Source of the DNA: Nitzschia sp. DOCU1
Lineage: Eukaryota > Bacillariophyta > Bacillariophyceae > Bacillariales > Bacillariaceae
Length of the DNA stretch: 64,000 nt
NCBI GenBank assembly: GCA_951394045.1
Contig: OX595993.1
Location: forward strand, 372,001 to 436,000
Direction: 5' to 3'
Program-made: the position numbers and the translations under genes
Part shown: in pieces, positions 1 to 64,000 of the stretch
Numbering within the stretch: the first letter of the stretch is position 1
How the letters are laid out: every line of letters starts with the position of its first letter
Notes under the pieces: model-generated
What the model was told of the DNA's origin: nothing
What the model saw: only the letters and a program-made list of their open reading frames with translations
Databases searched by the model: none

Positions 1-1203
1 TTGCGTTGAAAGATACAGGCGAACGGCCTCAAATGCGAGGTCTTGAAGCGTTTGGTTGAGGAACATTTTCCCTCCCTCCAGAGTCGTTTGGTCGCAAATG
101 GGACCACCAGTACCACTCTTCGCCCCAACGAATGCCCCGGAGGGGTAATCCCACGACAAACTGCCTGATTTTTCGTGTTGCCATCCCAGCAAGCCCCTCA
201 CCAACAAAAAAGCGCCTTCTTCGCTTGTTTTGGCTATCTCCCATCGTTGTAGCAACTGAAAAAGTACACGATGGAAAACGAAAAGCCGAATCCGCCACAG
301 CGATGACGGAGATGGCAAATTGTCCGGGTTAAAAGACTCTTCGGTCATACCGGGGGACACGGCCCCAAAATAGTATTGTGGGTAATCTCTTGCTAATCGC
401 CTCATGTAGAGAATAGTAATAGCGCATAAGTTGGCGTAGGCCTGTTCCCATCGATAGAGAGTGGTGTCGACTCCGTTTGTTGACGATTGTTCAGGATCGT
501 TCTGTCGGCTCTGACCGTACGCTGATCCCGTCAGGAAAGATTGGATGGATTGGACTGTCGATCCCAAATCTGGCACGGGAAACCCCATTTTCGGTAGACC
601 ACGAGCTGATTCCGATCCCACAAATATGATTCGGGCGTTGTCCTTGAGAACGGAAGGGTGTTGATCCAGCAACGCGTGCAAAAATATGAGGTTTCCGATG
701 AGTTTATACTCAGCCAATGGTAACAGGCCTGTGGTTTCGTGATTTGCCAGACCTCCTCCCACAGAACCATATGAGTTAAATAAAATACCATCCACCTTCG
801 TGATGGAATCGGGGTGGCGACTTCTAATACTTTCAAGGCAAGGTGCCATATTGATCTGCACTGTCTCTCTAGGTCCAAACGGTTCAAAAGGGCACCATTG
901 CACCTGCAGTTTCAATCCTGTCGCTGCGAGATGCACACGAGCAGCTGCCAGGTGGTGCTCCTCCGACGGAGGATATGCCACGTAGATGGAAGCCGGGTAC
1001 AATTGCTTAATAGCCGCAAGCGTCAAAGAGTTTTGAGGCTTGGAAATGATGATGTAGACAGACGAGGAAGATGGGCTGGCATTCTCTAATGTCAACAAAT
1101 CTCGAGGTGTTGGATGATACCGCGGCGGTCCAATGAGGTGTCTTGCCGCCAGAAGAACCACGATGGGCCATATCCAAATGATCCAACGCATGGAGCCCGG
1201 CAT
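1..1203 (-). CDS. SDR-like membrane-anchored oxidoreductase, partial (3' end outside window)
   Basis: Reading the minus strand from the ATG at 1203 gives 401 uninterrupted codons that stay open through base 1, so the gene continues beyond the window. The N-terminus (MPGSMRWIIWIWPIVVLLAA) is a likely signal anchor. Later segments have the rhythm of a short-chain dehydrogenase/reductase: strand-like VYIIIS (about residue 43), DGILFNSYGSVGGG in the position of the NNAG region, RIIFVGSESARG, then a helix with YANLCAITILYMRRLA and FGAVSPGMTEE, which matches the SDR 'sv.PG.v.T' element. The classical TGxxxGIG and YxxxK motifs are not visible; Tyr is followed by Gln where Lys is expected. It could therefore be a divergent or non-catalytic SDR. 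Family placement is inference. It is divergently transcribed from the RING gene across about 300 bp. Confidence 0.6.
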   Translation of the reverse strand, partial: MPGSMRWIIWIWPIVVLLAARHLIGPPRYHPTPRDLLTLENASPSSSSVYIIISKPQNSLTLAAIKQLYPASIYVAYPPSEEHHLAAARVHLAATGLKLQVQWCPFEPFGPRETVQINMAPCLESIRSRHPDSITKVDGILFNSYGSVGGGLANHETTGLLPLAEYKLIGNLIFLHALLDQHPSVLKDNARIIFVGSESARGLPKMGFPVPDLGSTVQSIQSFLTGSAYGQSRQNDPEQSSTNGVDTTLYRWEQAYANLCAITILYMRRLARDYPQYYFGAVSPGMTEESFNPDNLPSPSSLWRIRLFVFHRVLFQLLQRWEIAKTSEEGAFLLVRGLLGWQHEKSGSLSWDYPSGAFVGAKSGTGGPICDQTTLEGGKMFLNQTLQDLAFEAVRLYLSTQ

Positions 1204-1507
1204 TGTTGCTGGAGCTCCACTAATAGTAGTGAAGTTGTTGATAGCCAGGATACAAAATATGCGAGAAGTGGGAGCAAATATTAACGATTCCTTCCGCCAG
1301 AAATGCGGTTGTTAGAAAACCACATCGGCCGTTATGAGACGTTATGTTCATGCAGGGATCTCGCTTTTTGGCGCCATCATTTTTCGCGGCGCGGCGTTTC
1401 GGCTTTTCGGATGATAATTCTATTATCGTGCTGAAGGAGAAGAAGTAGAGAGGCGACACTCACTTCGTACGATAGAAGCGCCCCCGTGACCGCTTGCATA
1501 ATCTACC
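1204..1507. promoter_or_regulatory. Divergent intergenic promoter region
   Basis: This 304-bp gap separates the start codons of the minus-strand SDR-like gene and the plus-strand RING gene. It must hold both 5' UTRs and promoters. I see no clear TATA box or conserved operator in it. Confidence 0.4.
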
Positions 1508-2926
1508 ATGAGTAGATTGGTTCCTCGCTGTTCTGCGGTCTTGATATCGTTGTACCTTCTGAATTCCGCCTTGGGCGGTTCCAACGATGACGAAGCCAGA
1601 CAAGGGACCGCGGTGGAATGTTACATGGACGACACGGACCTCACGTACTTGTACTTTGACGCTGAGACTCAGGTAGGGATAGAGCCACATCCCGTTTTTG
1701 AAGCATCTGGAATGCCAAAAATGGCAGTCCGCGAATGCTGGTGTGCACGGTTCTTGTCCAGGCATGGGGATTATTGCGAACCTCAGTTCGATACGTGCTT
1801 TGTCCCAGGGACCAGAGGGGAAGTCATATGCTCCAAGGATAACACGACCTTAAATGTCGCCCGTGGTGTATGGCCTTTTTCCATATTCTTGTCGGTGACC
1901 ACTTTGTATCTGCTGGTGGCTTCGGAGTCCGGTCGTAGAGCGCGGGGATATTGCAAGCGACAATGTGGCAATGGAAGGGCGCATCTTCGGAGGTGGCGAA
2001 TTGTAAGGCAAGAGCAGGGACCGAACATTGAAGGCAACTCCGAGATGCATCTCGAACGAGACGAAGAAGGTGGAGCGCTTGCAGTAACCCCATTATCCAT
2101 TGGGGATTCGTCTCCCAGCACGAGGGGAGATGCAGAACAAGCTGCGGAACCCGCTTTGCCGCTTACGGAGTTTGGTAGCTGGGAAAACTATACACAACTT
2201 TCGAATGAGCTTCGGTACATGTACCGGCACGAGCCAGAACGACTGGCGCGACTCTGGCAATCGGCGTGGCTTCGTGAACGGAGAACAGTTCTAAGGGGGG
2301 CGACCAGACGAGGAAGGCTGCAACGAGCGACCAGGCCTTGGGTGGCCCCTTCCAATGCAGAGAATAGAGTTTCCACGCAGATCTTGGACCAGCACCAATC
2401 GGAAAGTAATGTTGAGCAGCAACCTCCACGCGACAACGTATGGCCATGGTGGGATACGAGAAGGACGATCAGGTTGGAACTCAAAACAAAACGATTTCAA
2501 GGTGACTCCATGACAAGAAACATCACTAACCTGGAACATCCCTTGTCGGACGGCCATCACGAAAATTGCATTGGAGAAATCATGCCCCACAATGTGATTC
2601 CTGGTGAAGAAGTATTACAGCATGCAATCCCAGGAAAGAATGCCAATTCGGTCGAAACTCACCGTCCTTCCGCGACTGCCGAGGGCGAAGACACAGAGCA
2701 GGCTGCTAATGATTGTGCGATTTGTCTTTCGCAATTAGAAAATGGCGATTTGGTTGGTGATATTCCTTGCGGCCATGTTTTTCATAAGAACTGTCTCAAG
2801 GCCTGGGTTCCTAGATCGAGGCGATGCCCTCTGTGCAACCACGAAGGCATGGTGTCGTTCGAGGTACTGACCGGGCCAATACACAGAGGCCGGGGCGCGG
2901 GCACTGATTCGACACCCACGGCTTAA
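1508..2926 (+). CDS. RING-H2 E3 ubiquitin ligase, membrane protein
   Basis: This single-exon protein has 472 residues. An N-terminal signal peptide (residues 1-23, core VLISLYLLNSALG) is followed by a Cys-rich lumenal segment (residues 40-115, at least eight Cys). A single transmembrane helix around residues 120-138 (WPFSIFLSVTTLYLLVAS) leads to a long cytosolic region rich in Arg and Glu. A C-terminal RING-H2 finger spans about residues 403-443: CAIC, then CGHVFHKNC, then CPLC, giving the C3H2C3 ligand order. By family knowledge such type I membrane RING-H2 proteins transfer ubiquitin from an E2 onto membrane or endosomal substrates. No PA domain is recognisable in the lumenal part, which may be disulfide-bonded. 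The substrate cannot be inferred. Confidence 0.85.
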   Translation: MSRLVPRCSAVLISLYLLNSALGGSNDDEARQGTAVECYMDDTDLTYLYFDAETQVGIEPHPVFEASGMPKMAVRECWCARFLSRHGDYCEPQFDTCFVPGTRGEVICSKDNTTLNVARGVWPFSIFLSVTTLYLLVASESGRRARGYCKRQCGNGRAHLRRWRIVRQEQGPNIEGNSEMHLERDEEGGALAVTPLSIGDSSPSTRGDAEQAAEPALPLTEFGSWENYTQLSNELRYMYRHEPERLARLWQSAWLRERRTVLRGATRRGRLQRATRPWVAPSNAENRVSTQILDQHQSESNVEQQPPRDNVWPWWDTRRTIRLELKTKRFQGDSMTRNITNLEHPLSDGHHENCIGEIMPHNVIPGEEVLQHAIPGKNANSVETHRPSATAEGEDTEQAANDCAICLSQLENGDLVGDIPCGHVFHKNCLKAWVPRSRRCPLCNHEGMVSFEVLTGPIHRGRGAGTDSTPTA

Positions 2927-3041
2927 CGTCCCAGCCGGGCAGTGCCATGGTACAAGTGGATGCCTATGACCAAGGACGATAGTATCAAACGAGATGTTGA
3001 AGTCTGTCGCGGCCTTACGTCGGGAATGTTTTATCTGTTAC

Positions 3042-4780
3042 CTACAACATTTCTTCTCTGCGTCGCGGCGCACACTTGATGATATCATCGACGCGCAAAA
3101 TCATTTCGGCGGCTTCAGCCGCACTTGTGACAACTTGCAGTTTGCTCTTGTAAGATTCCATGACTCCAAGATCTTCCATACTGGCAATTGTTCCATTATT
3201 CATGTCGAGTCCATATGACGCTTTGCCCGCTGCGTGTGCCGCACGCAGCTGAGTGACCAGTTCAGCCGCATCGTAACCTCCATTATCCGCGATAATGGTT
3301 GGCAATTGCAAAAGAGCTTTTGAAAAGCTAGCCATCGCCAAGGCTTGTTTCCCAGGAGTTTCCTTCGCAGCCGTATCAATGGCATTGGCCATGGCGACCT
3401 CAGTGCTCCCACCGCCTGGCACCCTACGAGGGAACTTGATTGTTGCAACTAAAATACAGAGGGCGTCGTGAATAGATCGTTCGGCTTCCTCGAGAATGTG
3501 AGTACTACTTCCTCTCAGGACAATGGTGCAGGCAGCTCCAGATTTACATCCTCCCAGGCGAAGCACTTTGGTTTCTCCAATCATGATCTACGAGCAGCAA
3601 AGGCGCGGTGTCAAAATTGACCGGCGACGAACAAAGGAACAAACCCGAATCCAACGACTTTACCAACGGATGCGTACCTGTTCCAGGACATCGCATTCGC
3701 CCATAGTAACTTTTTCTGGATTATCAAAGGTACTGACAACGTCTCCACCAGTAACGGCAGCCAGTCGCTCAATCCCGTCGAAGTCGGCATGCTCGATAGC
3801 CATGACGCCGGCCTTGGCAAACAAGGATTCTGGATAGTTGTAAATCAGTTGACGATTGATGAATACATTACATCCGTGGGAAATGATCTTCTCCACCTTG
3901 CGCTGCATTTTGAGTTTTTCCGCCTGTTCAATTTCGGCCACTTTGTTGAGACTGTCCACCTGGACCCGACTTCCGTAAATTTTGATTTTATCCGTGTCCA
4001 TGCTCGTGTTTGCTAGAAGAATTTTGCAGTTCTCCAACCTTTTGGGCTGTCCAACGCCGATAGATTTTTCCAACAAGAATCCATCCTCCAAGTAAGACTT
4101 TCTTAGGCTTCCACCTGGCAACTTTAAGATTTGAATGTGGTCAAGGTTGGCACTTCCCTTGAGTCGTTCTACCGCACTGACACATAGTTCTGCAAAGTGC
4201 GCCTTTTCAGCACTGACGAGCTTGGACGACAAGGTCGTTTGAGCAATTTTGAGCAAGTCATCCCTGGTGACGTTGTCGGTGGCCATCTTTTCCAAAGCCC
4301 CCTTCGCGACCTTGCTGGCAAGTCTCCATCCTGCACAGATCGTCTGCGGATGGATGCGCTGCTGCAAAAGCAGCCGTTCGGCTTCCCTCAAGAGTTCACC
4401 ACACAACACAGCCACGCTAGTGGTTCCATCGCCGACTTCGTTGTCTTGCACTTTGCTCATGTCCACCAAGACTTTGGCGGCCGCATTGTCGAGAGGCACT
4501 TTGGACAGGATCGTCGCTCCATCGTTCGTCACGCTGATGCTTTGATCGTTCGGGTCAATGTGTTGGAGAATCTTGTCCATGCCTTTCGGTCCTAGCGTCG
4601 TTTTCACAAGATCCGCTATGGCCATGGCGCCGATCAGGGACGACAACCGGGCGTTTTCGCCCTACACGGTGCAGTGGATCGATGTGAGAAACGCGCAACA
4701 ATGTAAAACATGGTTCCTGAAAGAATGATGTGACGCACCTTGTCCACCTCGGTACCCATTCCCATGTACGCAGACTCCAT
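3042..4780 (-). CDS. CCT2: T-complex protein 1 subunit beta (CCT2 chaperonin)
   Basis: Three exons on the minus strand: 4739-4780, 3678-4661 and 3042-3587. The introns are 77 bp (4662-4738) and 90 bp (3588-3677), both GT-AG and phase 0. The spliced product is 523 residues, close to the 535 of animal CCT2. Group II chaperonin signatures are clear: [35 protein letters not shown], and the ATP-hydrolysis loop GDGTTS near residue 91. The C-terminal half has [21 protein letters not shown] and [10 protein letters not shown], and it ends near [12 protein letters not shown] is the hetero-oligomeric cytosolic folding machine for actin and tubulin; beta is one of eight ring positions. The short first exon (14 codons) was chosen because TEVDK|GENARL aligns with the subunit's N-terminal segment. 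The precise start is the least certain part. Confidence 0.93.
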
Positions 4781-5171
4781 GATTGATGTGATTCTTGTGT
4801 ACGTGCAGGTCTTAAAGTAGCTAGGCTTGGCCAAGTGGGATGACAATCTACAGAAATAGAGCGGCAATGATCATCCATCTCGTCCCTTCTCTCTCCGCAT
4901 TGCTCGTTTTAGCAACCTCATAACCTAAAAAGATTTTTCGTCGTGTGGTGATGTGGCAGTGCACACGAGAACACGGACGAAGCCGGACGCGGGCTCGCGG
5001 CGGCGCGCAACATTGTTACAAACAACACTTTTTCGAAGAGCTTCTCTCTCCCGTATCTCAAGGCGATCCATGATCGCTCGTGTCGTGTCATCATACTTCC
5101 ATCCGACATGACATGACCATAAACCAAGAAAGCGTCGGACCTAAGCAGTCCTCGTCCCCAGGAACGAAATC
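4781..5171. promoter_or_regulatory. Divergent promoter between CCT2 and the FKBP/TPR gene
   Basis: The start codons are 391 bp apart and face away from each other. Both neighbours are protein-folding factors, so shared regulation is possible but not shown. No RNA gene or repeat is visible here. Confidence 0.35.
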
Positions 5172-6212
5172 ATGACTATGGAAGTATCTTCGAGCAGTAG
5201 TCCCGAGTGGAAGGAACTTCCTGCCACACCAGGACCCTCCGGTCTTTTCCTTCGGATCATCCAAGAAAGCTCGGCGTCTTCAATGGTCGCAGCAGCGTCT
5301 TCTGAGGATGGCCCACGGGCCATTCACTCCGATGATACGGTCTTGATCAATATTGTGGGAAGACAAGCCGACAAACCCCAGCATTCGAATGGTCCGATCT
5401 TTCAACAAGCCAAGAGCTGGCTCGTCACTGTTGGGGAACCCTTCTCCACGATCCGACCTGTGGAACTTGCGCTGCTGCAGATGCAGCAAGGACAGACGGC
5501 ACAAGTATACGTCGAGGCCTCAAGTCGCTACCACCCGTTTGGTACGACTACGCGGCGCAAATATCACAAGGGAGGAGACCAGGAACCCTACACGTTACCG
5601 ACGGGATCAAGCCTTCTTTACGAAATCACTGCTATCCAGATTGTCATGGACACGTCCCGCCTCAATCCGTACTTTCCCATCCAAAAGGCATTAACAATGA
5701 AAAATATGGCCAATGATCTATATCAAAATGAATGGCAACTACTTGTGAAACAAGAAAACGCTGCACCTTCAACATCAAGGAAAAACTCGAGGGAACGGGC
5801 CATCTATTTGTACGAAAAAGCCGCAAAATCTATGACGGCTCTCTTGGATGGGACTTACTTTGCCAACGTCGAACCAGATCACCCACAACGAAAGCAATGC
5901 AAAACGATTCTTATGGATTCTAGGAACAATGTCACCGCAGTTTATCTGAGAGCAAAACGGTGGAAACAAGCCCGCGAGGCAGCCAAGCTGGCCTTGAAGG
6001 ACGATGCCAAGAATCCAAAGGCGCAGTTGCGGAATGTCAAGGCGCACGTGTTGGATCCACATGTAGACGTAGAGGAGGCGGAACAAGCGCTAGAAAAAGC
6101 CGAGGGTGTCATCTGTTATAAGGATGCAGAAGAGAAGGAGTTGAAGCAGCTCCGAATGCAGTGGAACAGAAAAATGAAAAACGATAGGAAATCCCGTGTA
6201 AACATGTCCTAA
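5172..6212 (+). CDS. FKBP-like / TPR co-chaperone-type protein
   Basis: Single exon, 346 residues. Residues 20-160 have the layout of a divergent FKBP-type domain: GLFLRIIQE, then DDTVLINIVGRQ, VELALLQMQQGQTAQVYVEASSRYHPFG and SSLLYEITAIQI. The order resembles the FKBP core, including the YGxxG-like segment (YHPFG) and the final LxYEIxxxxI strand. The C-terminal half is helical and TPR-like: ALTMKNMANDLYQ, RAIYLYEKAAKSM, NNVTAVYLRAKRWKQAREAAKLAL and NPKAQLRNVKAHV, in the FKBP38/AIP arrangement that binds Hsp90 C-termini. Several aromatic active-site residues of true prolyl isomerases are not obvious, so the domain may be non-catalytic. The start is the first ATG after an in-frame gap; ATG at codon 3 is an alternative. 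Confidence 0.7.
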   Translation: MTMEVSSSSSPEWKELPATPGPSGLFLRIIQESSASSMVAAASSEDGPRAIHSDDTVLINIVGRQADKPQHSNGPIFQQAKSWLVTVGEPFSTIRPVELALLQMQQGQTAQVYVEASSRYHPFGTTTRRKYHKGGDQEPYTLPTGSSLLYEITAIQIVMDTSRLNPYFPIQKALTMKNMANDLYQNEWQLLVKQENAAPSTSRKNSRERAIYLYEKAAKSMTALLDGTYFANVEPDHPQRKQCKTILMDSRNNVTAVYLRAKRWKQAREAAKLALKDDAKNPKAQLRNVKAHVLDPHVDVEEAEQALEKAEGVICYKDAEEKELKQLRMQWNRKMKNDRKSRVNMS

Positions 6213-6514
6213 ATTTTCGAGATTTATTGAGCCGACCCATATTCCATAAATTTTTGGGCATAGATTTCCCCCGGTAGGTGATGCCAAAGTACGTCGTTTC
6301 GGATAAACGGGTCATTTATCCCCCGATAAGTGATGCTCTAATGAACTACCAACATTTTAAATACTACTATTAAAGCAAAATAGTTCTACAACACAACAGC
6401 AAAGTTGTGTGCTTAACAAAGTATAGTACAGCGCCTCTCTATGGTGCCTTTCCGAATTTGCAATAAATGAAATCCCCCAGCAGTCATTCAAAGTGGAATG
6501 AAGTTGGTTTTTGC
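6213..6514. other. Convergent 3' intergenic spacer
   Basis: This spacer lies between the stop codons of the FKBP/TPR gene and the bestrophin gene. It is AT-rich and holds a short direct repeat of a CCCC-GGTA/GATA-G-TGATG core at about 6270 and 6318. No gene is seen. Confidence 0.4.
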
Positions 6515-7945
6515 TTAGACGGAAAACTCGTCGTGATACAAGAGTTCGGTCGCCTCCGATGCATCTTTGCCCTCCCGCATGTAAGGCCGCTTACCAGAAT
6601 TCATGCGGCGACGAGCAATATCTGCATATTCGGGGCCATCGGTATCATTTATCATCAAGTACGTATCTTCAAACACGATTTTAGCGAAGGAGAGGCAACT
6701 TGGGTAGAGCGTGGGTTTGTTCGGTTGAGTACGGGGTACGAGAAAGCAAGGAATGTCGTCCAAAACCGGTGCTATCCATGGCAACTTACTCAAAATCATT
6801 ATCGTCATTTCCAAAAGGATCATCCAGTTCAATTGATACCAGTTCTAGGCCCACGAATCCGTATGTCAAGAGAAAGACTAGGACGCAATGTTCGTACATG
6901 AGGTTGACTGCATCGTCTTTCAAGAAAACCATGGGCAAAGTGAAGACGTATACCAAGACAATGGTCCGCGTCATTTGAATTAATGGAAAAGGGACCGGCG
7001 TTGTCAAAAACTTTCTCATGCCGAACCAGCCCGACATGAAACTTCGCCATGCCATAAAATCGGTTGTTTACATATTCGCAAACGTACGATGAGGAATTTC
7101 TCCAGCAAAGATAAAATGTTCGAAACTAGCCTGAGGACGTACCTGTCTATGGTGCCCAGCAATTTCAGCTCCTGGGGTACTTGTAAGGGGCTTGAGAGCC
7201 TTTTCTTTTGGCTGCACACTGTTTCTCGCAATAAAAACGCCAAACGCAAGGGAACCCGCATCGAGTCGGTCTTTTCTGAAGTTGTCGTCTGAGCATAGCG
7301 GCGCCACTCCGTAGCGGGAGTACAATAATCCAGTTCGAAGCCGGAAAGCTCTGGCACTTCCCACGCAGGCACTTTGTAGGTGCTGTACTCAATAACCGAA
7401 ATACAAGCACGCAGCATAATCATGGTGCGGTACGCCAGTTCATTCCTCCAATCTTTGTCGGCGCGGCTCAAATTATCGTCACGCCTCGTCAAAACAAAAG
7501 CCGTCTGCAGCAACTCACGGGTTTCCCGGTACATGACACCAAGGTAACCACGGCATTCATTATACCGAGAGAGGGCGGTATTAATACGCGAAACCACCAA
7601 GAATGACACAATTACTCCAGCATAGCTGTGGCCTTGTCCACTAATGCCGACGTCGACAATGTCATATTCCTTGAGTTTCGTCCAAACGATCATAAGCACC
7701 ACATTCGCAGCGCAGTAGGTTATTACCTGCAAAAGATCGGAAGCATTGGGGGGACATGGCCAGGGTCAGAATTCTTGTTTCGATCCTGGAAGATGGCGCT
7801 CTTTCAATAGTTCTCATCCACCCACGACGGAACTCACCCGAGGCCACAGCGATCCCAAGCATTGAAACATAACTTGAATATGATTGCTGGAGTCATATGC
7901 TACCGGCCCTCGAGGGGCGGTCACACCTTCGGAGTGCCAAGTCAT
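6515..7945 (-). CDS. Bestrophin-family anion channel
   Basis: Four exons on the minus strand can be joined into a 383-residue frame: 7838-7945, 7088-7726, 6790-7010 and 6515-6698. The introns are 111, 77 and 91 bp. Family hallmarks include SRINTALSRYNECRGYLGVMYRETREL in the N-terminal half. Near the end of the membrane domain are TTPVPFPLIQMTRT, the helix VLVYVFTLPMVF, and TYGFVGLELVSIELDDPFG, the acidic Ca-clasp-like segment. The last splice reads NDFD-CLSFAKIVFED, as expected for the family. Bestrophins are pentameric chloride/bicarbonate channels. Algal members sit in thylakoid or plasma membrane and tune photosynthesis or inorganic carbon supply; which applies here is unknown. The second intron is the least secure: its acceptor was chosen because it keeps frame. 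Confidence 0.82.
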
Positions 7946-8454
7946 TTTCCAAAGAAAGGCTTGCTGGCGTTGGTTTTATGTTGCTATGGGGTAAGGGATG
8001 TGTTGTGGATGACAACCTCGTGCTCAGTGCTGTTGGTTTAGACTGGCAGGAGGAACAACTTGTGTGAGACAATAAAAAGGATACGAGGTAGAGTGGGAGC
8101 ACCCGCGTCGTTTATGAGTCGTAGTGACACAATAGATGATCACGTGGACAAATGGTGTGTACTATCGACTATGATACGACCATGTTAAGACAGCGAAATC
8201 GGACGATGGATGTGTGTCGTACTTCGCGGCGTTCTTCATCAGAAAAATGGGTTTGAAAAGGAAGGCGAAGGATCGCTCTTCGCCCGATTCTCGACCTGGC
8301 GGCTTCCGCCGCTTCCGTGGCAAAACTAGCTGCGCTCTGGCGAAGTGCAGACGAGGTCGAGTAGAGAGAGTAGATTTGAGGGGATTGGTGTTGACTGACT
8401 AAAAGCTAGATACACACTGCGTGTGTTTTTCCATTGTGAGCATGGAAAGGTAGT
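7946..8454. other. Intergenic region 5' of the bestrophin gene
   Basis: It carries the upstream region of the bestrophin gene and then about 350 bp of sequence with only short open frames. No supported gene is seen. Confidence 0.3.
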
Positions 8455-8982
8455 CTTGGTAGCCCCAAGAGATGCAAGGTGGGGTTCGGTACCTACATAT
8501 CTTTATGAGTGTATATATGATAGATAAAATATTAGGGCGGCACGCTCGGAACATATTTATATACGGCCCTATACATATATCGTTTTTCGTCACTAAGTTT
8601 ATGGGGGGCCAACGCCGTGTTGTGGAAGCCGTACGCGAACGTGACCATCCCCTGCTTTTTTTGCGACCAGTTCGATTGCCATTCCGCGCGATCCACAAGC
8701 GGTCATGTCGGTCAAGCATTTTGTGACCGCGCGGGATTGCCGCGGAATTGCAATCGAACTGGTCGCAAAAAAGCAGGGGATGGTCACGTTCGCGTACGGC
8801 TTCCACAACACGGCGTTGGCCCCCCATAAACCTGAAGACGAAAAACCATCCTTATATACAGCCTTATAAATTATATGTTCCGAGCGTGCCGTCCTTTCAC
8901 CTTACCTATGATGCATATATCAGTATAGGTACGTCGATACGTATCTCCCGACCCCCACCTTGCATCTCTTGGTAGCCCCAAG
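8455..8982. repeat. 528-bp fold-back (MITE-like) inverted-repeat element
   Basis: The two halves are inverted copies of each other. The inner arms (about 8599-8685 and 8748-8832) are almost identical for more than 80 bases, differing by one T in a T-run and a few substitutions. The outer arms are diverged but still alignable, for example GCACGCTCGGAACATAT on the left against its complement on the right. Both ends carry the 15-mer CTTGGTAGCCCCAAG, itself a CTTGG/CCAAG palindrome, followed inward by GAGATGCAAGGTGGGG. The loop of about 60 bp at 8690-8745 is GC-rich. Open frames inside run on both strands as mirror images and are not genes. I find no target-site duplication. Confidence 0.85.
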
Positions 8983-9930
8983 TTCCGCCGCGCATGCATG
9001 TCGTTTTGCTCGGGTCAGTGCCACACCCACCACGTTGGCCTTTTATCCGCCCAAAGGGCGTCCGGCGTGGCAGGCTCCCTCATATGTGCCCTTTCTAAAG
9101 GGTCACACAATGGGACGCATTTTAGAAAGGGCGTATACGAGGGGCGCATTGGAATCAGCCGATCAAAACACGTTGGCTGACCGGGCGTCCGAGAATGTCT
9201 GGCAGCGGCGGACAGGCGCACTCACCCCCAGTGCTCGCCTGTTTTGCCACGTTCAGAGTAGAAAAGGTTGCTTTTCGCCATTTTGACAAGACTGGTTTCA
9301 TGTGTTTTGTTGGTGGTTACTGGACTCGTGACTACTGCTGGAGCTATGATAGGGGCACGACATCCTGCAGGAATAGCTGTTCTATCAACAAATAGTAATA
9401 GGAAATTCGAACCGTCGCAAATCTCGGGTTTTGTGTATTGGTGTGTTATCTCCTCCAATTGTCTCCGTGATCATGCAGCAGTGAAGATTCGCGGCGGCGG
9501 CGGCGGCGTCGTCCTCTTGGTAGTATTACTGTTACTACCGTTGCAGTTCGGTTTAAATGCTACCGCCAGGAGCGCCATGATTGTTACGAGAGGGGGGTTG
9601 TTTGAGCGATAGAAGTATATCAATCAGAACAGCGAGAACAAGCACAACTAACATACTCCCCGGCCCCAACGATCAGGAAACGAGTGCAATAAAACCTGTA
9701 CGGCAGGACTATCTTGCTCAGTCTACGACCCACTTCTGTAGGGATTTGCAGTCGGCGAATACAAAGCCATACTACTGGCGTTACAAAAGAAAGGGTTCCC
9801 CGCCACTACCCTAGAGTAGAGTAATTGCATGTATTATGGCTTGTCTGTGTTGCTAAAGCCAAATATCCCCGATGGCGGTCGATTTCGACTGAGCGAAGCA
9901 ATGTGCTGCTCCAAAGATATTGTATTCTCC
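8983..9930. other. Intergenic region with no supported gene
   Basis: An inverted pair, TGCCCTTTCTAAA at about 9088 and TTTAGAAAGGGC at about 9120, could form a hairpin. A GGC trinucleotide run lies near 9490. A 114-codon frame at 9268-9612 has two hydrophobic stretches but the second is coded by low-complexity repeats. I do not call it a gene. Confidence 0.3.
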
Positions 9931-10611
9931 CTAACAAGACATCCGTCGCATCATTTTTCGAGTGCTTTTGAGGTAGTTTTCAATATCAGCATTGTCTTGT
10001 TCGGCCCGTTCAACCGCATCGATTTTTGCTTGAATGGCCACCAGGCGATATTTTTCCGAGATCCTGCTTTCGTCAAACGTTCCCTGCTTCTTTTGACGGA
10101 TTTGCTCTTCCCAGACGACTTGCTGAGATTCTTGGCGGAGCCGGTCCCCTTCCACCATAAGCTTGTTCTCTAAACCTCGCGTGCAAAAGTTTTTATCGGT
10201 GCCCTTTTCAATCGCCTTGACAATTTTGTTGTTGTCTTTCTCGATCTTCTCGTACTCTTCAGTAGTCATCCACCGTTCCGACATTTCATTTGGATCCGTG
10301 AGAGTGGAGGGAGCTTCAACAGTTGCCGCCTCCAGAAACTCAATCGAGGTGCGACGCTTCACGGGCTCCGAGCGACCCGGCAAGTAAACCTCGATTGTCC
10401 CTACAGTTTGAATAGATGCGCGGCGTCTCCTAGTTGTCGAACCTTCTTGCTTCATCGACGATCGACGAGGCTGACGATATCGCAGGAAACCTCCCGATTT
10501 CTGCGTATGGGCCTCGTCTGGATCTTCGTACCCGTACTTGTTCGCAGCAACGGCATCAGGATCTTCGTAGCCATACTTGGCTGTGTCCTCCATGTTGGGT
10601 TTCGGGGCCAT
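9931..10611 (-). CDS. YGYEDPD-repeat protein of unknown function
   Basis: The ATG at 10611 was chosen because it sits in a good context (CACCATGGCC) and begins the conserved part; an upstream in-frame ATG at 10737 would add 42 low-complexity residues. The product has 226 residues. It starts with two copies of KYGYEDPD (residues 12-19 and 25-32) and continues with a basic Arg/Ser stretch (RRSSMKQ, TTRRRRASI) that contains RRxS-type phosphorylation-like sites. A strongly charged coiled-coil-like C-terminal half includes EEYEKIEKDNNKIVKAIEKG and TRGLENKL. Small diatom proteins with YGY-acidic repeats are common, but their role is unknown to me. Nothing here suggests an enzyme. Confidence 0.75.
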   Translation of the reverse strand: MAPKPNMEDTAKYGYEDPDAVAANKYGYEDPDEAHTQKSGGFLRYRQPRRSSMKQEGSTTRRRRASIQTVGTIEVYLPGRSEPVKRRTSIEFLEAATVEAPSTLTDPNEMSERWMTTEEYEKIEKDNNKIVKAIEKGTDKNFCTRGLENKLMVEGDRLRQESQQVVWEEQIRQKKQGTFDESRISEKYRLVAIQAKIDAVERAEQDNADIENYLKSTRKMMRRMSC

Positions 10612-11035
10612 GGTGTCGCAGATTGGAAGGAGATTTCCAGTTTGTTTGTTTGTTTGTTCGTTGCGTTCTTGGGATGGTGGCTCTCTCATCTCAGCTTCCG
10701 TCTCTTCAGCGGGATAGATCCGTATAATCCACGGCATGCAAGTTATGCTTCCCCGAGTTCAAAAGAAGCACGGCGTTAAAAAATATATGCCCATTAAGAT
10801 TACTCGTAGGATTTCTACGTGAGAGAGCTTGAGGGCGGTGAAGCATCAAAAGCAGGCACTTCCCCGGACTGTCCCAGCATTTTCACGAGGAAAAATAATA
10901 CATCTCAATCTTGATAGTCGTGATGATGTGAATGCATGGACATCATGACGCATTCCATTCCATTCGGCGACCACGACAACAGAATGATGTGTCGAGGGAG
11001 CCCAATGCAATGCTCCCTTCACATGCCATCGAAAG
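10612..11035. other. Upstream region of the YGYEDPD gene
   Basis: It holds a TTTG tetranucleotide run (about 10640-10658) in the likely 5' UTR. No gene is seen. Confidence 0.3.
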
Positions 11036-11443
11036 CTAGCCGGCTCTTTGTTGATCGTCAATAAATCGACATTCTTTCAACGCACAAGTCGGTTTCGACG
11101 GAACATGGGTTAGTGAACGAAATGTAAATTTCACCATGGCCCCGTCGTTAAATCTTGCCGACAACGAAATCGCTGTGGGCGGGGTAATGTCACCCACGCC
11201 AGAGAGATGATAATTCTTCGAAGAGTCGAGAAGATGCTGCTTTGCCGGATTTAGCACCGCGAAATATCCATGCACGCACGTGGTACGAGCAACATCTGCC
11301 GTGTACTCGGTGATAATCCTAGTGTCGGGGACACTGTTAGAGTTGAACCAGGTGCACACAGCTCATCTTAGCCAGGCCAAACCCAAGTCAACATGACAGC
11401 AGTACTTTCCTCTAGAGACGATTCGGTAAGCTGACTTTGCCAT
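11036..11443 (-). pseudogene. Possible decayed gene with one in-frame TGA
   Basis: From the ATG at 11443 the frame reads 26 codons (MAKSAYRIVSRGKYCCHV...), meets TGA, then stays open for another 108 codons in the same frame (...TWFNSNSVPDTRIITEYTADV...). Length and composition are suggestive of a broken coding region, but no family is recognised. It may also be a chance frame. Confidence 0.25.
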
Positions 11444-12224
11444 GGCAACAATTATGTCAATTGCGATGCTTCGTTACGGATTTGGGGGCACTGCTATTGA
11501 TGGATAAAATTTTGTTGCGGCCTCGTTTGGCTGATCGCCCCTGAGATCGTCTGGGTATCTTAAATCTACAATACTGCTGCCCCTTCGTGGAAGTTTGGCA
11601 TGTATCCCTTGGACGCTCCCGAGTCTCAGAATGGAGGATGGGTCGGCCTCTCTGACATTGAAATCCTTGAGCGACGGAGTCTTCTTGGCGTTGGAGCGTG
11701 ACAACCAGAGGGTCTTGATACCGATATTAAGTGAGTTTATTCCATTGATCTTGGCGACTGCTCAATCGCCAATGCAACTTTGATTGAAACGACATTGGTA
11801 CGCGATATTTTGCCTAGTGTCGTATCACCGGCAGGTCGTGGAAAAGGTCGAAGGATTGGCAATGATGACTTGTGGATAAACAACGACAACGGGGGCGTAA
11901 ACAAGTGGCGAACAGCTCTTGTTAAATCTTGGCCCAATTTACTCTGTAAGAAATATGTTAGTGGAAGATATTTGCGTGTGCGTACTATATGTGTTCTACT
12001 CGCGTTATTCTTCGAATAATCGGTGAGAACTGAAACATCGCACGACGTTTGTTGCCTGTTAGGGTTAGGGCCACCACATTATCAGTAGGAGTCAGGAGGT
12101 GTATGACTTGTATCCTGGACTTGTGATTGATTCACCCCTGAATAGATCGTCATGCATTCCATCACGTAAAGGAGCCCATTGATTCCACAAAAGAAAAATT
12201 CAACCGAAGTTTGCAGGTAGCTTT
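11444..12224. other. Intergenic region with no supported gene
   Basis: There are short frames on both strands (minus 11474-11704; plus 11780-12019) without recognisable motifs. Nothing can be supported. Confidence 0.25.
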
Positions 12225-13673
12225 TCAAACTACTTCTTGGTCTTCGTTTCCCTCGATGCCATCCTCTGCGTTTGAGTTCAAGATGGTGTGACTGTTCCTT
12301 TTCGAGACGACGTCAAAATGGCACCGCCACACTGAAATGGCGATGCCGACAAACATAGTTACCAAAATACCGACCACAAAGACGGCGGTTTGTGGCCCTG
12401 TGCGACAAGCGGGTTCGGAATCGCCACAACGCGATATTGATCCCGACGACGAGACAGCCGCTCCATGTGAAGGGCAATCCATTGCTGCCGCATGTAACGC
12501 TGCACTTATATCTTCTGTAAAAATTCCATCGACCCCTACCTCGCAAAAGAAGTATAGTAACTCTTCTAGTTGACTCTCCAGCGGCGGTTCCTGCTGCATG
12601 ACAAATTGTAGCTCGGGACGCACGGTGTAGGGATGAACCACCAACTCCAACTTCCTCGCCCGCTCCATGAAGTCTCGTCCCCAAACAGGGTCCAGGCATG
12701 CTTTATCAGGACCCAAGCCGTTGATCTTGGTTCTAAACTCTTCCCCTAATTGAAACCACAACATCTCTTCTCGGCATTGGTGTGTTGCGAGAAGAAGAAT
12801 TGTCGGGGGTACAACTTGTTGGTATCCCATGTTGCTGGATGATGATGTCATCCTTTGAAGACGGTCCTTCCAAGTGTCGTGAAATTGTTGCAAGACAGTC
12901 ACTTCAAATGATTGAATATATAGAGGAGGGAGGTCATACTCGTGTTCCTTAAGTTTTTTTGTATTGCAGAGTCGTTTTAGAATGGCGTTTTCCCAGAGTT
13001 GAAAGTTTCGTTCCAAATGGTTGAAGAGGAGTTCCAAAAGATCTATGTTGGCATCCTCCATGACCCACGTACTTTCCTTGAGTTCCGCATATATCCCAGG
13101 CCCCGCCCGACGAAGCGTGGAATTGAACCGAAGCGGGGCGATAAGATCCTGCCATTCCAGCACCAGCTGCAAAATTTCCGTGAGTGTGGGGACGCCCCAC
13201 ATTTCGTCAAACGTTGTGGGTCGCAGCTCTGGGAGCCTCTGTCTGACCTTGAGTTTCTTGATTTCTTCCATAGTGAATTGATAGCTCCAGTAGCCAGTTC
13301 GATTCATGAACGAGCTGTGAGTCTGCCTGCTCTCAGGGAAAACCTGCGCAACGTTTGTGGTCACATTGAGATCGACGGTGTGCATCGCGATCAAATATCC
13401 ATCCTTGGTGGGGACCAGATCAGGCTCAATGTAATCAGCACCCAGATCCAGAGCTAGTCGATACGCCGGTAGGGAATGTTCTGGCAACTGCGCCGAAGCA
13501 CCGCGGTGGGCAATCGTTATGGGCCGAGCATGACGCGACCAGGCCGACGGCGGCACGTTCAATGGAGGAGCAAGGCACTTTGGAGAAGCGGATTCGCTCA
13601 TCTCGTCGGCAGTTGCAGTTGCGCCTCTCCAACACAGACATGCACCAGTCGTCAACCAGAACAACATGGGCAT
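12225..13673 (-). CDS. Glycerophosphodiester phosphodiesterase with signal peptide and C-terminal membrane anchor
   Basis: Single exon, 482 residues. A signal peptide (residues 1-22, LFWLTTGACLCW core) is followed by a GDPD TIM-barrel. Its first catalytic element is TIAHRGASAQLPEHS with His near residue 56, then GADYIEPDLVPTKDGYLI and AMHTVDL, the second catalytic His. Late barrel parts such as LELVVHPYTVRPE and GVDGIFTEDI are present. A C-terminal transmembrane helix (TAVFVVGILVTMFVGIAISVW) precedes a short basic tail, suggesting an extracellular or lumenal enzyme anchored by its C-terminus. The family hydrolyses glycerophosphodiesters to glycerol-3-phosphate and an alcohol and is often used to scavenge phosphate. 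The asparagine of the usual HRG...EN motif is His here (EH), a small departure. It is divergent from the NYN gene, 213 bp away. Confidence 0.88.
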   Translation of the reverse strand: MPMLFWLTTGACLCWRGATATADEMSESASPKCLAPPLNVPPSAWSRHARPITIAHRGASAQLPEHSLPAYRLALDLGADYIEPDLVPTKDGYLIAMHTVDLNVTTNVAQVFPESRQTHSSFMNRTGYWSYQFTMEEIKKLKVRQRLPELRPTTFDEMWGVPTLTEILQLVLEWQDLIAPLRFNSTLRRAGPGIYAELKESTWVMEDANIDLLELLFNHLERNFQLWENAILKRLCNTKKLKEHEYDLPPLYIQSFEVTVLQQFHDTWKDRLQRMTSSSSNMGYQQVVPPTILLLATHQCREEMLWFQLGEEFRTKINGLGPDKACLDPVWGRDFMERARKLELVVHPYTVRPELQFVMQQEPPLESQLEELLYFFCEVGVDGIFTEDISAALHAAAMDCPSHGAAVSSSGSISRCGDSEPACRTGPQTAVFVVGILVTMFVGIAISVWRCHFDVVSKRNSHTILNSNAEDGIEGNEDQEVV

Positions 13674-13886
13674 TATTCTGATAGCATTTGAGGTAGGGGG
13701 TATGTGTGTATAACAAGCATGAATCTAGTCTACGGTTGTTGTTGAAAAAGGAAATGAAATAATTTGAAAATGATGAGCTACAGTCTGATGAGTCAAAACC
13801 TCCTGCAGCCGTCGTGTGTAGTACGATAGTAGAGTGGAACTATCGACAAAAGCGATGACACAAAGCGTGTTTGTTCCGCCGTCATC

Positions 13887-15476
13887 ATGGATGTTATGTC
13901 CCACACGTGGGACGTAATGCGAGGCTCTTCGTTTCATGCTTCTCTTTATGCGTGCTTGCTTCTAGCTGTAGTAGCGGTCTTTGGCTCGGCGTCTGCCCTT
14001 TCGAACGCGAAGCAGCCACTTCCAGCGAAAGCGAAAGGCCAGAACACCAGTCCTTTGGACACGTGCATTCGGGAAAATATTCAGTCGGGTCGCGTTACGA
14101 TCTTGATTGTGGACACCAACAATGTGCGTGGCAAAGATGACTTTAAAATGTGGAACTGCGATTTGTTGGATCGACTGTCGTCCTATCGAAGGCAACATGG
14201 AAAACTCTTGCAGATCGTCTACGCCATCGACCACGGATCGCGTCCACAAGTCTTTGATTATCCGGATGGTGTGATTGTCTTTGCTGGACCGCATCGAACT
14301 GCGGATGATGCCATTGCGCAGGCAACGCGCCATTTTGCTCCTTCTGAGTTTGAAGGGCTCGGCGACGACTTCGACTGGACACCACGGACAGTGGTGGTCG
14401 TGACCTCCGATGGCGAACTCAAACAGCGATGTCTTCGTTGCACATACACCACTTCTTTGAATGCTGGAAAGAACAAACGAAAGAAGCAACCAAGGGGTGG
14501 AGGGGCCATTGCGGATGTCAAGGTCTTTGGCAGCCCATCGCTGGTCTCGTTACTGAAAGACTTGCCAGCCGGCAGAATTCATGATACCTTGTCTCAGGTG
14601 GAATCCGATGTCAGGTTTTACACGAAATTACACGCTCCTTTTAAGAGCGGCCAGGAACAACGAGAGGTCAAGCAGCATGGACCATGGAAGTCGGAACTTT
14701 TTCAACCGTCGAATGGTGGGTCGGCCATCGGCGACGACAAGCTTTTTCCACGAGCACTTTTCCAGGAAGAGACCTGGCATAGAGTATTGGTAGCTGAGTG
14801 CATGCGAAGACTTCTCGAAACACGACAGCTGCTCCCTAGCAGCCCGGCAAACGCCGAAACTGAAGCAGCCGATGAGCTAGTAGCTGCCTATAAATCTTTC
14901 TATGAGAAAAATCAACTCGACAACAAGTCAGGTTTACCCGTCGATACCATGTTTCTGGATCATCGGATACGGCGTGAGCCTTTCTTGCAGCAAAAGCTTC
15001 TTCTGTATCTTCAGACCGCTGTATATTCCTCATACAATGTCGAGGCCCCTCCCCAGCTTATGCAAGAACAAACGCTTGCAGTATTCAAGTCTCCCTTCGA
15101 ACAAGCAGTGGAATTTATGCAAGGTCTGGTAGCAGAGTCGACCACGAAAACCCAGGATGAGATTGTAGGGCGATACATCAAGGAAGCCCCCTCGTACTTG
15201 CAATTCTCTAGTAGGAAGGAATTGTTAGATTTACTGGAACGAATTGCTGTCCGAGAAAAACGTGACCATGACCACAGTCTTCGCTGGTATCTCGTTGAGA
15301 ATGTCGCTACTGGGTGGCAAGACTTGACCTTTCAACCGCGCCGAGGACGCCGGAGCGAGAAACGACAACGGGCTCGACTAGCGGAGAATCAGGCCGAAGT
15401 GGACGATGAAATAGTCGCTGCTGGTCGTGACATTGAAAAGATTTGGTTTGAGGGGCTAAACTGGTCAGAACGATGA
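13887..15476 (+). CDS. NYN/PIN-like (YacP-type) nuclease-domain protein
   Basis: Single exon, 529 residues. A hydrophobic N-terminus (residues 17-37) acts as signal peptide or organelle leader; a second in-frame ATG at 13917 (MRGSSFHASLY) is an alternative start. The conserved part is TILIVDTNNVRG (Asp near residue 76), then VYAIDHGSR, GPHRTADDAIAQ and VVVVTSDGELKQR. This matches the acidic-residue layout of NYN domains related to bacterial YacP, which form a PIN-like metal-dependent ribonuclease fold. The rest (residues 230-529) is helical, unlike known partners. It ends in a strongly basic stretch (RRGRRSEKRQRAR) and an acidic tail. RNA is the likely substrate by family. Organellar location is inference; the diatom ASAFAP plastid motif is not present (GSASALSN). 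Confidence 0.7.
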   Translation: MDVMSHTWDVMRGSSFHASLYACLLLAVVAVFGSASALSNAKQPLPAKAKGQNTSPLDTCIRENIQSGRVTILIVDTNNVRGKDDFKMWNCDLLDRLSSYRRQHGKLLQIVYAIDHGSRPQVFDYPDGVIVFAGPHRTADDAIAQATRHFAPSEFEGLGDDFDWTPRTVVVVTSDGELKQRCLRCTYTTSLNAGKNKRKKQPRGGGAIADVKVFGSPSLVSLLKDLPAGRIHDTLSQVESDVRFYTKLHAPFKSGQEQREVKQHGPWKSELFQPSNGGSAIGDDKLFPRALFQEETWHRVLVAECMRRLLETRQLLPSSPANAETEAADELVAAYKSFYEKNQLDNKSGLPVDTMFLDHRIRREPFLQQKLLLYLQTAVYSSYNVEAPPQLMQEQTLAVFKSPFEQAVEFMQGLVAESTTKTQDEIVGRYIKEAPSYLQFSSRKELLDLLERIAVREKRDHDHSLRWYLVENVATGWQDLTFQPRRGRRSEKRQRARLAENQAEVDDEIVAAGRDIEKIWFEGLNWSER

Positions 15477-15849
15477 TTCATAGAGGGAATGGATCTGCCG
15501 ACCATTCGAGATGCTGCCGGAAGTGGGGTTGTTACGGCATAAATGCAAGAACGGTCGCCGAAAAACAGGAATCGGAAGAGACCTAAACTTGCCAAGGAAC
15601 AGAGTGGATACTGTAGTTTCTGGGAGTGTCCTCTACGGTAGTTAGTTCGCTTTTGTAATGATGCACACAACTTAAAGTTTTGAATCCTTTTCGACGAACG
15701 ATAACATGCCTGATGGAAAACATTTGGTCGATAATAGTGCAACAGACAACTCAGTCACGATGGCCCCCGGTCGACAAGAACACTGAAAATTAGTAGCCTA
15801 TCCAGAAACCAGACGATTTTCTTTTGTTGCAATCGTTCCACTACAAATT
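15477..15849. other. Convergent 3' intergenic spacer
   Basis: It lies between the ends of the NYN and SPX-MFS genes. No gene or repeat is seen. Confidence 0.4.
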
Positions 15850-18762
15850 TTATACGGCAAGCACATCATAATACTTTCGCACCACAAACAGGCATGTCGA
15901 TAAAATGATCGCTCCAGGAATAAACAAAAGATTCATCAATTCACGTAGATTGATAAAGCCGCACAAGCAAATGAATAAGTCACCGCATGTTCGTCCAAAG
16001 GTATCCACTAGAGTGGCCAACAGACCCGAGTTTACAGTTCCCGATGCCAATGCGGTAGGTATCAACTTGGAAAGCGCGGAACCAATAATGCCCTCAAAGG
16101 ATTGGATTGCCATGTAAATAGTAAAGTATCCCAGGACATACCGTCGATGCCCTACCGAAAAAAGATTGTCTTCGTTGTAGCGGTACGACTCGTCGTTGAC
16201 AAGATCCGTGATATCAATCAAGAGTAGCAAGCCGCACAGTCCTATACCCAGCAGCCACATCATCAAAAAACGGTCTTGATAGGTCATGGAAAGTCGCCCA
16301 ACCAAAATGGATAGCGGAATTACGCATAGGCCATTTACACAGCCCAAGATTCCGACTTCATGTACTTGCCACTGATATCGATTCTTGGACAAGGTTGAGG
16401 TTGAACTCACCAATGTCTCAATAACAAAAACCTTGGAAAACAAAAGTCCAAGACATATTCGAACAGGAAAGGTGACCAAATTTGAGAACTTTCGAGCTCT
16501 TTCGGCCCATGTGAGTGCCTCAAAGTCGGCGTCGTCTTCTTTCCATCCGTCGCTTCCGCAAGAACTCGTGGCCCCACTGTACAGAGTGTTCAAGTCGTCA
16601 TTCATATTGCGAGAACTTTCCGAGCCGACCGAGTGGTCCGACGACGGAATGTTGTTGTTGGAACGAGAACAATTGCTTCGATACGAGTCGTCACCAACTC
16701 CGGAATCTTCTCTATTCTGCAATAGCTCCAACCTCTTTTGTTCTTCCAGTCCAATTCGATCTGGCTCACGAAAGTCATAGCACAGAGCGCATGTAAAAAG
16801 GAACCAAAGCAAAGCCATTAGGTATCCAGGCCCAGTCATGCCATTTACAAAAACCTCGTTCCCCCCCGGGAGTGGAATGCTGAAATTTAATCGATTGAGA
16901 AGAATGGCACACCCTGGTCCAAATGCAGATCCTGCAGCTACCACCATGCCAAACCCAGCATTGACACTAGTTCGAATGTTAAGAGATGTCGTGTCAGCCA
17001 TGTATCGTCGGACAATGCACTTTGGACCTCCTAATCCCGTCATGAATCGACCACAAAAAGCCATTGCCAGCGACTTTTTCTCGAATGCATAGCTATACAT
17101 AATGTTGCCTGTCAACATTAGAAAGCAGCTTAGGATGAAAGGATGCCGAAAGGAATGATTGGTCCAGATACTGTATACGATTGCTGCCATGAAGCTGGCC
17201 ATTGGCATCATTCCAATGAGTGCCCCTGATAGGGCGTCTTGTCCACCCAAAGCATTGACATACATTGTGGAACTCGGTTCCACAATATAATAGTTCATGC
17301 AATACAGAAATGCGGCCAGTAGAGCCAATATCAAGTTGAATGTTTGCTGGTATCCCAGGCGCGGAAGGCTGTCCTCTGGTTCATCAATAAACAAATCCAT
17401 TCCTTTCGACGTTTTGTCTTCGTGTATGTTTCCCTTTCTCCAATTCGCCATTGTTTGCATTTCCTTGGACAAGGATGCGCCACGACTGATGAGATATGTT
17501 GGTTCGTAACCCAGCCGATCTTCCATCATGCCGAGCAAAAAGTAGTGCCGCAGCGTGTGGAAAAAGGTATCTTGAATGCTGCTACTGGAATGCATAGCAG
17601 CATGCCCTGACGACGCCGCTGCTTGTGCTAGTTCACTCGCTTCGAGTACATTTGAGAATTCATTCCTCTGTGACGTGAACCTTTGAACAAACTCTCCATT
17701 TTGTCCCGAGCTGCACAATTCCACGAAACTGTCCGCCAAGGCTTCCAATTCTGCATGCTGCATTAATTTTCGAAAACTCCTAGTCAATGCCCCATCTCCA
17801 CTGTCCGAATGAAAGAATCGTAGACCGGGGTTCATCATAAACTTCATGTAGTACTCCAGCATTGGTGTACCTTCTAGAGTTCTCGCAAATGCATCGTATC
17901 TGATGAGAATCTGTCTTACAGTGACAAGGTTAATGACGACAAAGGCTTCCAGCTCTAGCAGTTCTTGTCCGATGTGATGCAACTCCGGATCTGCCATTCG
18001 CCTGGAAGCATTTCCAAGCTGCCGCTGCATCAAATCCACCACGGAATGTTGATAGTCCACTAACTGCTGCGAAATGGTTTGCCACTGTGACAAATAAAAC
18101 ATGACCGCCTTGTCCAGCTCGGTGGCCAGAAAAATCATCATTTCGTTTCGTTCGAAATTGCTGACTTGTCGCATGACAGCACGTCGCTTGACTCGAGGAG
18201 GCGGTCGGCTCCAAAACGACGATCGTTCAGAATGCGAATGTGAAGGGACTGTATCGATCTCGATCTGCAGGGGAATCATCGAGGTTGGCTTCGTCGTGTT
18301 CGGCAAGTTGACCACGTCGTATTCTGGAAACGCGACGTAAGAGATCTGATGAGTGGGGTCGGTCGTAGGCGTCACCGTAGTAGGGTCGCCCGTCGTCGCA
18401 GTCAAGGCGGCCATCAAATCCGAAGTGGTCCTTCCATGTGCGCGAGGCGTGGGCAGCAACAGGCCCCTGTTTGCCTTGTCCCCGAATGGCAACCGGGGCG
18501 GGTCTCCCATGATTTCGTCCAATTCACTTGCCAGCATGGAATCATCGCGAGAGGTCGCCAGCAAGTTGCGTAACTTGCTTCGCCGTTTACTAAAGTAGCG
18601 CAACTTCCGCTTGAATCCGGCATAGTCAATGGTGTGCACACTCCAATCATGCTCCTCGTCCGTTCGAACGGCACGTTCCAGCCATGGCCGATAGCCGTCC
18701 ATGCGAAAGTCATCCATGTTAACAGTCCTCTGTGGAGGTGCCGATGCCACTGCCGCTGCCAC
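15850..18762 (-). CDS. SPX-MFS phosphate transporter (vacuolar PHT5/VPT-like)
   Basis: Single exon, 970 residues. The N-terminal 290 residues form a split SPX domain: YRPWLERAV near residue 24, YAGFKRKLRYFSKRRSKL near residue 47, later FLATELDKAVMFYLSQW and NLVTVRQILIRYDAFART. SPX domains bind inositol pyrophosphates and report phosphate status. From about residue 440 there are around eleven hydrophobic helices of a Major Facilitator domain, with PFILSCFLMLTGNIMYSYAF, GRFMTGLGG and GFGMVVAAGSAFGPG among them. A long Ser/Asp/Asn-rich cytosolic loop (about residues 680-755) separates the two halves. The arrangement matches plant PHT5/VPT and algal tonoplast phosphate carriers. The glycerophosphodiesterase two genes away is also a phosphate-homeostasis enzyme. 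The leading ATG is separated from the next by 15 residues, so a start at MDDFRMDGY is possible. Confidence 0.88.
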   Translation of the reverse strand: MAAAVASAPPQRTVNMDDFRMDGYRPWLERAVRTDEEHDWSVHTIDYAGFKRKLRYFSKRRSKLRNLLATSRDDSMLASELDEIMGDPPRLPFGDKANRGLLLPTPRAHGRTTSDLMAALTATTGDPTTVTPTTDPTHQISYVAFPEYDVVNLPNTTKPTSMIPLQIEIDTVPSHSHSERSSFWSRPPPRVKRRAVMRQVSNFERNEMMIFLATELDKAVMFYLSQWQTISQQLVDYQHSVVDLMQRQLGNASRRMADPELHHIGQELLELEAFVVINLVTVRQILIRYDAFARTLEGTPMLEYYMKFMMNPGLRFFHSDSGDGALTRSFRKLMQHAELEALADSFVELCSSGQNGEFVQRFTSQRNEFSNVLEASELAQAAASSGHAAMHSSSSIQDTFFHTLRHYFLLGMMEDRLGYEPTYLISRGASLSKEMQTMANWRKGNIHEDKTSKGMDLFIDEPEDSLPRLGYQQTFNLILALLAAFLYCMNYYIVEPSSTMYVNALGGQDALSGALIGMMPMASFMAAIVYSIWTNHSFRHPFILSCFLMLTGNIMYSYAFEKKSLAMAFCGRFMTGLGGPKCIVRRYMADTTSLNIRTSVNAGFGMVVAAGSAFGPGCAILLNRLNFSIPLPGGNEVFVNGMTGPGYLMALLWFLFTCALCYDFREPDRIGLEEQKRLELLQNREDSGVGDDSYRSNCSRSNNNIPSSDHSVGSESSRNMNDDLNTLYSGATSSCGSDGWKEDDADFEALTWAERARKFSNLVTFPVRICLGLLFSKVFVIETLVSSTSTLSKNRYQWQVHEVGILGCVNGLCVIPLSILVGRLSMTYQDRFLMMWLLGIGLCGLLLLIDITDLVNDESYRYNEDNLFSVGHRRYVLGYFTIYMAIQSFEGIIGSALSKLIPTALASGTVNSGLLATLVDTFGRTCGDLFICLCGFINLRELMNLLFIPGAIILSTCLFVVRKYYDVLAV

Positions 18763-19036
18763 TCCAGGAACAACAGCAGCAACAAGAAACCCTCCAAAGT
18801 CTCATCTTTTTCTCCATCGGCAGGGCCGCTCCGAAAAAAGGGGACTATGTGGCTGTTGGGAGATCAGACATACGCGGCGGCTGAATATATATACATGTTT
18901 GTACACGTAGGATTATCATTCTTTATTAATACATTCATGTATGAAGAGTATGAAAGGCAACAACCGCAGTCATGTGAGTCAATCTATGTGATATCCGACT
19001 TGGATACTTAGCAAAGCAGTGGTCGTCGGGCGGGGC
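18763..19036. promoter_or_regulatory. Divergent promoter region
   Basis: A 274-bp gap lies between the SPX-MFS start and the start of the glycine-zipper protein. It contains a TATATATA run at 18893 that could serve as a TATA element for the plus-strand gene, although it is 140 bp from the ATG. Confidence 0.3.
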
Positions 19037-20770
19037 ATGAACGGAAGCACTCCTTACATACTATCCCCGAGAGGGCAGGAGGATGTGATGATGCGATTGT
19101 TCCATGAGGCTACTTTCTATTCTTTGTTGCCAGGAACACTTGTGGTAGCACGCTCTTCTATGAATCCCTTTCACCGCCAAGAGCTAGTCGAGCGTTTGCT
19201 TGGCATTCTGTTGGAATTTATTCCGATGGATTTGCCACAGGACACTCGAACGGCGCTGCTGGAAGAGCCATCGGGAAGTTGGGTCGTGCCCCCAGACACC
19301 ATCCATGATTCTACGATCGTGATGTGGGAACGTGCTTCCTTGTATTGGATGTGGCAAGACGAAAGAACGTGTTGCGTGAATTTCTTGGTGCATCAAGCAA
19401 CGTTTGATTTTGGAACAATGGAAGGCGTTCAATGGACTTTGGAAGGATCTTATGAAGAGTCGACAGCGTCTGTTGCGACGGCTCGATTTTCTCCTACAGA
19501 AGTTCAACGATTCGAGCCAGTTCTGGTCACATCGGATAATGCGACCATGTCACCCGTTCGAAGCTTCTGGAAACTGGCCTCTCTCCGAGTACTCTGTGTT
19601 GAATTTCAAGTCGTCACCTTGATGGGCACGTGGCACCAAAATGCTTCGGTGGAGCCTGGAGCTGTCATGACGTGCGAGGGTATCCACTTGGCAGGCCAGC
19701 TACCCTCCAAACCAAAAGAGAACATTCAACTAGCACAAGTCGTGTCCTTACTGGAACAATACAGCACTCCACAACTCGAGTGGCGAGCACCGCCTCTGGA
19801 CAGCAATTTTCATCGGGATTATGTTTCCTACTCATGTCAAAGTTTGGCAGACGTGTTTCGAAAAGCCTACAGCTTTTTAGAAGATCGGGAACGAACCCAC
19901 AAGAAGAATCTCAGTGGTGACCATTCGATTTGCGGCGGGGCAAATCAAGTCTCAACCCCTCACGCTTCTCTGTCGGCGAGGACTACTACGGGTAGTGGTA
20001 GTCGCCGTGGCCTAGACGCGGTAAAACGTTCATTGGGCGATTCGTTAGTCATTACGGGTGGACTTGTTGCTACAGGAGCCAGTTTTGTGACCCCCTTGGG
20101 TGCTGCAGTCTCAGTAGCAGCGGTGGGTGTCAAGGACGGAGTGGCGGCTGCGGCACGCAAAGGACAAAACACCCGCAATAGTGACAAGTATCAATTTGGA
20201 GATGTTACGAGAGGCGTCGTTTCGGCAATCAAAGAAAAGCGACAGGCACGTCAACAACAAAAACAAGATGATGCGATTTTTTCGGGGCAAACCAAGGAAG
20301 CGTCGTCGAATAACAGTGGTGATAGAAATCAGGGCCGCTACGTGGGTGTGGTTGGATCCAGTTTAGGAGCGGCAGTCGGATTGGCCGTTGTGGGAGGACC
20401 ATTGGGCTTGGTAGCGGGCTCATTACTTGGAGGAGCGGCAACACAAGGAGCGATTAGAAGACGAAACGAACCCTTCGAACTTCCTCACGAATCTAGTCGG
20501 ACAGAAACGAGACGGCCCAATCTATCGACATGGGACACCGATGAGGAGATTGTATCGCAGCTTGAGGATTCGAATCTTCAACATCAATATGCGCATCAAG
20601 GAGATCACACTAAGGGATGGAACTTTGCAGATGGAATTCGAAACGTTGCGCAACGAGGCAAACAAGCCGATGGACGTGACATAAACTCCGGATACAAGTT
20701 TGGAGACTTTTCCAGAGGCTTGTTTGCCAAGAAAGATGGTGCAAAGGCTCCGTCGACTAATTTGCTCTGA
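19037..20770 (+). CDS. Unknown protein with glycine-zipper segment and YxFGDxxRG repeats
   Basis: The ATG at 19037 is the first in the frame; the product has 577 residues. No family is recognised. The N-terminal 270 residues look like a folded domain with many aromatic residues (WERASLYWMWQDERTCC). The C-terminal half holds two small-residue hydrophobic stretches, ITGGLVATGASFVTPLGAAV and GSSLGAAVGLAVVGGPLG followed by VAGSLLGGAA, which resemble glycine-zipper membrane-inserting segments. Each is followed by a copy of a short motif: YQFGDVTRG and YKFGDFSRG. The repeated pairing of zipper plus YxFGDxxRG suggests an internal duplication. Membrane association is inferred from the zippers only. 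Confidence 0.7.
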   Translation: MNGSTPYILSPRGQEDVMMRLFHEATFYSLLPGTLVVARSSMNPFHRQELVERLLGILLEFIPMDLPQDTRTALLEEPSGSWVVPPDTIHDSTIVMWERASLYWMWQDERTCCVNFLVHQATFDFGTMEGVQWTLEGSYEESTASVATARFSPTEVQRFEPVLVTSDNATMSPVRSFWKLASLRVLCVEFQVVTLMGTWHQNASVEPGAVMTCEGIHLAGQLPSKPKENIQLAQVVSLLEQYSTPQLEWRAPPLDSNFHRDYVSYSCQSLADVFRKAYSFLEDRERTHKKNLSGDHSICGGANQVSTPHASLSARTTTGSGSRRGLDAVKRSLGDSLVITGGLVATGASFVTPLGAAVSVAAVGVKDGVAAAARKGQNTRNSDKYQFGDVTRGVVSAIKEKRQARQQQKQDDAIFSGQTKEASSNNSGDRNQGRYVGVVGSSLGAAVGLAVVGGPLGLVAGSLLGGAATQGAIRRRNEPFELPHESSRTETRRPNLSTWDTDEEIVSQLEDSNLQHQYAHQGDHTKGWNFADGIRNVAQRGKQADGRDINSGYKFGDFSRGLFAKKDGAKAPSTNLL

Positions 20771-21309
20771 CTTCGTCAACAAGTTAGCAGAAACCAGGGT
20801 ACCAACGCTCAGAATGGAAACCTGTGCCATCGTCTACCATTCTTTCATTATCTCCGCCGACACCTCCTACGTCGTATGATTTGAATATGCGCGCCCGAAT
20901 ATGATACACCAAACTATCACTCATATCGGGCTGACATGTTGGTTTCTGCCAAATTCTTGCATAAAAGTTTTGGGTTCCGAAGCCCCGACGTAGTGGCCAT
21001 GATCAAACTCTATTTCCACACCAATTACGTTCAACAAGTCGCAACACATCATTCCTACAATGTCGGAGAGAAGAAAATAGGATGTCGTCGATGATGTTGG
21101 TTAAAGACCTAAAGATCCGATTCGGGGCTCCACGGTTTCTCTTTTTCATGTCCTGAGATTGCTTTGGCGCAAGATTTGCATGCTTGCGCAAGGTCCGTTG
21201 GACGAAGGACGTTTTCCGCGTCTCGCGCGCCTCAAGGCTTGCATCCAAAATAAGGGGGTCGGATGATGACCAGAGGAGCAGCCACGCACTCTCACGACAA
21301 GAACTCCAG
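20771..21309. other. Intergenic region
   Basis: This is the 3' flank of the glycine-zipper gene and of the broken sulfotransferase on the other strand. No supported gene is seen. Confidence 0.3.
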
Positions 21310-22524
21310 CTATTGTTCCATTGCCAACTCAGCCCGTTGCGGAAGCGAAAAGTGAAATGTGTCCAGCAGTATTTTACCAAAATGCTGTTTGGCAGCCTCA
21401 TAGTCCTGCAAAGGAAAGGCCTTGGGCTGCCCCAGCCGTATCCATCCCTCCAAATATCCATTGGTACGGCTGGGCACCTCCATGACCATCTTCTCCAAGC
21501 TTCACATCTTGCATTTGAATTCGAAATTTTGGTTTCAACTTGCCACCGGCGCATTCGCATATCCTGTAACGTGTCTTTGGGTCGAACCGTCAAATTTTCC
21601 AACCGAATAATCAATCGAGGGTTTGGAAACTGCAAGAAGTGGCCGCAGTGCACAATGGATTCGTATCGGATAGAAGATGGTTTCACTCCTACCTCCACGG
21701 GAAGTAAGTTTCCGCATCGACCATGTGCGGGCACGAACTATCAACATCTTCCAGATACTCTACTATGTATGAATTGCGCACATGGACTCCATCCCAGTCC
21801 ATGGGGTTGCGAATGATAACAATCGGCAGGACTCGCGTTTTGTTGTAGTCTTCCATGTCTCTGGCACTTCGTCGATTCCATTGCCAGGCAGGAGAATGCC
21901 TGCCCCATGGAACTTGATAAAGAATGTCCCCGTTGTCGAGTGGGAAGCGACAATTCCTTAAAAGCGTGTCATATAGAAAATTCGTTCCACTGTTAAAGAT
22001 GCCGCTGACTAAAGATGAGGGGCCCGATTTTAACTTGCGTTAGAGAGAAATACAGCATCAGTGAGACTGAGTGTCATCGCCGGCTTTTCCTTACCTGCAA
22101 TATATCGATCATCAGATGGGGACATTGGGTTTTGAAATGCGGCACACGTCTCGAAGCCCACAATGGTAGGTATTTGGCTTCCCAGAACGCTTTCGACCTT
22201 TTTCCAGCTTGTTAGAAATTTTAGTTTTTATGAATCGATCGTCTCCATATCGATTGCTGCCTTTTCCAGTTCCAGGGCTACTTTGGCATCCATTGGAACA
22301 CCTTGCACCGTCAGCACAGTATTATCATCCGGCTGGACCGCATTGAAGTGCATAACCCGAGGGGATAGCTGTTGTTCCTTACTGTAGGATGCTGTGGACA
22401 ATTTCTCGATGCGCACAAATGACCACCAGAGTTGCAGAGCTGCGCCAAAGGCAACCAAAAATGCCAATACTTTGACGAGTTGCTTCTCCCGAGAAACCGC
22501 AATCGCGAGCGCCCTCCGACTCAT
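21310..22524 (-). pseudogene. Broken type II membrane sulfotransferase-like gene
   Basis: The frame from the ATG at 22524 starts with a cytosolic tail and a signal-anchor helix (VLAFLVAFGAALQLWWSFV), as in Golgi sulfotransferases. It meets TAA at 22228-22230 but continues in the same frame to KVESVLGSQIPTIVGFET. A GT-AG intron at 22010-22094 joins it to GIFNSGTNFLYDTLLRN, a clear 5'-PAPS-binding loop, and later VIIRNPMDW, the 3'-phosphate-binding region. After that the coding signal changes frame several times: PSSIRYESIVHCGHFLQF and RLIIRLENL are in another frame, and GYLEGWIRLGQPKAF in a third. Near 21790 two opposite single-base shifts almost cancel. Either it is a decayed gene or the assembly has indels here. 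An active enzyme would transfer sulfate from PAPS to glycans or small molecules. Confidence 0.7.
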
Positions 22525-22932
22525 AATATCAAGAACAATTTATTTCTTGCTGCTGTTACTATGCTCTAGAGGGATGCAATGAGTCAAAGTTCCTGGGTGA
22601 TAAAACCAATGCTGAAGATGAGAGGAGCTTCAGGTGTTTTGATGCGTTGCGGCACCCCATGATGCTTCCAGGTGACGTGTTCCCGAAGACTTGGGCAAAA
22701 TCTAAGGTAGTTAGCGCAATCTATAGTTCTGTAGCTGTATTGGATGTCGGATGCCCCGGTGCAATGGGGGTTGGGGGCGTCCTTCCTTGCCGCCCCGCCC
22801 CTCCTTGAGACACTATGAGTTGCTGTTTTTTCACTACGACTGGTCCATATGTTGAGGTAGCGCCAAACCATTTTGATCTGGCATAATATGGAGTATACAT
22901 TGTCTAGTAGTGTTCTCTGACCGAAGAGTTTG
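22525..22932. other. Intergenic region
   Basis: It lies between the broken sulfotransferase start and the 3' end of the phosphoserine phosphatase gene. A 122-codon minus frame at 22584-22952 shows no family motif and is not called. Confidence 0.3.
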
Positions 22933-23832
22933 TTATTTTCGCTGGCGCACAATTTTGGTCATTTCTGCAAAATCCGTCACGAACCAGTCCGCCTTGGCTT
23001 TGACTGCAGCCCGTTCCACAATCCCCCCAAATCCAATAAATGCGGCAGCAGGTGGTTTGGCTTGAGCGTCAGTGGCCCCATCTCCCACCATCACCATGTT
23101 TTCATATCCCTTGAGGGCTTGAATTCGTGCCAATGCCTTTGGTTTGCCCATGTCTGCCGACGTGGGTTCCGTTGGATCGAAGCCGTTGTAGCTCCCATCG
23201 TCATGAAACAATAGTGTATTGGCAACGATGTTCGTCGAGGGAATATCCAGCTGTTTGGCAACGGGTTCAATCATGATTCGGAATCCTCCACTGACGAGCC
23301 AAACATCGACTTGGCTTTGTTGCAAGGCTTGCATAAGTTCTTGTATTCCATTGGTGAGTTGGAAAGGCTGATCTTCTATGCACTGCAAAATCGACTGCTT
23401 GGAAGGCTGCAACAAGTCCAATCGAGCTTTCAAGGCATCTTGAAAGGCCAAACCGCCTTCCATGGCTTGTCGGGTAAGGGCAGCAACTGCTTCGCCCTTG
23501 CCTAAAAATTCTGCGAGTACATCGATTCCTTCTTCTGCAATGACGGTCGAATCCACGTCAAAACAAACCGCGTCCGCCTTGTAGAGGGCAGACATGGCTT
23601 GCTCGACAGCATTACCAATATGATGTTGCTGATTCTGCTCGTCATCCAGTGGGGCCGTCGACATGCTTCGGAAAGAAGACGAGGAGGCAAAGGAAAGAGT
23701 TCGACGACTCGCCAATCTGGAAGAAAGGGCTCGGGCACCGCAAAGACTCAACATAATCACGATGCAACAAAGAAACAAAGGACACTGCTTGCTGCTATTA
23801 TTGTATTTGGTGTTGACTCGGCTGCAGCTCAT
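22933..23832 (-). CDS. Phosphoserine phosphatase
   Basis: Single exon, 299 residues, with an N-terminal leader (residues 1-55) containing a hydrophobic core and a Ser/Arg-rich stretch consistent with organelle targeting; a start at the internal ATG around residue 27 is possible. The catalytic part is a HAD phosphatase of the SerB type. Motif I is CFDVDSTV with nucleophile Asp near residue 92 and acid/base Asp at 94. EEGIDVLAEF is the substrate-binding cap, VWLVSGGF (around 181) is motif II, GKPKALARI supplies the motif III Lys, and MVGDGATDAQA (around 250) is motif IV. It hydrolyses phosphoserine to serine, the last step of the phosphorylated serine pathway, probably in the plastid. The length beyond the leader is normal for the family. 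Confidence 0.92.
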   Translation of the reverse strand: MSCSRVNTKYNNSSKQCPLFLCCIVIMLSLCGARALSSRLASRRTLSFASSSSFRSMSTAPLDDEQNQQHHIGNAVEQAMSALYKADAVCFDVDSTVIAEEGIDVLAEFLGKGEAVAALTRQAMEGGLAFQDALKARLDLLQPSKQSILQCIEDQPFQLTNGIQELMQALQQSQVDVWLVSGGFRIMIEPVAKQLDIPSTNIVANTLLFHDDGSYNGFDPTEPTSADMGKPKALARIQALKGYENMVMVGDGATDAQAKPPAAAFIGFGGIVERAAVKAKADWFVTDFAEMTKIVRQRK

Positions 23833-24034
23833 GCACAGCGGCGTCGACGTCGAGTGGAGTGGAGTTTGTGTCGTTGGTTGATGATGAATGAGGTGTGGTG
23901 GTGGATCATTCCTTCCGCTTTTGAAACTCCAACTTCATCATCAAAACGCTTTCGTGGTTCCGAAGATGCCCAATCACATTCGCCGAAAAACGGGTGTGCG
24001 GTGCTGTAGGTTATGAGCTTTGGAATAAAGCCCT

Positions 24035-24620
24035 TGAAGTATGTTGATATCCGACTCCAAGGATTCATACATACGAATACAGGGAATACACGGATTACAC
24101 AAACAGACAGATGAACACTAAAGGACTGACACGACGTGACATCAGCAGACAAACATATAAGCACATGACTGACATTGATGGCGGATGTCAATAAGGTGTC
24201 ACAATAATAAAGACCTCTTGAAGGCGCATCCTAACAAAAGGAGAACAAGAGAACAAGAGAATAAAGGAGAACAGTCCGGGACAGAGAACGGATACAACTA
24301 CAATGTGAAGAACGGAGAGAAATCACGTGTACATGGGGAGAACATGAGATGCTGATTGATGGCGCATAAGCGCTATAGTCCCCAGAGACACGACTCACGA
24401 CAGATGGTCGATACGAGGACTCTTAAGCTCTCACTCTTTGGTAGACCGGAGAAACGAAAACACTAAAATAACACGCACTTTAAAATACCACGTGTGACCT
24501 TTCGTAACATACCGATCGGTACAAGACTTAGGCACACGGATAAGGATTCAAGTACCGACGAACGGTAAGAAATAAGAGAGAGAGAGCGGATTTGTGAGGC
24601 TAACGATAAGCTATAATTAC
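24035..24620 (+). repeat. Left LTR of the copia element (3' boundary approximate)
   Basis: Bases 24035-24477 are repeated at 45581-46023. Because the right copy runs into Ns, the end of this LTR is not defined by comparison; it must lie before the gag ATG at 24637. The sequence includes an AATAAAG signal near 24207 that could direct polyadenylation. Confidence 0.75.
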
Positions 24621-24636
24621 AGGAAGAAGTACGACC

Positions 24637-27600
24637 ATGACAGAAACGGTGACGCAAGAACAATCGATCAGAGTCCTTAAGTTTTCAGGGCTTAAGAAGG
24701 ACTGGCAAGTATGGAAGCAACAGTACGAAGCTCGAGCTGCGGCAAAAGATATGCTGGAGGCACTCGAGACACCATGGGATGAGATCCCGTTAGATCGAGA
24801 GGTGCTGGACGAGAACGTGCCAGCGGAGAAGGAGCGAATTGAGCTCCGAAAGAAGAACAGAAAGGTCTTTAATGACTTAACGCTCTCAATGGATGGAAGT
24901 ACACGCGCCGGCAGATTGGCGCTGAAGAACTTGAAACGGAGTAAACTACCAGGATACGAGTCAGGAAATGCAAGTGACGCGTGGAGGAGGCTGAAGCAAA
25001 AATTCGAGAGCCACTCAGCTCCCACGCAGTCCAAATTGGAGGAGTCTTTCTATTCGGCTACCTGTTCGCCGCGAACAGATCCAGAGGATTATATAACGTA
25101 CATGGAAGAGCTCAGAATTCGAATACACGAATCTGGAGCTGAGCAAATATCGGACACTCGCTTAATTAACAGGATTCTGAACTCGCTGCCGCCGTTATAT
25201 AGCTCAGTAATCGAAGCACTCGAAGACCGAGTGGGTGATCCGAACGACCCACTGGAAATCGACGAGCTCGAAGAAAAGCTGAAATTGAAATACGAGCGCA
25301 ATGGCGGAAGTAAGTATTCCGATAATCGACGACCCCATGATGGTCAACAGGACACGGTTCTGTTTACCGCTGGAACGAGGAACAACCCTAAGAAATTCGC
25401 AGGTGCCATGTTCAAGGGCAAGTGTTATCACTGCGGGAAACACGGGCACAAGGGAGCGGATTGCCGCTCGAAAAAGCAAAACGAAAAACCGCATGAGAAC
25501 GGGAGGGCAAACGGTAAGGAAGTCAGGTGCTTCTACTGTAACCAAATCGGTCACATAAAACCAAATTGCCCAAAACGAAAGAACGAACAGAATACGATGA
25601 CTTTCAACGGAACGGAAAGAGCTCTGCAGATGCTCGAAAACGACCAAGCTAACGCGAGCTTTGAAGACTTCATCCTCTATGGAGAGGAGAATTCGGTAGC
25701 CAGGATGCCGACCAAGCAAGTCGACGAGAGGGAACAGGGCGATAGGCGACTTCTACGCGCCTATGCCCAAGGCATGCACGACGGGATCGGTCTGATAAAC
25801 AACGGTTTGGACGATTCTGATGAAGAAGGATTATTCAACTCAGTTTCTACTTTCAACGAAGATGACGATCGTAAGATCGCCGCCACGAAACACGAAATCG
25901 TTGAGGGTGTGGTTGAAGAATTCGCAAAGCGTGCAAAACTTGGTCAAGACGAAGAGGATGAACTCATGGATGAACGGGACGATGCCTACGCTAGCATTGA
26001 ACCGATGAGTGTAGATAGTTTTAAATTTAAGATTGAAGATGTCGAAGGAACTTCGATCGACCTCGATGATGTCTCGTCTGTCAAGACGGAAGATGTTAAA
26101 AGGATCGTCGACATGGTCGATGAGAAGATCAAGTCGAAGAAGAAGGTCGACGATCCCAAGATCACGAACATGGAGATCGTCGTCTACCCGAACGACGACG
26201 ATTCCATTACCATCGTTGAGATGGATAAGACGATCACGAAACGCGACAAACATCCATTGGGGATGACTACGGCTAACTACCACACTCCTACTGTGAGTAG
26301 TTCTGACCATTCGGAGGCCGAGCAGATGTTTATCGACTCGCTACGCGTGACGAAGGAACCGAACGGATCGTTCACCATTAAAAGGTGGGACGAGAAGAAT
26401 AAAAGTTGGTTAATTTACAAACAACTTGAGCAAGACAAGAAGATGGCGCAACACGTGCGTTTCACCGCGATCAAGGGATACCTGGCCAAGCAGGAGACAA
26501 TGGAGAGACTTCTTTATGAAGCCTCCAAGCACATCATTAGCAGCAACAAACATCGCTGGGTGAGCGATGTGAAAAACGCAATTCGGAAAATCGACATTTA
26601 TGATGTGAAAGACCTTTTGTGTGATACCGCGGGCCTTAACGCGCGGTTGCGAGCACATGGCGAACGAGGCTTCTCTCAACGCGAAATTAACTCGATGATT
26701 CAAGCGGGGCTCAAATGGGCGGCCCATACGCTTGGTTCTCTCGAAGACTACATTTCCGAGGCAGCCGACAACGTTGCTTTACTCGATCTCGAGAAAAGTA
26801 AGTCGTTTCGCCAAAATGTGTGGCTTGCAGATACTGCAGCGACCTCACACTTCTCAAACAGTGACGACGGTTTAGAGAACGTGCGCTCCGCCTACTCAGA
26901 AATAAAGACGGGCCGATCAGGCGTAATAATGAAATCGCTGAGAGTAGGCGATAAGCGGGTTCGAATGACGGGACGACACGGAGAATCGGTTGAATTCATA
27001 CTTAAGGACGTAAAGATTGTGCCCGAACTCGTGGCCAATCTAATTTCTATACCAGCTACATTGAAAAGGGGTTTCAAATTGGGTAACGAAGGGACCTCCA
27101 TATATATTGAAAAAGACGACTTTCGACTCATGTTCGACAAGGTGTTCAAGAGTGGGAACAGCTTTGTGTGCGGGGTTGAACTGGTCCCAGTAGGCCAGAG
27201 TCTAGCGATGCCTACCATGGAGCTTGGCGCAAACATTGGGTACGATGAAGCGCATACTAAGCTCGGACATGTAGGTACAGAGATAATTAAAAAGACAGTT
27301 AAATTCTATGGTTGGAAGCTGACAGGACAGCCGACGCAATGCGTATACTGCGCCGAGGCTAAAGCGAAACAACGCGCAGTTTCAAAATTGTTGAGTGAAA
27401 GAAGCGCGATACCATGCGAGCGCCTATTCATCGATATTTCGTCCGTGAAAGGCGAAAGTTTCTCGCAAACTAAATACTGGTTGATGGCGCTCGACGACGC
27501 CACAGACTACGGATGGTCGTTCTTCCTTAAACAGAAAAGTGAGACGGCAGGAGTTTTGATACGCCTGCTGAAGGAAATTAAGGCGAAGACTGAGCACACA

Positions 27601-27771
27601 GTCAAATACATACGGTGCGATAACAGCGGTGAGAACAAAAGTTTCGAAGATAAGTGCCGAGATGAGTTCCCCGGCGCTATTTTTGAATACACAGGAGCTG
27701 GTACGCCACAGAGGAACGGACGCGTTGAGCGAAAGTTCGCCACACTCTATGGCCGTATCAGAGCATCATAC

Positions 27772-27798
<27 letters not shown>
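24637..27798 (+). CDS. Copia gag-protease-integrase (5' half of gag-pol, truncated by insertion)
   Basis: The ORF encodes 1053 residues, the last nine from the Gypsy-A LTR. The gag domain begins with VLKFSGLKKDWQVWKQQYEA, typical of copia gag. Two CCHC zinc knuckles follow: CYHCGKHGHKGADC near residue 263 and CFYCNQIGHIKPNC near residue 298. An unusually long acidic spacer (about residues 315-725) precedes the protease motif WLADTAATSHFS near residue 730. The integrase zinc-binding part has HTKLGH and CVYCAEAK. The catalytic core shows LFIDISS, YIRCDNSGEN and GTPQRNGRVERKFATLYG, giving the D, D, E residues. The natural frame is interrupted at base 27771, where Gypsy-A begins. All motifs are intact, so the element looks young. 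Confidence 0.9.
27767..27771 (+). repeat. Target-site duplication CATAC, left copy (Gypsy-A)
   Basis: CATAC at 27767-27771 immediately precedes the left Gypsy-A LTR and recurs at 33522-33526 immediately after the right LTR. Five bases is the normal duplication size for Ty3/gypsy integrases. Confidence 0.9.
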
Positions 27799-32878
<5,080 letters not shown>

Positions 32879-32903
32879 CCTTCAAACGGGAGTTTTAAAA
32901 CTG

Positions 32904-33844
<941 letters not shown>

Positions 33845-33862
33845 TGGTATCCCGGGACCTGG
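33845..33862 (+). other. Primer-binding site of Gypsy-B
   Basis: TGGTATCCCGGGACCTGG begins right after the LTR end. The TGG complements the CCA tail of a tRNA. The first seven bases are those of initiator-Met-type sites (TGGTATC), but the rest differs, so the primer tRNA is not identified. Confidence 0.75.
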
Positions 33863-36743
33863 CGAATCGGATTCCGCGACACCCCCAAAGCGCTCCAGGA
33901 ACGGAGACGTTGCGTATGCATCGGGACAACAGGACATGTCATTCGGATTTCATTCCCCGGGCTTTGATGGTTTCCAATCGGAATTCGCCATTCATCCATT
34001 CGGGACCGAGGGTAACGGAGGTGGTCTCATGCGAGCAGCCGGTGGCCTGACCGGTAACGGCAATAACGCATTTACTATGGCCTACGCCAGACCCAGCCGC
34101 CCCATGCATGGCAAGCCGGACGGAAACTCGCGTCCCCAGTACTACAAAGACGGGATGCCGGTTATCCAGGAATTGAAATGGGGAAAATTACAGGCCAACG
34201 TACCAGTCATTGCACCCTACACCGAACGACCCGCTATCAAGAACCAAATCTTGGAAAAAGCGGTCGCAGCCATCGAACGAGCCCACGCGTCGTGGCACGA
34301 CAAAGTCGACGCCCTCCTGTCTTTGTTTGAAGCCACCTGCCCAGGCGCCCGCACTGTGGCAGCATTGGCCATCCTCGACTTGAACCGCTACAACAGCCCA
34401 GCATTCCGTTTCCACCGTTTGGAGGCACGGGCCCAAGATGGAACTGCACTTGACACCGTCAACGCAGTAGACCCCGACGACTTCCCCGGCGGATTTCGAA
34501 CCAACGTACAGTGGTTCCAAATCCAGCTGATTGTCCAACCCCGCAACATTCAAGCCCACGCTGATCTCGGCATCGACCCCTCGTCATTTCCCATCGAAGA
34601 GACGGCCACAGTTTTCGTTGGAGCCCCAAAAATCAACGGAGAGCTACCCGAGTTTTTCACGCCGGCCATGTTGAACAACCAAGCCGAGCATCGCAATTTA
34701 GTCGCCGCATACGCATTGGCCAACCACCCATTCACCTTGGCCAACAAGATGCAAGGAAATTCCGCCAACGGTATTCCAGAGGCCCGCGTCTTCGAAACTT
34801 GGATTAGCGACATCAAGGCCCGCACCATGTATCAAGCTGTGGCTCAAGCTATCAAGTCGCAATACGTAGGCAAATTGGAGGGACTCCTCTCTGTGGCAAT
34901 GCGTCTACAACAAATTCGCCCCACCGTTTTCAACCCGGACACGCGCATGATGGAATACCAACGGGTGAATGATATTTACAAACGCTACCAACAGATCCTT
35001 CAGGAAATTGATCCGGCCAACCCAGGCCCTGACATTCCAGACTTAGCGAACCAGTTTTTCCACTCACTGAGTGGCGATCTTCAGAAGCGAGTGTATGATG
35101 CCGTCCCCCAGGGAGCACCGATGGGCTTGGCCGACAACATCCAACGCCTCCACGTCTTCAAATTGGCCTGCGAAAAAGAAGAGGGGAATTTGGCACAAAT
35201 CGTCAAGCTGGTAAAAGGCGTCTCGCCCGGACGGCGCACGACTACACCAGTTGCAAGCCACAATGACCCCAACAACACTACCCCAGGCAGGACGTTCGCA
35301 ACAATGCGGCAACCCGAATTCGGATACAGCCCCTCGACTGACATGCAGGCGTTGAAGCTCACTCCTGCCCCGTTCACAGGGTACAGCAACAACCAAAAGA
35401 CGCATAGTGGACTGACCGCGGCCTATTGCTTGGACATCGGCAATGAGGCTATGACACTAACCCTCCCAGCAGATCTGGCTAGAGACGCCGAACAGGGAAC
35501 GAATAAATGGGCGAGCCACACAGTCCTGTTGATGGCCACCATGAGCGCCGCGGAACAGGCATTGGCCGACGCCAGCGGGACCAGGTTCCCGAGAACGTGT
35601 TGGGGATGTGACGCCCCCGGCCACACTTTTCGTGATTGCCCACACAAGTCCAACAAAGATGTCGCAAACAATTTCTTCAAGAAAATCCGGGAGATGAAAC
35701 AGGCAAGACAGGAGAGAGACAGCCAGTGGCGTTCCGGCAATGGTGCCAAACAACAAGGATATATGACCACGCAGATTTACGATTTCGTTCAAAAGATCGC
35801 AGACCCCGACACCACACCGGCAGACCGCACGCGATATTTACAGAATCTAGCAAGCAAGGTCGACTACGAGAGCCCCAAACTCACGCGCAACAAACAAAGT
35901 GGAAACAAGGGACCCATGCAGTTCACATACTTCCTACGCCAGGAAGACAGTGACACGACAACTCTCACCAGCCTGCCACGCAAGACAAAGGGAGTTTCAT
36001 TCGCAATGGTGACCCAACAGACCCCCGAATTACAGTTCTCGGTAAACGCCACATTGGCATTTATCTCCATTCCCATCGGGACAAGCCTAATGTCAGGAAC
36101 AGAGTTGAAAGGCCTCTATGACACCGGAGGATGCTGTACGATGGGCTGGTATGCCTATCATTGGGGAATCTCGCAACGACACCCCGAAATTGTCAAGGCA
36201 TTCCACGAACTGGAAAAATACCGCTACGAGCCCATCGCAATTGGAGGAATTGATGGACATGTCAAGATCACACACCTCATCGAATATTATCTTCCATACG
36301 ACGACGGAAACGGCAACTTCCACACGTTACTAGTGGGACTGGTAGACCAATTGCCACTGAACACAATTTACGGTCTACCGCTAATCATAAAGGCAAACAT
36401 GAAGGCGGATTTTACCGAGATGTTGGTGCACTCCAACGTTTTGGACGACGAATTCAAACTCACCATGGAGCGTCCGACACTGATACCCATAGAAGAACTG
36501 GATCACAAAGGCCACCTCAAGCACAAGACCTACGCCAACATCAAGGCGGACTACTCGTCATCCAGAGACATTCAGGACTACGAGATCATTGGTGATATCG
36601 AAGGTAGCGACCCACAGCACATAGGCAGCCTGGCCGCCTGAAAGCCACGGGGGACAGACCTGATACCTCAATCAACTTTTAAAATAAAACATTTTGAGAG
36701 TTTTGAGCGAATAGGATTGGCCCCCCGAATCAGGAAATTAATC

Positions 36744-39700
36744 ATGTCCACAGAACATGCGAGAGTCTTTGCTGCATCATCCGCAACGGTCGAAGAGGAA
36801 CGCAGGGCAAAACTGGGAATCATGGAAGACGGCACCAAATCAGTCCACGTGCCCAAACGCGTTTGGCGGCCCCAAGTAAAAAATACATACGAAGAACCGG
36901 AATTCCAAGACCTAGCTGAAACAATGGATTGGCTGTTCGAAGACAGCGGAAAAGTGGCAGCAAAACACAAGGCAGGCCCGGAACCAAGGAATGACATCAT
37001 CGTTTTTGACCCGATCCGACATCAACAACGACTGGACGAAAACATGCAGTGGCGGAACTGCCCGGAAGGTATGAAAGGCCCTATTGAAGCAATTGTGAAG
37101 GAATTTTGGGATGTGTTCGACGCAACAGGCATGAAACGACATATACTGGGCTACGAATTCAACATAGACACGGCGACGGTCCAACCCATATGTTGCAAAC
37201 AACCGAGATACGGCCCACACGAAACGAGAGTCATCACACAATTGGCAAATGCCCTCGAGGCGAAAGGCCTGATCGAAGACGACGAAGGACCATGGGGAGC
37301 AATGGTTGTCCTGGCAGCGAAACCAAATCAAGGCCACGTACATTGGTCCGAGTACATATTCCGACTCTGTGTTTCCTATCGCAACCTCAACGCCATCACC
37401 AGGCCATTTAATTGTTTCATCATGCGATGTGACGATGCAGTAGAGGGCATCGGAGACTCGAATTGTTTCCTGACTCTCGACTTGGATGCAGGATACTGGC
37501 AGGTAAAGATGCACGAAGCAGCCAAAGAAAAAACGGCATTTTTCACACCGGAAGGGAAGAAACATTGGAAGGTGATGCCGATGGGAATCCTAAATGCGCA
37601 CGCTTTTTTTGTCGCCATGTCCACGGATTTCAAGCGCGAATGGAACCAGCGATTCAGCGAGAACCCCACGGAGGCAATCAAGACACTGCTGCGCGTTATG
37701 GAAAAACACAAGTCGTTAATCACAGCACAAGGCATGGAATCAAAAATTGAGGAATTCACAATGTCCACGGCGTCAGCAGCAACACAAGGCAACCCAGGCA
37801 GCAAAGTCATCGTGGACGACGTGATGGTACATGACAACAACCCCATCACATTGTTAGCATACTTCGTGGGAATGCTAGAAGTATACAAACGATATCGCAT
37901 CACGGTCAACCTTCGCAAGACACGATTCTTCCCATCCCGAGCAGAATTCGTCGGGATCGACGTGCTGCCCGGCGGCAATTCCCCTGCCAAATCAAAATAC
38001 GAGACCATTCAGAAGATGCCCATCCCAAAGAGTTTCTCGGACATCAGGATGATCATCGGATGCATTGGGTTTTATTCCAGTTGGATCCCGCACTATGAAG
38101 TCGAGGTCGCACCGTTCAGGGACCTACTCAAACAAGAGCCCAACGCAGGAACCGACCCCGAACAAGCCGAAACAAAACTGAGGGAATTGTGGACGGAGGA
38201 CCACACCGCGAAATTCGACCAGCTTAAACAGGCCATCATCAAGGGGCCAGTACTTCAAAGAGCAGACTCGAACAGAAGGTTCCTAATCAAGACAGACTGG
38301 TCCAAGCTTGCATTCGGTGCCGTGCTCTGCCAAGCCGACACCAGTTCAGAAGCAGAAACGGCCCTACTCAAAGAAATCGAAGGCGACAAATGCGAGTTCG
38401 ACAAGACGCTCTCTGGACTCCGGCTCAGGCCAGTAGATTTTGCATCAAGAACGTGCAAAGGCCCAGAATGCAATTACCACTCATATGTGGGAGAAGCAGC
38501 GTGTGGCCGATGGGCATTCCAGAAATTTCGCAAGTGGCTTGTCGGCCGAGAATTCACATGGATCACCGACTGCAGCGGGTTGACAAGATTCTTCGAAGGG
38601 GAAGCCAACATAACCCACACGACGCAACGATGGAGGCTCGAGCTCCTCGCTTACAATTTCACCATCGTGCATCGCCCAGCCCGCATGTTGGTAGAGTGTG
38701 ATCTACTATCACGATACGAGTCCGTAGTAGCCAATTGGAGAGAAACGGAGACAGCACAACAAACCACGGACCACGTAACGGCGGCTTATTGGAAAGCGAC
38801 CAAGGAACCCACGCCGCTACCTTTCGTACATCACAACCCTACAGTGATAGGACCTAACACAAGCGCAAGAACGACATTGGCGGCGACGTGCGACAAGGCT
38901 AGAGCGACATGGATTATAGGAGCAGGATTGGAAACGGCAACGAAGGCGATGGCGAGGTTAGGCCACGAGGCAATGATAACTTTGAAGACAGACGAAACGG
39001 AGTATTGGCAGGAAAAGACGGATTGCACCAACTTAGGGAAGACATTACAGCGCATCGAAGCGAGCAACAAACCTCCGCCCCCAGTGGAATGGATCGTCGT
39101 TCCAGGAGCTGACGAGCTCAAGTCCAACGAACAACACCAATCACTAGAACAATTGATCGACAAAGCAACCCGAATTGGTTTGAAATCAGTCCTCATGATG
39201 TGGACCAAGTCAAAGACCAACGAAGGGAACAAGGAACGGTGGGCGAAGACTTTGGCAGCAAAGGACATGGTGGTCAGCACACTTATACTCAATGGAGACA
39301 CATGCGGAGCCCCGATGGCATCCACGCATATAGGGATTATAGCAACGACGGAGGAAACATCGATGCACTTACCGAAACATATCAACGCCTGCATTGCCGA
39401 AGAAAATCGACGACTGGAAGACGTGCTGGATCTACCCAACGCAAGCTACAGCGATTATGTCAACGTAGCACCCAAGCAAGGAGCGGACACAAGCCGAACA
39501 GTCAATGTGTCATATGACAACACTCCCACATCAAGGACACTCTTTACGCAAGAAGACAAGGCACCTAATTTAGCGAACGTGGAGGAAATAATCGGTAGAG
39601 GGGAATTCTTGGTGCAAACCCAGGATGCATGGGTTCCATCTCAAGTACGGGCAATGCGACCGTGGGAAACGCTACAACTACTCGGTATGGACAGAGATGA

Positions 39701-42173
39701 AGCACGGGCACATCTGCAGCAACAAGGCACGAAATGGAACAACGAACGAGCCCGAGTTCGCACAGTGGCCCCGATGGAAGTATGGGCAACAGCAGTGGCA
39801 TACCTCGTCGAAGCAGAGAGCCAAGCAAGAAATACTACGGAGGAAGAACAGGAGTCACTGCAGCAATACATGTCGCCGGAATTACGGGCATTCGCGTTCG
39901 GTAGAATCAACAGGCACACCACGTGGCCGTTGCCAACCAGGGAATTATGGATCAAAGAGCTCGACACGGATGCCGACACCTCGATGTTGATGGAGGCCAT
40001 CAAGAAAGGCGAACGACTGGCGAGAGCCCGACTACAAGACAAAGCTTATTGGCCAGCCTATGAACGAGGCAGACTAACAGTGGAAGACGAGGTCCTGTAC
40101 GAATACGAGGAACCCAAGGCCATGCACATCAGGCAATTACGACGAGCGGTGGTGCCAAGGAGACTACGAGACGTCATCATCGCCGCATATCATGCCACAC
40201 CAATCGCAGGACACATGTCAAGCCTCAAGACAACGTACCGGATAGCGACGCGATATTGGTGGCCCAAAATGACGACGGAAATTGATAAAGCAGTCACAGG
40301 GTGCGGCCACTGCAAAGCAGCAAATGCCACAAGTCATAAGGATCAGAAAATCCTACAAGCACTAGAAATGGACGAGCCCTTTGATGTTTGCGGTATGGAT
40401 GTATGGGTGCCAGGAACAACCAAGCCCACGGACACCCACTCAACAAAAGCAAAACGATTGAAAGTCGAACAACGGGCCGTCCTAACGTACATGTGTGTCA
40501 CAACTGGCTTCGTCACGACAGCATTCATGAGCAATATCGATTCGGACACATCGGCAAGGCTAGCATTCGGACAATTCTTTGTACCCCGAGGCATGCCAAA
40601 GCTATTACTTTTGGACGAAGGAAGCGAATTCAAGAGCGTATTGATTACCATGTGCGACAGACTAGGTATCAATCACTACGTGGTCAGCCCCGAAAATCAC
40701 GACGGGATTATCAACGAGAGGTTCCACAGGTACCTCAACAAGGTACAGAAGATACAGGCGGTGGACATGTCATCACACCAGGAATGGGCCATGAACACGC
40801 TCTTCGCCACGTACGCGTGGAACGCATCGCCGATAGCAGGAACGGACATCCAACGAGCATTTGTTGCAGTCGGACGACATTTCAATTTCCCACTAGACGA
40901 GGCGCCGGAAGAACTAGCAATACCACGCATACACACAGAAGGAATGACCGCAGTGCAAAGAATCGAAGCAATGTTCCCATTGTGGTGGAGGCAAAAAGAG
41001 TTGATAAAAATATTGAACGAGAACAGGCGAAAATATCATCGGGATTTGAAGAACGGCACAAAGAAAAAGAGGATCTTCGAAATAGGAGACATTGTCGCAG
41101 TCAGGAAGCAAATAAAGTCAAAGGCGTCAGAAGGAGCACCGGCCAAACTCACCCTACGATCAAAGGGGCCATACCGCGTCATTGCGAAAGAATCAGACGA
41201 ATCCTACAAACTGCAGAAAATCCCAGCTACAAGTAGGCTCGCGAGAGCAACAGGGAGAACGATAAAGGAGTCATCTTTCCGAATGGAGAAGCTCCCGTCA
41301 CATCTGGTGGTACATCGGAGGGTGGACACGCCCGACACAAGATTAGCAAAAATGAGACAAACATTAGCGCACAACCCTTTGGAGGACAGCTTAGGCATAC
41401 CAGACTTCGGGAAGTACGCGAAAGCCCAACCGGACAAAGCGTACGCATTTGAAAAATTGGAGGATTTATGGCCGGAAGTGGAAGCTCACGACCAAGAAGA
41501 TTCATCGGACGAAGAGGCCGACGAAGCACAAATCAACCAAGCAGAAGAAATTATCGAAGAACAACAACGAGCTGAAGAACAACAAACCCAACAACAACCG
41601 AACAGGAGGAGACGAATCCAGGTACAAGAACAACTCACCCCCAAGATAGCGTTGGCGCTACTCAAGCGGAAAATCGAAAACTCCAAGGACAAGCTTTTTC
41701 TCATCGCCTACAAGGAAGAAGGCGACCCGAGAGGACAATGGTATTTAGTACAAGTGGATGAAGAAGCGACGAGCAATAATTTGGCAAAGAGGAAAGGTCA
41801 ATACCACTGCAGGTGGTACTTCACGCACCCGGGGGATGCCAAAACCAAATGGGTACGAGACTGCAGATTTTGGCCACTGATAAAAGAGTTGAACGAGGAC
41901 GAAGTGATGGGCATGACCGTGCCAACGAGACCAAGCAAAGTCGATAAACTGCTGGCAACAAAAGGCTACAGATACGCATGGTACCAAAAGGAAGTGAACC
42001 TGGCCGAAGACGGAATGGTGGGACCATTCAACTTTGGACCCAGAAACACAATCCCAGTCGATGCATGGCCCAAATTGGAAGCAGCAGCACGAGAAATGGC
42101 GGCAAAAGACATCGATGTCTCCACAATAAACAAGATCATCCCACACAGAGAAGGAAAAAGAAAAAGAGGATAA
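36744..42173 (+). CDS. Gypsy-B pol: RT, RNase H, methyltransferase-like segment, integrase
   Basis: Numbered from ATG 36744 (1809 residues); the frame is open upstream to the gag TGA. Reverse transcriptase spans about 130-440: LTLDLDAGYWQVKM (243-256), VMPMGILNAHAFF, and IVDDVM (356-361), where Ile replaces the usual aromatic of YxDD. About 60 extra residues (295-353) lie before this motif. RNase H has KTDWSKLAFGAVL (516) and ITDCSGLTRFF (607). Residues 715-1025 are a C5-methyltransferase-like segment without catalytic residues, described separately. Integrase has H1150/H1157 with CGHC (1187-1190), then GMDVW (D1219), LLDEGSEF (D1291) and NERFHRYLN (E1325), and a GPY motif (RSKGPYRVI, 1473). 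After an acidic Gln-rich linker, residues 1655-1715 form an aromatic-rich module (WYLVQVD, CRWYFTHPG) of unknown role. Confidence 0.9.
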   Translation: MSTEHARVFAASSATVEEERRAKLGIMEDGTKSVHVPKRVWRPQVKNTYEEPEFQDLAETMDWLFEDSGKVAAKHKAGPEPRNDIIVFDPIRHQQRLDENMQWRNCPEGMKGPIEAIVKEFWDVFDATGMKRHILGYEFNIDTATVQPICCKQPRYGPHETRVITQLANALEAKGLIEDDEGPWGAMVVLAAKPNQGHVHWSEYIFRLCVSYRNLNAITRPFNCFIMRCDDAVEGIGDSNCFLTLDLDAGYWQVKMHEAAKEKTAFFTPEGKKHWKVMPMGILNAHAFFVAMSTDFKREWNQRFSENPTEAIKTLLRVMEKHKSLITAQGMESKIEEFTMSTASAATQGNPGSKVIVDDVMVHDNNPITLLAYFVGMLEVYKRYRITVNLRKTRFFPSRAEFVGIDVLPGGNSPAKSKYETIQKMPIPKSFSDIRMIIGCIGFYSSWIPHYEVEVAPFRDLLKQEPNAGTDPEQAETKLRELWTEDHTAKFDQLKQAIIKGPVLQRADSNRRFLIKTDWSKLAFGAVLCQADTSSEAETALLKEIEGDKCEFDKTLSGLRLRPVDFASRTCKGPECNYHSYVGEAACGRWAFQKFRKWLVGREFTWITDCSGLTRFFEGEANITHTTQRWRLELLAYNFTIVHRPARMLVECDLLSRYESVVANWRETETAQQTTDHVTAAYWKATKEPTPLPFVHHNPTVIGPNTSARTTLAATCDKARATWIIGAGLETATKAMARLGHEAMITLKTDETEYWQEKTDCTNLGKTLQRIEASNKPPPPVEWIVVPGADELKSNEQHQSLEQLIDKATRIGLKSVLMMWTKSKTNEGNKERWAKTLAAKDMVVSTLILNGDTCGAPMASTHIGIIATTEETSMHLPKHINACIAEENRRLEDVLDLPNASYSDYVNVAPKQGADTSRTVNVSYDNTPTSRTLFTQEDKAPNLANVEEIIGRGEFLVQTQDAWVPSQVRAMRPWETLQLLGMDRDEARAHLQQQGTKWNNERARVRTVAPMEVWATAVAYLVEAESQARNTTEEEQESLQQYMSPELRAFAFGRINRHTTWPLPTRELWIKELDTDADTSMLMEAIKKGERLARARLQDKAYWPAYERGRLTVEDEVLYEYEEPKAMHIRQLRRAVVPRRLRDVIIAAYHATPIAGHMSSLKTTYRIATRYWWPKMTTEIDKAVTGCGHCKAANATSHKDQKILQALEMDEPFDVCGMDVWVPGTTKPTDTHSTKAKRLKVEQRAVLTYMCVTTGFVTTAFMSNIDSDTSARLAFGQFFVPRGMPKLLLLDEGSEFKSVLITMCDRLGINHYVVSPENHDGIINERFHRYLNKVQKIQAVDMSSHQEWAMNTLFATYAWNASPIAGTDIQRAFVAVGRHFNFPLDEAPEELAIPRIHTEGMTAVQRIEAMFPLWWRQKELIKILNENRRKYHRDLKNGTKKKRIFEIGDIVAVRKQIKSKASEGAPAKLTLRSKGPYRVIAKESDESYKLQKIPATSRLARATGRTIKESSFRMEKLPSHLVVHRRVDTPDTRLAKMRQTLAHNPLEDSLGIPDFGKYAKAQPDKAYAFEKLEDLWPEVEAHDQEDSSDEEADEAQINQAEEIIEEQQRAEEQQTQQQPNRRRRIQVQEQLTPKIALALLKRKIENSKDKLFLIAYKEEGDPRGQWYLVQVDEEATSNNLAKRKGQYHCRWYFTHPGDAKTKWVRDCRFWPLIKELNEDEVMGMTVPTRPSKVDKLLATKGYRYAWYQKEVNLAEDGMVGPFNFGPRNTIPVDAWPKLEAAAREMAAKDIDVSTINKIIPHREGKRKRG
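38886..39818 (+). other. Degenerate C5 cytosine DNA methyltransferase-like domain inside Gypsy-B pol
   Basis: Residues 715-1025 of pol follow the motif order of Dcm/Dnmt-type enzymes. WIIGAGLETATKAMARLGHE (723-742) matches the SAM-binding motif I FxGxG with its following helix. VEWIVVPGADELKS (781-794) matches motif IV, where PCQ is expected; Ala789 stands in the place of the catalytic Cys. LKSVLMMWTK (813-822) occupies motif VI, without Glu-Asn-Val. ILNGDTCGAPMASTHIGIIA (848-867) matches the motif VIII strand 'LNAxDYGVPQxRxRxFIV', with QxRxR lost. RAMRPWETLQLLGM (969-982) resembles motif IX (RxLTxRExARLQGF). RTVAPMEVWATAVAYLV (1006-1022) resembles motif X (GNAVPPxVAxAI). The homology is my motif reading, not a search result. 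If right, the domain cannot methylate but could bind SAM or DNA. Confidence 0.62.
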
Positions 42174-42768
42174 TTAGGGGACAAGAAGCAACAAAACGGG
42201 TACAATGCAACAGTCCACGGACTCTAAAATAGCCACACACAACGACATACAACATCCAATGGGTACGAACAGAACAAAACAAAATGGGTACGAAGACGCA
42301 ATGGAAAAATAGGGTACAACAGCAACAAGGTAGCTACAAAACAAGAGCAAACAAGAGAAGCACACAATAAAGGTCGGCGATCTCGATACACTAAGAGTCG
42401 GACTGATCATCCGGAATCCTGAAGTGTCGAGGGTTGATAACTACTGGCCGACGGCCGAGCTCGGAAACGATGGCGAGGCGGAGACAATAAGACGGGAAAC
42501 GAGTCAGAACCAAGGCGACGTTCTCAGGAGTGTAGAACGAGTGAGATCGAGGTACCTGCTTTCGATCTGCGTTCCAGAGAGCCGAGCCAAAGTTGAGACA
42601 AGCAGACCGCAGTCTAAGAGGTCAAACCAAAATTGAAGAGTAGTCTCCATCATTGGAGACCCGCTGGAGGGTACCAAAACGTCTTGAGCCAAGGCTCGAA
42701 CCTACCCTTGGAGGTCCAAGAAGTAGCACTCTTCTTCACGGGTACGAAGCTATAAGAAGAAGAGGGGA
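42174..42768 (+). other. Gypsy-B 3' non-coding region and polypurine tract
   Basis: 595 bp between the pol stop and the right LTR without a coding frame. It holds at least five scattered copies of GGGTAC(A/G)A (for example near 42198, 42260, 42287, 42312, 42741). It ends in the polypurine tract AAGAAGAAGAGGGGA (42754-42768), which primes plus-strand synthesis. Confidence 0.75.
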
Positions 42769-43077
42769 CGTAATGGGTGGCCGGAGACGTTAGCCGAGTC
42801 GGAGCAGTCAACTAGGGCAGCACCCAACGGAGTGACACGTCATGCGTTCGGAGGATCGGCAGCAGCAGCCGATCCCCAGAACGAGTGGCTAGAAGCTCTT
42901 GAAAGGAATACAGCACCCGAGCAATCTACTCAGTTATCAACCAACAGTTGCCTCGATAGCCCTAACGAGTCTAAGGACAAGTACGAACAAGTTAACATAA
43001 GCCATGAAGTTCCACGCTAGTGACTACTTTGCCAGCTTGGACCGTGATGAAGAAGATGTGGAAGGAAGCACTTTACG
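42769..43077 (+). repeat. Gypsy-B right LTR
   Basis: 309 bp, same as 33536-33844. Its internal ATG at 43004 opens a frame that runs out of the LTR into the copia pol remnant. TGCT (43078-43081) follows. Confidence 0.92.
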
Positions 43078-45526
43078 TGCTGGGATACTTAAGGATGACC
43101 CGATTCGGATCGGCACATGGACTGAATGTGCCAATTATCACCAGGATACCGAGAACATCCTTGTATCGGAAAACAAGCCAGTCTCATCGCATCGGCAGCT
43201 ATACGAAAAAGACCCTATTTACGCCCGCCACTTAAGAACATTTGGAGAGATGGCGGTCGTTTCATACTACCACGATAAGAAAATGCGTAGTAAAATGGAT
43301 AAGCGGGGTCGAACAGCTATGTTTGTGGGATACACGAAAAACCACGCCGACGATGTCTATCGACTTGTCGACTTGGAAACTAATGGACTGCTGCAGTCCA
43401 GAGATATCCTATGGCTGAACAAGACGTATGGGGAATACAAAGGTACGAATCCGAGACCAAAAGTTGTGGTTATCGATGACGACGATGAGGAAGTTGTTCC
43501 TCTCGCCGAGGAAACGAGAATTACAAATGAACTTATCAGGTCAGCAGAACCTGAGGAGCCGGAAGGGAATGGAGATACGGACGCATCGCAACCCCCAGAC
43601 TCCGAAGCCGGAAGGGAGGAGCCCGACCAAGCTACTCAACAGGAACGGCCCGCCCGAATGACACGCCAGGAGCGCGAGTTGCGACGCCTCCAAACTTTCT
43701 TCAACCCCAATCCAGGCGCCGGTGAATCCGAAGAGTCGAAAGCAGCTGATCGATTAGGAAGGGAAAATGATGCGACGGACTTTCAAAACGCACAAGTGTC
43801 GTCTAAAAATGAAAGTGCGAATGAAGAAGAAAAAGAGACGACTGAAAACGAAGCAGCAGCGACAGAGATGGATGCCGCGCATCTATTAATCGACCACTGC
43901 TTTGCGCAAGAAGAAGTAGAGTACGATGAACCTACGAAATTTAAAGATGCTTGGGACCATGAGGACCCGAAGCAGAGAAAGAAATGGAGAGATGCTATCA
44001 ACAAGGAATTAAATGATATGGAAAATCGAAATGTGTGGACTTTGATCCCGCGTACGCAAATTCCGCGAGATCGGCGTTGCGTTAAATCGAAATGGGTATT
44101 TAAGGTCAAACGAAATGGCGTGTTTCGCGCCAGATTGGTAGCTTGCGGATACAGCCAAATCCCAGGAGTCGATTTTACCGAGAGCTATGCTCCAGTAGTA
44201 AACGACATCACATTCCGAATCATGATCCTGTTGTCGATGATCTACAAACTGAACAACGTGATCATCGATGTCGAGACGGCATTTCTACATGGCGATTTAG
44301 CCGAAGACATATACATGGACGCGCCCGAAGGATTGATGAACAATGGCGCCCATGTGAGAGACGAAAACGCTTTGTGCTGTAAGCTGAATCAGACTATTTA
44401 TGGACTCATTCAATCTGCGAGAGAGTTCTTTAAAAAGCTAAGTGCGAAGCTGAAAGCAATTGGATTTAAACAAGGATACGCAGATCCTTGCCTACTGACG
44501 AGAAACGACGACGATGGCATGATATTCATCGCGCTTTATGTGGATGACTGCTATTGTTGCGGAACGAAGAAAGCGATTGACAGTACGATCGCAGGATTGA
44601 AAAAACAAGGCTTTACGCTAAAGATCGAGAACGATATGACGGACTACTTGAGTTGCAACATTGTCTTCAATGAAGACAAAACGAAAGCGACGTTGCGTCA
44701 ACCTCATTTAATCAAATCAATGAAGGCTAAGTTTGGAGAACTCGTCAGGACGATGACACACTACAAGACACCGGGAACTCCAGGACAAGGGATAGTGAGA
44801 CCAGACGATAAGATGCCAAACGTTACTCCAGAAGAACACAGAGTATATCGAAGTGGAGTTGGCACGTTGCTGTATCTTGTGAAACATTCGAGACCAGACA
44901 TCGCAAATGTGGTGCGAGAGCTTTCAAAAGTTCTGGATTGCCCGACGCACGCTGCATTTAAGGAAATGAAGAGGGCAATAAAGTTTGTATTGGATACAGA
45001 AGACTATGGACTGAGAATTGAACCGAAATTCAGCGGGACAAATCAGGAATGGGACATCGTTGCATTCTCTGATAGTGATTGGGCCGGAGACAAAGAAACG
45101 CGAATCAGTGTGTCGGGATTCGTGATATTCTTATTGGGCGTGCCAATCAGTTGGAAATCCAAGGCACAAAGAAGCGTCGCTTTAAGTAGCAGCGAAGCCG
45201 AAATCGTTGCACTATCCGAAGCGGCAAAGGAAATCAAGTTCATCGTGCAACTACTGATAACGATGGGAATAAAGGTCAAATTGCCCATCATATGCCGCGT
45301 TGACAATATCGGAGCGATATTTATGGCGGAGAATGTGACAACGACGTCACGAGCGAAGCATCTAGACCTGCGAACCAGATACGTAACGGAATTCATTGAA
45401 GATGGATTTATCAAGATAATCTTCGTGAAGACTGCGGAGAATCTAAGTGATTGGTTCACGAAGAACGTAAGTTCGCAAATCTACGATGATCACAAAGAGA
45501 AATACATCAGGCGAGTTGAGTCATAA
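43004..45526 (+). CDS. Copia reverse transcriptase-RNase H (3' half), fused to an LTR-derived start
   Basis: 840 codons. The first 24 codons come from the Gypsy-B LTR and read directly into copia sequence (from about 43078). The integrase tail contains IGTWTECANYHQDTENIL and a 'YTKNHADDVYRLVD' region, followed by an acidic linker. Reverse transcriptase has KAKWVFKVKR-like SKWVFKVKRNGVFRARLV, DVETAFLHGDLAEDIYMD, and the active site LYVDDCYCCG. RNase H shows AFSDSDWAGDKETRISVSG and SSSEAEIVALSEAAKE, as in all Ty1/copia elements. All motifs look functional. It is both the second half of the split copia gag-pol and a new chimeric frame that could be expressed from the Gypsy-B LTR promoter. Confidence 0.9.
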   Translation: MKFHASDYFASLDRDEEDVEGSTLRAGILKDDPIRIGTWTECANYHQDTENILVSENKPVSSHRQLYEKDPIYARHLRTFGEMAVVSYYHDKKMRSKMDKRGRTAMFVGYTKNHADDVYRLVDLETNGLLQSRDILWLNKTYGEYKGTNPRPKVVVIDDDDEEVVPLAEETRITNELIRSAEPEEPEGNGDTDASQPPDSEAGREEPDQATQQERPARMTRQERELRRLQTFFNPNPGAGESEESKAADRLGRENDATDFQNAQVSSKNESANEEEKETTENEAAATEMDAAHLLIDHCFAQEEVEYDEPTKFKDAWDHEDPKQRKKWRDAINKELNDMENRNVWTLIPRTQIPRDRRCVKSKWVFKVKRNGVFRARLVACGYSQIPGVDFTESYAPVVNDITFRIMILLSMIYKLNNVIIDVETAFLHGDLAEDIYMDAPEGLMNNGAHVRDENALCCKLNQTIYGLIQSAREFFKKLSAKLKAIGFKQGYADPCLLTRNDDDGMIFIALYVDDCYCCGTKKAIDSTIAGLKKQGFTLKIENDMTDYLSCNIVFNEDKTKATLRQPHLIKSMKAKFGELVRTMTHYKTPGTPGQGIVRPDDKMPNVTPEEHRVYRSGVGTLLYLVKHSRPDIANVVRELSKVLDCPTHAAFKEMKRAIKFVLDTEDYGLRIEPKFSGTNQEWDIVAFSDSDWAGDKETRISVSGFVIFLLGVPISWKSKAQRSVALSSSEAEIVALSEAAKEIKFIVQLLITMGIKVKLPIICRVDNIGAIFMAENVTTTSRAKHLDLRTRYVTEFIEDGFIKIIFVKTAENLSDWFTKNVSSQIYDDHKEKYIRRVES

Positions 45527-45569
45527 GCTCGACAGAAGGCCAAGGAATTATGGACGTCGGGAAATCAAC

Positions 45570-45579
45570 AGGAAGGGTG
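45570..45579 (+). other. Polypurine tract of the copia element
   Basis: AGGAAGGGTG directly precedes the right copia LTR. Confidence 0.6.
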
Positions 45580-45580
45580 T

Positions 45581-46023
45581 TGAAGTATGTTGATATCCGA
45601 CTCCAAGGATTCATACATACGAATACAGGGAATACACGGATTACACAAACAGACAGATGAACACTAAAGGACTGACACGACGTGACATCAGCAGACAAAC
45701 ATATAAGCACATGACTGACATTGATGGCGGATGTCAATAAGGTGTCACAATAATAAAGACCTCTTGAAGGCGCATCCTAACAAAAGGAGAACAAGAGAAC
45801 AAGAGAATAAAGGAGAACAGTCCGGGACAGAGAACGGATACAACTACAATGTGAAGAACGGAGAGAAATCACGTGTACATGGGGAGAACATGAGATGCTG
45901 ATTGATGGCGCATAAGCGCTATAGTCCCCAGAGACACGACTCACGACAGATGGTCGATACGAGGACTCTTAAGCTCTCACTCTTTGGTAGACCGGAGAAA
46001 CGAAAACACTAAAATAACACGCA
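45581..46023 (+). repeat. Right LTR of the copia element, truncated by Ns
   Basis: 443 bases aligned without gaps to 24035-24477, then the assembly gap begins. I see no substitutions, so this copia insertion is also recent. Confidence 0.9.
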
Positions 46024-46223
46024 NNNNNNNNNNNNNNNNNNNNNNNNNNNNNNNNNNNNNNNNNNNNNNNNNNNNNNNNNNNNNNNNNNNNNNNNNNNNN
46101 NNNNNNNNNNNNNNNNNNNNNNNNNNNNNNNNNNNNNNNNNNNNNNNNNNNNNNNNNNNNNNNNNNNNNNNNNNNNNNNNNNNNNNNNNNNNNNNNNNNN
46201 NNNNNNNNNNNNNNNNNNNNNNN
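46024..46223. other. Assembly gap (200 N)
   Basis: Exactly 200 Ns, probably a placeholder length. It falls inside a repeat, so unrelated sequence may be joined across it. Confidence 0.99.
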
Positions 46224-46380
46224 GACGGAGCAATTGACGTGCTCCTTAAAAACCCGATAGATGTTGAGATTTTCCTACAACCTCAGCCGTGCTGCTCGGG
46301 AGCCCCGTATTTCGTCCAAATTATGACACACCAGAAGGCCTTCCAGTAGCGACGAGGGCCTTGACTTTGGATTTTGCAGC
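46224..46380 (+). repeat. Copy of the tetraspan 3'-flank repeat (most degraded)
   Basis: It resembles 51484-51576 and 53014-53165: the runs GTTGAGATTTTC, CAACC(T/G)CAGCC and GAGGGCCTTGACTTT recur in the same order. No tetraspan coding sequence is left in front of it on this side of the gap. Confidence 0.6.
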
Positions 46381-46692
46381 GTCCCCGACTGATGTATGAT
46401 AGTCTAGCGGTTCCAAAGTGCGCGTAAACGTCTCGCGTCCGGGATTAACTTTTGAATCATGAATAATTGCAATCAAATTAGTCAAACTTGGAATCATTTT
46501 TTGGGCGCGATGATGTTTTCGCTCGATGCTATCACGGAAACGAAATCTCGGTCCGACCATGGCACCGTTTTGATTGACAAGTAGTAAATCAAAACAGCAT
46601 CTTCTCGCATATAATTTTACACATCGCTAGAATACTATTCAATAGACTATAATACGAAATTATATGCGAGAAGGAACAAAATTGCTTTCGCA

Positions 46693-47811
46693 ATGACGAC
46701 TCAAGTGAAAAACACCAATGGTGCAATGAAATTCTGTGCCGCCGTGGCGACTGATGCAAGGTTCCGCCGCACCTGGATACCCACCATGGCATGGCATACT
46801 ATCATTTTGACTCAGTTGAAAGCAGGTGTTACTGAAACAGCCATCACCAAAGCATTCAACAAGATTGTCGGCGATCGAGAAGGCAAATTGTTGAATTTTG
46901 ATGCTTCCGGCACTGAGCAACAATTCATCGTCAAACGAGAGAAGTATTCGGTTGATTGCCATGATGGTAAACCAAAGAAATGCATATATTTCTTTCAAAT
47001 TCACCGGGAATCCGAGCAGCCACAGGAAGTTGATTGTCGTGACCGTCCAGTATTTTGGCAAGCACAATACGATGCTGCCATCACACTGACAAGAAAGCGA
47101 AAGCGGATTGAGGACGGTGGCAACTCCATTTCAAACAATGTTTGCGACTCTGTTCTTGTATCAAATGCACAAAAGAACATTCAAAAGATGAGAAAAACGT
47201 TGCCATCAGAGCAGCCACCATCATCTCCAGAAGAAGCAAAAAAATGGTGATTGCTGCATGGTACTCCAAGTATTCTAGTACGGTGGGCCCGCTTCCTTTT
47301 GACCTCCTCCGAGCAGCCCTACAACAAGAGAATACTGAAGAGCTCAATACTGTGAGTGATGAAAGTGAAGGCAACAACAGTGACGATGACAACAATATAC
47401 TTTGCTCTCGTATCCATGTTGACGACATCACCCTCCCGTGTGGACATACTGTCTGCCATGTCCCGAATACGTACGCCGTTGTTGCCAAAAGCGAAGCTGG
47501 CTCAAACGGTGTATGTCCAAGAAGATGGTGCCCCTGGTGGAGATCCCCAGAAGAAAGGTCCTACTTTGAAAGAGAGCAATCGATCCCACCCAATGCCTCT
47601 GCCCTCCGAATTCATGTCTTGGGAGCAGCTTGACAAACGGTCCGGAAACTGGACAACCATGCTCAACATGTTGATGGCAGACGAAGAGAGAATTTTTCGG
47701 TTGCAGCATTTCGAGGGTGCCAATCCTTCAACCGCTGAGCTGGAGAATGCCGGGTTCCAACACAAATGCTTCCAAGTTCGAGGGAATGTGGACTTCCGTG
47801 TCGAAAAGTAA
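46693..47811 (+). pseudogene. Frame-disrupted gene of unknown family
   Basis: Three overlapping frames look coding in turn. The first (46693-47250) starts MTTQVKNTNGAMKFCAAVAT and ends just after a run of seven A (47238-47244). From that run a -1 shift continues as MVIAAWYSKYSSTVGPLPFD...DESEGNNSDDDNN. From about 47475 the original phase returns with KLAQTVYVQEDGAPGGD and ends FRVEK at 47811. Either two indels broke the gene, or short introns or frameshifting are used. No domain is recognised. A fragment resembling its 3' end recurs at 48861-48990, so the locus has been duplicated. Confidence 0.5.
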
Positions 47812-49221
47812 TTATAATGGAAGCGGTTGATTGCCTCGTTGGTGTTGTTTATTATGTCCCTTGTGTTGTGTTGTCGGTGACCTCATCATGTCTTGACTAA
47901 ATTCGCCACGATATCGTCGTTCATTTCGTGGTTCGGATGGGTCATTTTTGTACCGTCTGGCTTAGTACGAAAATGAGACGTTTACACGGGGTTTGGAACC
48001 GCTATAGTCGTCGCCGAGTCTAGGGGCCACACATCCTACCAAAACATCTCAAGATCGTGACTGCCCCTGGTTCACGAATAGTGTTAATCAAAGTAGTCCA
48101 CCTTGGCATCTCATTTTTGGGTGCGAACTTGTTCTTGCACGATGGCAACACGAAAAGCAATTCGTTCCATCGGCCATGGCAATGGTCGGATCACCATATC
48201 TTCATCAATAGGCCGTATCATTTTTATCGCTTTTAGACATAGCTCCAAAACATATCAATGGACCATCCTGCAAAAGGAATAAAAATGTCAGGCCCTCCTC
48301 TAAGCGTCAAAATCGGTGTAGTAGCAGACGCCATGGTACATTTGAAATCGCTTGCCACCATTCTATTGATCATTACTTCATCCAAACATTGTATCTCAGA
48401 ACTTGTTTTTGCACAGAGCTTTGAATAATATTGATAGAGGCTTATGCAAAAAAGAGTTCTGAGATATTCATTTTTGTGAAAGATATGGTGACATTCGAAC
48501 AATGCGGCACGTTGTGCACCGCCATTGTCGGTCGGCTGCCAAAATTCAATCTAGTATGGATGACACATCTCTAATCTATGAGTAGACGAAGAAGAAGTTG
48601 TGACGACGTTGCGATCCAAGCTCGATATTTTGCAGGGTGTGGTGCGAGAACTTCATCATCAAAGGGGAAGCGCTCCATCTTTTTGTCCCAAGACTGATGG
48701 GTTGGCTTTGCACTCGTCCATCTGTAGAGCAAGTCTAAAATGTAGCAGGGCCCATGCATGCCAAGCCTTGTATCCACATGCGTCCATAGTGATTGCTCTC
48801 TTAAACTTGCAAAGGACCTCGATTTGAAGAGGTTCCGATGAGCAAAGCGCCTTTCCGGGAGAAGTTCACTCTTCTATCTTCCATGCACCCGAGTTTGAGG
48901 GAATGTAGACTTCCATGTCGAAAAGTAATTTTGTAATGGAAGTGGTTCATTGTCACGTTGGTGTTTTGTTTTTGTCCCTTGGCGTGTTGTATTCTTTTTT
49001 TGTGTCAACGTGGTGAAATGCGCTCTTTGAGGTGGAAGAACCGGCATTCGGATGTGTCGATCATTGCCATGGCGTACGCGCGCGCGTGCACGCCCGAATC
49101 GACATGTTTCTATGGGATGTGTGCCCCCTAGAGTCAAGTGAAAGTGTTTTGGGTTGCCTTGTCCCTGTAAATAACCGGCGTCCATCCCCCATTATTTGGC
49201 GTCCCTCCACCATTCTTTGAA
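47812..49221. other. Decayed duplicated sequence without supported gene
   Basis: The 3' part (48861-48990) resembles the end and 3' flank of the 46693-47811 gene, including GTCGAAAAGTAATT and GTCCCTTG. The rest has only short frames. A minus frame at 48571-48777 shows no motif. Confidence 0.4.
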
Positions 49222-49330
49222 CGCGATCACTCCAACAAAGGGCAAGACCCAAAGATGCGATCAGTCCGAGAGCGAACACCACTCCACTGAATAGAAAACC
49301 ATGACCCCGTACATCATGGAAGAGTACTAC
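49222..49330 (+). repeat. Orphan copy of the tetraspan promoter repeat
   Basis: CGCGATCACTCC, CCAAAGATGCGATCAGTCCG, then GTACATCATGGA(A/G) are shared with 50314-50425 and 51785-51885. No tetraspan exon follows, so this seems to be the remains of a third gene copy. Confidence 0.65.
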
Positions 49331-49796
49331 CGTAATTTACATAAAGAAATAAGCACTGCTTAGATATGCACTGCGCCATTCCTATGTACACTCTGCAGGC
49401 TGGCCAGTGTGAACTCACTTTAAGATTCCGGATTCCATTTCACCACGATTCCATGTTCCAGCACATGCATGACTGCACTGCGCATGACCCACCCCACGGT
49501 CGCAGCACATAATTTTGTGACACAAAAGTTGACAATGGCAGAAGATTTCTCTGGTGCTTTGGTCATGGAACTGCTGCAAGCACTAGCTCTCCGGGTGACG
49601 CTTTCTATTTCCCACCTCCCATTCCCATGCCCAGTGCCTATGCAACACGTGTGGAAATATTTGAGAAAAACTAAGCCTGCTTGTTCTTGTGACCCATCCT
49701 GCGAGGATAGTCGTGGAGCCACAATGGTAAAAAAGTCGTGGAACAATACGTCATTTGTGAAAAGGACACCATTGTAGCGGCGTACCTCGGACTTTT

Positions 49797-50180
49797 TAAC
49801 ACCCAATAGATGCTCCTGCGATTTTCATACAACCTCAGCACCCGTGCGGCTCGGGAATTCAGTCTCCAACAAAATAGTAAATGGACGGATGATTATATCA
49901 TCCAGGCTTTATTAGCGCCGAGGGCCGTGACTTTTGGCCAATTGTGCACGCCACGCATCCATGTTGTCACCATAACTCACTCCAAAACGAGAGTTGAAGG
50001 ATGGATTTTTTTCATGATCATGTCATGACTACTTCTCCTGTTCTTCGTCCTCCTGCTGCACGACGTCAAGACCCCCATCCTATGCCGATAAGTAGGTCGC
50101 AATCATGATACAACTGACTTATCCTGTAGTGTGTATCCGTCACGTCGGCGTTGAAAAGGTTGCCACAAACATTCATTGGG
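49797..50180 (+). repeat. Third copy of the tetraspan 3'-flank repeat
   Basis: It shares GATTTTCATACAACCTCAGC-like sequence with 51515-51545. ATGATACAACTGACTTATCC and TCCGTCACGTCGGCGTTGAA near 50104-50150 match 51577-51630. It lies between the orphan promoter repeat and the first intact tetraspan gene. Confidence 0.6.
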
Positions 50181-50313
50181 GCACACGCTCCGTGTGGGTT
50201 TTTGTTCACGAACGCATCCGTTCCCGGTCCATGACTCATAACCTAATATGTGGAATCTGGAATGTTTACGATGCTCTCATGTTTTCATAGGGTCGATTTC
50301 GCACATCTCCTGT

Positions 50314-50425
50314 CGCGATCACTCCAAAGGGAGGGCAAGACCCAAAGATGCGATCAGTCCGAGAAGAACACCCTACTAATAGAAGACCACGACCACCTAG
50401 TACATCATGGAGGAGTACTAGTCGC
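50314..50425 (+). promoter_or_regulatory. Promoter-proximal repeat of tetraspan gene 1
   Basis: A conserved block of about 110 bp, 140 bp before the ATG, shared with gene 2 and with an orphan copy at 49222. Conservation amid diverged flanks suggests it is either regulatory or simply a recent duplicate. Confidence 0.45.
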
Positions 50426-50564
50426 GAGTCCGATTCTTCCCCGACTCTGGCAGGTGAAAGTCAAGACAATACAATTCCACAACGTTTGAGTTATCCTAAC
50501 TTCTCGTCTCATAATTCTCTTTTCTTCTACTTTGCATCACTCTTACGATACGCATCCGATAACC

Positions 50565-51385
50565 ATGAGCGCAGCATCAAACAGCAAGGCCACCAAAAAC
50601 AACAGCTGTTCGTAAGTTGTTCTAGTTCAAGCAGACACGAAGAAGCATCGCTCATACCAATGATTGCAATGTTTGGAGTTACTAGTAGACTATCCGTCGT
50701 AATAAACTAACTCGTCTTTTGTTTGTCATTATTGTTTCTTTTCACCAGGCCCTACAAAGATCGAGTTTTCATCGTCGCCCAGAGCTTATCCATCGTGGGG
50801 CTGGGTTTGTCGTTTGCGAGCTCTGTTGGTGCATTGGTCATGGGCGCCATTGGATTTCTCCTTTTGCAAGTGGCGTGGTGTTACAAGCTCAACAAGTGTG
50901 GACTCATTACCGCAGGTGTCTTTTGTGTCTTGGGAGGTGTGGCAGATTTTATTTTTGGCGCCCTACTTATCGTCAACTACTTCTCGATCGCTGGAATTGT
51001 GTGCTCGATTATTGGTGGCGCCCTATGGATTACTGCTGGAATCATGACATTAGTCTTTGCCTGCGGACGTCGTTTGCAAAAGCAGCTTGCCAGAGATGAG
51101 GAAGACGATGACGGGGTCATTCACGTGGTGGCTACCCCTATTCAAGATAATACCACCTTCAGTTCTGCTTCGAATTACAGTTCCCCCAAGAATCCTGGAT
51201 CTGCTGCACCGACTTCTGGCACCCCCACTGCATATGTTCAACGCGCCCCCGATGAAGAAGCTCCTTCGGATGCCAAACCTCCCTCCTATGCCCCACCTGC
51301 CACGGCTCCCGGTGTTGACCCAAATGCTGTACCCACCCCCGGTGCACATCAAATGCCGCATGCTGGTTTGTTCCAGAAAAACTAG
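50565..51385 (+). CDS. Four-helix membrane protein with PPxY tail, paralog 1
   Basis: Two exons, 50565-50611 and 50749-51385, with a 137-bp GTAAGT...CAG intron and consistent phase; 227 residues. Four hydrophobic helices follow a short polar N-terminus: VFIVAQSLSIVGLGLSF, MGAIGFLLLQVAWCYK, LITAGVFCVLGGVADFIFGALLIV and IVCSIIGGALWITAGIMTLVFA. After CGRRLQKQ comes a cytosolic tail of about 120 residues, rich in Asp, Pro, Ser and Ala, with a PPSY motif (a possible WW-domain ligand). Topology recalls MARVEL/claudin-like small membrane proteins, but I cannot assign a family. The last 100 residues are nearly identical to paralog 2 while the helices differ strongly. Confidence 0.8.
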
Positions 51386-51784
51386 GCCGAACCGGTCCAT
51401 CCTGCGATTGAGCAATAACCACGATGCTGGTGGAAGTCATTTGAAAAAGAAATAGCCACCGCCGTGTTGAGCTATGAACAAGGCGCAATTCAAGTGCTCA
51501 TTAAACCATATAGAGGTTGAGATTTTCACACAACCGCAGCCATGTTGCTCGGGAAGCCCCGTCTTTCATTCAAAATCATGATATAACTGACTAATCCTGT
51601 AGTTTGTATTCGTCACGTCGGCGTTGAAAGGGTTGCCACAAAAACAACACGTGAGTACTGTAGTCTTCTTCTCCTACCTTTTCCTTCTTCCTTTGCAATA
51701 GGTCGGTAGAAGGGTAGTTCTGAATTCGATCCGGGTTCCCCGGCGGTCCCTTCGCCGTCCGTTCTTTCCGCGGTTACTAGCAGT

Positions 51785-51885
51785 CGCGATCACTCCAAAG
51801 GGAGGGCAAGACCAAAGATGCGATCAGTCCGAGAAGAACACCCTACTACCAGACCACGACCCTGTACATCATGGAGAAGGGGACT
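51785..51885 (+). promoter_or_regulatory. Promoter-proximal repeat of tetraspan gene 2
   Basis: Second full copy of the block at 50314-50425, about 140 bp before the gene 2 ATG: the same spacing as in gene 1. Confidence 0.45.
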
Positions 51886-52024
51886 AATTGTGAGTACGGT
51901 TCTTAAAAGCGGATGAAACTCAAGACCCTACAATCCAACAATGTCGTTTGAGTTATTCTAACTTCTCGTCGTCTCCTCATAATTTTTGCTTTCTTCTTAG
52001 ACCGACAAACGGGCGGGGGATACC

Positions 52025-52915
52025 ATGGCCGCATCATCGAATAATGCTACCAACAGCAACATCGAGAACAAGCAAAGTTGCAAGTGCTTGTAAGTTTTGG
52101 TGATTCTGGCCAACAAGTAGTATCATCACTGCAACACATGCTTGGATTGCTCCGTCATATTAGCCACCTAACACGCTGTTTGGTCATCTTTGTTCTTGTA
52201 TATCTCCAGGCCATACAAGGATCCAGTTTTCATTATCGCCCAGAGTCTGGCCCTTGTGGGGTTCGCCTTGTCCTGGAATTCGTATTTTACATTGGCCATT
52301 GCCTTTATAGGATTTATTCTTTTGCAAGTGGCGTGGTGCTGCAAGCTCAACAAGTGTGGACTCGTCACTGCTGGTGCCTTTTGCGTCTTGGCTGGTTTTG
52401 CCAATATTGGGTACGGCATTTACTTCGTGACTCACTACGTGGGTGCCGTCCAAGTCCTCGATGACTACTACGTCGTCGACGACTACTACGGGCCCTACGT
52501 GTATGTCGACTACAGTCCAGCTGCCAAAGCGTGCGCCTTTGTTGGGGGCGCCTTGATGACGACGGCTGGAATCATGACATTAGTCTTTGCCTGCGGACGT
52601 CGTTTGCAAAAGCAGCTTGCCAGAGATGAGGAAGACGATGACGGGGTCATTCACGTGGTGGCTACCCCTATTCAAGATAATACCACCTTCAGTTCTGCTT
52701 CGAATTACAGTTCCCCCAAGAATCCTGGATCTGCTGCACCGACTTCTGGCACCCCCACTGCATATGTTCAACGCGCCCCCGATGAAGAAGCTCCTTCGGA
52801 TGCCAAACCTCCCTCCTATGCCCCACCTGCCAGGTCTCCCGGTGTCAACCCAAAAGCTGTACCCACCCCCGGTGCATATCAAATGCCGCATGCTGGTTTG
52901 TTCCAGAAAAACTAA
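52025..52915 (+). CDS. Four-helix membrane protein with PPxY tail, paralog 2
   Basis: Two exons, 52025-52089 and 52210-52915, with a 120-bp intron at the same position and phase as paralog 1; 256 residues. The first helices (VFIIAQSLALVGFALSW, FIGFILLQVAWCCK, LVTAGAFCVLAGFANIGYGIYF) are related to paralog 1 but diverged. Between helices 3 and 4 this copy has an extra Tyr/Asp-rich loop (VLDDYYVVDDYYGPYVYVDY) that paralog 1 lacks, predicted to face the lumen or outside. The tail with PPSYAPP is nearly identical to paralog 1. A metal or protein-binding role for the loop is possible but unsupported. Confidence 0.8.
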
Positions 52916-53013
52916 GCCGAACCGGTCCATCCTGCGGTTGAGCAATAACCACGATGCTGGTGGAAGTCATTTGAAAAAGAAATAGCCACCGCCGTGTTGA
53001 GCTATGAACAAGG

Positions 53014-53165
53014 CGCAATTCAAGTGCTCATTAAACCATATAGAGGTTGAGATTTTCACACAACCGCAGCCATGTTGTTCGGGAACCCCCGTCTTTCATT
53101 CAAAATATGGAACACCAATAGACCTTGCAGTAGCAACGAGGGCCTTGACTTTTGATTTGATATGG
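53014..53165 (+). repeat. Tetraspan 3'-flank repeat behind gene 2
   Basis: It continues the high identity of the 3' block to 53106, then diverges from gene 1 and instead resembles the degraded copy at 46320-46380 (GAGGGCCTTGACTTT). Confidence 0.65.
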
Positions 53166-54663
53166 TCCACGAATGTCGCCGTCACCAATTCGTACTGCTC
53201 TGACTTGCTTTTTCATTGTAACCGGCGTCTGCAACAGATGCACGCATGGGCATGGGACTGCCGGCCCACCACATCGATCTTATCCAGACTACTCCAAAAC
53301 AACACGGATTGCGAAGGATGGATTGGTCATGGGAACGCGTCAGAATCAAGGGCGTGGGCTGGTAGGCTGCCCAAAACGGCCCATGATGCTTCAGTCCTTC
53401 AAACACAAACATAAACAACTTCCCCCAGAGCCTGAAAAAGATCAACCGTGCAACTTGCCAAAGCAGTGCACTTTTGTGCCATTATATGCTGTTGAGAGTT
53501 TCAAACCGCCTTGGCTCAGGAAATCCGCCATCTATCTTGCGACAAAAGTACCAGGCTTTATTAGCAATGGTAGCCTTTTCGGTATGGAAGGACCAGACGA
53601 TGTAGCCATCGTCTCGTGTTTTGTGTTGCTTCCCTGCCCTGCACAAGCGTTCATCTCGTCATGGTGATTGGATATGTCGCTTTTTTTAGAGTAAACCATT
53701 TACATGGCATGGGAGACCAAAGGTGCGTTTGCTATAGTCACTTCGCTATCGCGTAATTTTCACGCTGACGACCGTCCGGTTGACTCATCGGACCGTATGG
53801 TTGACTCATTGGACTGAAGTAACTACTGTGAATAGCGTAGCCACCAGGAGCTTTATAAACATTTCAATGCAGCGGTCAGCTCTCTTATCATAGTCGAAAA
53901 AATTGGTTACAGCTATTTGTAGCTAAACGAGGGTTTTACCAACATTACGGCTGTTGGGAGCGTCCAAGATGCCGGTTGAAATCAGTTGACTCGTTTGACT
54001 AGATTTACTACAGGGGAAAGCAACGTAACCAGCGGCTTTAGCAACAGTTTACTTCGACAAATGTTTCAGGAATGCCTTGATTAACAATACAGTATAACTA
54101 CTTTAACATAATGAGTGGTCTGTGCAGGATGACGAGCTGTTTAAAGTATTGTCGAAATGTGGCTCACCATCTTCGCGCGCGTGGCACCGGCGCTCTTCCG
54201 TCAAGTAGTAAGTGGTAAAGGTAGGCGATTGGGCCGATGCTGCCCATACAAAAAGAAAAGTGCTGACTACGCCGAAGACATTGGTGTGCGTCATAAAAAA
54301 GGTTTCTAGTCTGATTGGTGGTTATGGTAGTAACAAAGATAGGCAAATGTGGATACGGAGGTATCCACATTTCCTAAAGAGATAGAGAAGTGTTCGGACG
54401 CGTCGAACGCAAACGACCATACGGACAAATGTCCGTTCACGGTCCATCACTCATAACCTAATGTCTGAAATCCCCCGTACGACGGAAAAAAGGCGCGCCT
54501 CATCCAACTACCACTCAATCCAAAAACGCAGACTCCCGCAAATCCAAAACCCTTCTGGTCCGGCGACACCATCCATTTTGTTCTTTGGATTCTATTTGTT
54601 GTCCGAGGCCAAACACTGATTGTCTTCCGTCACTCCTCTATTTTCCTTGCTATTACTATTACC
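53166..54663. other. Intergenic region with repeat fragments
   Basis: A stretch at about 54430 (CACGGTCCATCACTCATAACCTAAT) echoes 50225 upstream of tetraspan gene 1. A 164-codon plus frame at 53173-53667 shows no motif. No supported gene is seen. Confidence 0.35.
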
Positions 54664-56496
54664 ATGGGAAGCTCCAAGAAACAAGATGTACGTCATGCTG
54701 CTAGTAGGATTGTAGTAATGATGCTTCGGGGTTCCTGTCGTCCGGGAAATCAGGCTTCGGCCGATGGATTCGGTCGACGAAAGTTTCGTTCGTTTGCCTT
54801 GAACGGCGGCGACTACTCTTTGTAATGATTGCATCTCACCGATGATTTTATCCTTGTTGTTTCATAGAAATCCGCTTTGAAAAAGGCCAAGAAGCAAGCT
54901 GCTTTGGAAGAAGCCAAAAAGGCAGCCGAAGAAGCCGCCCGCAAGGCCAAGGAATTGGAAGAAGCCGCCAAAAAGGCAGCCGCCGCTGAAGAATCTTCAT
55001 CGTCGTCGTCTTCGGACAGTGATAGCGAAAGTGAAGACGAAGAAGAAAAGGCGCCCGTCAAAAAGGCAACTCCCGCAAAGAAAAAGGATAGCAGCAGCAG
55101 CAACAGTGACTCTAGCGATTCGGAAGAAGAAGAAGATGCCAAGCCAAAGAAGGCAGCACCTGCCAAGGTAGCTTCAAAGGCAAAGAAGGCAAAGAAGGCT
55201 AGTGACAGCGACTCGAGTGATTCTGAAGACGAGAAAGAAGAAGATAACAAGGCGACCAAAATGGATGTCGACGCCAAAAAGAAAGAAGACAGCGACTCTT
55301 CTTCTTCGTCGGATGACGACTCCTCGGATGAGGAGGAAGAAACTAAAACCAAGCCTACCGGTAAGGCCAAGGTAGAGGCCAAGAAGGATGCTGCCGTCGA
55401 AAAGAAGGCGGAGAGCGATTCGGACAGTTCTTCTTCATCTTCTAGCGACAGTGAAGACGAAGAAATGGAAGTCGAAAAGACAGAAACCAAAAAGACCAAG
55501 GCAGCCAAGGACAAGAAGGAAGATTCTTCTTCCGACTCAGACAGCAGCTCTGATGAAGAGGAGGAATCCAATGCTACCCCTGCCTCTGAAATTCCCGAGG
55601 AAAAGGAAAGTGGCAAGAAGCGTTCCGCCCCCAAGTCGGACGAGCCTCCCACCAAAAAGCAAGCCGTCGAAAGTGGGGAAGAAAGTAGCACCAAGCTTTA
55701 TGTTCGTGGACTACCCTGGAAGGCAACGCAAGAACAAGTCGAGGAATTCTTTTCCAAGTGTGGAAATGGTCCTATCAGTGTGGAGTTGCCTGTGTTGGAT
55801 GACGGACGCGCATCGGGTACGGCCATTATCGAATTCGGCTCCGCCGAAGATGCCGCGGCTGGATTGGAATTGAATCAGGCCGACTTTGATGGACGATGGT
55901 TGTCCGTCAAGTACAGTACTCCCAAGCCTATTTTGGGGGCACGTGATCCCACGACGAAGCAAGAAGGATGCCTCACGGTTTTTATCGGCAACCTTGCTTG
56001 GGATGTCGACGAGGATACTATTAAACAAGTCTTTGGGGATTGTGGGACTATTTCTCAGGTCCGATTCGCGACGGACCGAGAGACGGGTGACTTCAAGGGT
56101 TTTGGTCACATTGAGTTTGAGGAGACGGAGGCTACCGATGCCGCTGTCAAACTTGCGGGCACCGACATTCTTGGTCGGCAGGTGCGAGTCGACTTTGCCA
56201 ATGACCGCCGTGCGGGTGGAGATGGTGGAGGATTCACTCCTCGAGGCGGTGGTGGTGCCCTTGGTGGCGGCGGCCGCGGACGTGGAGGCCGAGGCTACAT
56301 GAGCGGCGGCGGTGGCAGTGGCGGCTTTAGTGGAGGCCGAGGAGGCCGCGGCCGTGGCGGAGGTGGCCGTGGGGGGGGTCGCGGTGGCGGTCGCGGTGGA
56401 GGAGGATTCAGCGCGGCCAAGCGCTCGGGAGGCATTGCTGGATTTGCTGGCAAGAAGATCACTCAGTATCATTTGGAGCAGTATCATTTGGAATGA
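54664..56496 (+). CDS. Nucleolin/Nsr1-like nucleolar RNA-binding protein
   Basis: Two exons, 54664-54687 (MGSSKKQD) and 54868-56496, joined across a 180-bp GT-AG intron in phase 0; 550 residues. The N-terminal 280 residues alternate Lys/Ala-rich helices with Ser-Asp-Glu clusters, typical of casein-kinase-2-phosphorylated nucleolar proteins. Two RRM domains follow. RRM1 is around 284-358 (RNP2 LYVRGLPW; its RNP1 is weak, GTAIIEF). RRM2 is around 377-455 (RNP2 VFIGNLAW; RNP1 KGFGHIEF). Next comes an RGG/GAR box (about 460-530, GGRGRGG repeats), then a C-terminal duplicated QYHLE. The layout is that of nucleolin, Gar2 and Nsr1, which act in pre-rRNA processing and nucleolar organisation. The first exon's short start codon context (ACCATGG) is strong. 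Confidence 0.92.
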
Positions 56497-56888
56497 TCAG
56501 TTGCCAATCACAAAAGTACATGATGTAATTGACCAACTCAGCCCAAGGAGAAAGTATGGAACTCAGTTGTCACTACCGCAGACGGCAAACAAGGTTTAAA
56601 AATGGTGACTTGACCTACCGTTTACATCAAAACTAACAGTCGGAGTCCTCGCAAGGGCCGGGCCATGAAGCATTTCAAACAAATTGCTGGGGCTTAAAGA
56701 TTTAGACATGTATTAATTTTCACTCTGTCCATCTACATCTACTCCATTCCCAGTCCCAGGCGCTGTTTCGTAATCCTTCCGTAGGGAGGATTGAAGTAGT
56801 TAGAAGTGAATTGTCTCTGTCCACGGATTTCTTTGGGGTTTTTGTGGAGGATGTCAGCGATCTTAAGGCAGATATCTACGGCATTTGC
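56497..56888. other. Convergent 3' intergenic spacer
   Basis: It lies between the nucleolin stop and the 3' end of the next minus-strand gene. No gene is seen. Confidence 0.4.
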
Positions 56889-57881
56889 TTAGACGACCAC
56901 ATCACCAAGCTTCCTTTTACCACCTTCGGCGTTGGTTGGGGTATCGTCGAATGTGAGGCCCAACTCTTTGTCTTTAAGGTCATAGAAAGACCACCTTTCT
57001 TCTTCTTGGACTCCCTTTTGGATCAAGTAAACGTGCTCGTAATCGATGACAAATTTTGCAGCATTTTTCTTGCTGTCCTTCTTGGTAAGTCCTGTAAAAA
57101 GAACCATTCCTTCGAAATTGTATCCCTTGGTAGTTTTTTGCTCCCTTGGTGTTAGGACCTTCCAAGAGGACAACGAGAGGATAACGGGAAAGCAACAGTA
57201 CTTATCGAAGGGTTCTTTGCCCTGTTCGACGGCCTTGGTTCCTTGGCAAATGAATGGATCTCTGCCTCTGCCGTTTGAAGAGTTGCCGCATGTCACTAGC
57301 ATGAGGTTGCCACATAGATGCTCAACGTGCACCTCGCAGTGGACTCCAATGTTGTTTTTTTTGGTTGGAGGACTAGCCTGAAGGTCAACAGCTCCATTTT
57401 TGGTGATCTGACGCAGTACCTTAAAGAAGCCCGAGTCTTCTGAGTTAACGCTTGATACGTCGTCATCAATATCGGGAGGTTGGCCATTGCAAGAGGCGGT
57501 GGTGGTGGGGACTGCAGGCTGCGTTGCACTTTCGTTCATAGGGATACCATCTTCGATGGGATTCAACTGGACCGGGTTCATGGTGGCAACGTGGTTAAAG
57601 TTTTCAGCAGCGGGGGGTTTGCGATTGTTGTTATCGTTGGTACCATTGATGTTGTCATGGAACTCTTCGTTTCGAACCTTCACTAGCACTTTTTGCTTTC
57701 CATCGGAGCTAACCAAGACGGCTTGGGAAGGCATTGGCCGAGGTGAGCTCTTGTTGGTGTCGCCGTGGCTGGCAGCTTCTTCGACGAGCTTGGCCTTCTT
57801 AGTGTTCCGTTTGAGGTAAGCTGCCTTGGCTAGCATTTCAACGTCGAGTTTGCGTGGGAGTGGTTGCTTGGTCCTAGCCAT
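56889..57881 (-). CDS. Unknown protein, 330 residues
   Basis: Single intact frame starting MARTKQPLPRKLDVEMLAK. The N-terminal 60 residues are basic and Lys-rich; residues 60-150 are polar and disordered-looking, with Asn/Asp runs (NGTNDNNN). The C-terminal 180 residues have a folded look, with Cys-rich segments (GVHCEVHVEHLCGNLMLVTC, FDKYCCFPVILSLSSW) and FVIDYEHVYLIQKG. I recognise no family. The head is vaguely similar in style to that of the broken gene at 60713-61812 (MANTREKPTPSRKGK). It is the only intact frame in a minus-strand cluster of unknown genes, which could belong to a lineage-specific multigene family or an undescribed mobile element. Confidence 0.6.
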   Translation of the reverse strand: MARTKQPLPRKLDVEMLAKAAYLKRNTKKAKLVEEAASHGDTNKSSPRPMPSQAVLVSSDGKQKVLVKVRNEEFHDNINGTNDNNNRKPPAAENFNHVATMNPVQLNPIEDGIPMNESATQPAVPTTTASCNGQPPDIDDDVSSVNSEDSGFFKVLRQITKNGAVDLQASPPTKKNNIGVHCEVHVEHLCGNLMLVTCGNSSNGRGRDPFICQGTKAVEQGKEPFDKYCCFPVILSLSSWKVLTPREQKTTKGYNFEGMVLFTGLTKKDSKKNAAKFVIDYEHVYLIQKGVQEEERWSFYDLKDKELGLTFDDTPTNAEGGKRKLGDVVV

Positions 57882-58414
57882 GTTGAGGTTGATGTTGGTG
57901 TTATGGAAGTCTCAGCAAAATTTATGTAATTCTTTCTGTTTGGGTTCCTTTTGATGTTCAACAAGTTCTTGAAATTTCCTGGCTTGCCAACAGTTGGGAA
58001 GGAATGTCGCCCGTTGATAGGTTCAAATTTTTGTGCTACAACGTCCAGGGATGCACCATAGCATAGGCTGGCAGCAGCAGGTGCGGTATTCCCTGCTTGA
58101 ATCCAATTTTTTGTTTCCGTTGAGGTTGGTTGTGAAGTCACAAATTTTGTACTACAACAGACAAATCCGTTAGCCAAAGGTGCTCTAAGAGCAGCTTGTG
58201 TTTGTGGGATGTGATGGAGAACATAGGGAAGAGGAGGCTAGTTTGTCCTGCTATTGCCAATAGTAGGAGAACAAGGAGAGGAAAATAATATAGTAAACAT
58301 GCAGGATTAGTCAGGAATTATTGGGACTACGTATAGCAAATTTCACTGGTAAGAGTTGGCTGTAGTATATCCCAAGCCACCTTTGCATAGTCTTTTTGTC
58401 ATATCATGAAGATT

Positions 58415-59667
58415 TCAAGCGGTGGCAGTCACAGGGGCATTCTCAATGATGTCATTGGCTGTTTCATTGGTGATGGTGGTGTCAGTCGACTCTCCTGGAA
58501 TCTCAATTGGATTGTCGCTTGAGTTTCCATCCAAATTGGCACCTCAATCGGCAAGTGCTTCCACGTCCAGAATGATGTGTTGGAGATTGAACTTGAGGGC
58601 TTTGTAGGCGTCATCCTCTGTTACTTCTTTTCAGTCGCTTGGCATCAGAAAACAAATCTTGTAGGTGCCTTCCATGCTTAAAATGCACGCAGAGGGGTCT
58701 GAGTAGTCTTGTACCGTTCCACGTGTGATGGTGGCGGCAATGGTAAAACCTCCCTTGAAGTTTTTGGATCCATTGTGGCTGAAAGTTTGCATTTGTTTCA
58801 CTTTCTTGCGGATTGCCCTGATCTTCTCGACGTTGTCAATCAATTCCATCTTGAGACCTGTAGTGTCAACGTTGACCATGAAAAACTTGGTTGTGCGAAA
58901 CGAGCGTTGCTTGGGTAGAGTCACATTCGTCTTTCCGTTGTCGAAATGTACCGTGTACTCCATGACGATTGGAGCAATCTTGCTGATGTCGTTGTAACAA
59001 AGACAACCACACGCTTTCAAAATTAGCTGTTCTCCTGCTCGGTTGCAGGTAATTCCATCACAGCTCAGAGGATAGATATCGTGGGGTCCATGGACATAAC
59101 ATGCTCCAAACTGAAGGAGCTGGTGATGAAGGAGGAAGAAGGTAGCTTCTCCTCCTACGGCTGGATCGCGAGGGGTGATCCTGGGTATCTGGGTAATGGC
59201 AGTGTTGTCAAAGGGCCAGACAGGGTTATCAGCTTCAATAACTGGCATGTTGGGACGGAGGGTGAAGCCAAGTTTGTTCTTTCTTGAATCCCATATTGCA
59301 AAAACTTGACCAATAGCCACTTTGGGGGTGTGCTTCTCCAACATCTTCATTGACTTGCCTTCGGTTTTGGTGATAACAGCAAAAGTCGCCCCAAAAAGGC
59401 ATCCGAACTCAAAGATCCTGTTATAATCTTTCTTGCTTTTCTTGGAAGCCCCGTTAAAACCCTTGGAGGAAGGGTCTTCTTCGTCATGCCGGTAATGGCA
59501 AATCTCGAAGAGCACTCCATCACGTAGTTCTCTATCGGTGGGTTATCATCCAAAAGATCCTGCAAGGTTACAATAATGGTATCGTTGTCAAGGGCTTCCA
59601 ACCAGCTTTTGGTTTCAGTAGGACAATGGTCCTTCAACTTGACGAGGAGGTCGTTGTTGAGCGGCAT
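58415..59667 (-). pseudogene. Broken gene of unknown family (one frameshift, two in-frame TGA)
   Basis: The ATG at 59667 opens MPLNNDLLVKLKDHCPTETK. Around 59530 the coding signal switches frame (to LFEICHYRHDEEDPSSKGF) and then runs unbroken for 290 codons to TGA at 58631-58633. The same frame continues past it (KEVTEDDAYKALKFNLQHII), meets a second TGA at 58544-58546, and continues again (GANLDGNSSDNPIEIPGEST) to a final TGA at 58415. The continuing acidic, Thr/Asn-rich composition suggests the ancestral protein ended at 58415. Both internal stops could come from CGA by one C-to-T change. The body has VFAIWDSRKNKLGFTL and CDGITCNRAGEQL; no domain is recognised. Confidence 0.5.
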
Positions 59668-60712
59668 GTTCAGAATGTTTGGAACTAACAAACAAACAAA
59701 CAAACGCAAGATTAACTAATTAATAAGCTACCATACGTGGCGCCAGTAGTTGCCTGTCAAGGCTTTACCATCGCTCAGGGGGTTCCTCACCAATGCCTTG
59801 TTTGAAAGGAAGTTCTTTCTCCGTTGAGATGAATAATTGGTCAGTTAGATCAGATTTTTGTTCGTCCCGTTGCTTTGCTACTAGATGATATAGAAAAATG
59901 CTGAAATTGAGTCAGATACATGCACCTTTTTGTCGGTTAGAGAGCTAAATCTAGTATCCAGTTTGGTTACTATGTAAAGCCATAGTATCATAGTACAATT
60001 TTTGGGGGTTCTCGTTTGGTTCATTCCAAACGGAAGGTTGTCGGTTGGGTCCGGAGAAGACAGTTCTGAAGGAGGCAAAGGTAAGACGTAAGTTCTCGAG
60101 GCCACAAAGTTCTCATGGCAACTGTAGAACTTTTGCATATTGTGCTTGGATGACACGATTTGGGGGGGGGGCGCGCTCGGCATGGAAAAACTACCATGCC
60201 ATTCGCTTTTTTCTGATAGGAATTCTTACTTAGAGGAAATGTTGTACCCCGACGTGCGCTATATTCTTCGCTCAAAGGGCATAGCATCTCCTCCGTTGAT
60301 TGCATAGATTTCACGCCGGTCGAGGCACAGTACTTACCTGCATAAGAGTGAATCCCCTCTCCGAACAAAATTTCCAATTTTTTCTCATACGTTGAAGGGT
60401 TGCTCCGTCGGTGCAGGACCTGTGCTAACGCAAGGGTCCGGCAACCTCCTGCGCGAATCCAATTCTAGATTTCACGTTTGCTAGAAATGCCTTTTCTTTC
60501 TTGTTCCCGTCGGCAGAACGAGGTTGCACGTTCCCGGCAACGTGCCGGTGCTGTTACTAGGAATGCAGTCAAACGTAGCGATCATTCTCTGCCTGCTTAT
60601 TGGTTCCGCCATTAGTGTAAGCTAACTGATAACATTGTCGCATTTCCTCTTCCCTGAATATGGGAGAGAAAGCCCCCAGGAAATAGTTTGGAATCTGGCT
60701 TTTCACCACGGC
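59668..60712. other. Intergenic region with no supported gene
   Basis: It holds an AAAC tetranucleotide run (about 59690-59706), a nine-G tract near 60160, and short minus frames (60021-60377; 59881-60183) without motifs. Confidence 0.3.
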
Positions 60713-61812
60713 TTATGGAATACACCCCAAAAACACATCATGGTAAAGTTTCATTTGCTGTCCATTCTTCCCTTTAGTATGCAAAACAGCAGGTGAGTCT
60801 TCACCATCAGGGTCCCTCAACTGCACGGAGGTCAGGTATGTAAGAAACTGGTTGATTTTCTTCCTCCCTGCTTCAAAATACGCAAACATGGAGAACACTT
60901 CAACCCACTTTGGTGGGCAATGAAGCCAATGGGGAAAGTTCTTCGTTGGACTGATAAAATCGATGACCGCAATGCGAACAAGCAAATGCTCTGGCTGTGC
61001 CTTCACGATATGGTATCCTGAAACTGCTTGGCAAACATACCAAGTTCAGAGGAGTTGGAACCATTGGAAGTTATGGGTGCCTTCATCGGAGTACTGTAGA
61101 TGTCGCCGACGTTTGACAATTCTGGGAGATCATTTCCAATATCGGGTGCCTTTGTAGGAGTACTGTAGATGTCAACGACGTTTGGCAACTCTGGGAGATC
61201 ATTTCCAATATCGGCTGTTTGTATTAGAAAATTGAAATTCGGTTAAAATTACCAAAATCAGAAATGCACACGGGGTCCACCAAGAGTCCGATGTTACATA
61301 CCTTGGCAGGTATCACTGACAGTCTTCTTGCGGGCCATTTCTGCCTTCGAGGACAAACCTGGCAAGTTGTTTCTGAACACCTCTTCTTCCACTGGGAAGT
61401 CGTTCCGGAAAGCCTCTTCTATGGGCACACCAGACGCACTTTCAATGTCCTCCTTTCCTTGATCATGGTTTTGTTTCTAAAGCGACACCCCTGCAGCTTT
61501 CTTCCTTTCATCCAAGGCCTGCTCTTTGATTCCTTCCTTGGACTTGGCCACAAGAGCTTCTTCTTTGGATGCAAATGAAACAATCTCAACTTTCGCAGTA
61601 GGGGATTCCCTGACGATAACCTTCAACATTTCCTCCGGAGATTCCAATATAATCAGCTTTCCGTCCACCCTCAAACATGTAATATCAATGCCATCCTCAG
61701 CACCACCACCAACTTTATTTTTATTCTTGGCTGCATGAGGGCTTGAATGCTTACCTTGTTTCAAAGCCTTCCCCTTTCGGGAAGGTGTGGGTTTCTCCCT
61801 AGTATTAGCCAT
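60713..61812 (-). pseudogene. Broken gene of unknown family with a 23-residue tandem repeat
   Basis: The ATG at 61812 opens MANTREKPTPSRKGKALKQG. The frame meets TAG at 61477-61479 but continues in phase (KQNHDQGKEDIESASGVPIE) to a GT-AG intron at 61215-61301. The next exon encodes two tandem copies of a 23-residue unit beginning DIGNDLPEL and ending TPxKAP (69-bp repeat, about 61075-61212). It stops at 61003, while a +1 frame carries on as YHIVKAQPEHLLVRIAVIDF and ends FLGCIP at 60713. One nonsense change and one frameshift thus separate it from a continuous gene. The tail (EDSPAVLHTKGKNGQQMKL) does not match any family I know. Confidence 0.5.
61075..61212 (-). repeat. 69-bp coding tandem repeat, two copies
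   Basis: Two adjacent 69-bp units code for DIGNDLPEL(P/S)NV(V/G)DIYSTP(T/M)KAP. Few differences separate them, so the duplication is recent. Confidence 0.85.
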
Positions 61813-62120
61813 TTTGATTTTATGAGCGGGATCCGTACAACAATTCCAAACCTTGTGAACATGTAGGATATGTTCTTGCCACAATTTTTTCCCAACGGCT
61901 TAAAGAGTACGTTGATGAACCAACCTTCTAAATAATACATGAGTAATTCATGTCAATAGATGGCACCACGGTCCCCCCATCTCCTGTCAAACTTTTATTT
62001 CTCCATCTGGGACATCTTAAGAAAACGTTTCTTTGCATCCGGGACAAGACAGAATTCCAATGTCGGCAAAAAATTGGTGCTATCTAAACAATTTTGCGCA
62101 ACAAAGACAATCAATATCGT

Positions 62121-62381
62121 ATTTTCGTAATAATAACGAAATAATAATACCACATGACTAATACTTAAGAACAGACAGCGCCAAACTGCTGTCCCTGGTT
62201 TCTGCATTCCAATCCAATTTTCGTAATAATAACGAAATATTGATACCATATTACTAATACTTAAGAACAGAAGGCGCCAAACTGCTGTCCCTGGTTTCTG
62301 CATTCCAATCCTATTTTCGTACTATTAACGAAATATTAATACCACATGACTAATACTTAAGAACAGAAGGCGCCAAACTGC
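62121..62381 (+). repeat. 96-bp tandem repeat, about 2.7 copies
   Basis: Units start at 62121, 62217 and 62313, each with ATTTTCGTA, TAACGAAAT, ACTAATACTTAAGAACAG and GCGCCAAACTGC. The first two copies carry TTCGTAATAATAACGAA, whose ends are inverted complements, so each can form a small hairpin. It lies upstream of the cyclin gene. Confidence 0.85.
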
Positions 62382-62514
62382 AGTGCTGCTCAAACGGTGT
62401 TTCGATACAGGAGGCCCGATCTTACATTGGCAAGAATGGGTATCTCCAAATTCATGCTTCCCATATTTTTCGGAAGGTGCATTGTTGTGTGCAACAGTAA
62501 AAACTTCAACAGAG

Positions 62515-63565
62515 ATGAGGACAACTTCCGTTCGGTCGGAACAAAACAACAAGGTAACAACGGAACGTTGTGCTAACCATAGGTCCAAACAACTGGCATT
62601 ACAATGTTTTAATACATGGAGATTGGCGGACAGTCCTACCTACAAATCATCATCTGAAAAATCAGCAATAGAACATAAAACAGGAACAGGACTAAAAAGA
62701 CATCAAACAATTCAAGGAATATCGGAGAAAACGACAAATCACCTTGATGACCCTACATATGTCTGCGAGTACGCAACGGGCATTTATCAAGCCTTATACG
62801 CACAAGAGGTAAGAATGTGCTTCCACCATGTTTTCTTCTACATTGTACAATGAAAACGTCTAATTTTTGGCTTCATTTCATAGGAAAAGACAATGCTAAC
62901 CCAATACATGGATGGTCAGCCCATGCTGAATGCAAAGATGCGTGCCATTTTAATCAATTGGCTTGTTCAGATCCAAATTGGAATGAAATTTCAAGAAGAG
63001 ACATTGTACTTTTCAGTCAACATAATAGACCGATATCTTTCAAAACAAACGATTATCAGATCCGACCTTTAGCTACTAGGAATCACAGCGTTTTTCATTG
63101 CCTGCAAACATGAAGAGTTATACCCGCTGACAATCAAGGATTGTACACAAGCAACCGAAGAATCTTATTCAAAACAAGACGTCATTGATATGGAGATGAA
63201 CATAGCCATGACTCTACGATTTGCCTTTTTCATCCGGACAGGATACCAATTCATTAATCGCTTTCATTATATTGCAGACAACGTCAAGGACGTCCGTCAC
63301 TTGGCCAATTGTTATCTGGAGAGAATGCTTCAAGAGTACAAATCCCTCAAATACAGGCCATCCTTACTTGCGGCAGCAGCAGTGTGCCTTGCTCATTGTA
63401 ATCCACATCTAGGTAATGAAGGTGGAAGAATGGTAAGATACCTCATTAACGACCCACCTAGAAAATAGCCCTACTAATCATACCCCAAAGCCAACTACCC
63501 TCCTCGAATATACAGGTTTTACATTGACAGACATAACGGAGGCCTCAGAGTTCATGGCGCCCTAA
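62515..63565 (+). pseudogene. B-type cyclin gene interrupted by one in-frame TAG
   Basis: Three exons in perfect phase: 62515-62808, 62884-63432 and 63491-63565, with introns of 75 and 58 bp. The first exon ends with DPTYVCEYATGIYQALYAQE, the second begins the cyclin box: YMDGQPMLNAKMRAILINWL, ETLYFSVNIIDRYLS, then FFIACKHEELYPLTIKD and SKQDVIDMEMNIAMTLRF. The C-terminal fold has ANCYLERMLQEYKSLKYRPS and LLEYTGFTLTDI. At 63070-63072 a TAG replaces the conserved Gln of the RSxLQLxGIT segment (a CAG-to-TAG change), and is followed by CTA, a context known to weaken termination. Otherwise nothing is broken. The N-terminus is short with no clear destruction box. It is a recently killed gene, an allele, or a readthrough case. 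Confidence 0.75.
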
Positions 63566-63855
63566 ATGTGACGAAGAATGTCGTCGGAGTTTTTTCATTA
63601 TAGCCCTTCAAGAAGGAGAAAAAGAAGCCTTTGGGGCATATTCAGGTTGTTGCAAGCGCAACCTTTGGGGCATATTTGTGGGTTTATAAGCCCCTAAGAA
63701 ACGAATGGAAATTCCTGCCTCTGGAAGGAGCAGAACTTCAAAAAACATGGTCTGCAGCGGTGGGTCGTCAATGTTTCAGGTTTTTGGGTGAATGTTGTGG
63801 TACTGTGCGGTGTTTCTTTTACCGTTGACACAACCTACCATTTCCTGTTGAGTTG

Positions 63856-64000
63856 ATGATGACAGATAGCTCTGAGATGACTATGCTTCCTGATTATTTC
63901 ATGGGTACGGAGACCGAAAATGAAAGCAAAGTGGAAGGCTCGGAGGAAGAGGGAGACGAAGAACCGAAGGAGAACAAGGATATCAACGAGACCTACCGCA
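63856..64000 (+). CDS. Acidic N-terminal fragment of a gene running off the window
   Basis: Two adjacent ATGs at 63856 and 63859 open a frame with no stop to the window end (48 codons): DSSEMTMLPDYFMGTETENE followed by Glu-rich sequence. Too short for a family call. It could also be an internal exon. Confidence 0.35.
   Translation, partial: MMTDSSEMTMLPDYFMGTETENESKVEGSEEEGDEEPKENKDINETYR

Follow-up and report, generated by a model that had tools for sequence, protein, structure and literature searches.

A predicted C5-cytosine methyltransferase fold stripped of its catalytic residues in the Pol protein of a diatom-associated Ty3/gypsy clade

Between RNase H and integrase, the pol frame of a Ty3/gypsy retrotransposon in the diatom Nitzschia sp. 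DOCU1 carries an additional segment that, on a predicted structural model, has the fold of a C5-cytosine DNA methyltransferase (MTase) and that has lost the catalytic residues of such an enzyme. The window analysed is a stretch of 64,000 nucleotides (C9:372001-436000 of a 52-Mb genome in 63 contigs, which was also searched for further copies), and the predicted domain occupies 38895-39836 on its forward strand (model residues 26-339). The original prediction, a dead C5-MTase-like domain in the Ty3/gypsy pol of a recent insertion, is supported by the fold match and by dN/dS. With a probability of roughly one half, we read the segment as a pseudo-C5-methyltransferase of a diatom-associated Ty3/gypsy clade: catalytically dead, selectively kept and serving as a protein interface.

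All features of the element lie on the forward strand. Its 5′ LTR (33536-33844, 309 nt, CGTAA...TTACG) and 3′ LTR (42769-43077) are identical over 309 nt, as had been predicted, and directly outside them is a target-site duplication, TGCT (33532-33535 and 43078-43081). A putative primer-binding site, TGGTATCCCGGGACC, which begins with TGG, follows the 5′ LTR (33845-33859), and a polypurine tract precedes the 3′ LTR (42754-42768). The gag-protease frame (33771-36641), with a zinc knuckle at low score (E 0.35) and a DTG motif noticed by eye, closes with an in-frame TGA (36639-36641) and is followed by the pol frame (P0001; 36642-42173), which is open over 1843 aa, again as predicted. Pol contains reverse transcriptase (RT; residues 180-460, 37179-38021, with RVT_1 at 244-440, E 1.2e-13, and limits taken from the clade alignment), RNase H (residues 541-690, 38262-38711, from Pfam and the clade alignment), the H2C2 zinc-binding domain of integrase (from residue 1165, 40134-40337, from Pfam) and the integrase core (40344-40841), Pfam rve being absent from the listing for this pol. 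The order of RT, RNase H and integrase, together with the LTRs, primer-binding site, polypurine tract and target-site duplication, is that of a Ty3/gypsy LTR retrotransposon, where the primer-binding site and polypurine tract were recognised by eye and the integrase core by alignment with the clade.

Gag has its first in-frame ATG (33771) within the 5′ LTR, so that its frame crosses the primer-binding site. TGA ends gag in all six copies in the diatom's own genome, and in each of them ACGGGGGAC lies five nucleotides downstream (region 36639-36727); it can pair with an invariant CCCCCC about 70 nt further on (five own-genome copies compared). The TGA and the predicted stem look like a stop-readthrough signal for producing Gag-Pol; a two-sided change is found at one of the 11 predicted stem pairs, the core pairs are invariant, and covariation support is slight. 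The remainder of pol after the integrase core, about 420 residues (40902-42170), includes stretches conserved in the clade (DKLF, VQVD and WP in the majority line), with weak Pfam matches to SH3_Tf2-1 (E 0.0089, residues 1482-1525) and Integrase_p58_C (E 0.4). An open frame that starts in the 3′ LTR (43001-45526) continues into a Ty1/copia pol (RVT_2, E 3.3e-38), which suggests that the gypsy element lies within a copia element or next to one. On the reverse strand, the window contains another gypsy pol (28415-32881), with a short spacing of about 120 aa from RNase H to H2C2 and an rve match just under the cut-off.

In the pol considered here, the end of RNase H (residue 690) and the start of H2C2 (1165) are 475 aa apart. 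Among 140 pols with both landmarks in order, this linker is 44-193 aa long in 44 and exceeds 300 aa in 96; the latter count this element twice (P0001 and P0003) and include P0043 and P0044, two gypsy pols with long linkers to which the domain model gives no match. Because the short linkers of other pols are themselves 44-193 aa long, the extra length is roughly 300-400 aa: the original prediction was right that the segment is longer, and its figure of about 450 extra residues was a little too high. Its residues 715-1025, numbered from a methionine at residue 35 of the open frame, are residues 749-1059 here. Relatives were collected by protein search: the domain region returned the same element only, the whole pol found the relatives termed clade A, and P0025 found those termed clade B. 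P0002 was also used to scan viral and genome contigs, by a method sensitive to close relatives only, and no relative was confirmed.

What is the evidence for the fold? Compared with MTases by hhalign, the domain profile scores 54.0, against at most 30.7 for 60 block shuffles, at most 15.0 for 60 column shuffles and 11.1 for one reversed profile; four other pol modules reach at most 19.6. A good structure model was obtained from a 26-row alignment (a 6-row alignment gave a pLDDT of 39.3). It comprises a Rossmann-type MTase core followed, in order, by target-recognition and motif IX/X regions, and C5-MTase-family proteins make up all 50 matches listed in each of two structure searches, so that the predicted model shows the structural match to Dcm/Dnmt folds by which the original prediction was to be judged. 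M.HhaI and M.MpeI rank first among the matched folds, and Dnmt2 and DNMT1 follow at a distance of no more than about 2 Z units. As to a Dnmt3 ancestry, identity to MTases is too low for a tree; DNMT3B is matched by the model at E 7.7e-7 in one structure search, and no Dnmt3 is found among the best 50 matches listed in the Z-scored one. By this predicted model, the fold of the segment is that of a C5-cytosine DNA methyltransferase.

Sequence comparison gives a fainter picture. The clade-A profile reaches single MTases at E below 1e-3 for 3 of 17, the best scorer of the 17 being a phage MTase. A search with a profile of 16 MTases gives E 0.16 for the window's segment and, at best, E 0.0016 for true clade members; the profile was made from 11 of the 12 fetched phage loci and five host loci (one partial), with viral locus L021 excluded, as was phage locus L032, within which another gene is annotated. 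The first match in a viral library search is annotated as DNA polymerase, and most of the named ones below it are cytosine methyltransferases. With the single sequence or the 6-row alignment, Pfam gave nothing usable (one unrelated match, E 0.23, in one of six rows), NCBIfam and PDB sequence searches gave no usable match, and the best PHROGs match (E 0.086) was unrelated. PF00145 is missing from the precomputed Pfam lists of relatives (46 rows, and 120 of 121 rows).

The active-site motifs of the window's protein were located by alignment. The motif I region is WIIGAGLETATKAM (38910-38951). Ala823 (codon 39108-39110) stands opposite the catalytic Cys of motif IV in the profile alignment; this is the residue that had been pointed out as Ala789 in place of the Cys of PCQ. 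Also as stated at the time, ENV is gone from the motif VI region (39180-39212), QxRxR from the motif VIII region (39291-39347) and Asn from the motif X region (39747-39806). Motif IX (VRAMRPWETLQLLGM, 39645-39689) is conserved, with its Arg, Glu and Gly retained.

Do related elements retain PCQ or ENV? This check, too, had been proposed, and in clade A (n = 24, with P0003 dropped as the same element and P0025 left out) the catalytic position is Ala in 10, Met in five, Thr in two, His in two and a different residue in each of five others, and Cys in none, while "EN" occurs at motif VI in one sequence only (P0018). The Gln after this position is kept in 8 of 24, and P0007, P0008, P0010 and P0012 read P-R-A-Q-D/E-F/Y, resembling PCQ-x-F with the Cys swapped. 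The GG of motif I is absent from all 24, and the motif II acid and ENV from most; within QxRxR, the Gln and the second Arg are found in none and the first Arg in two, and the motif X Asn survives in one. Motif IX is kept throughout (Arg 23/24, Glu 21/24, Gly 24/24). An active C5-cytosine DNA methyltransferase was therefore rejected for clade A, where the Cys of PCQ is gone from every sequence and most or all sequences are without ENV, QxRxR and the Asn of motif X. A SAM-binding module, which had been suggested, is also unlikely in clade A, since no sequence there retains the motif I GG and most lack the motif II acid and the Asn of motif X. In clade B (n = 71), too, catalytic residues are for the most part gone, with Ser in 36 and Cys in eight at the catalytic position; the motif I Gly (68/71) and the motif II Asp (57/71) are present there, and cofactor binding may persist.

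Clade-B relatives are named from Cyclotella and Skeletonema, which, like 18 silicon-transporter matches in the genome, points to a diatom. P0006, a relative bearing the domain, is present as a complete ORF among the transcripts of an "mmetsp" set; the openness of database pols is weak evidence, as they are open frames by selection. In a tree of RT/RNase H from 146 pols, all 88 long-linker pols fall on one side with a local support of 1.0 and none of the 46 controls does, these controls including P0043 and P0044 with their long, non-matching linkers; 12 of the 146 sequences are without a linker length, seven of them on the domain side. None of the 88 has a short linker, an absence that carries more weight than the openness of the frames, and domain-less pols would have fitted the length limits of the searches. 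The domain model, with P0025 among its sequences, gives no individual match to thirteen long-linker pols of clade B, so that the 88 are long-linker pols rather than 88 domains each confirmed alone. For the same reason, the homology of clade B rests on profile-profile comparison (E 2.3e-13 between clades A and B, E 6.2e-6 between clade B and MTases), the structure model covering clade A only. A single capture of an MTase before clades A and B split is supported by the RT/RNase H tree. That both clades are dead suggests an early loss of catalysis in the lineage, parallel loss being also possible. The original prediction had described a degenerate domain in one element: the dead domain stands, and the restriction to one element does not, since by alignment it is the state of all compared clade-A members, within a larger diatom-associated gypsy lineage.

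All six own-genome copies with a full RT/RNase H carry the domain; copy C2 has a stop and a break within it, and a seventh RT match is a fragment of 134 residues. An assembly artefact was rejected in view of the six loci in the genome and of relatives from metagenomes and the transcript set. The domain is under purifying selection, as shown computationally: three comparisons within two recent own-genome pairs give dN/dS of 0.173 (341 codons), 0.191 (158) and 0.22 (182), far below 1, which was the second test set by the original prediction. RT/RNase H has 0.046-0.079 in those pairs, the values for the domain being about two to four times higher. Other comparisons were not informative: synonymous sites are saturated or nearly so between the window copy and L016 or L018, the window copy and C14 are near-identical with too few differences, and the values for integrase (dN/dS 0.57) and the Pol C-terminus (saturated) in the L016/L017 pair are unusable because the L017 frame changes there. 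Across clade A, identity is 16-24% in the parts of the domain, against 49-59% in the RT, RNase H and integrase modules. Such low identity combined with low dN/dS indicates a sequence that drifts within a conserved fold.

Why, then, is a dead domain maintained? Dead yet selectively kept, it probably has a role other than DNA methylation. In the reading we favour, a full MTase fold would have been taken up long ago by the ancestor of a diatom-associated Ty3/gypsy clade, its catalytic residues would then have been lost, and purifying selection would have maintained the domain. It would work without methylation: folded and lying immediately before integrase, it would present a surface for protein-protein contact, and given this position its partner may be either the RT-integrase complex or some host protein that meets this complex. 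The charge of the domain bears on this. Of the clade-A sequences, 23 of 24 carry a net negative charge (median -11), as do 57 of 71 in clade B (median -4), compared with 3 of 16 real MTases (median +1.5), with p of 6e-7 and 4e-4, respectively, for sequences that are related to one another; whole-domain charge is uninformative on a local basic patch. This acidity weakens the earlier idea of a DNA-binding module. A domain that must fold, need not catalyse and has lost the neutral-to-basic character of MTases most likely offers a protein surface. The connection domain of retroviruses is a dead RNase H reused as structure, and would be an analogue in that a dead enzyme fold within pol serves structure, as is proposed for the MTase domain. 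Against the interface we count the low domain identity in clade A, which could also reflect an arms race between the element and a host protein, as well as the motif I Gly and motif II Asp of most clade-B members, the Cys in eight of the 71, the "EN" of P0018 and the damaged domain of copy C2.

DNMT3L, an inactive C5-MTase paralogue, acts in silencing. By analogy, the domain might be an antagonist of host silencing or a tether that, like DNMT3L or DRM3, binds a host DNA methyltransferase or silent chromatin and so blunts silencing or guides integration. The C5-MTase shape of the predicted model, its position beside integrase, a fast sequence evolution that fits conflict and a host with C5-MTase genes (seven PF00145 matches at about six places) are in its favour, and DRM3, according to the part of the source available, is a catalytically mutated MTase paralogue at work in a silencing pathway (PMC2965745). 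However, the acidic character disfavours direct binding of DNA or nucleosomes, and the low dN/dS of recent pairs reveals no positive selection acting on the domain as a whole; we regard this explanation as possible, if somewhat unlikely. Doubtful, too, is the broader proposal that the pseudo-methyltransferase marks a large and ancient diatom Ty3/gypsy lineage and reads or blocks the host DNA-methylation machinery, linking integrase to the epigenome. If that regulatory reading were true, it would be the first case known to us of a regulatory pseudo-DNMT shared by a whole clade of mobile elements.

The domain could instead be a passenger, a decaying remnant of a methyltransferase that was once useful and has no role today. 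Lost catalytic residues, low identity and a dN/dS above that of RT/RNase H in the same pairs would fit decay, but values of 0.17-0.22 and the presence of the domain in all six own-genome copies, with no short linker among the 88 tree members, make it improbable. Equally hard to sustain, and a shade more so, is a domain that is still an enzyme or a cofactor sensor, binding SAM or methylating through other residues: the fold is complete, and most of clade B keeps the motif I Gly and the motif II acid, with Cys at the aligned position in eight of 71, yet clade A lacks both the catalytic Cys and the motif I GG in 24 of 24 and, in most or all sequences, ENV, QxRxR, the motif II acid and the Asn of motif X. 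Chance resemblance of an unrelated alpha/beta linker domain, with which the fruitless Pfam, NCBIfam, PHROGs and PDB sequence searches and the E of 0.16 would agree, is rejected as scarcely credible on the hhalign score of 54.0 against at most 30.7 in shuffles and on the fold match.

Other methyltransferase-like sequences were noticed. P0044, a 3012-aa gypsy pol with a PHD finger that lies outside the clade in the RT/RNase H tree, contains in the same slot between RNase H and integrase (residues about 1793-1982) what looks by eye like a Dnmt3-like C5-MTase that retains its Cys (ECQ) and ENT. Its profile score is weak (12.2 bits), Pfam gives no match, and no MTase is among the best 60 of 301 PDB matches; the slot may have been used repeatedly for MTase captures. 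The seven PF00145 matches in the host genome (L008-L014) include no copy of the element, and L014 lies within an 885-aa open frame.

How does the diatom domain compare with known systems? Diatom gypsy elements have been described as ordinary: GyDi1 and GyDi2 of Thalassiosira pseudonana, compared here by their published description, are likewise Ty3/gypsy elements of a diatom and differ in having the typical order of PR, RT, RH and IN, in the available text of the 2009 paper, whose main text does not contain the word methyltransferase (PMC2806351). Elements so described may conceal a domain missed by sequence models. A 2023 survey of diatom DNMTs cites the work of De Mendoza et al., and in the part available the word "gypsy" does not occur and no such element is named (PMC9998398). 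Our search of the literature, mostly papers free of subscription and some of them in part, found no description of gypsy elements, from diatoms or elsewhere, that carry a dead methyltransferase. M.HhaI shares 12% identity with the domain, which keeps neither its catalytic Cys nor its ENV or QxRxR. DNMT3L and DRM3 resemble the domain as inactive C5-MTase relatives kept by genomes, and differ, as far as the accessible text on DRM3 goes, in being host genes that work with active MTases, whereas the domain here is carried by a retrotransposon.

Cytosine MTases borne by retrotransposons, which had been named as precedents, are real. In the portion of their paper available, De Mendoza et al. (2018; PMC5890265) describe DNMTs with conserved key residues in LINE and DIRS elements of Symbiodinium and in the gypsy Pol of Klebsormidium, show de novo CG methylation, and propose that the capturing elements methylate their own DNA. 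SymbioDIRS-Dnmt3 and SymbioLINE-Dnmt share with our element that a retrotransposon carries a C5-MTase, and differ in element type (DIRS and LINE), host lineage and conserved key residues; the catalytic residues conserved in these published DNMTs are not found in the diatom domain. Closest is KnitGypsy-Dnmt3 of Klebsormidium nitens, a C5-MTase within a Ty3/gypsy Pol frame that is also under purifying selection (Ka/Ks < 0.2 there, dN/dS 0.17-0.22 in the diatom domain). As described, it is of Dnmt3 type with key residues conserved, whereas the diatom domain is dead, has M.HhaI and M.MpeI as its top folds, and occurs in a diatom host with many relatives. Capture of a C5-MTase by gypsy elements and purifying selection on it are thus already known, and it is the apparently dead, clade-wide version that differs from the published cases. 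With this lineage it becomes testable what use a DNMT fold is to a retrotransposon besides methylation.
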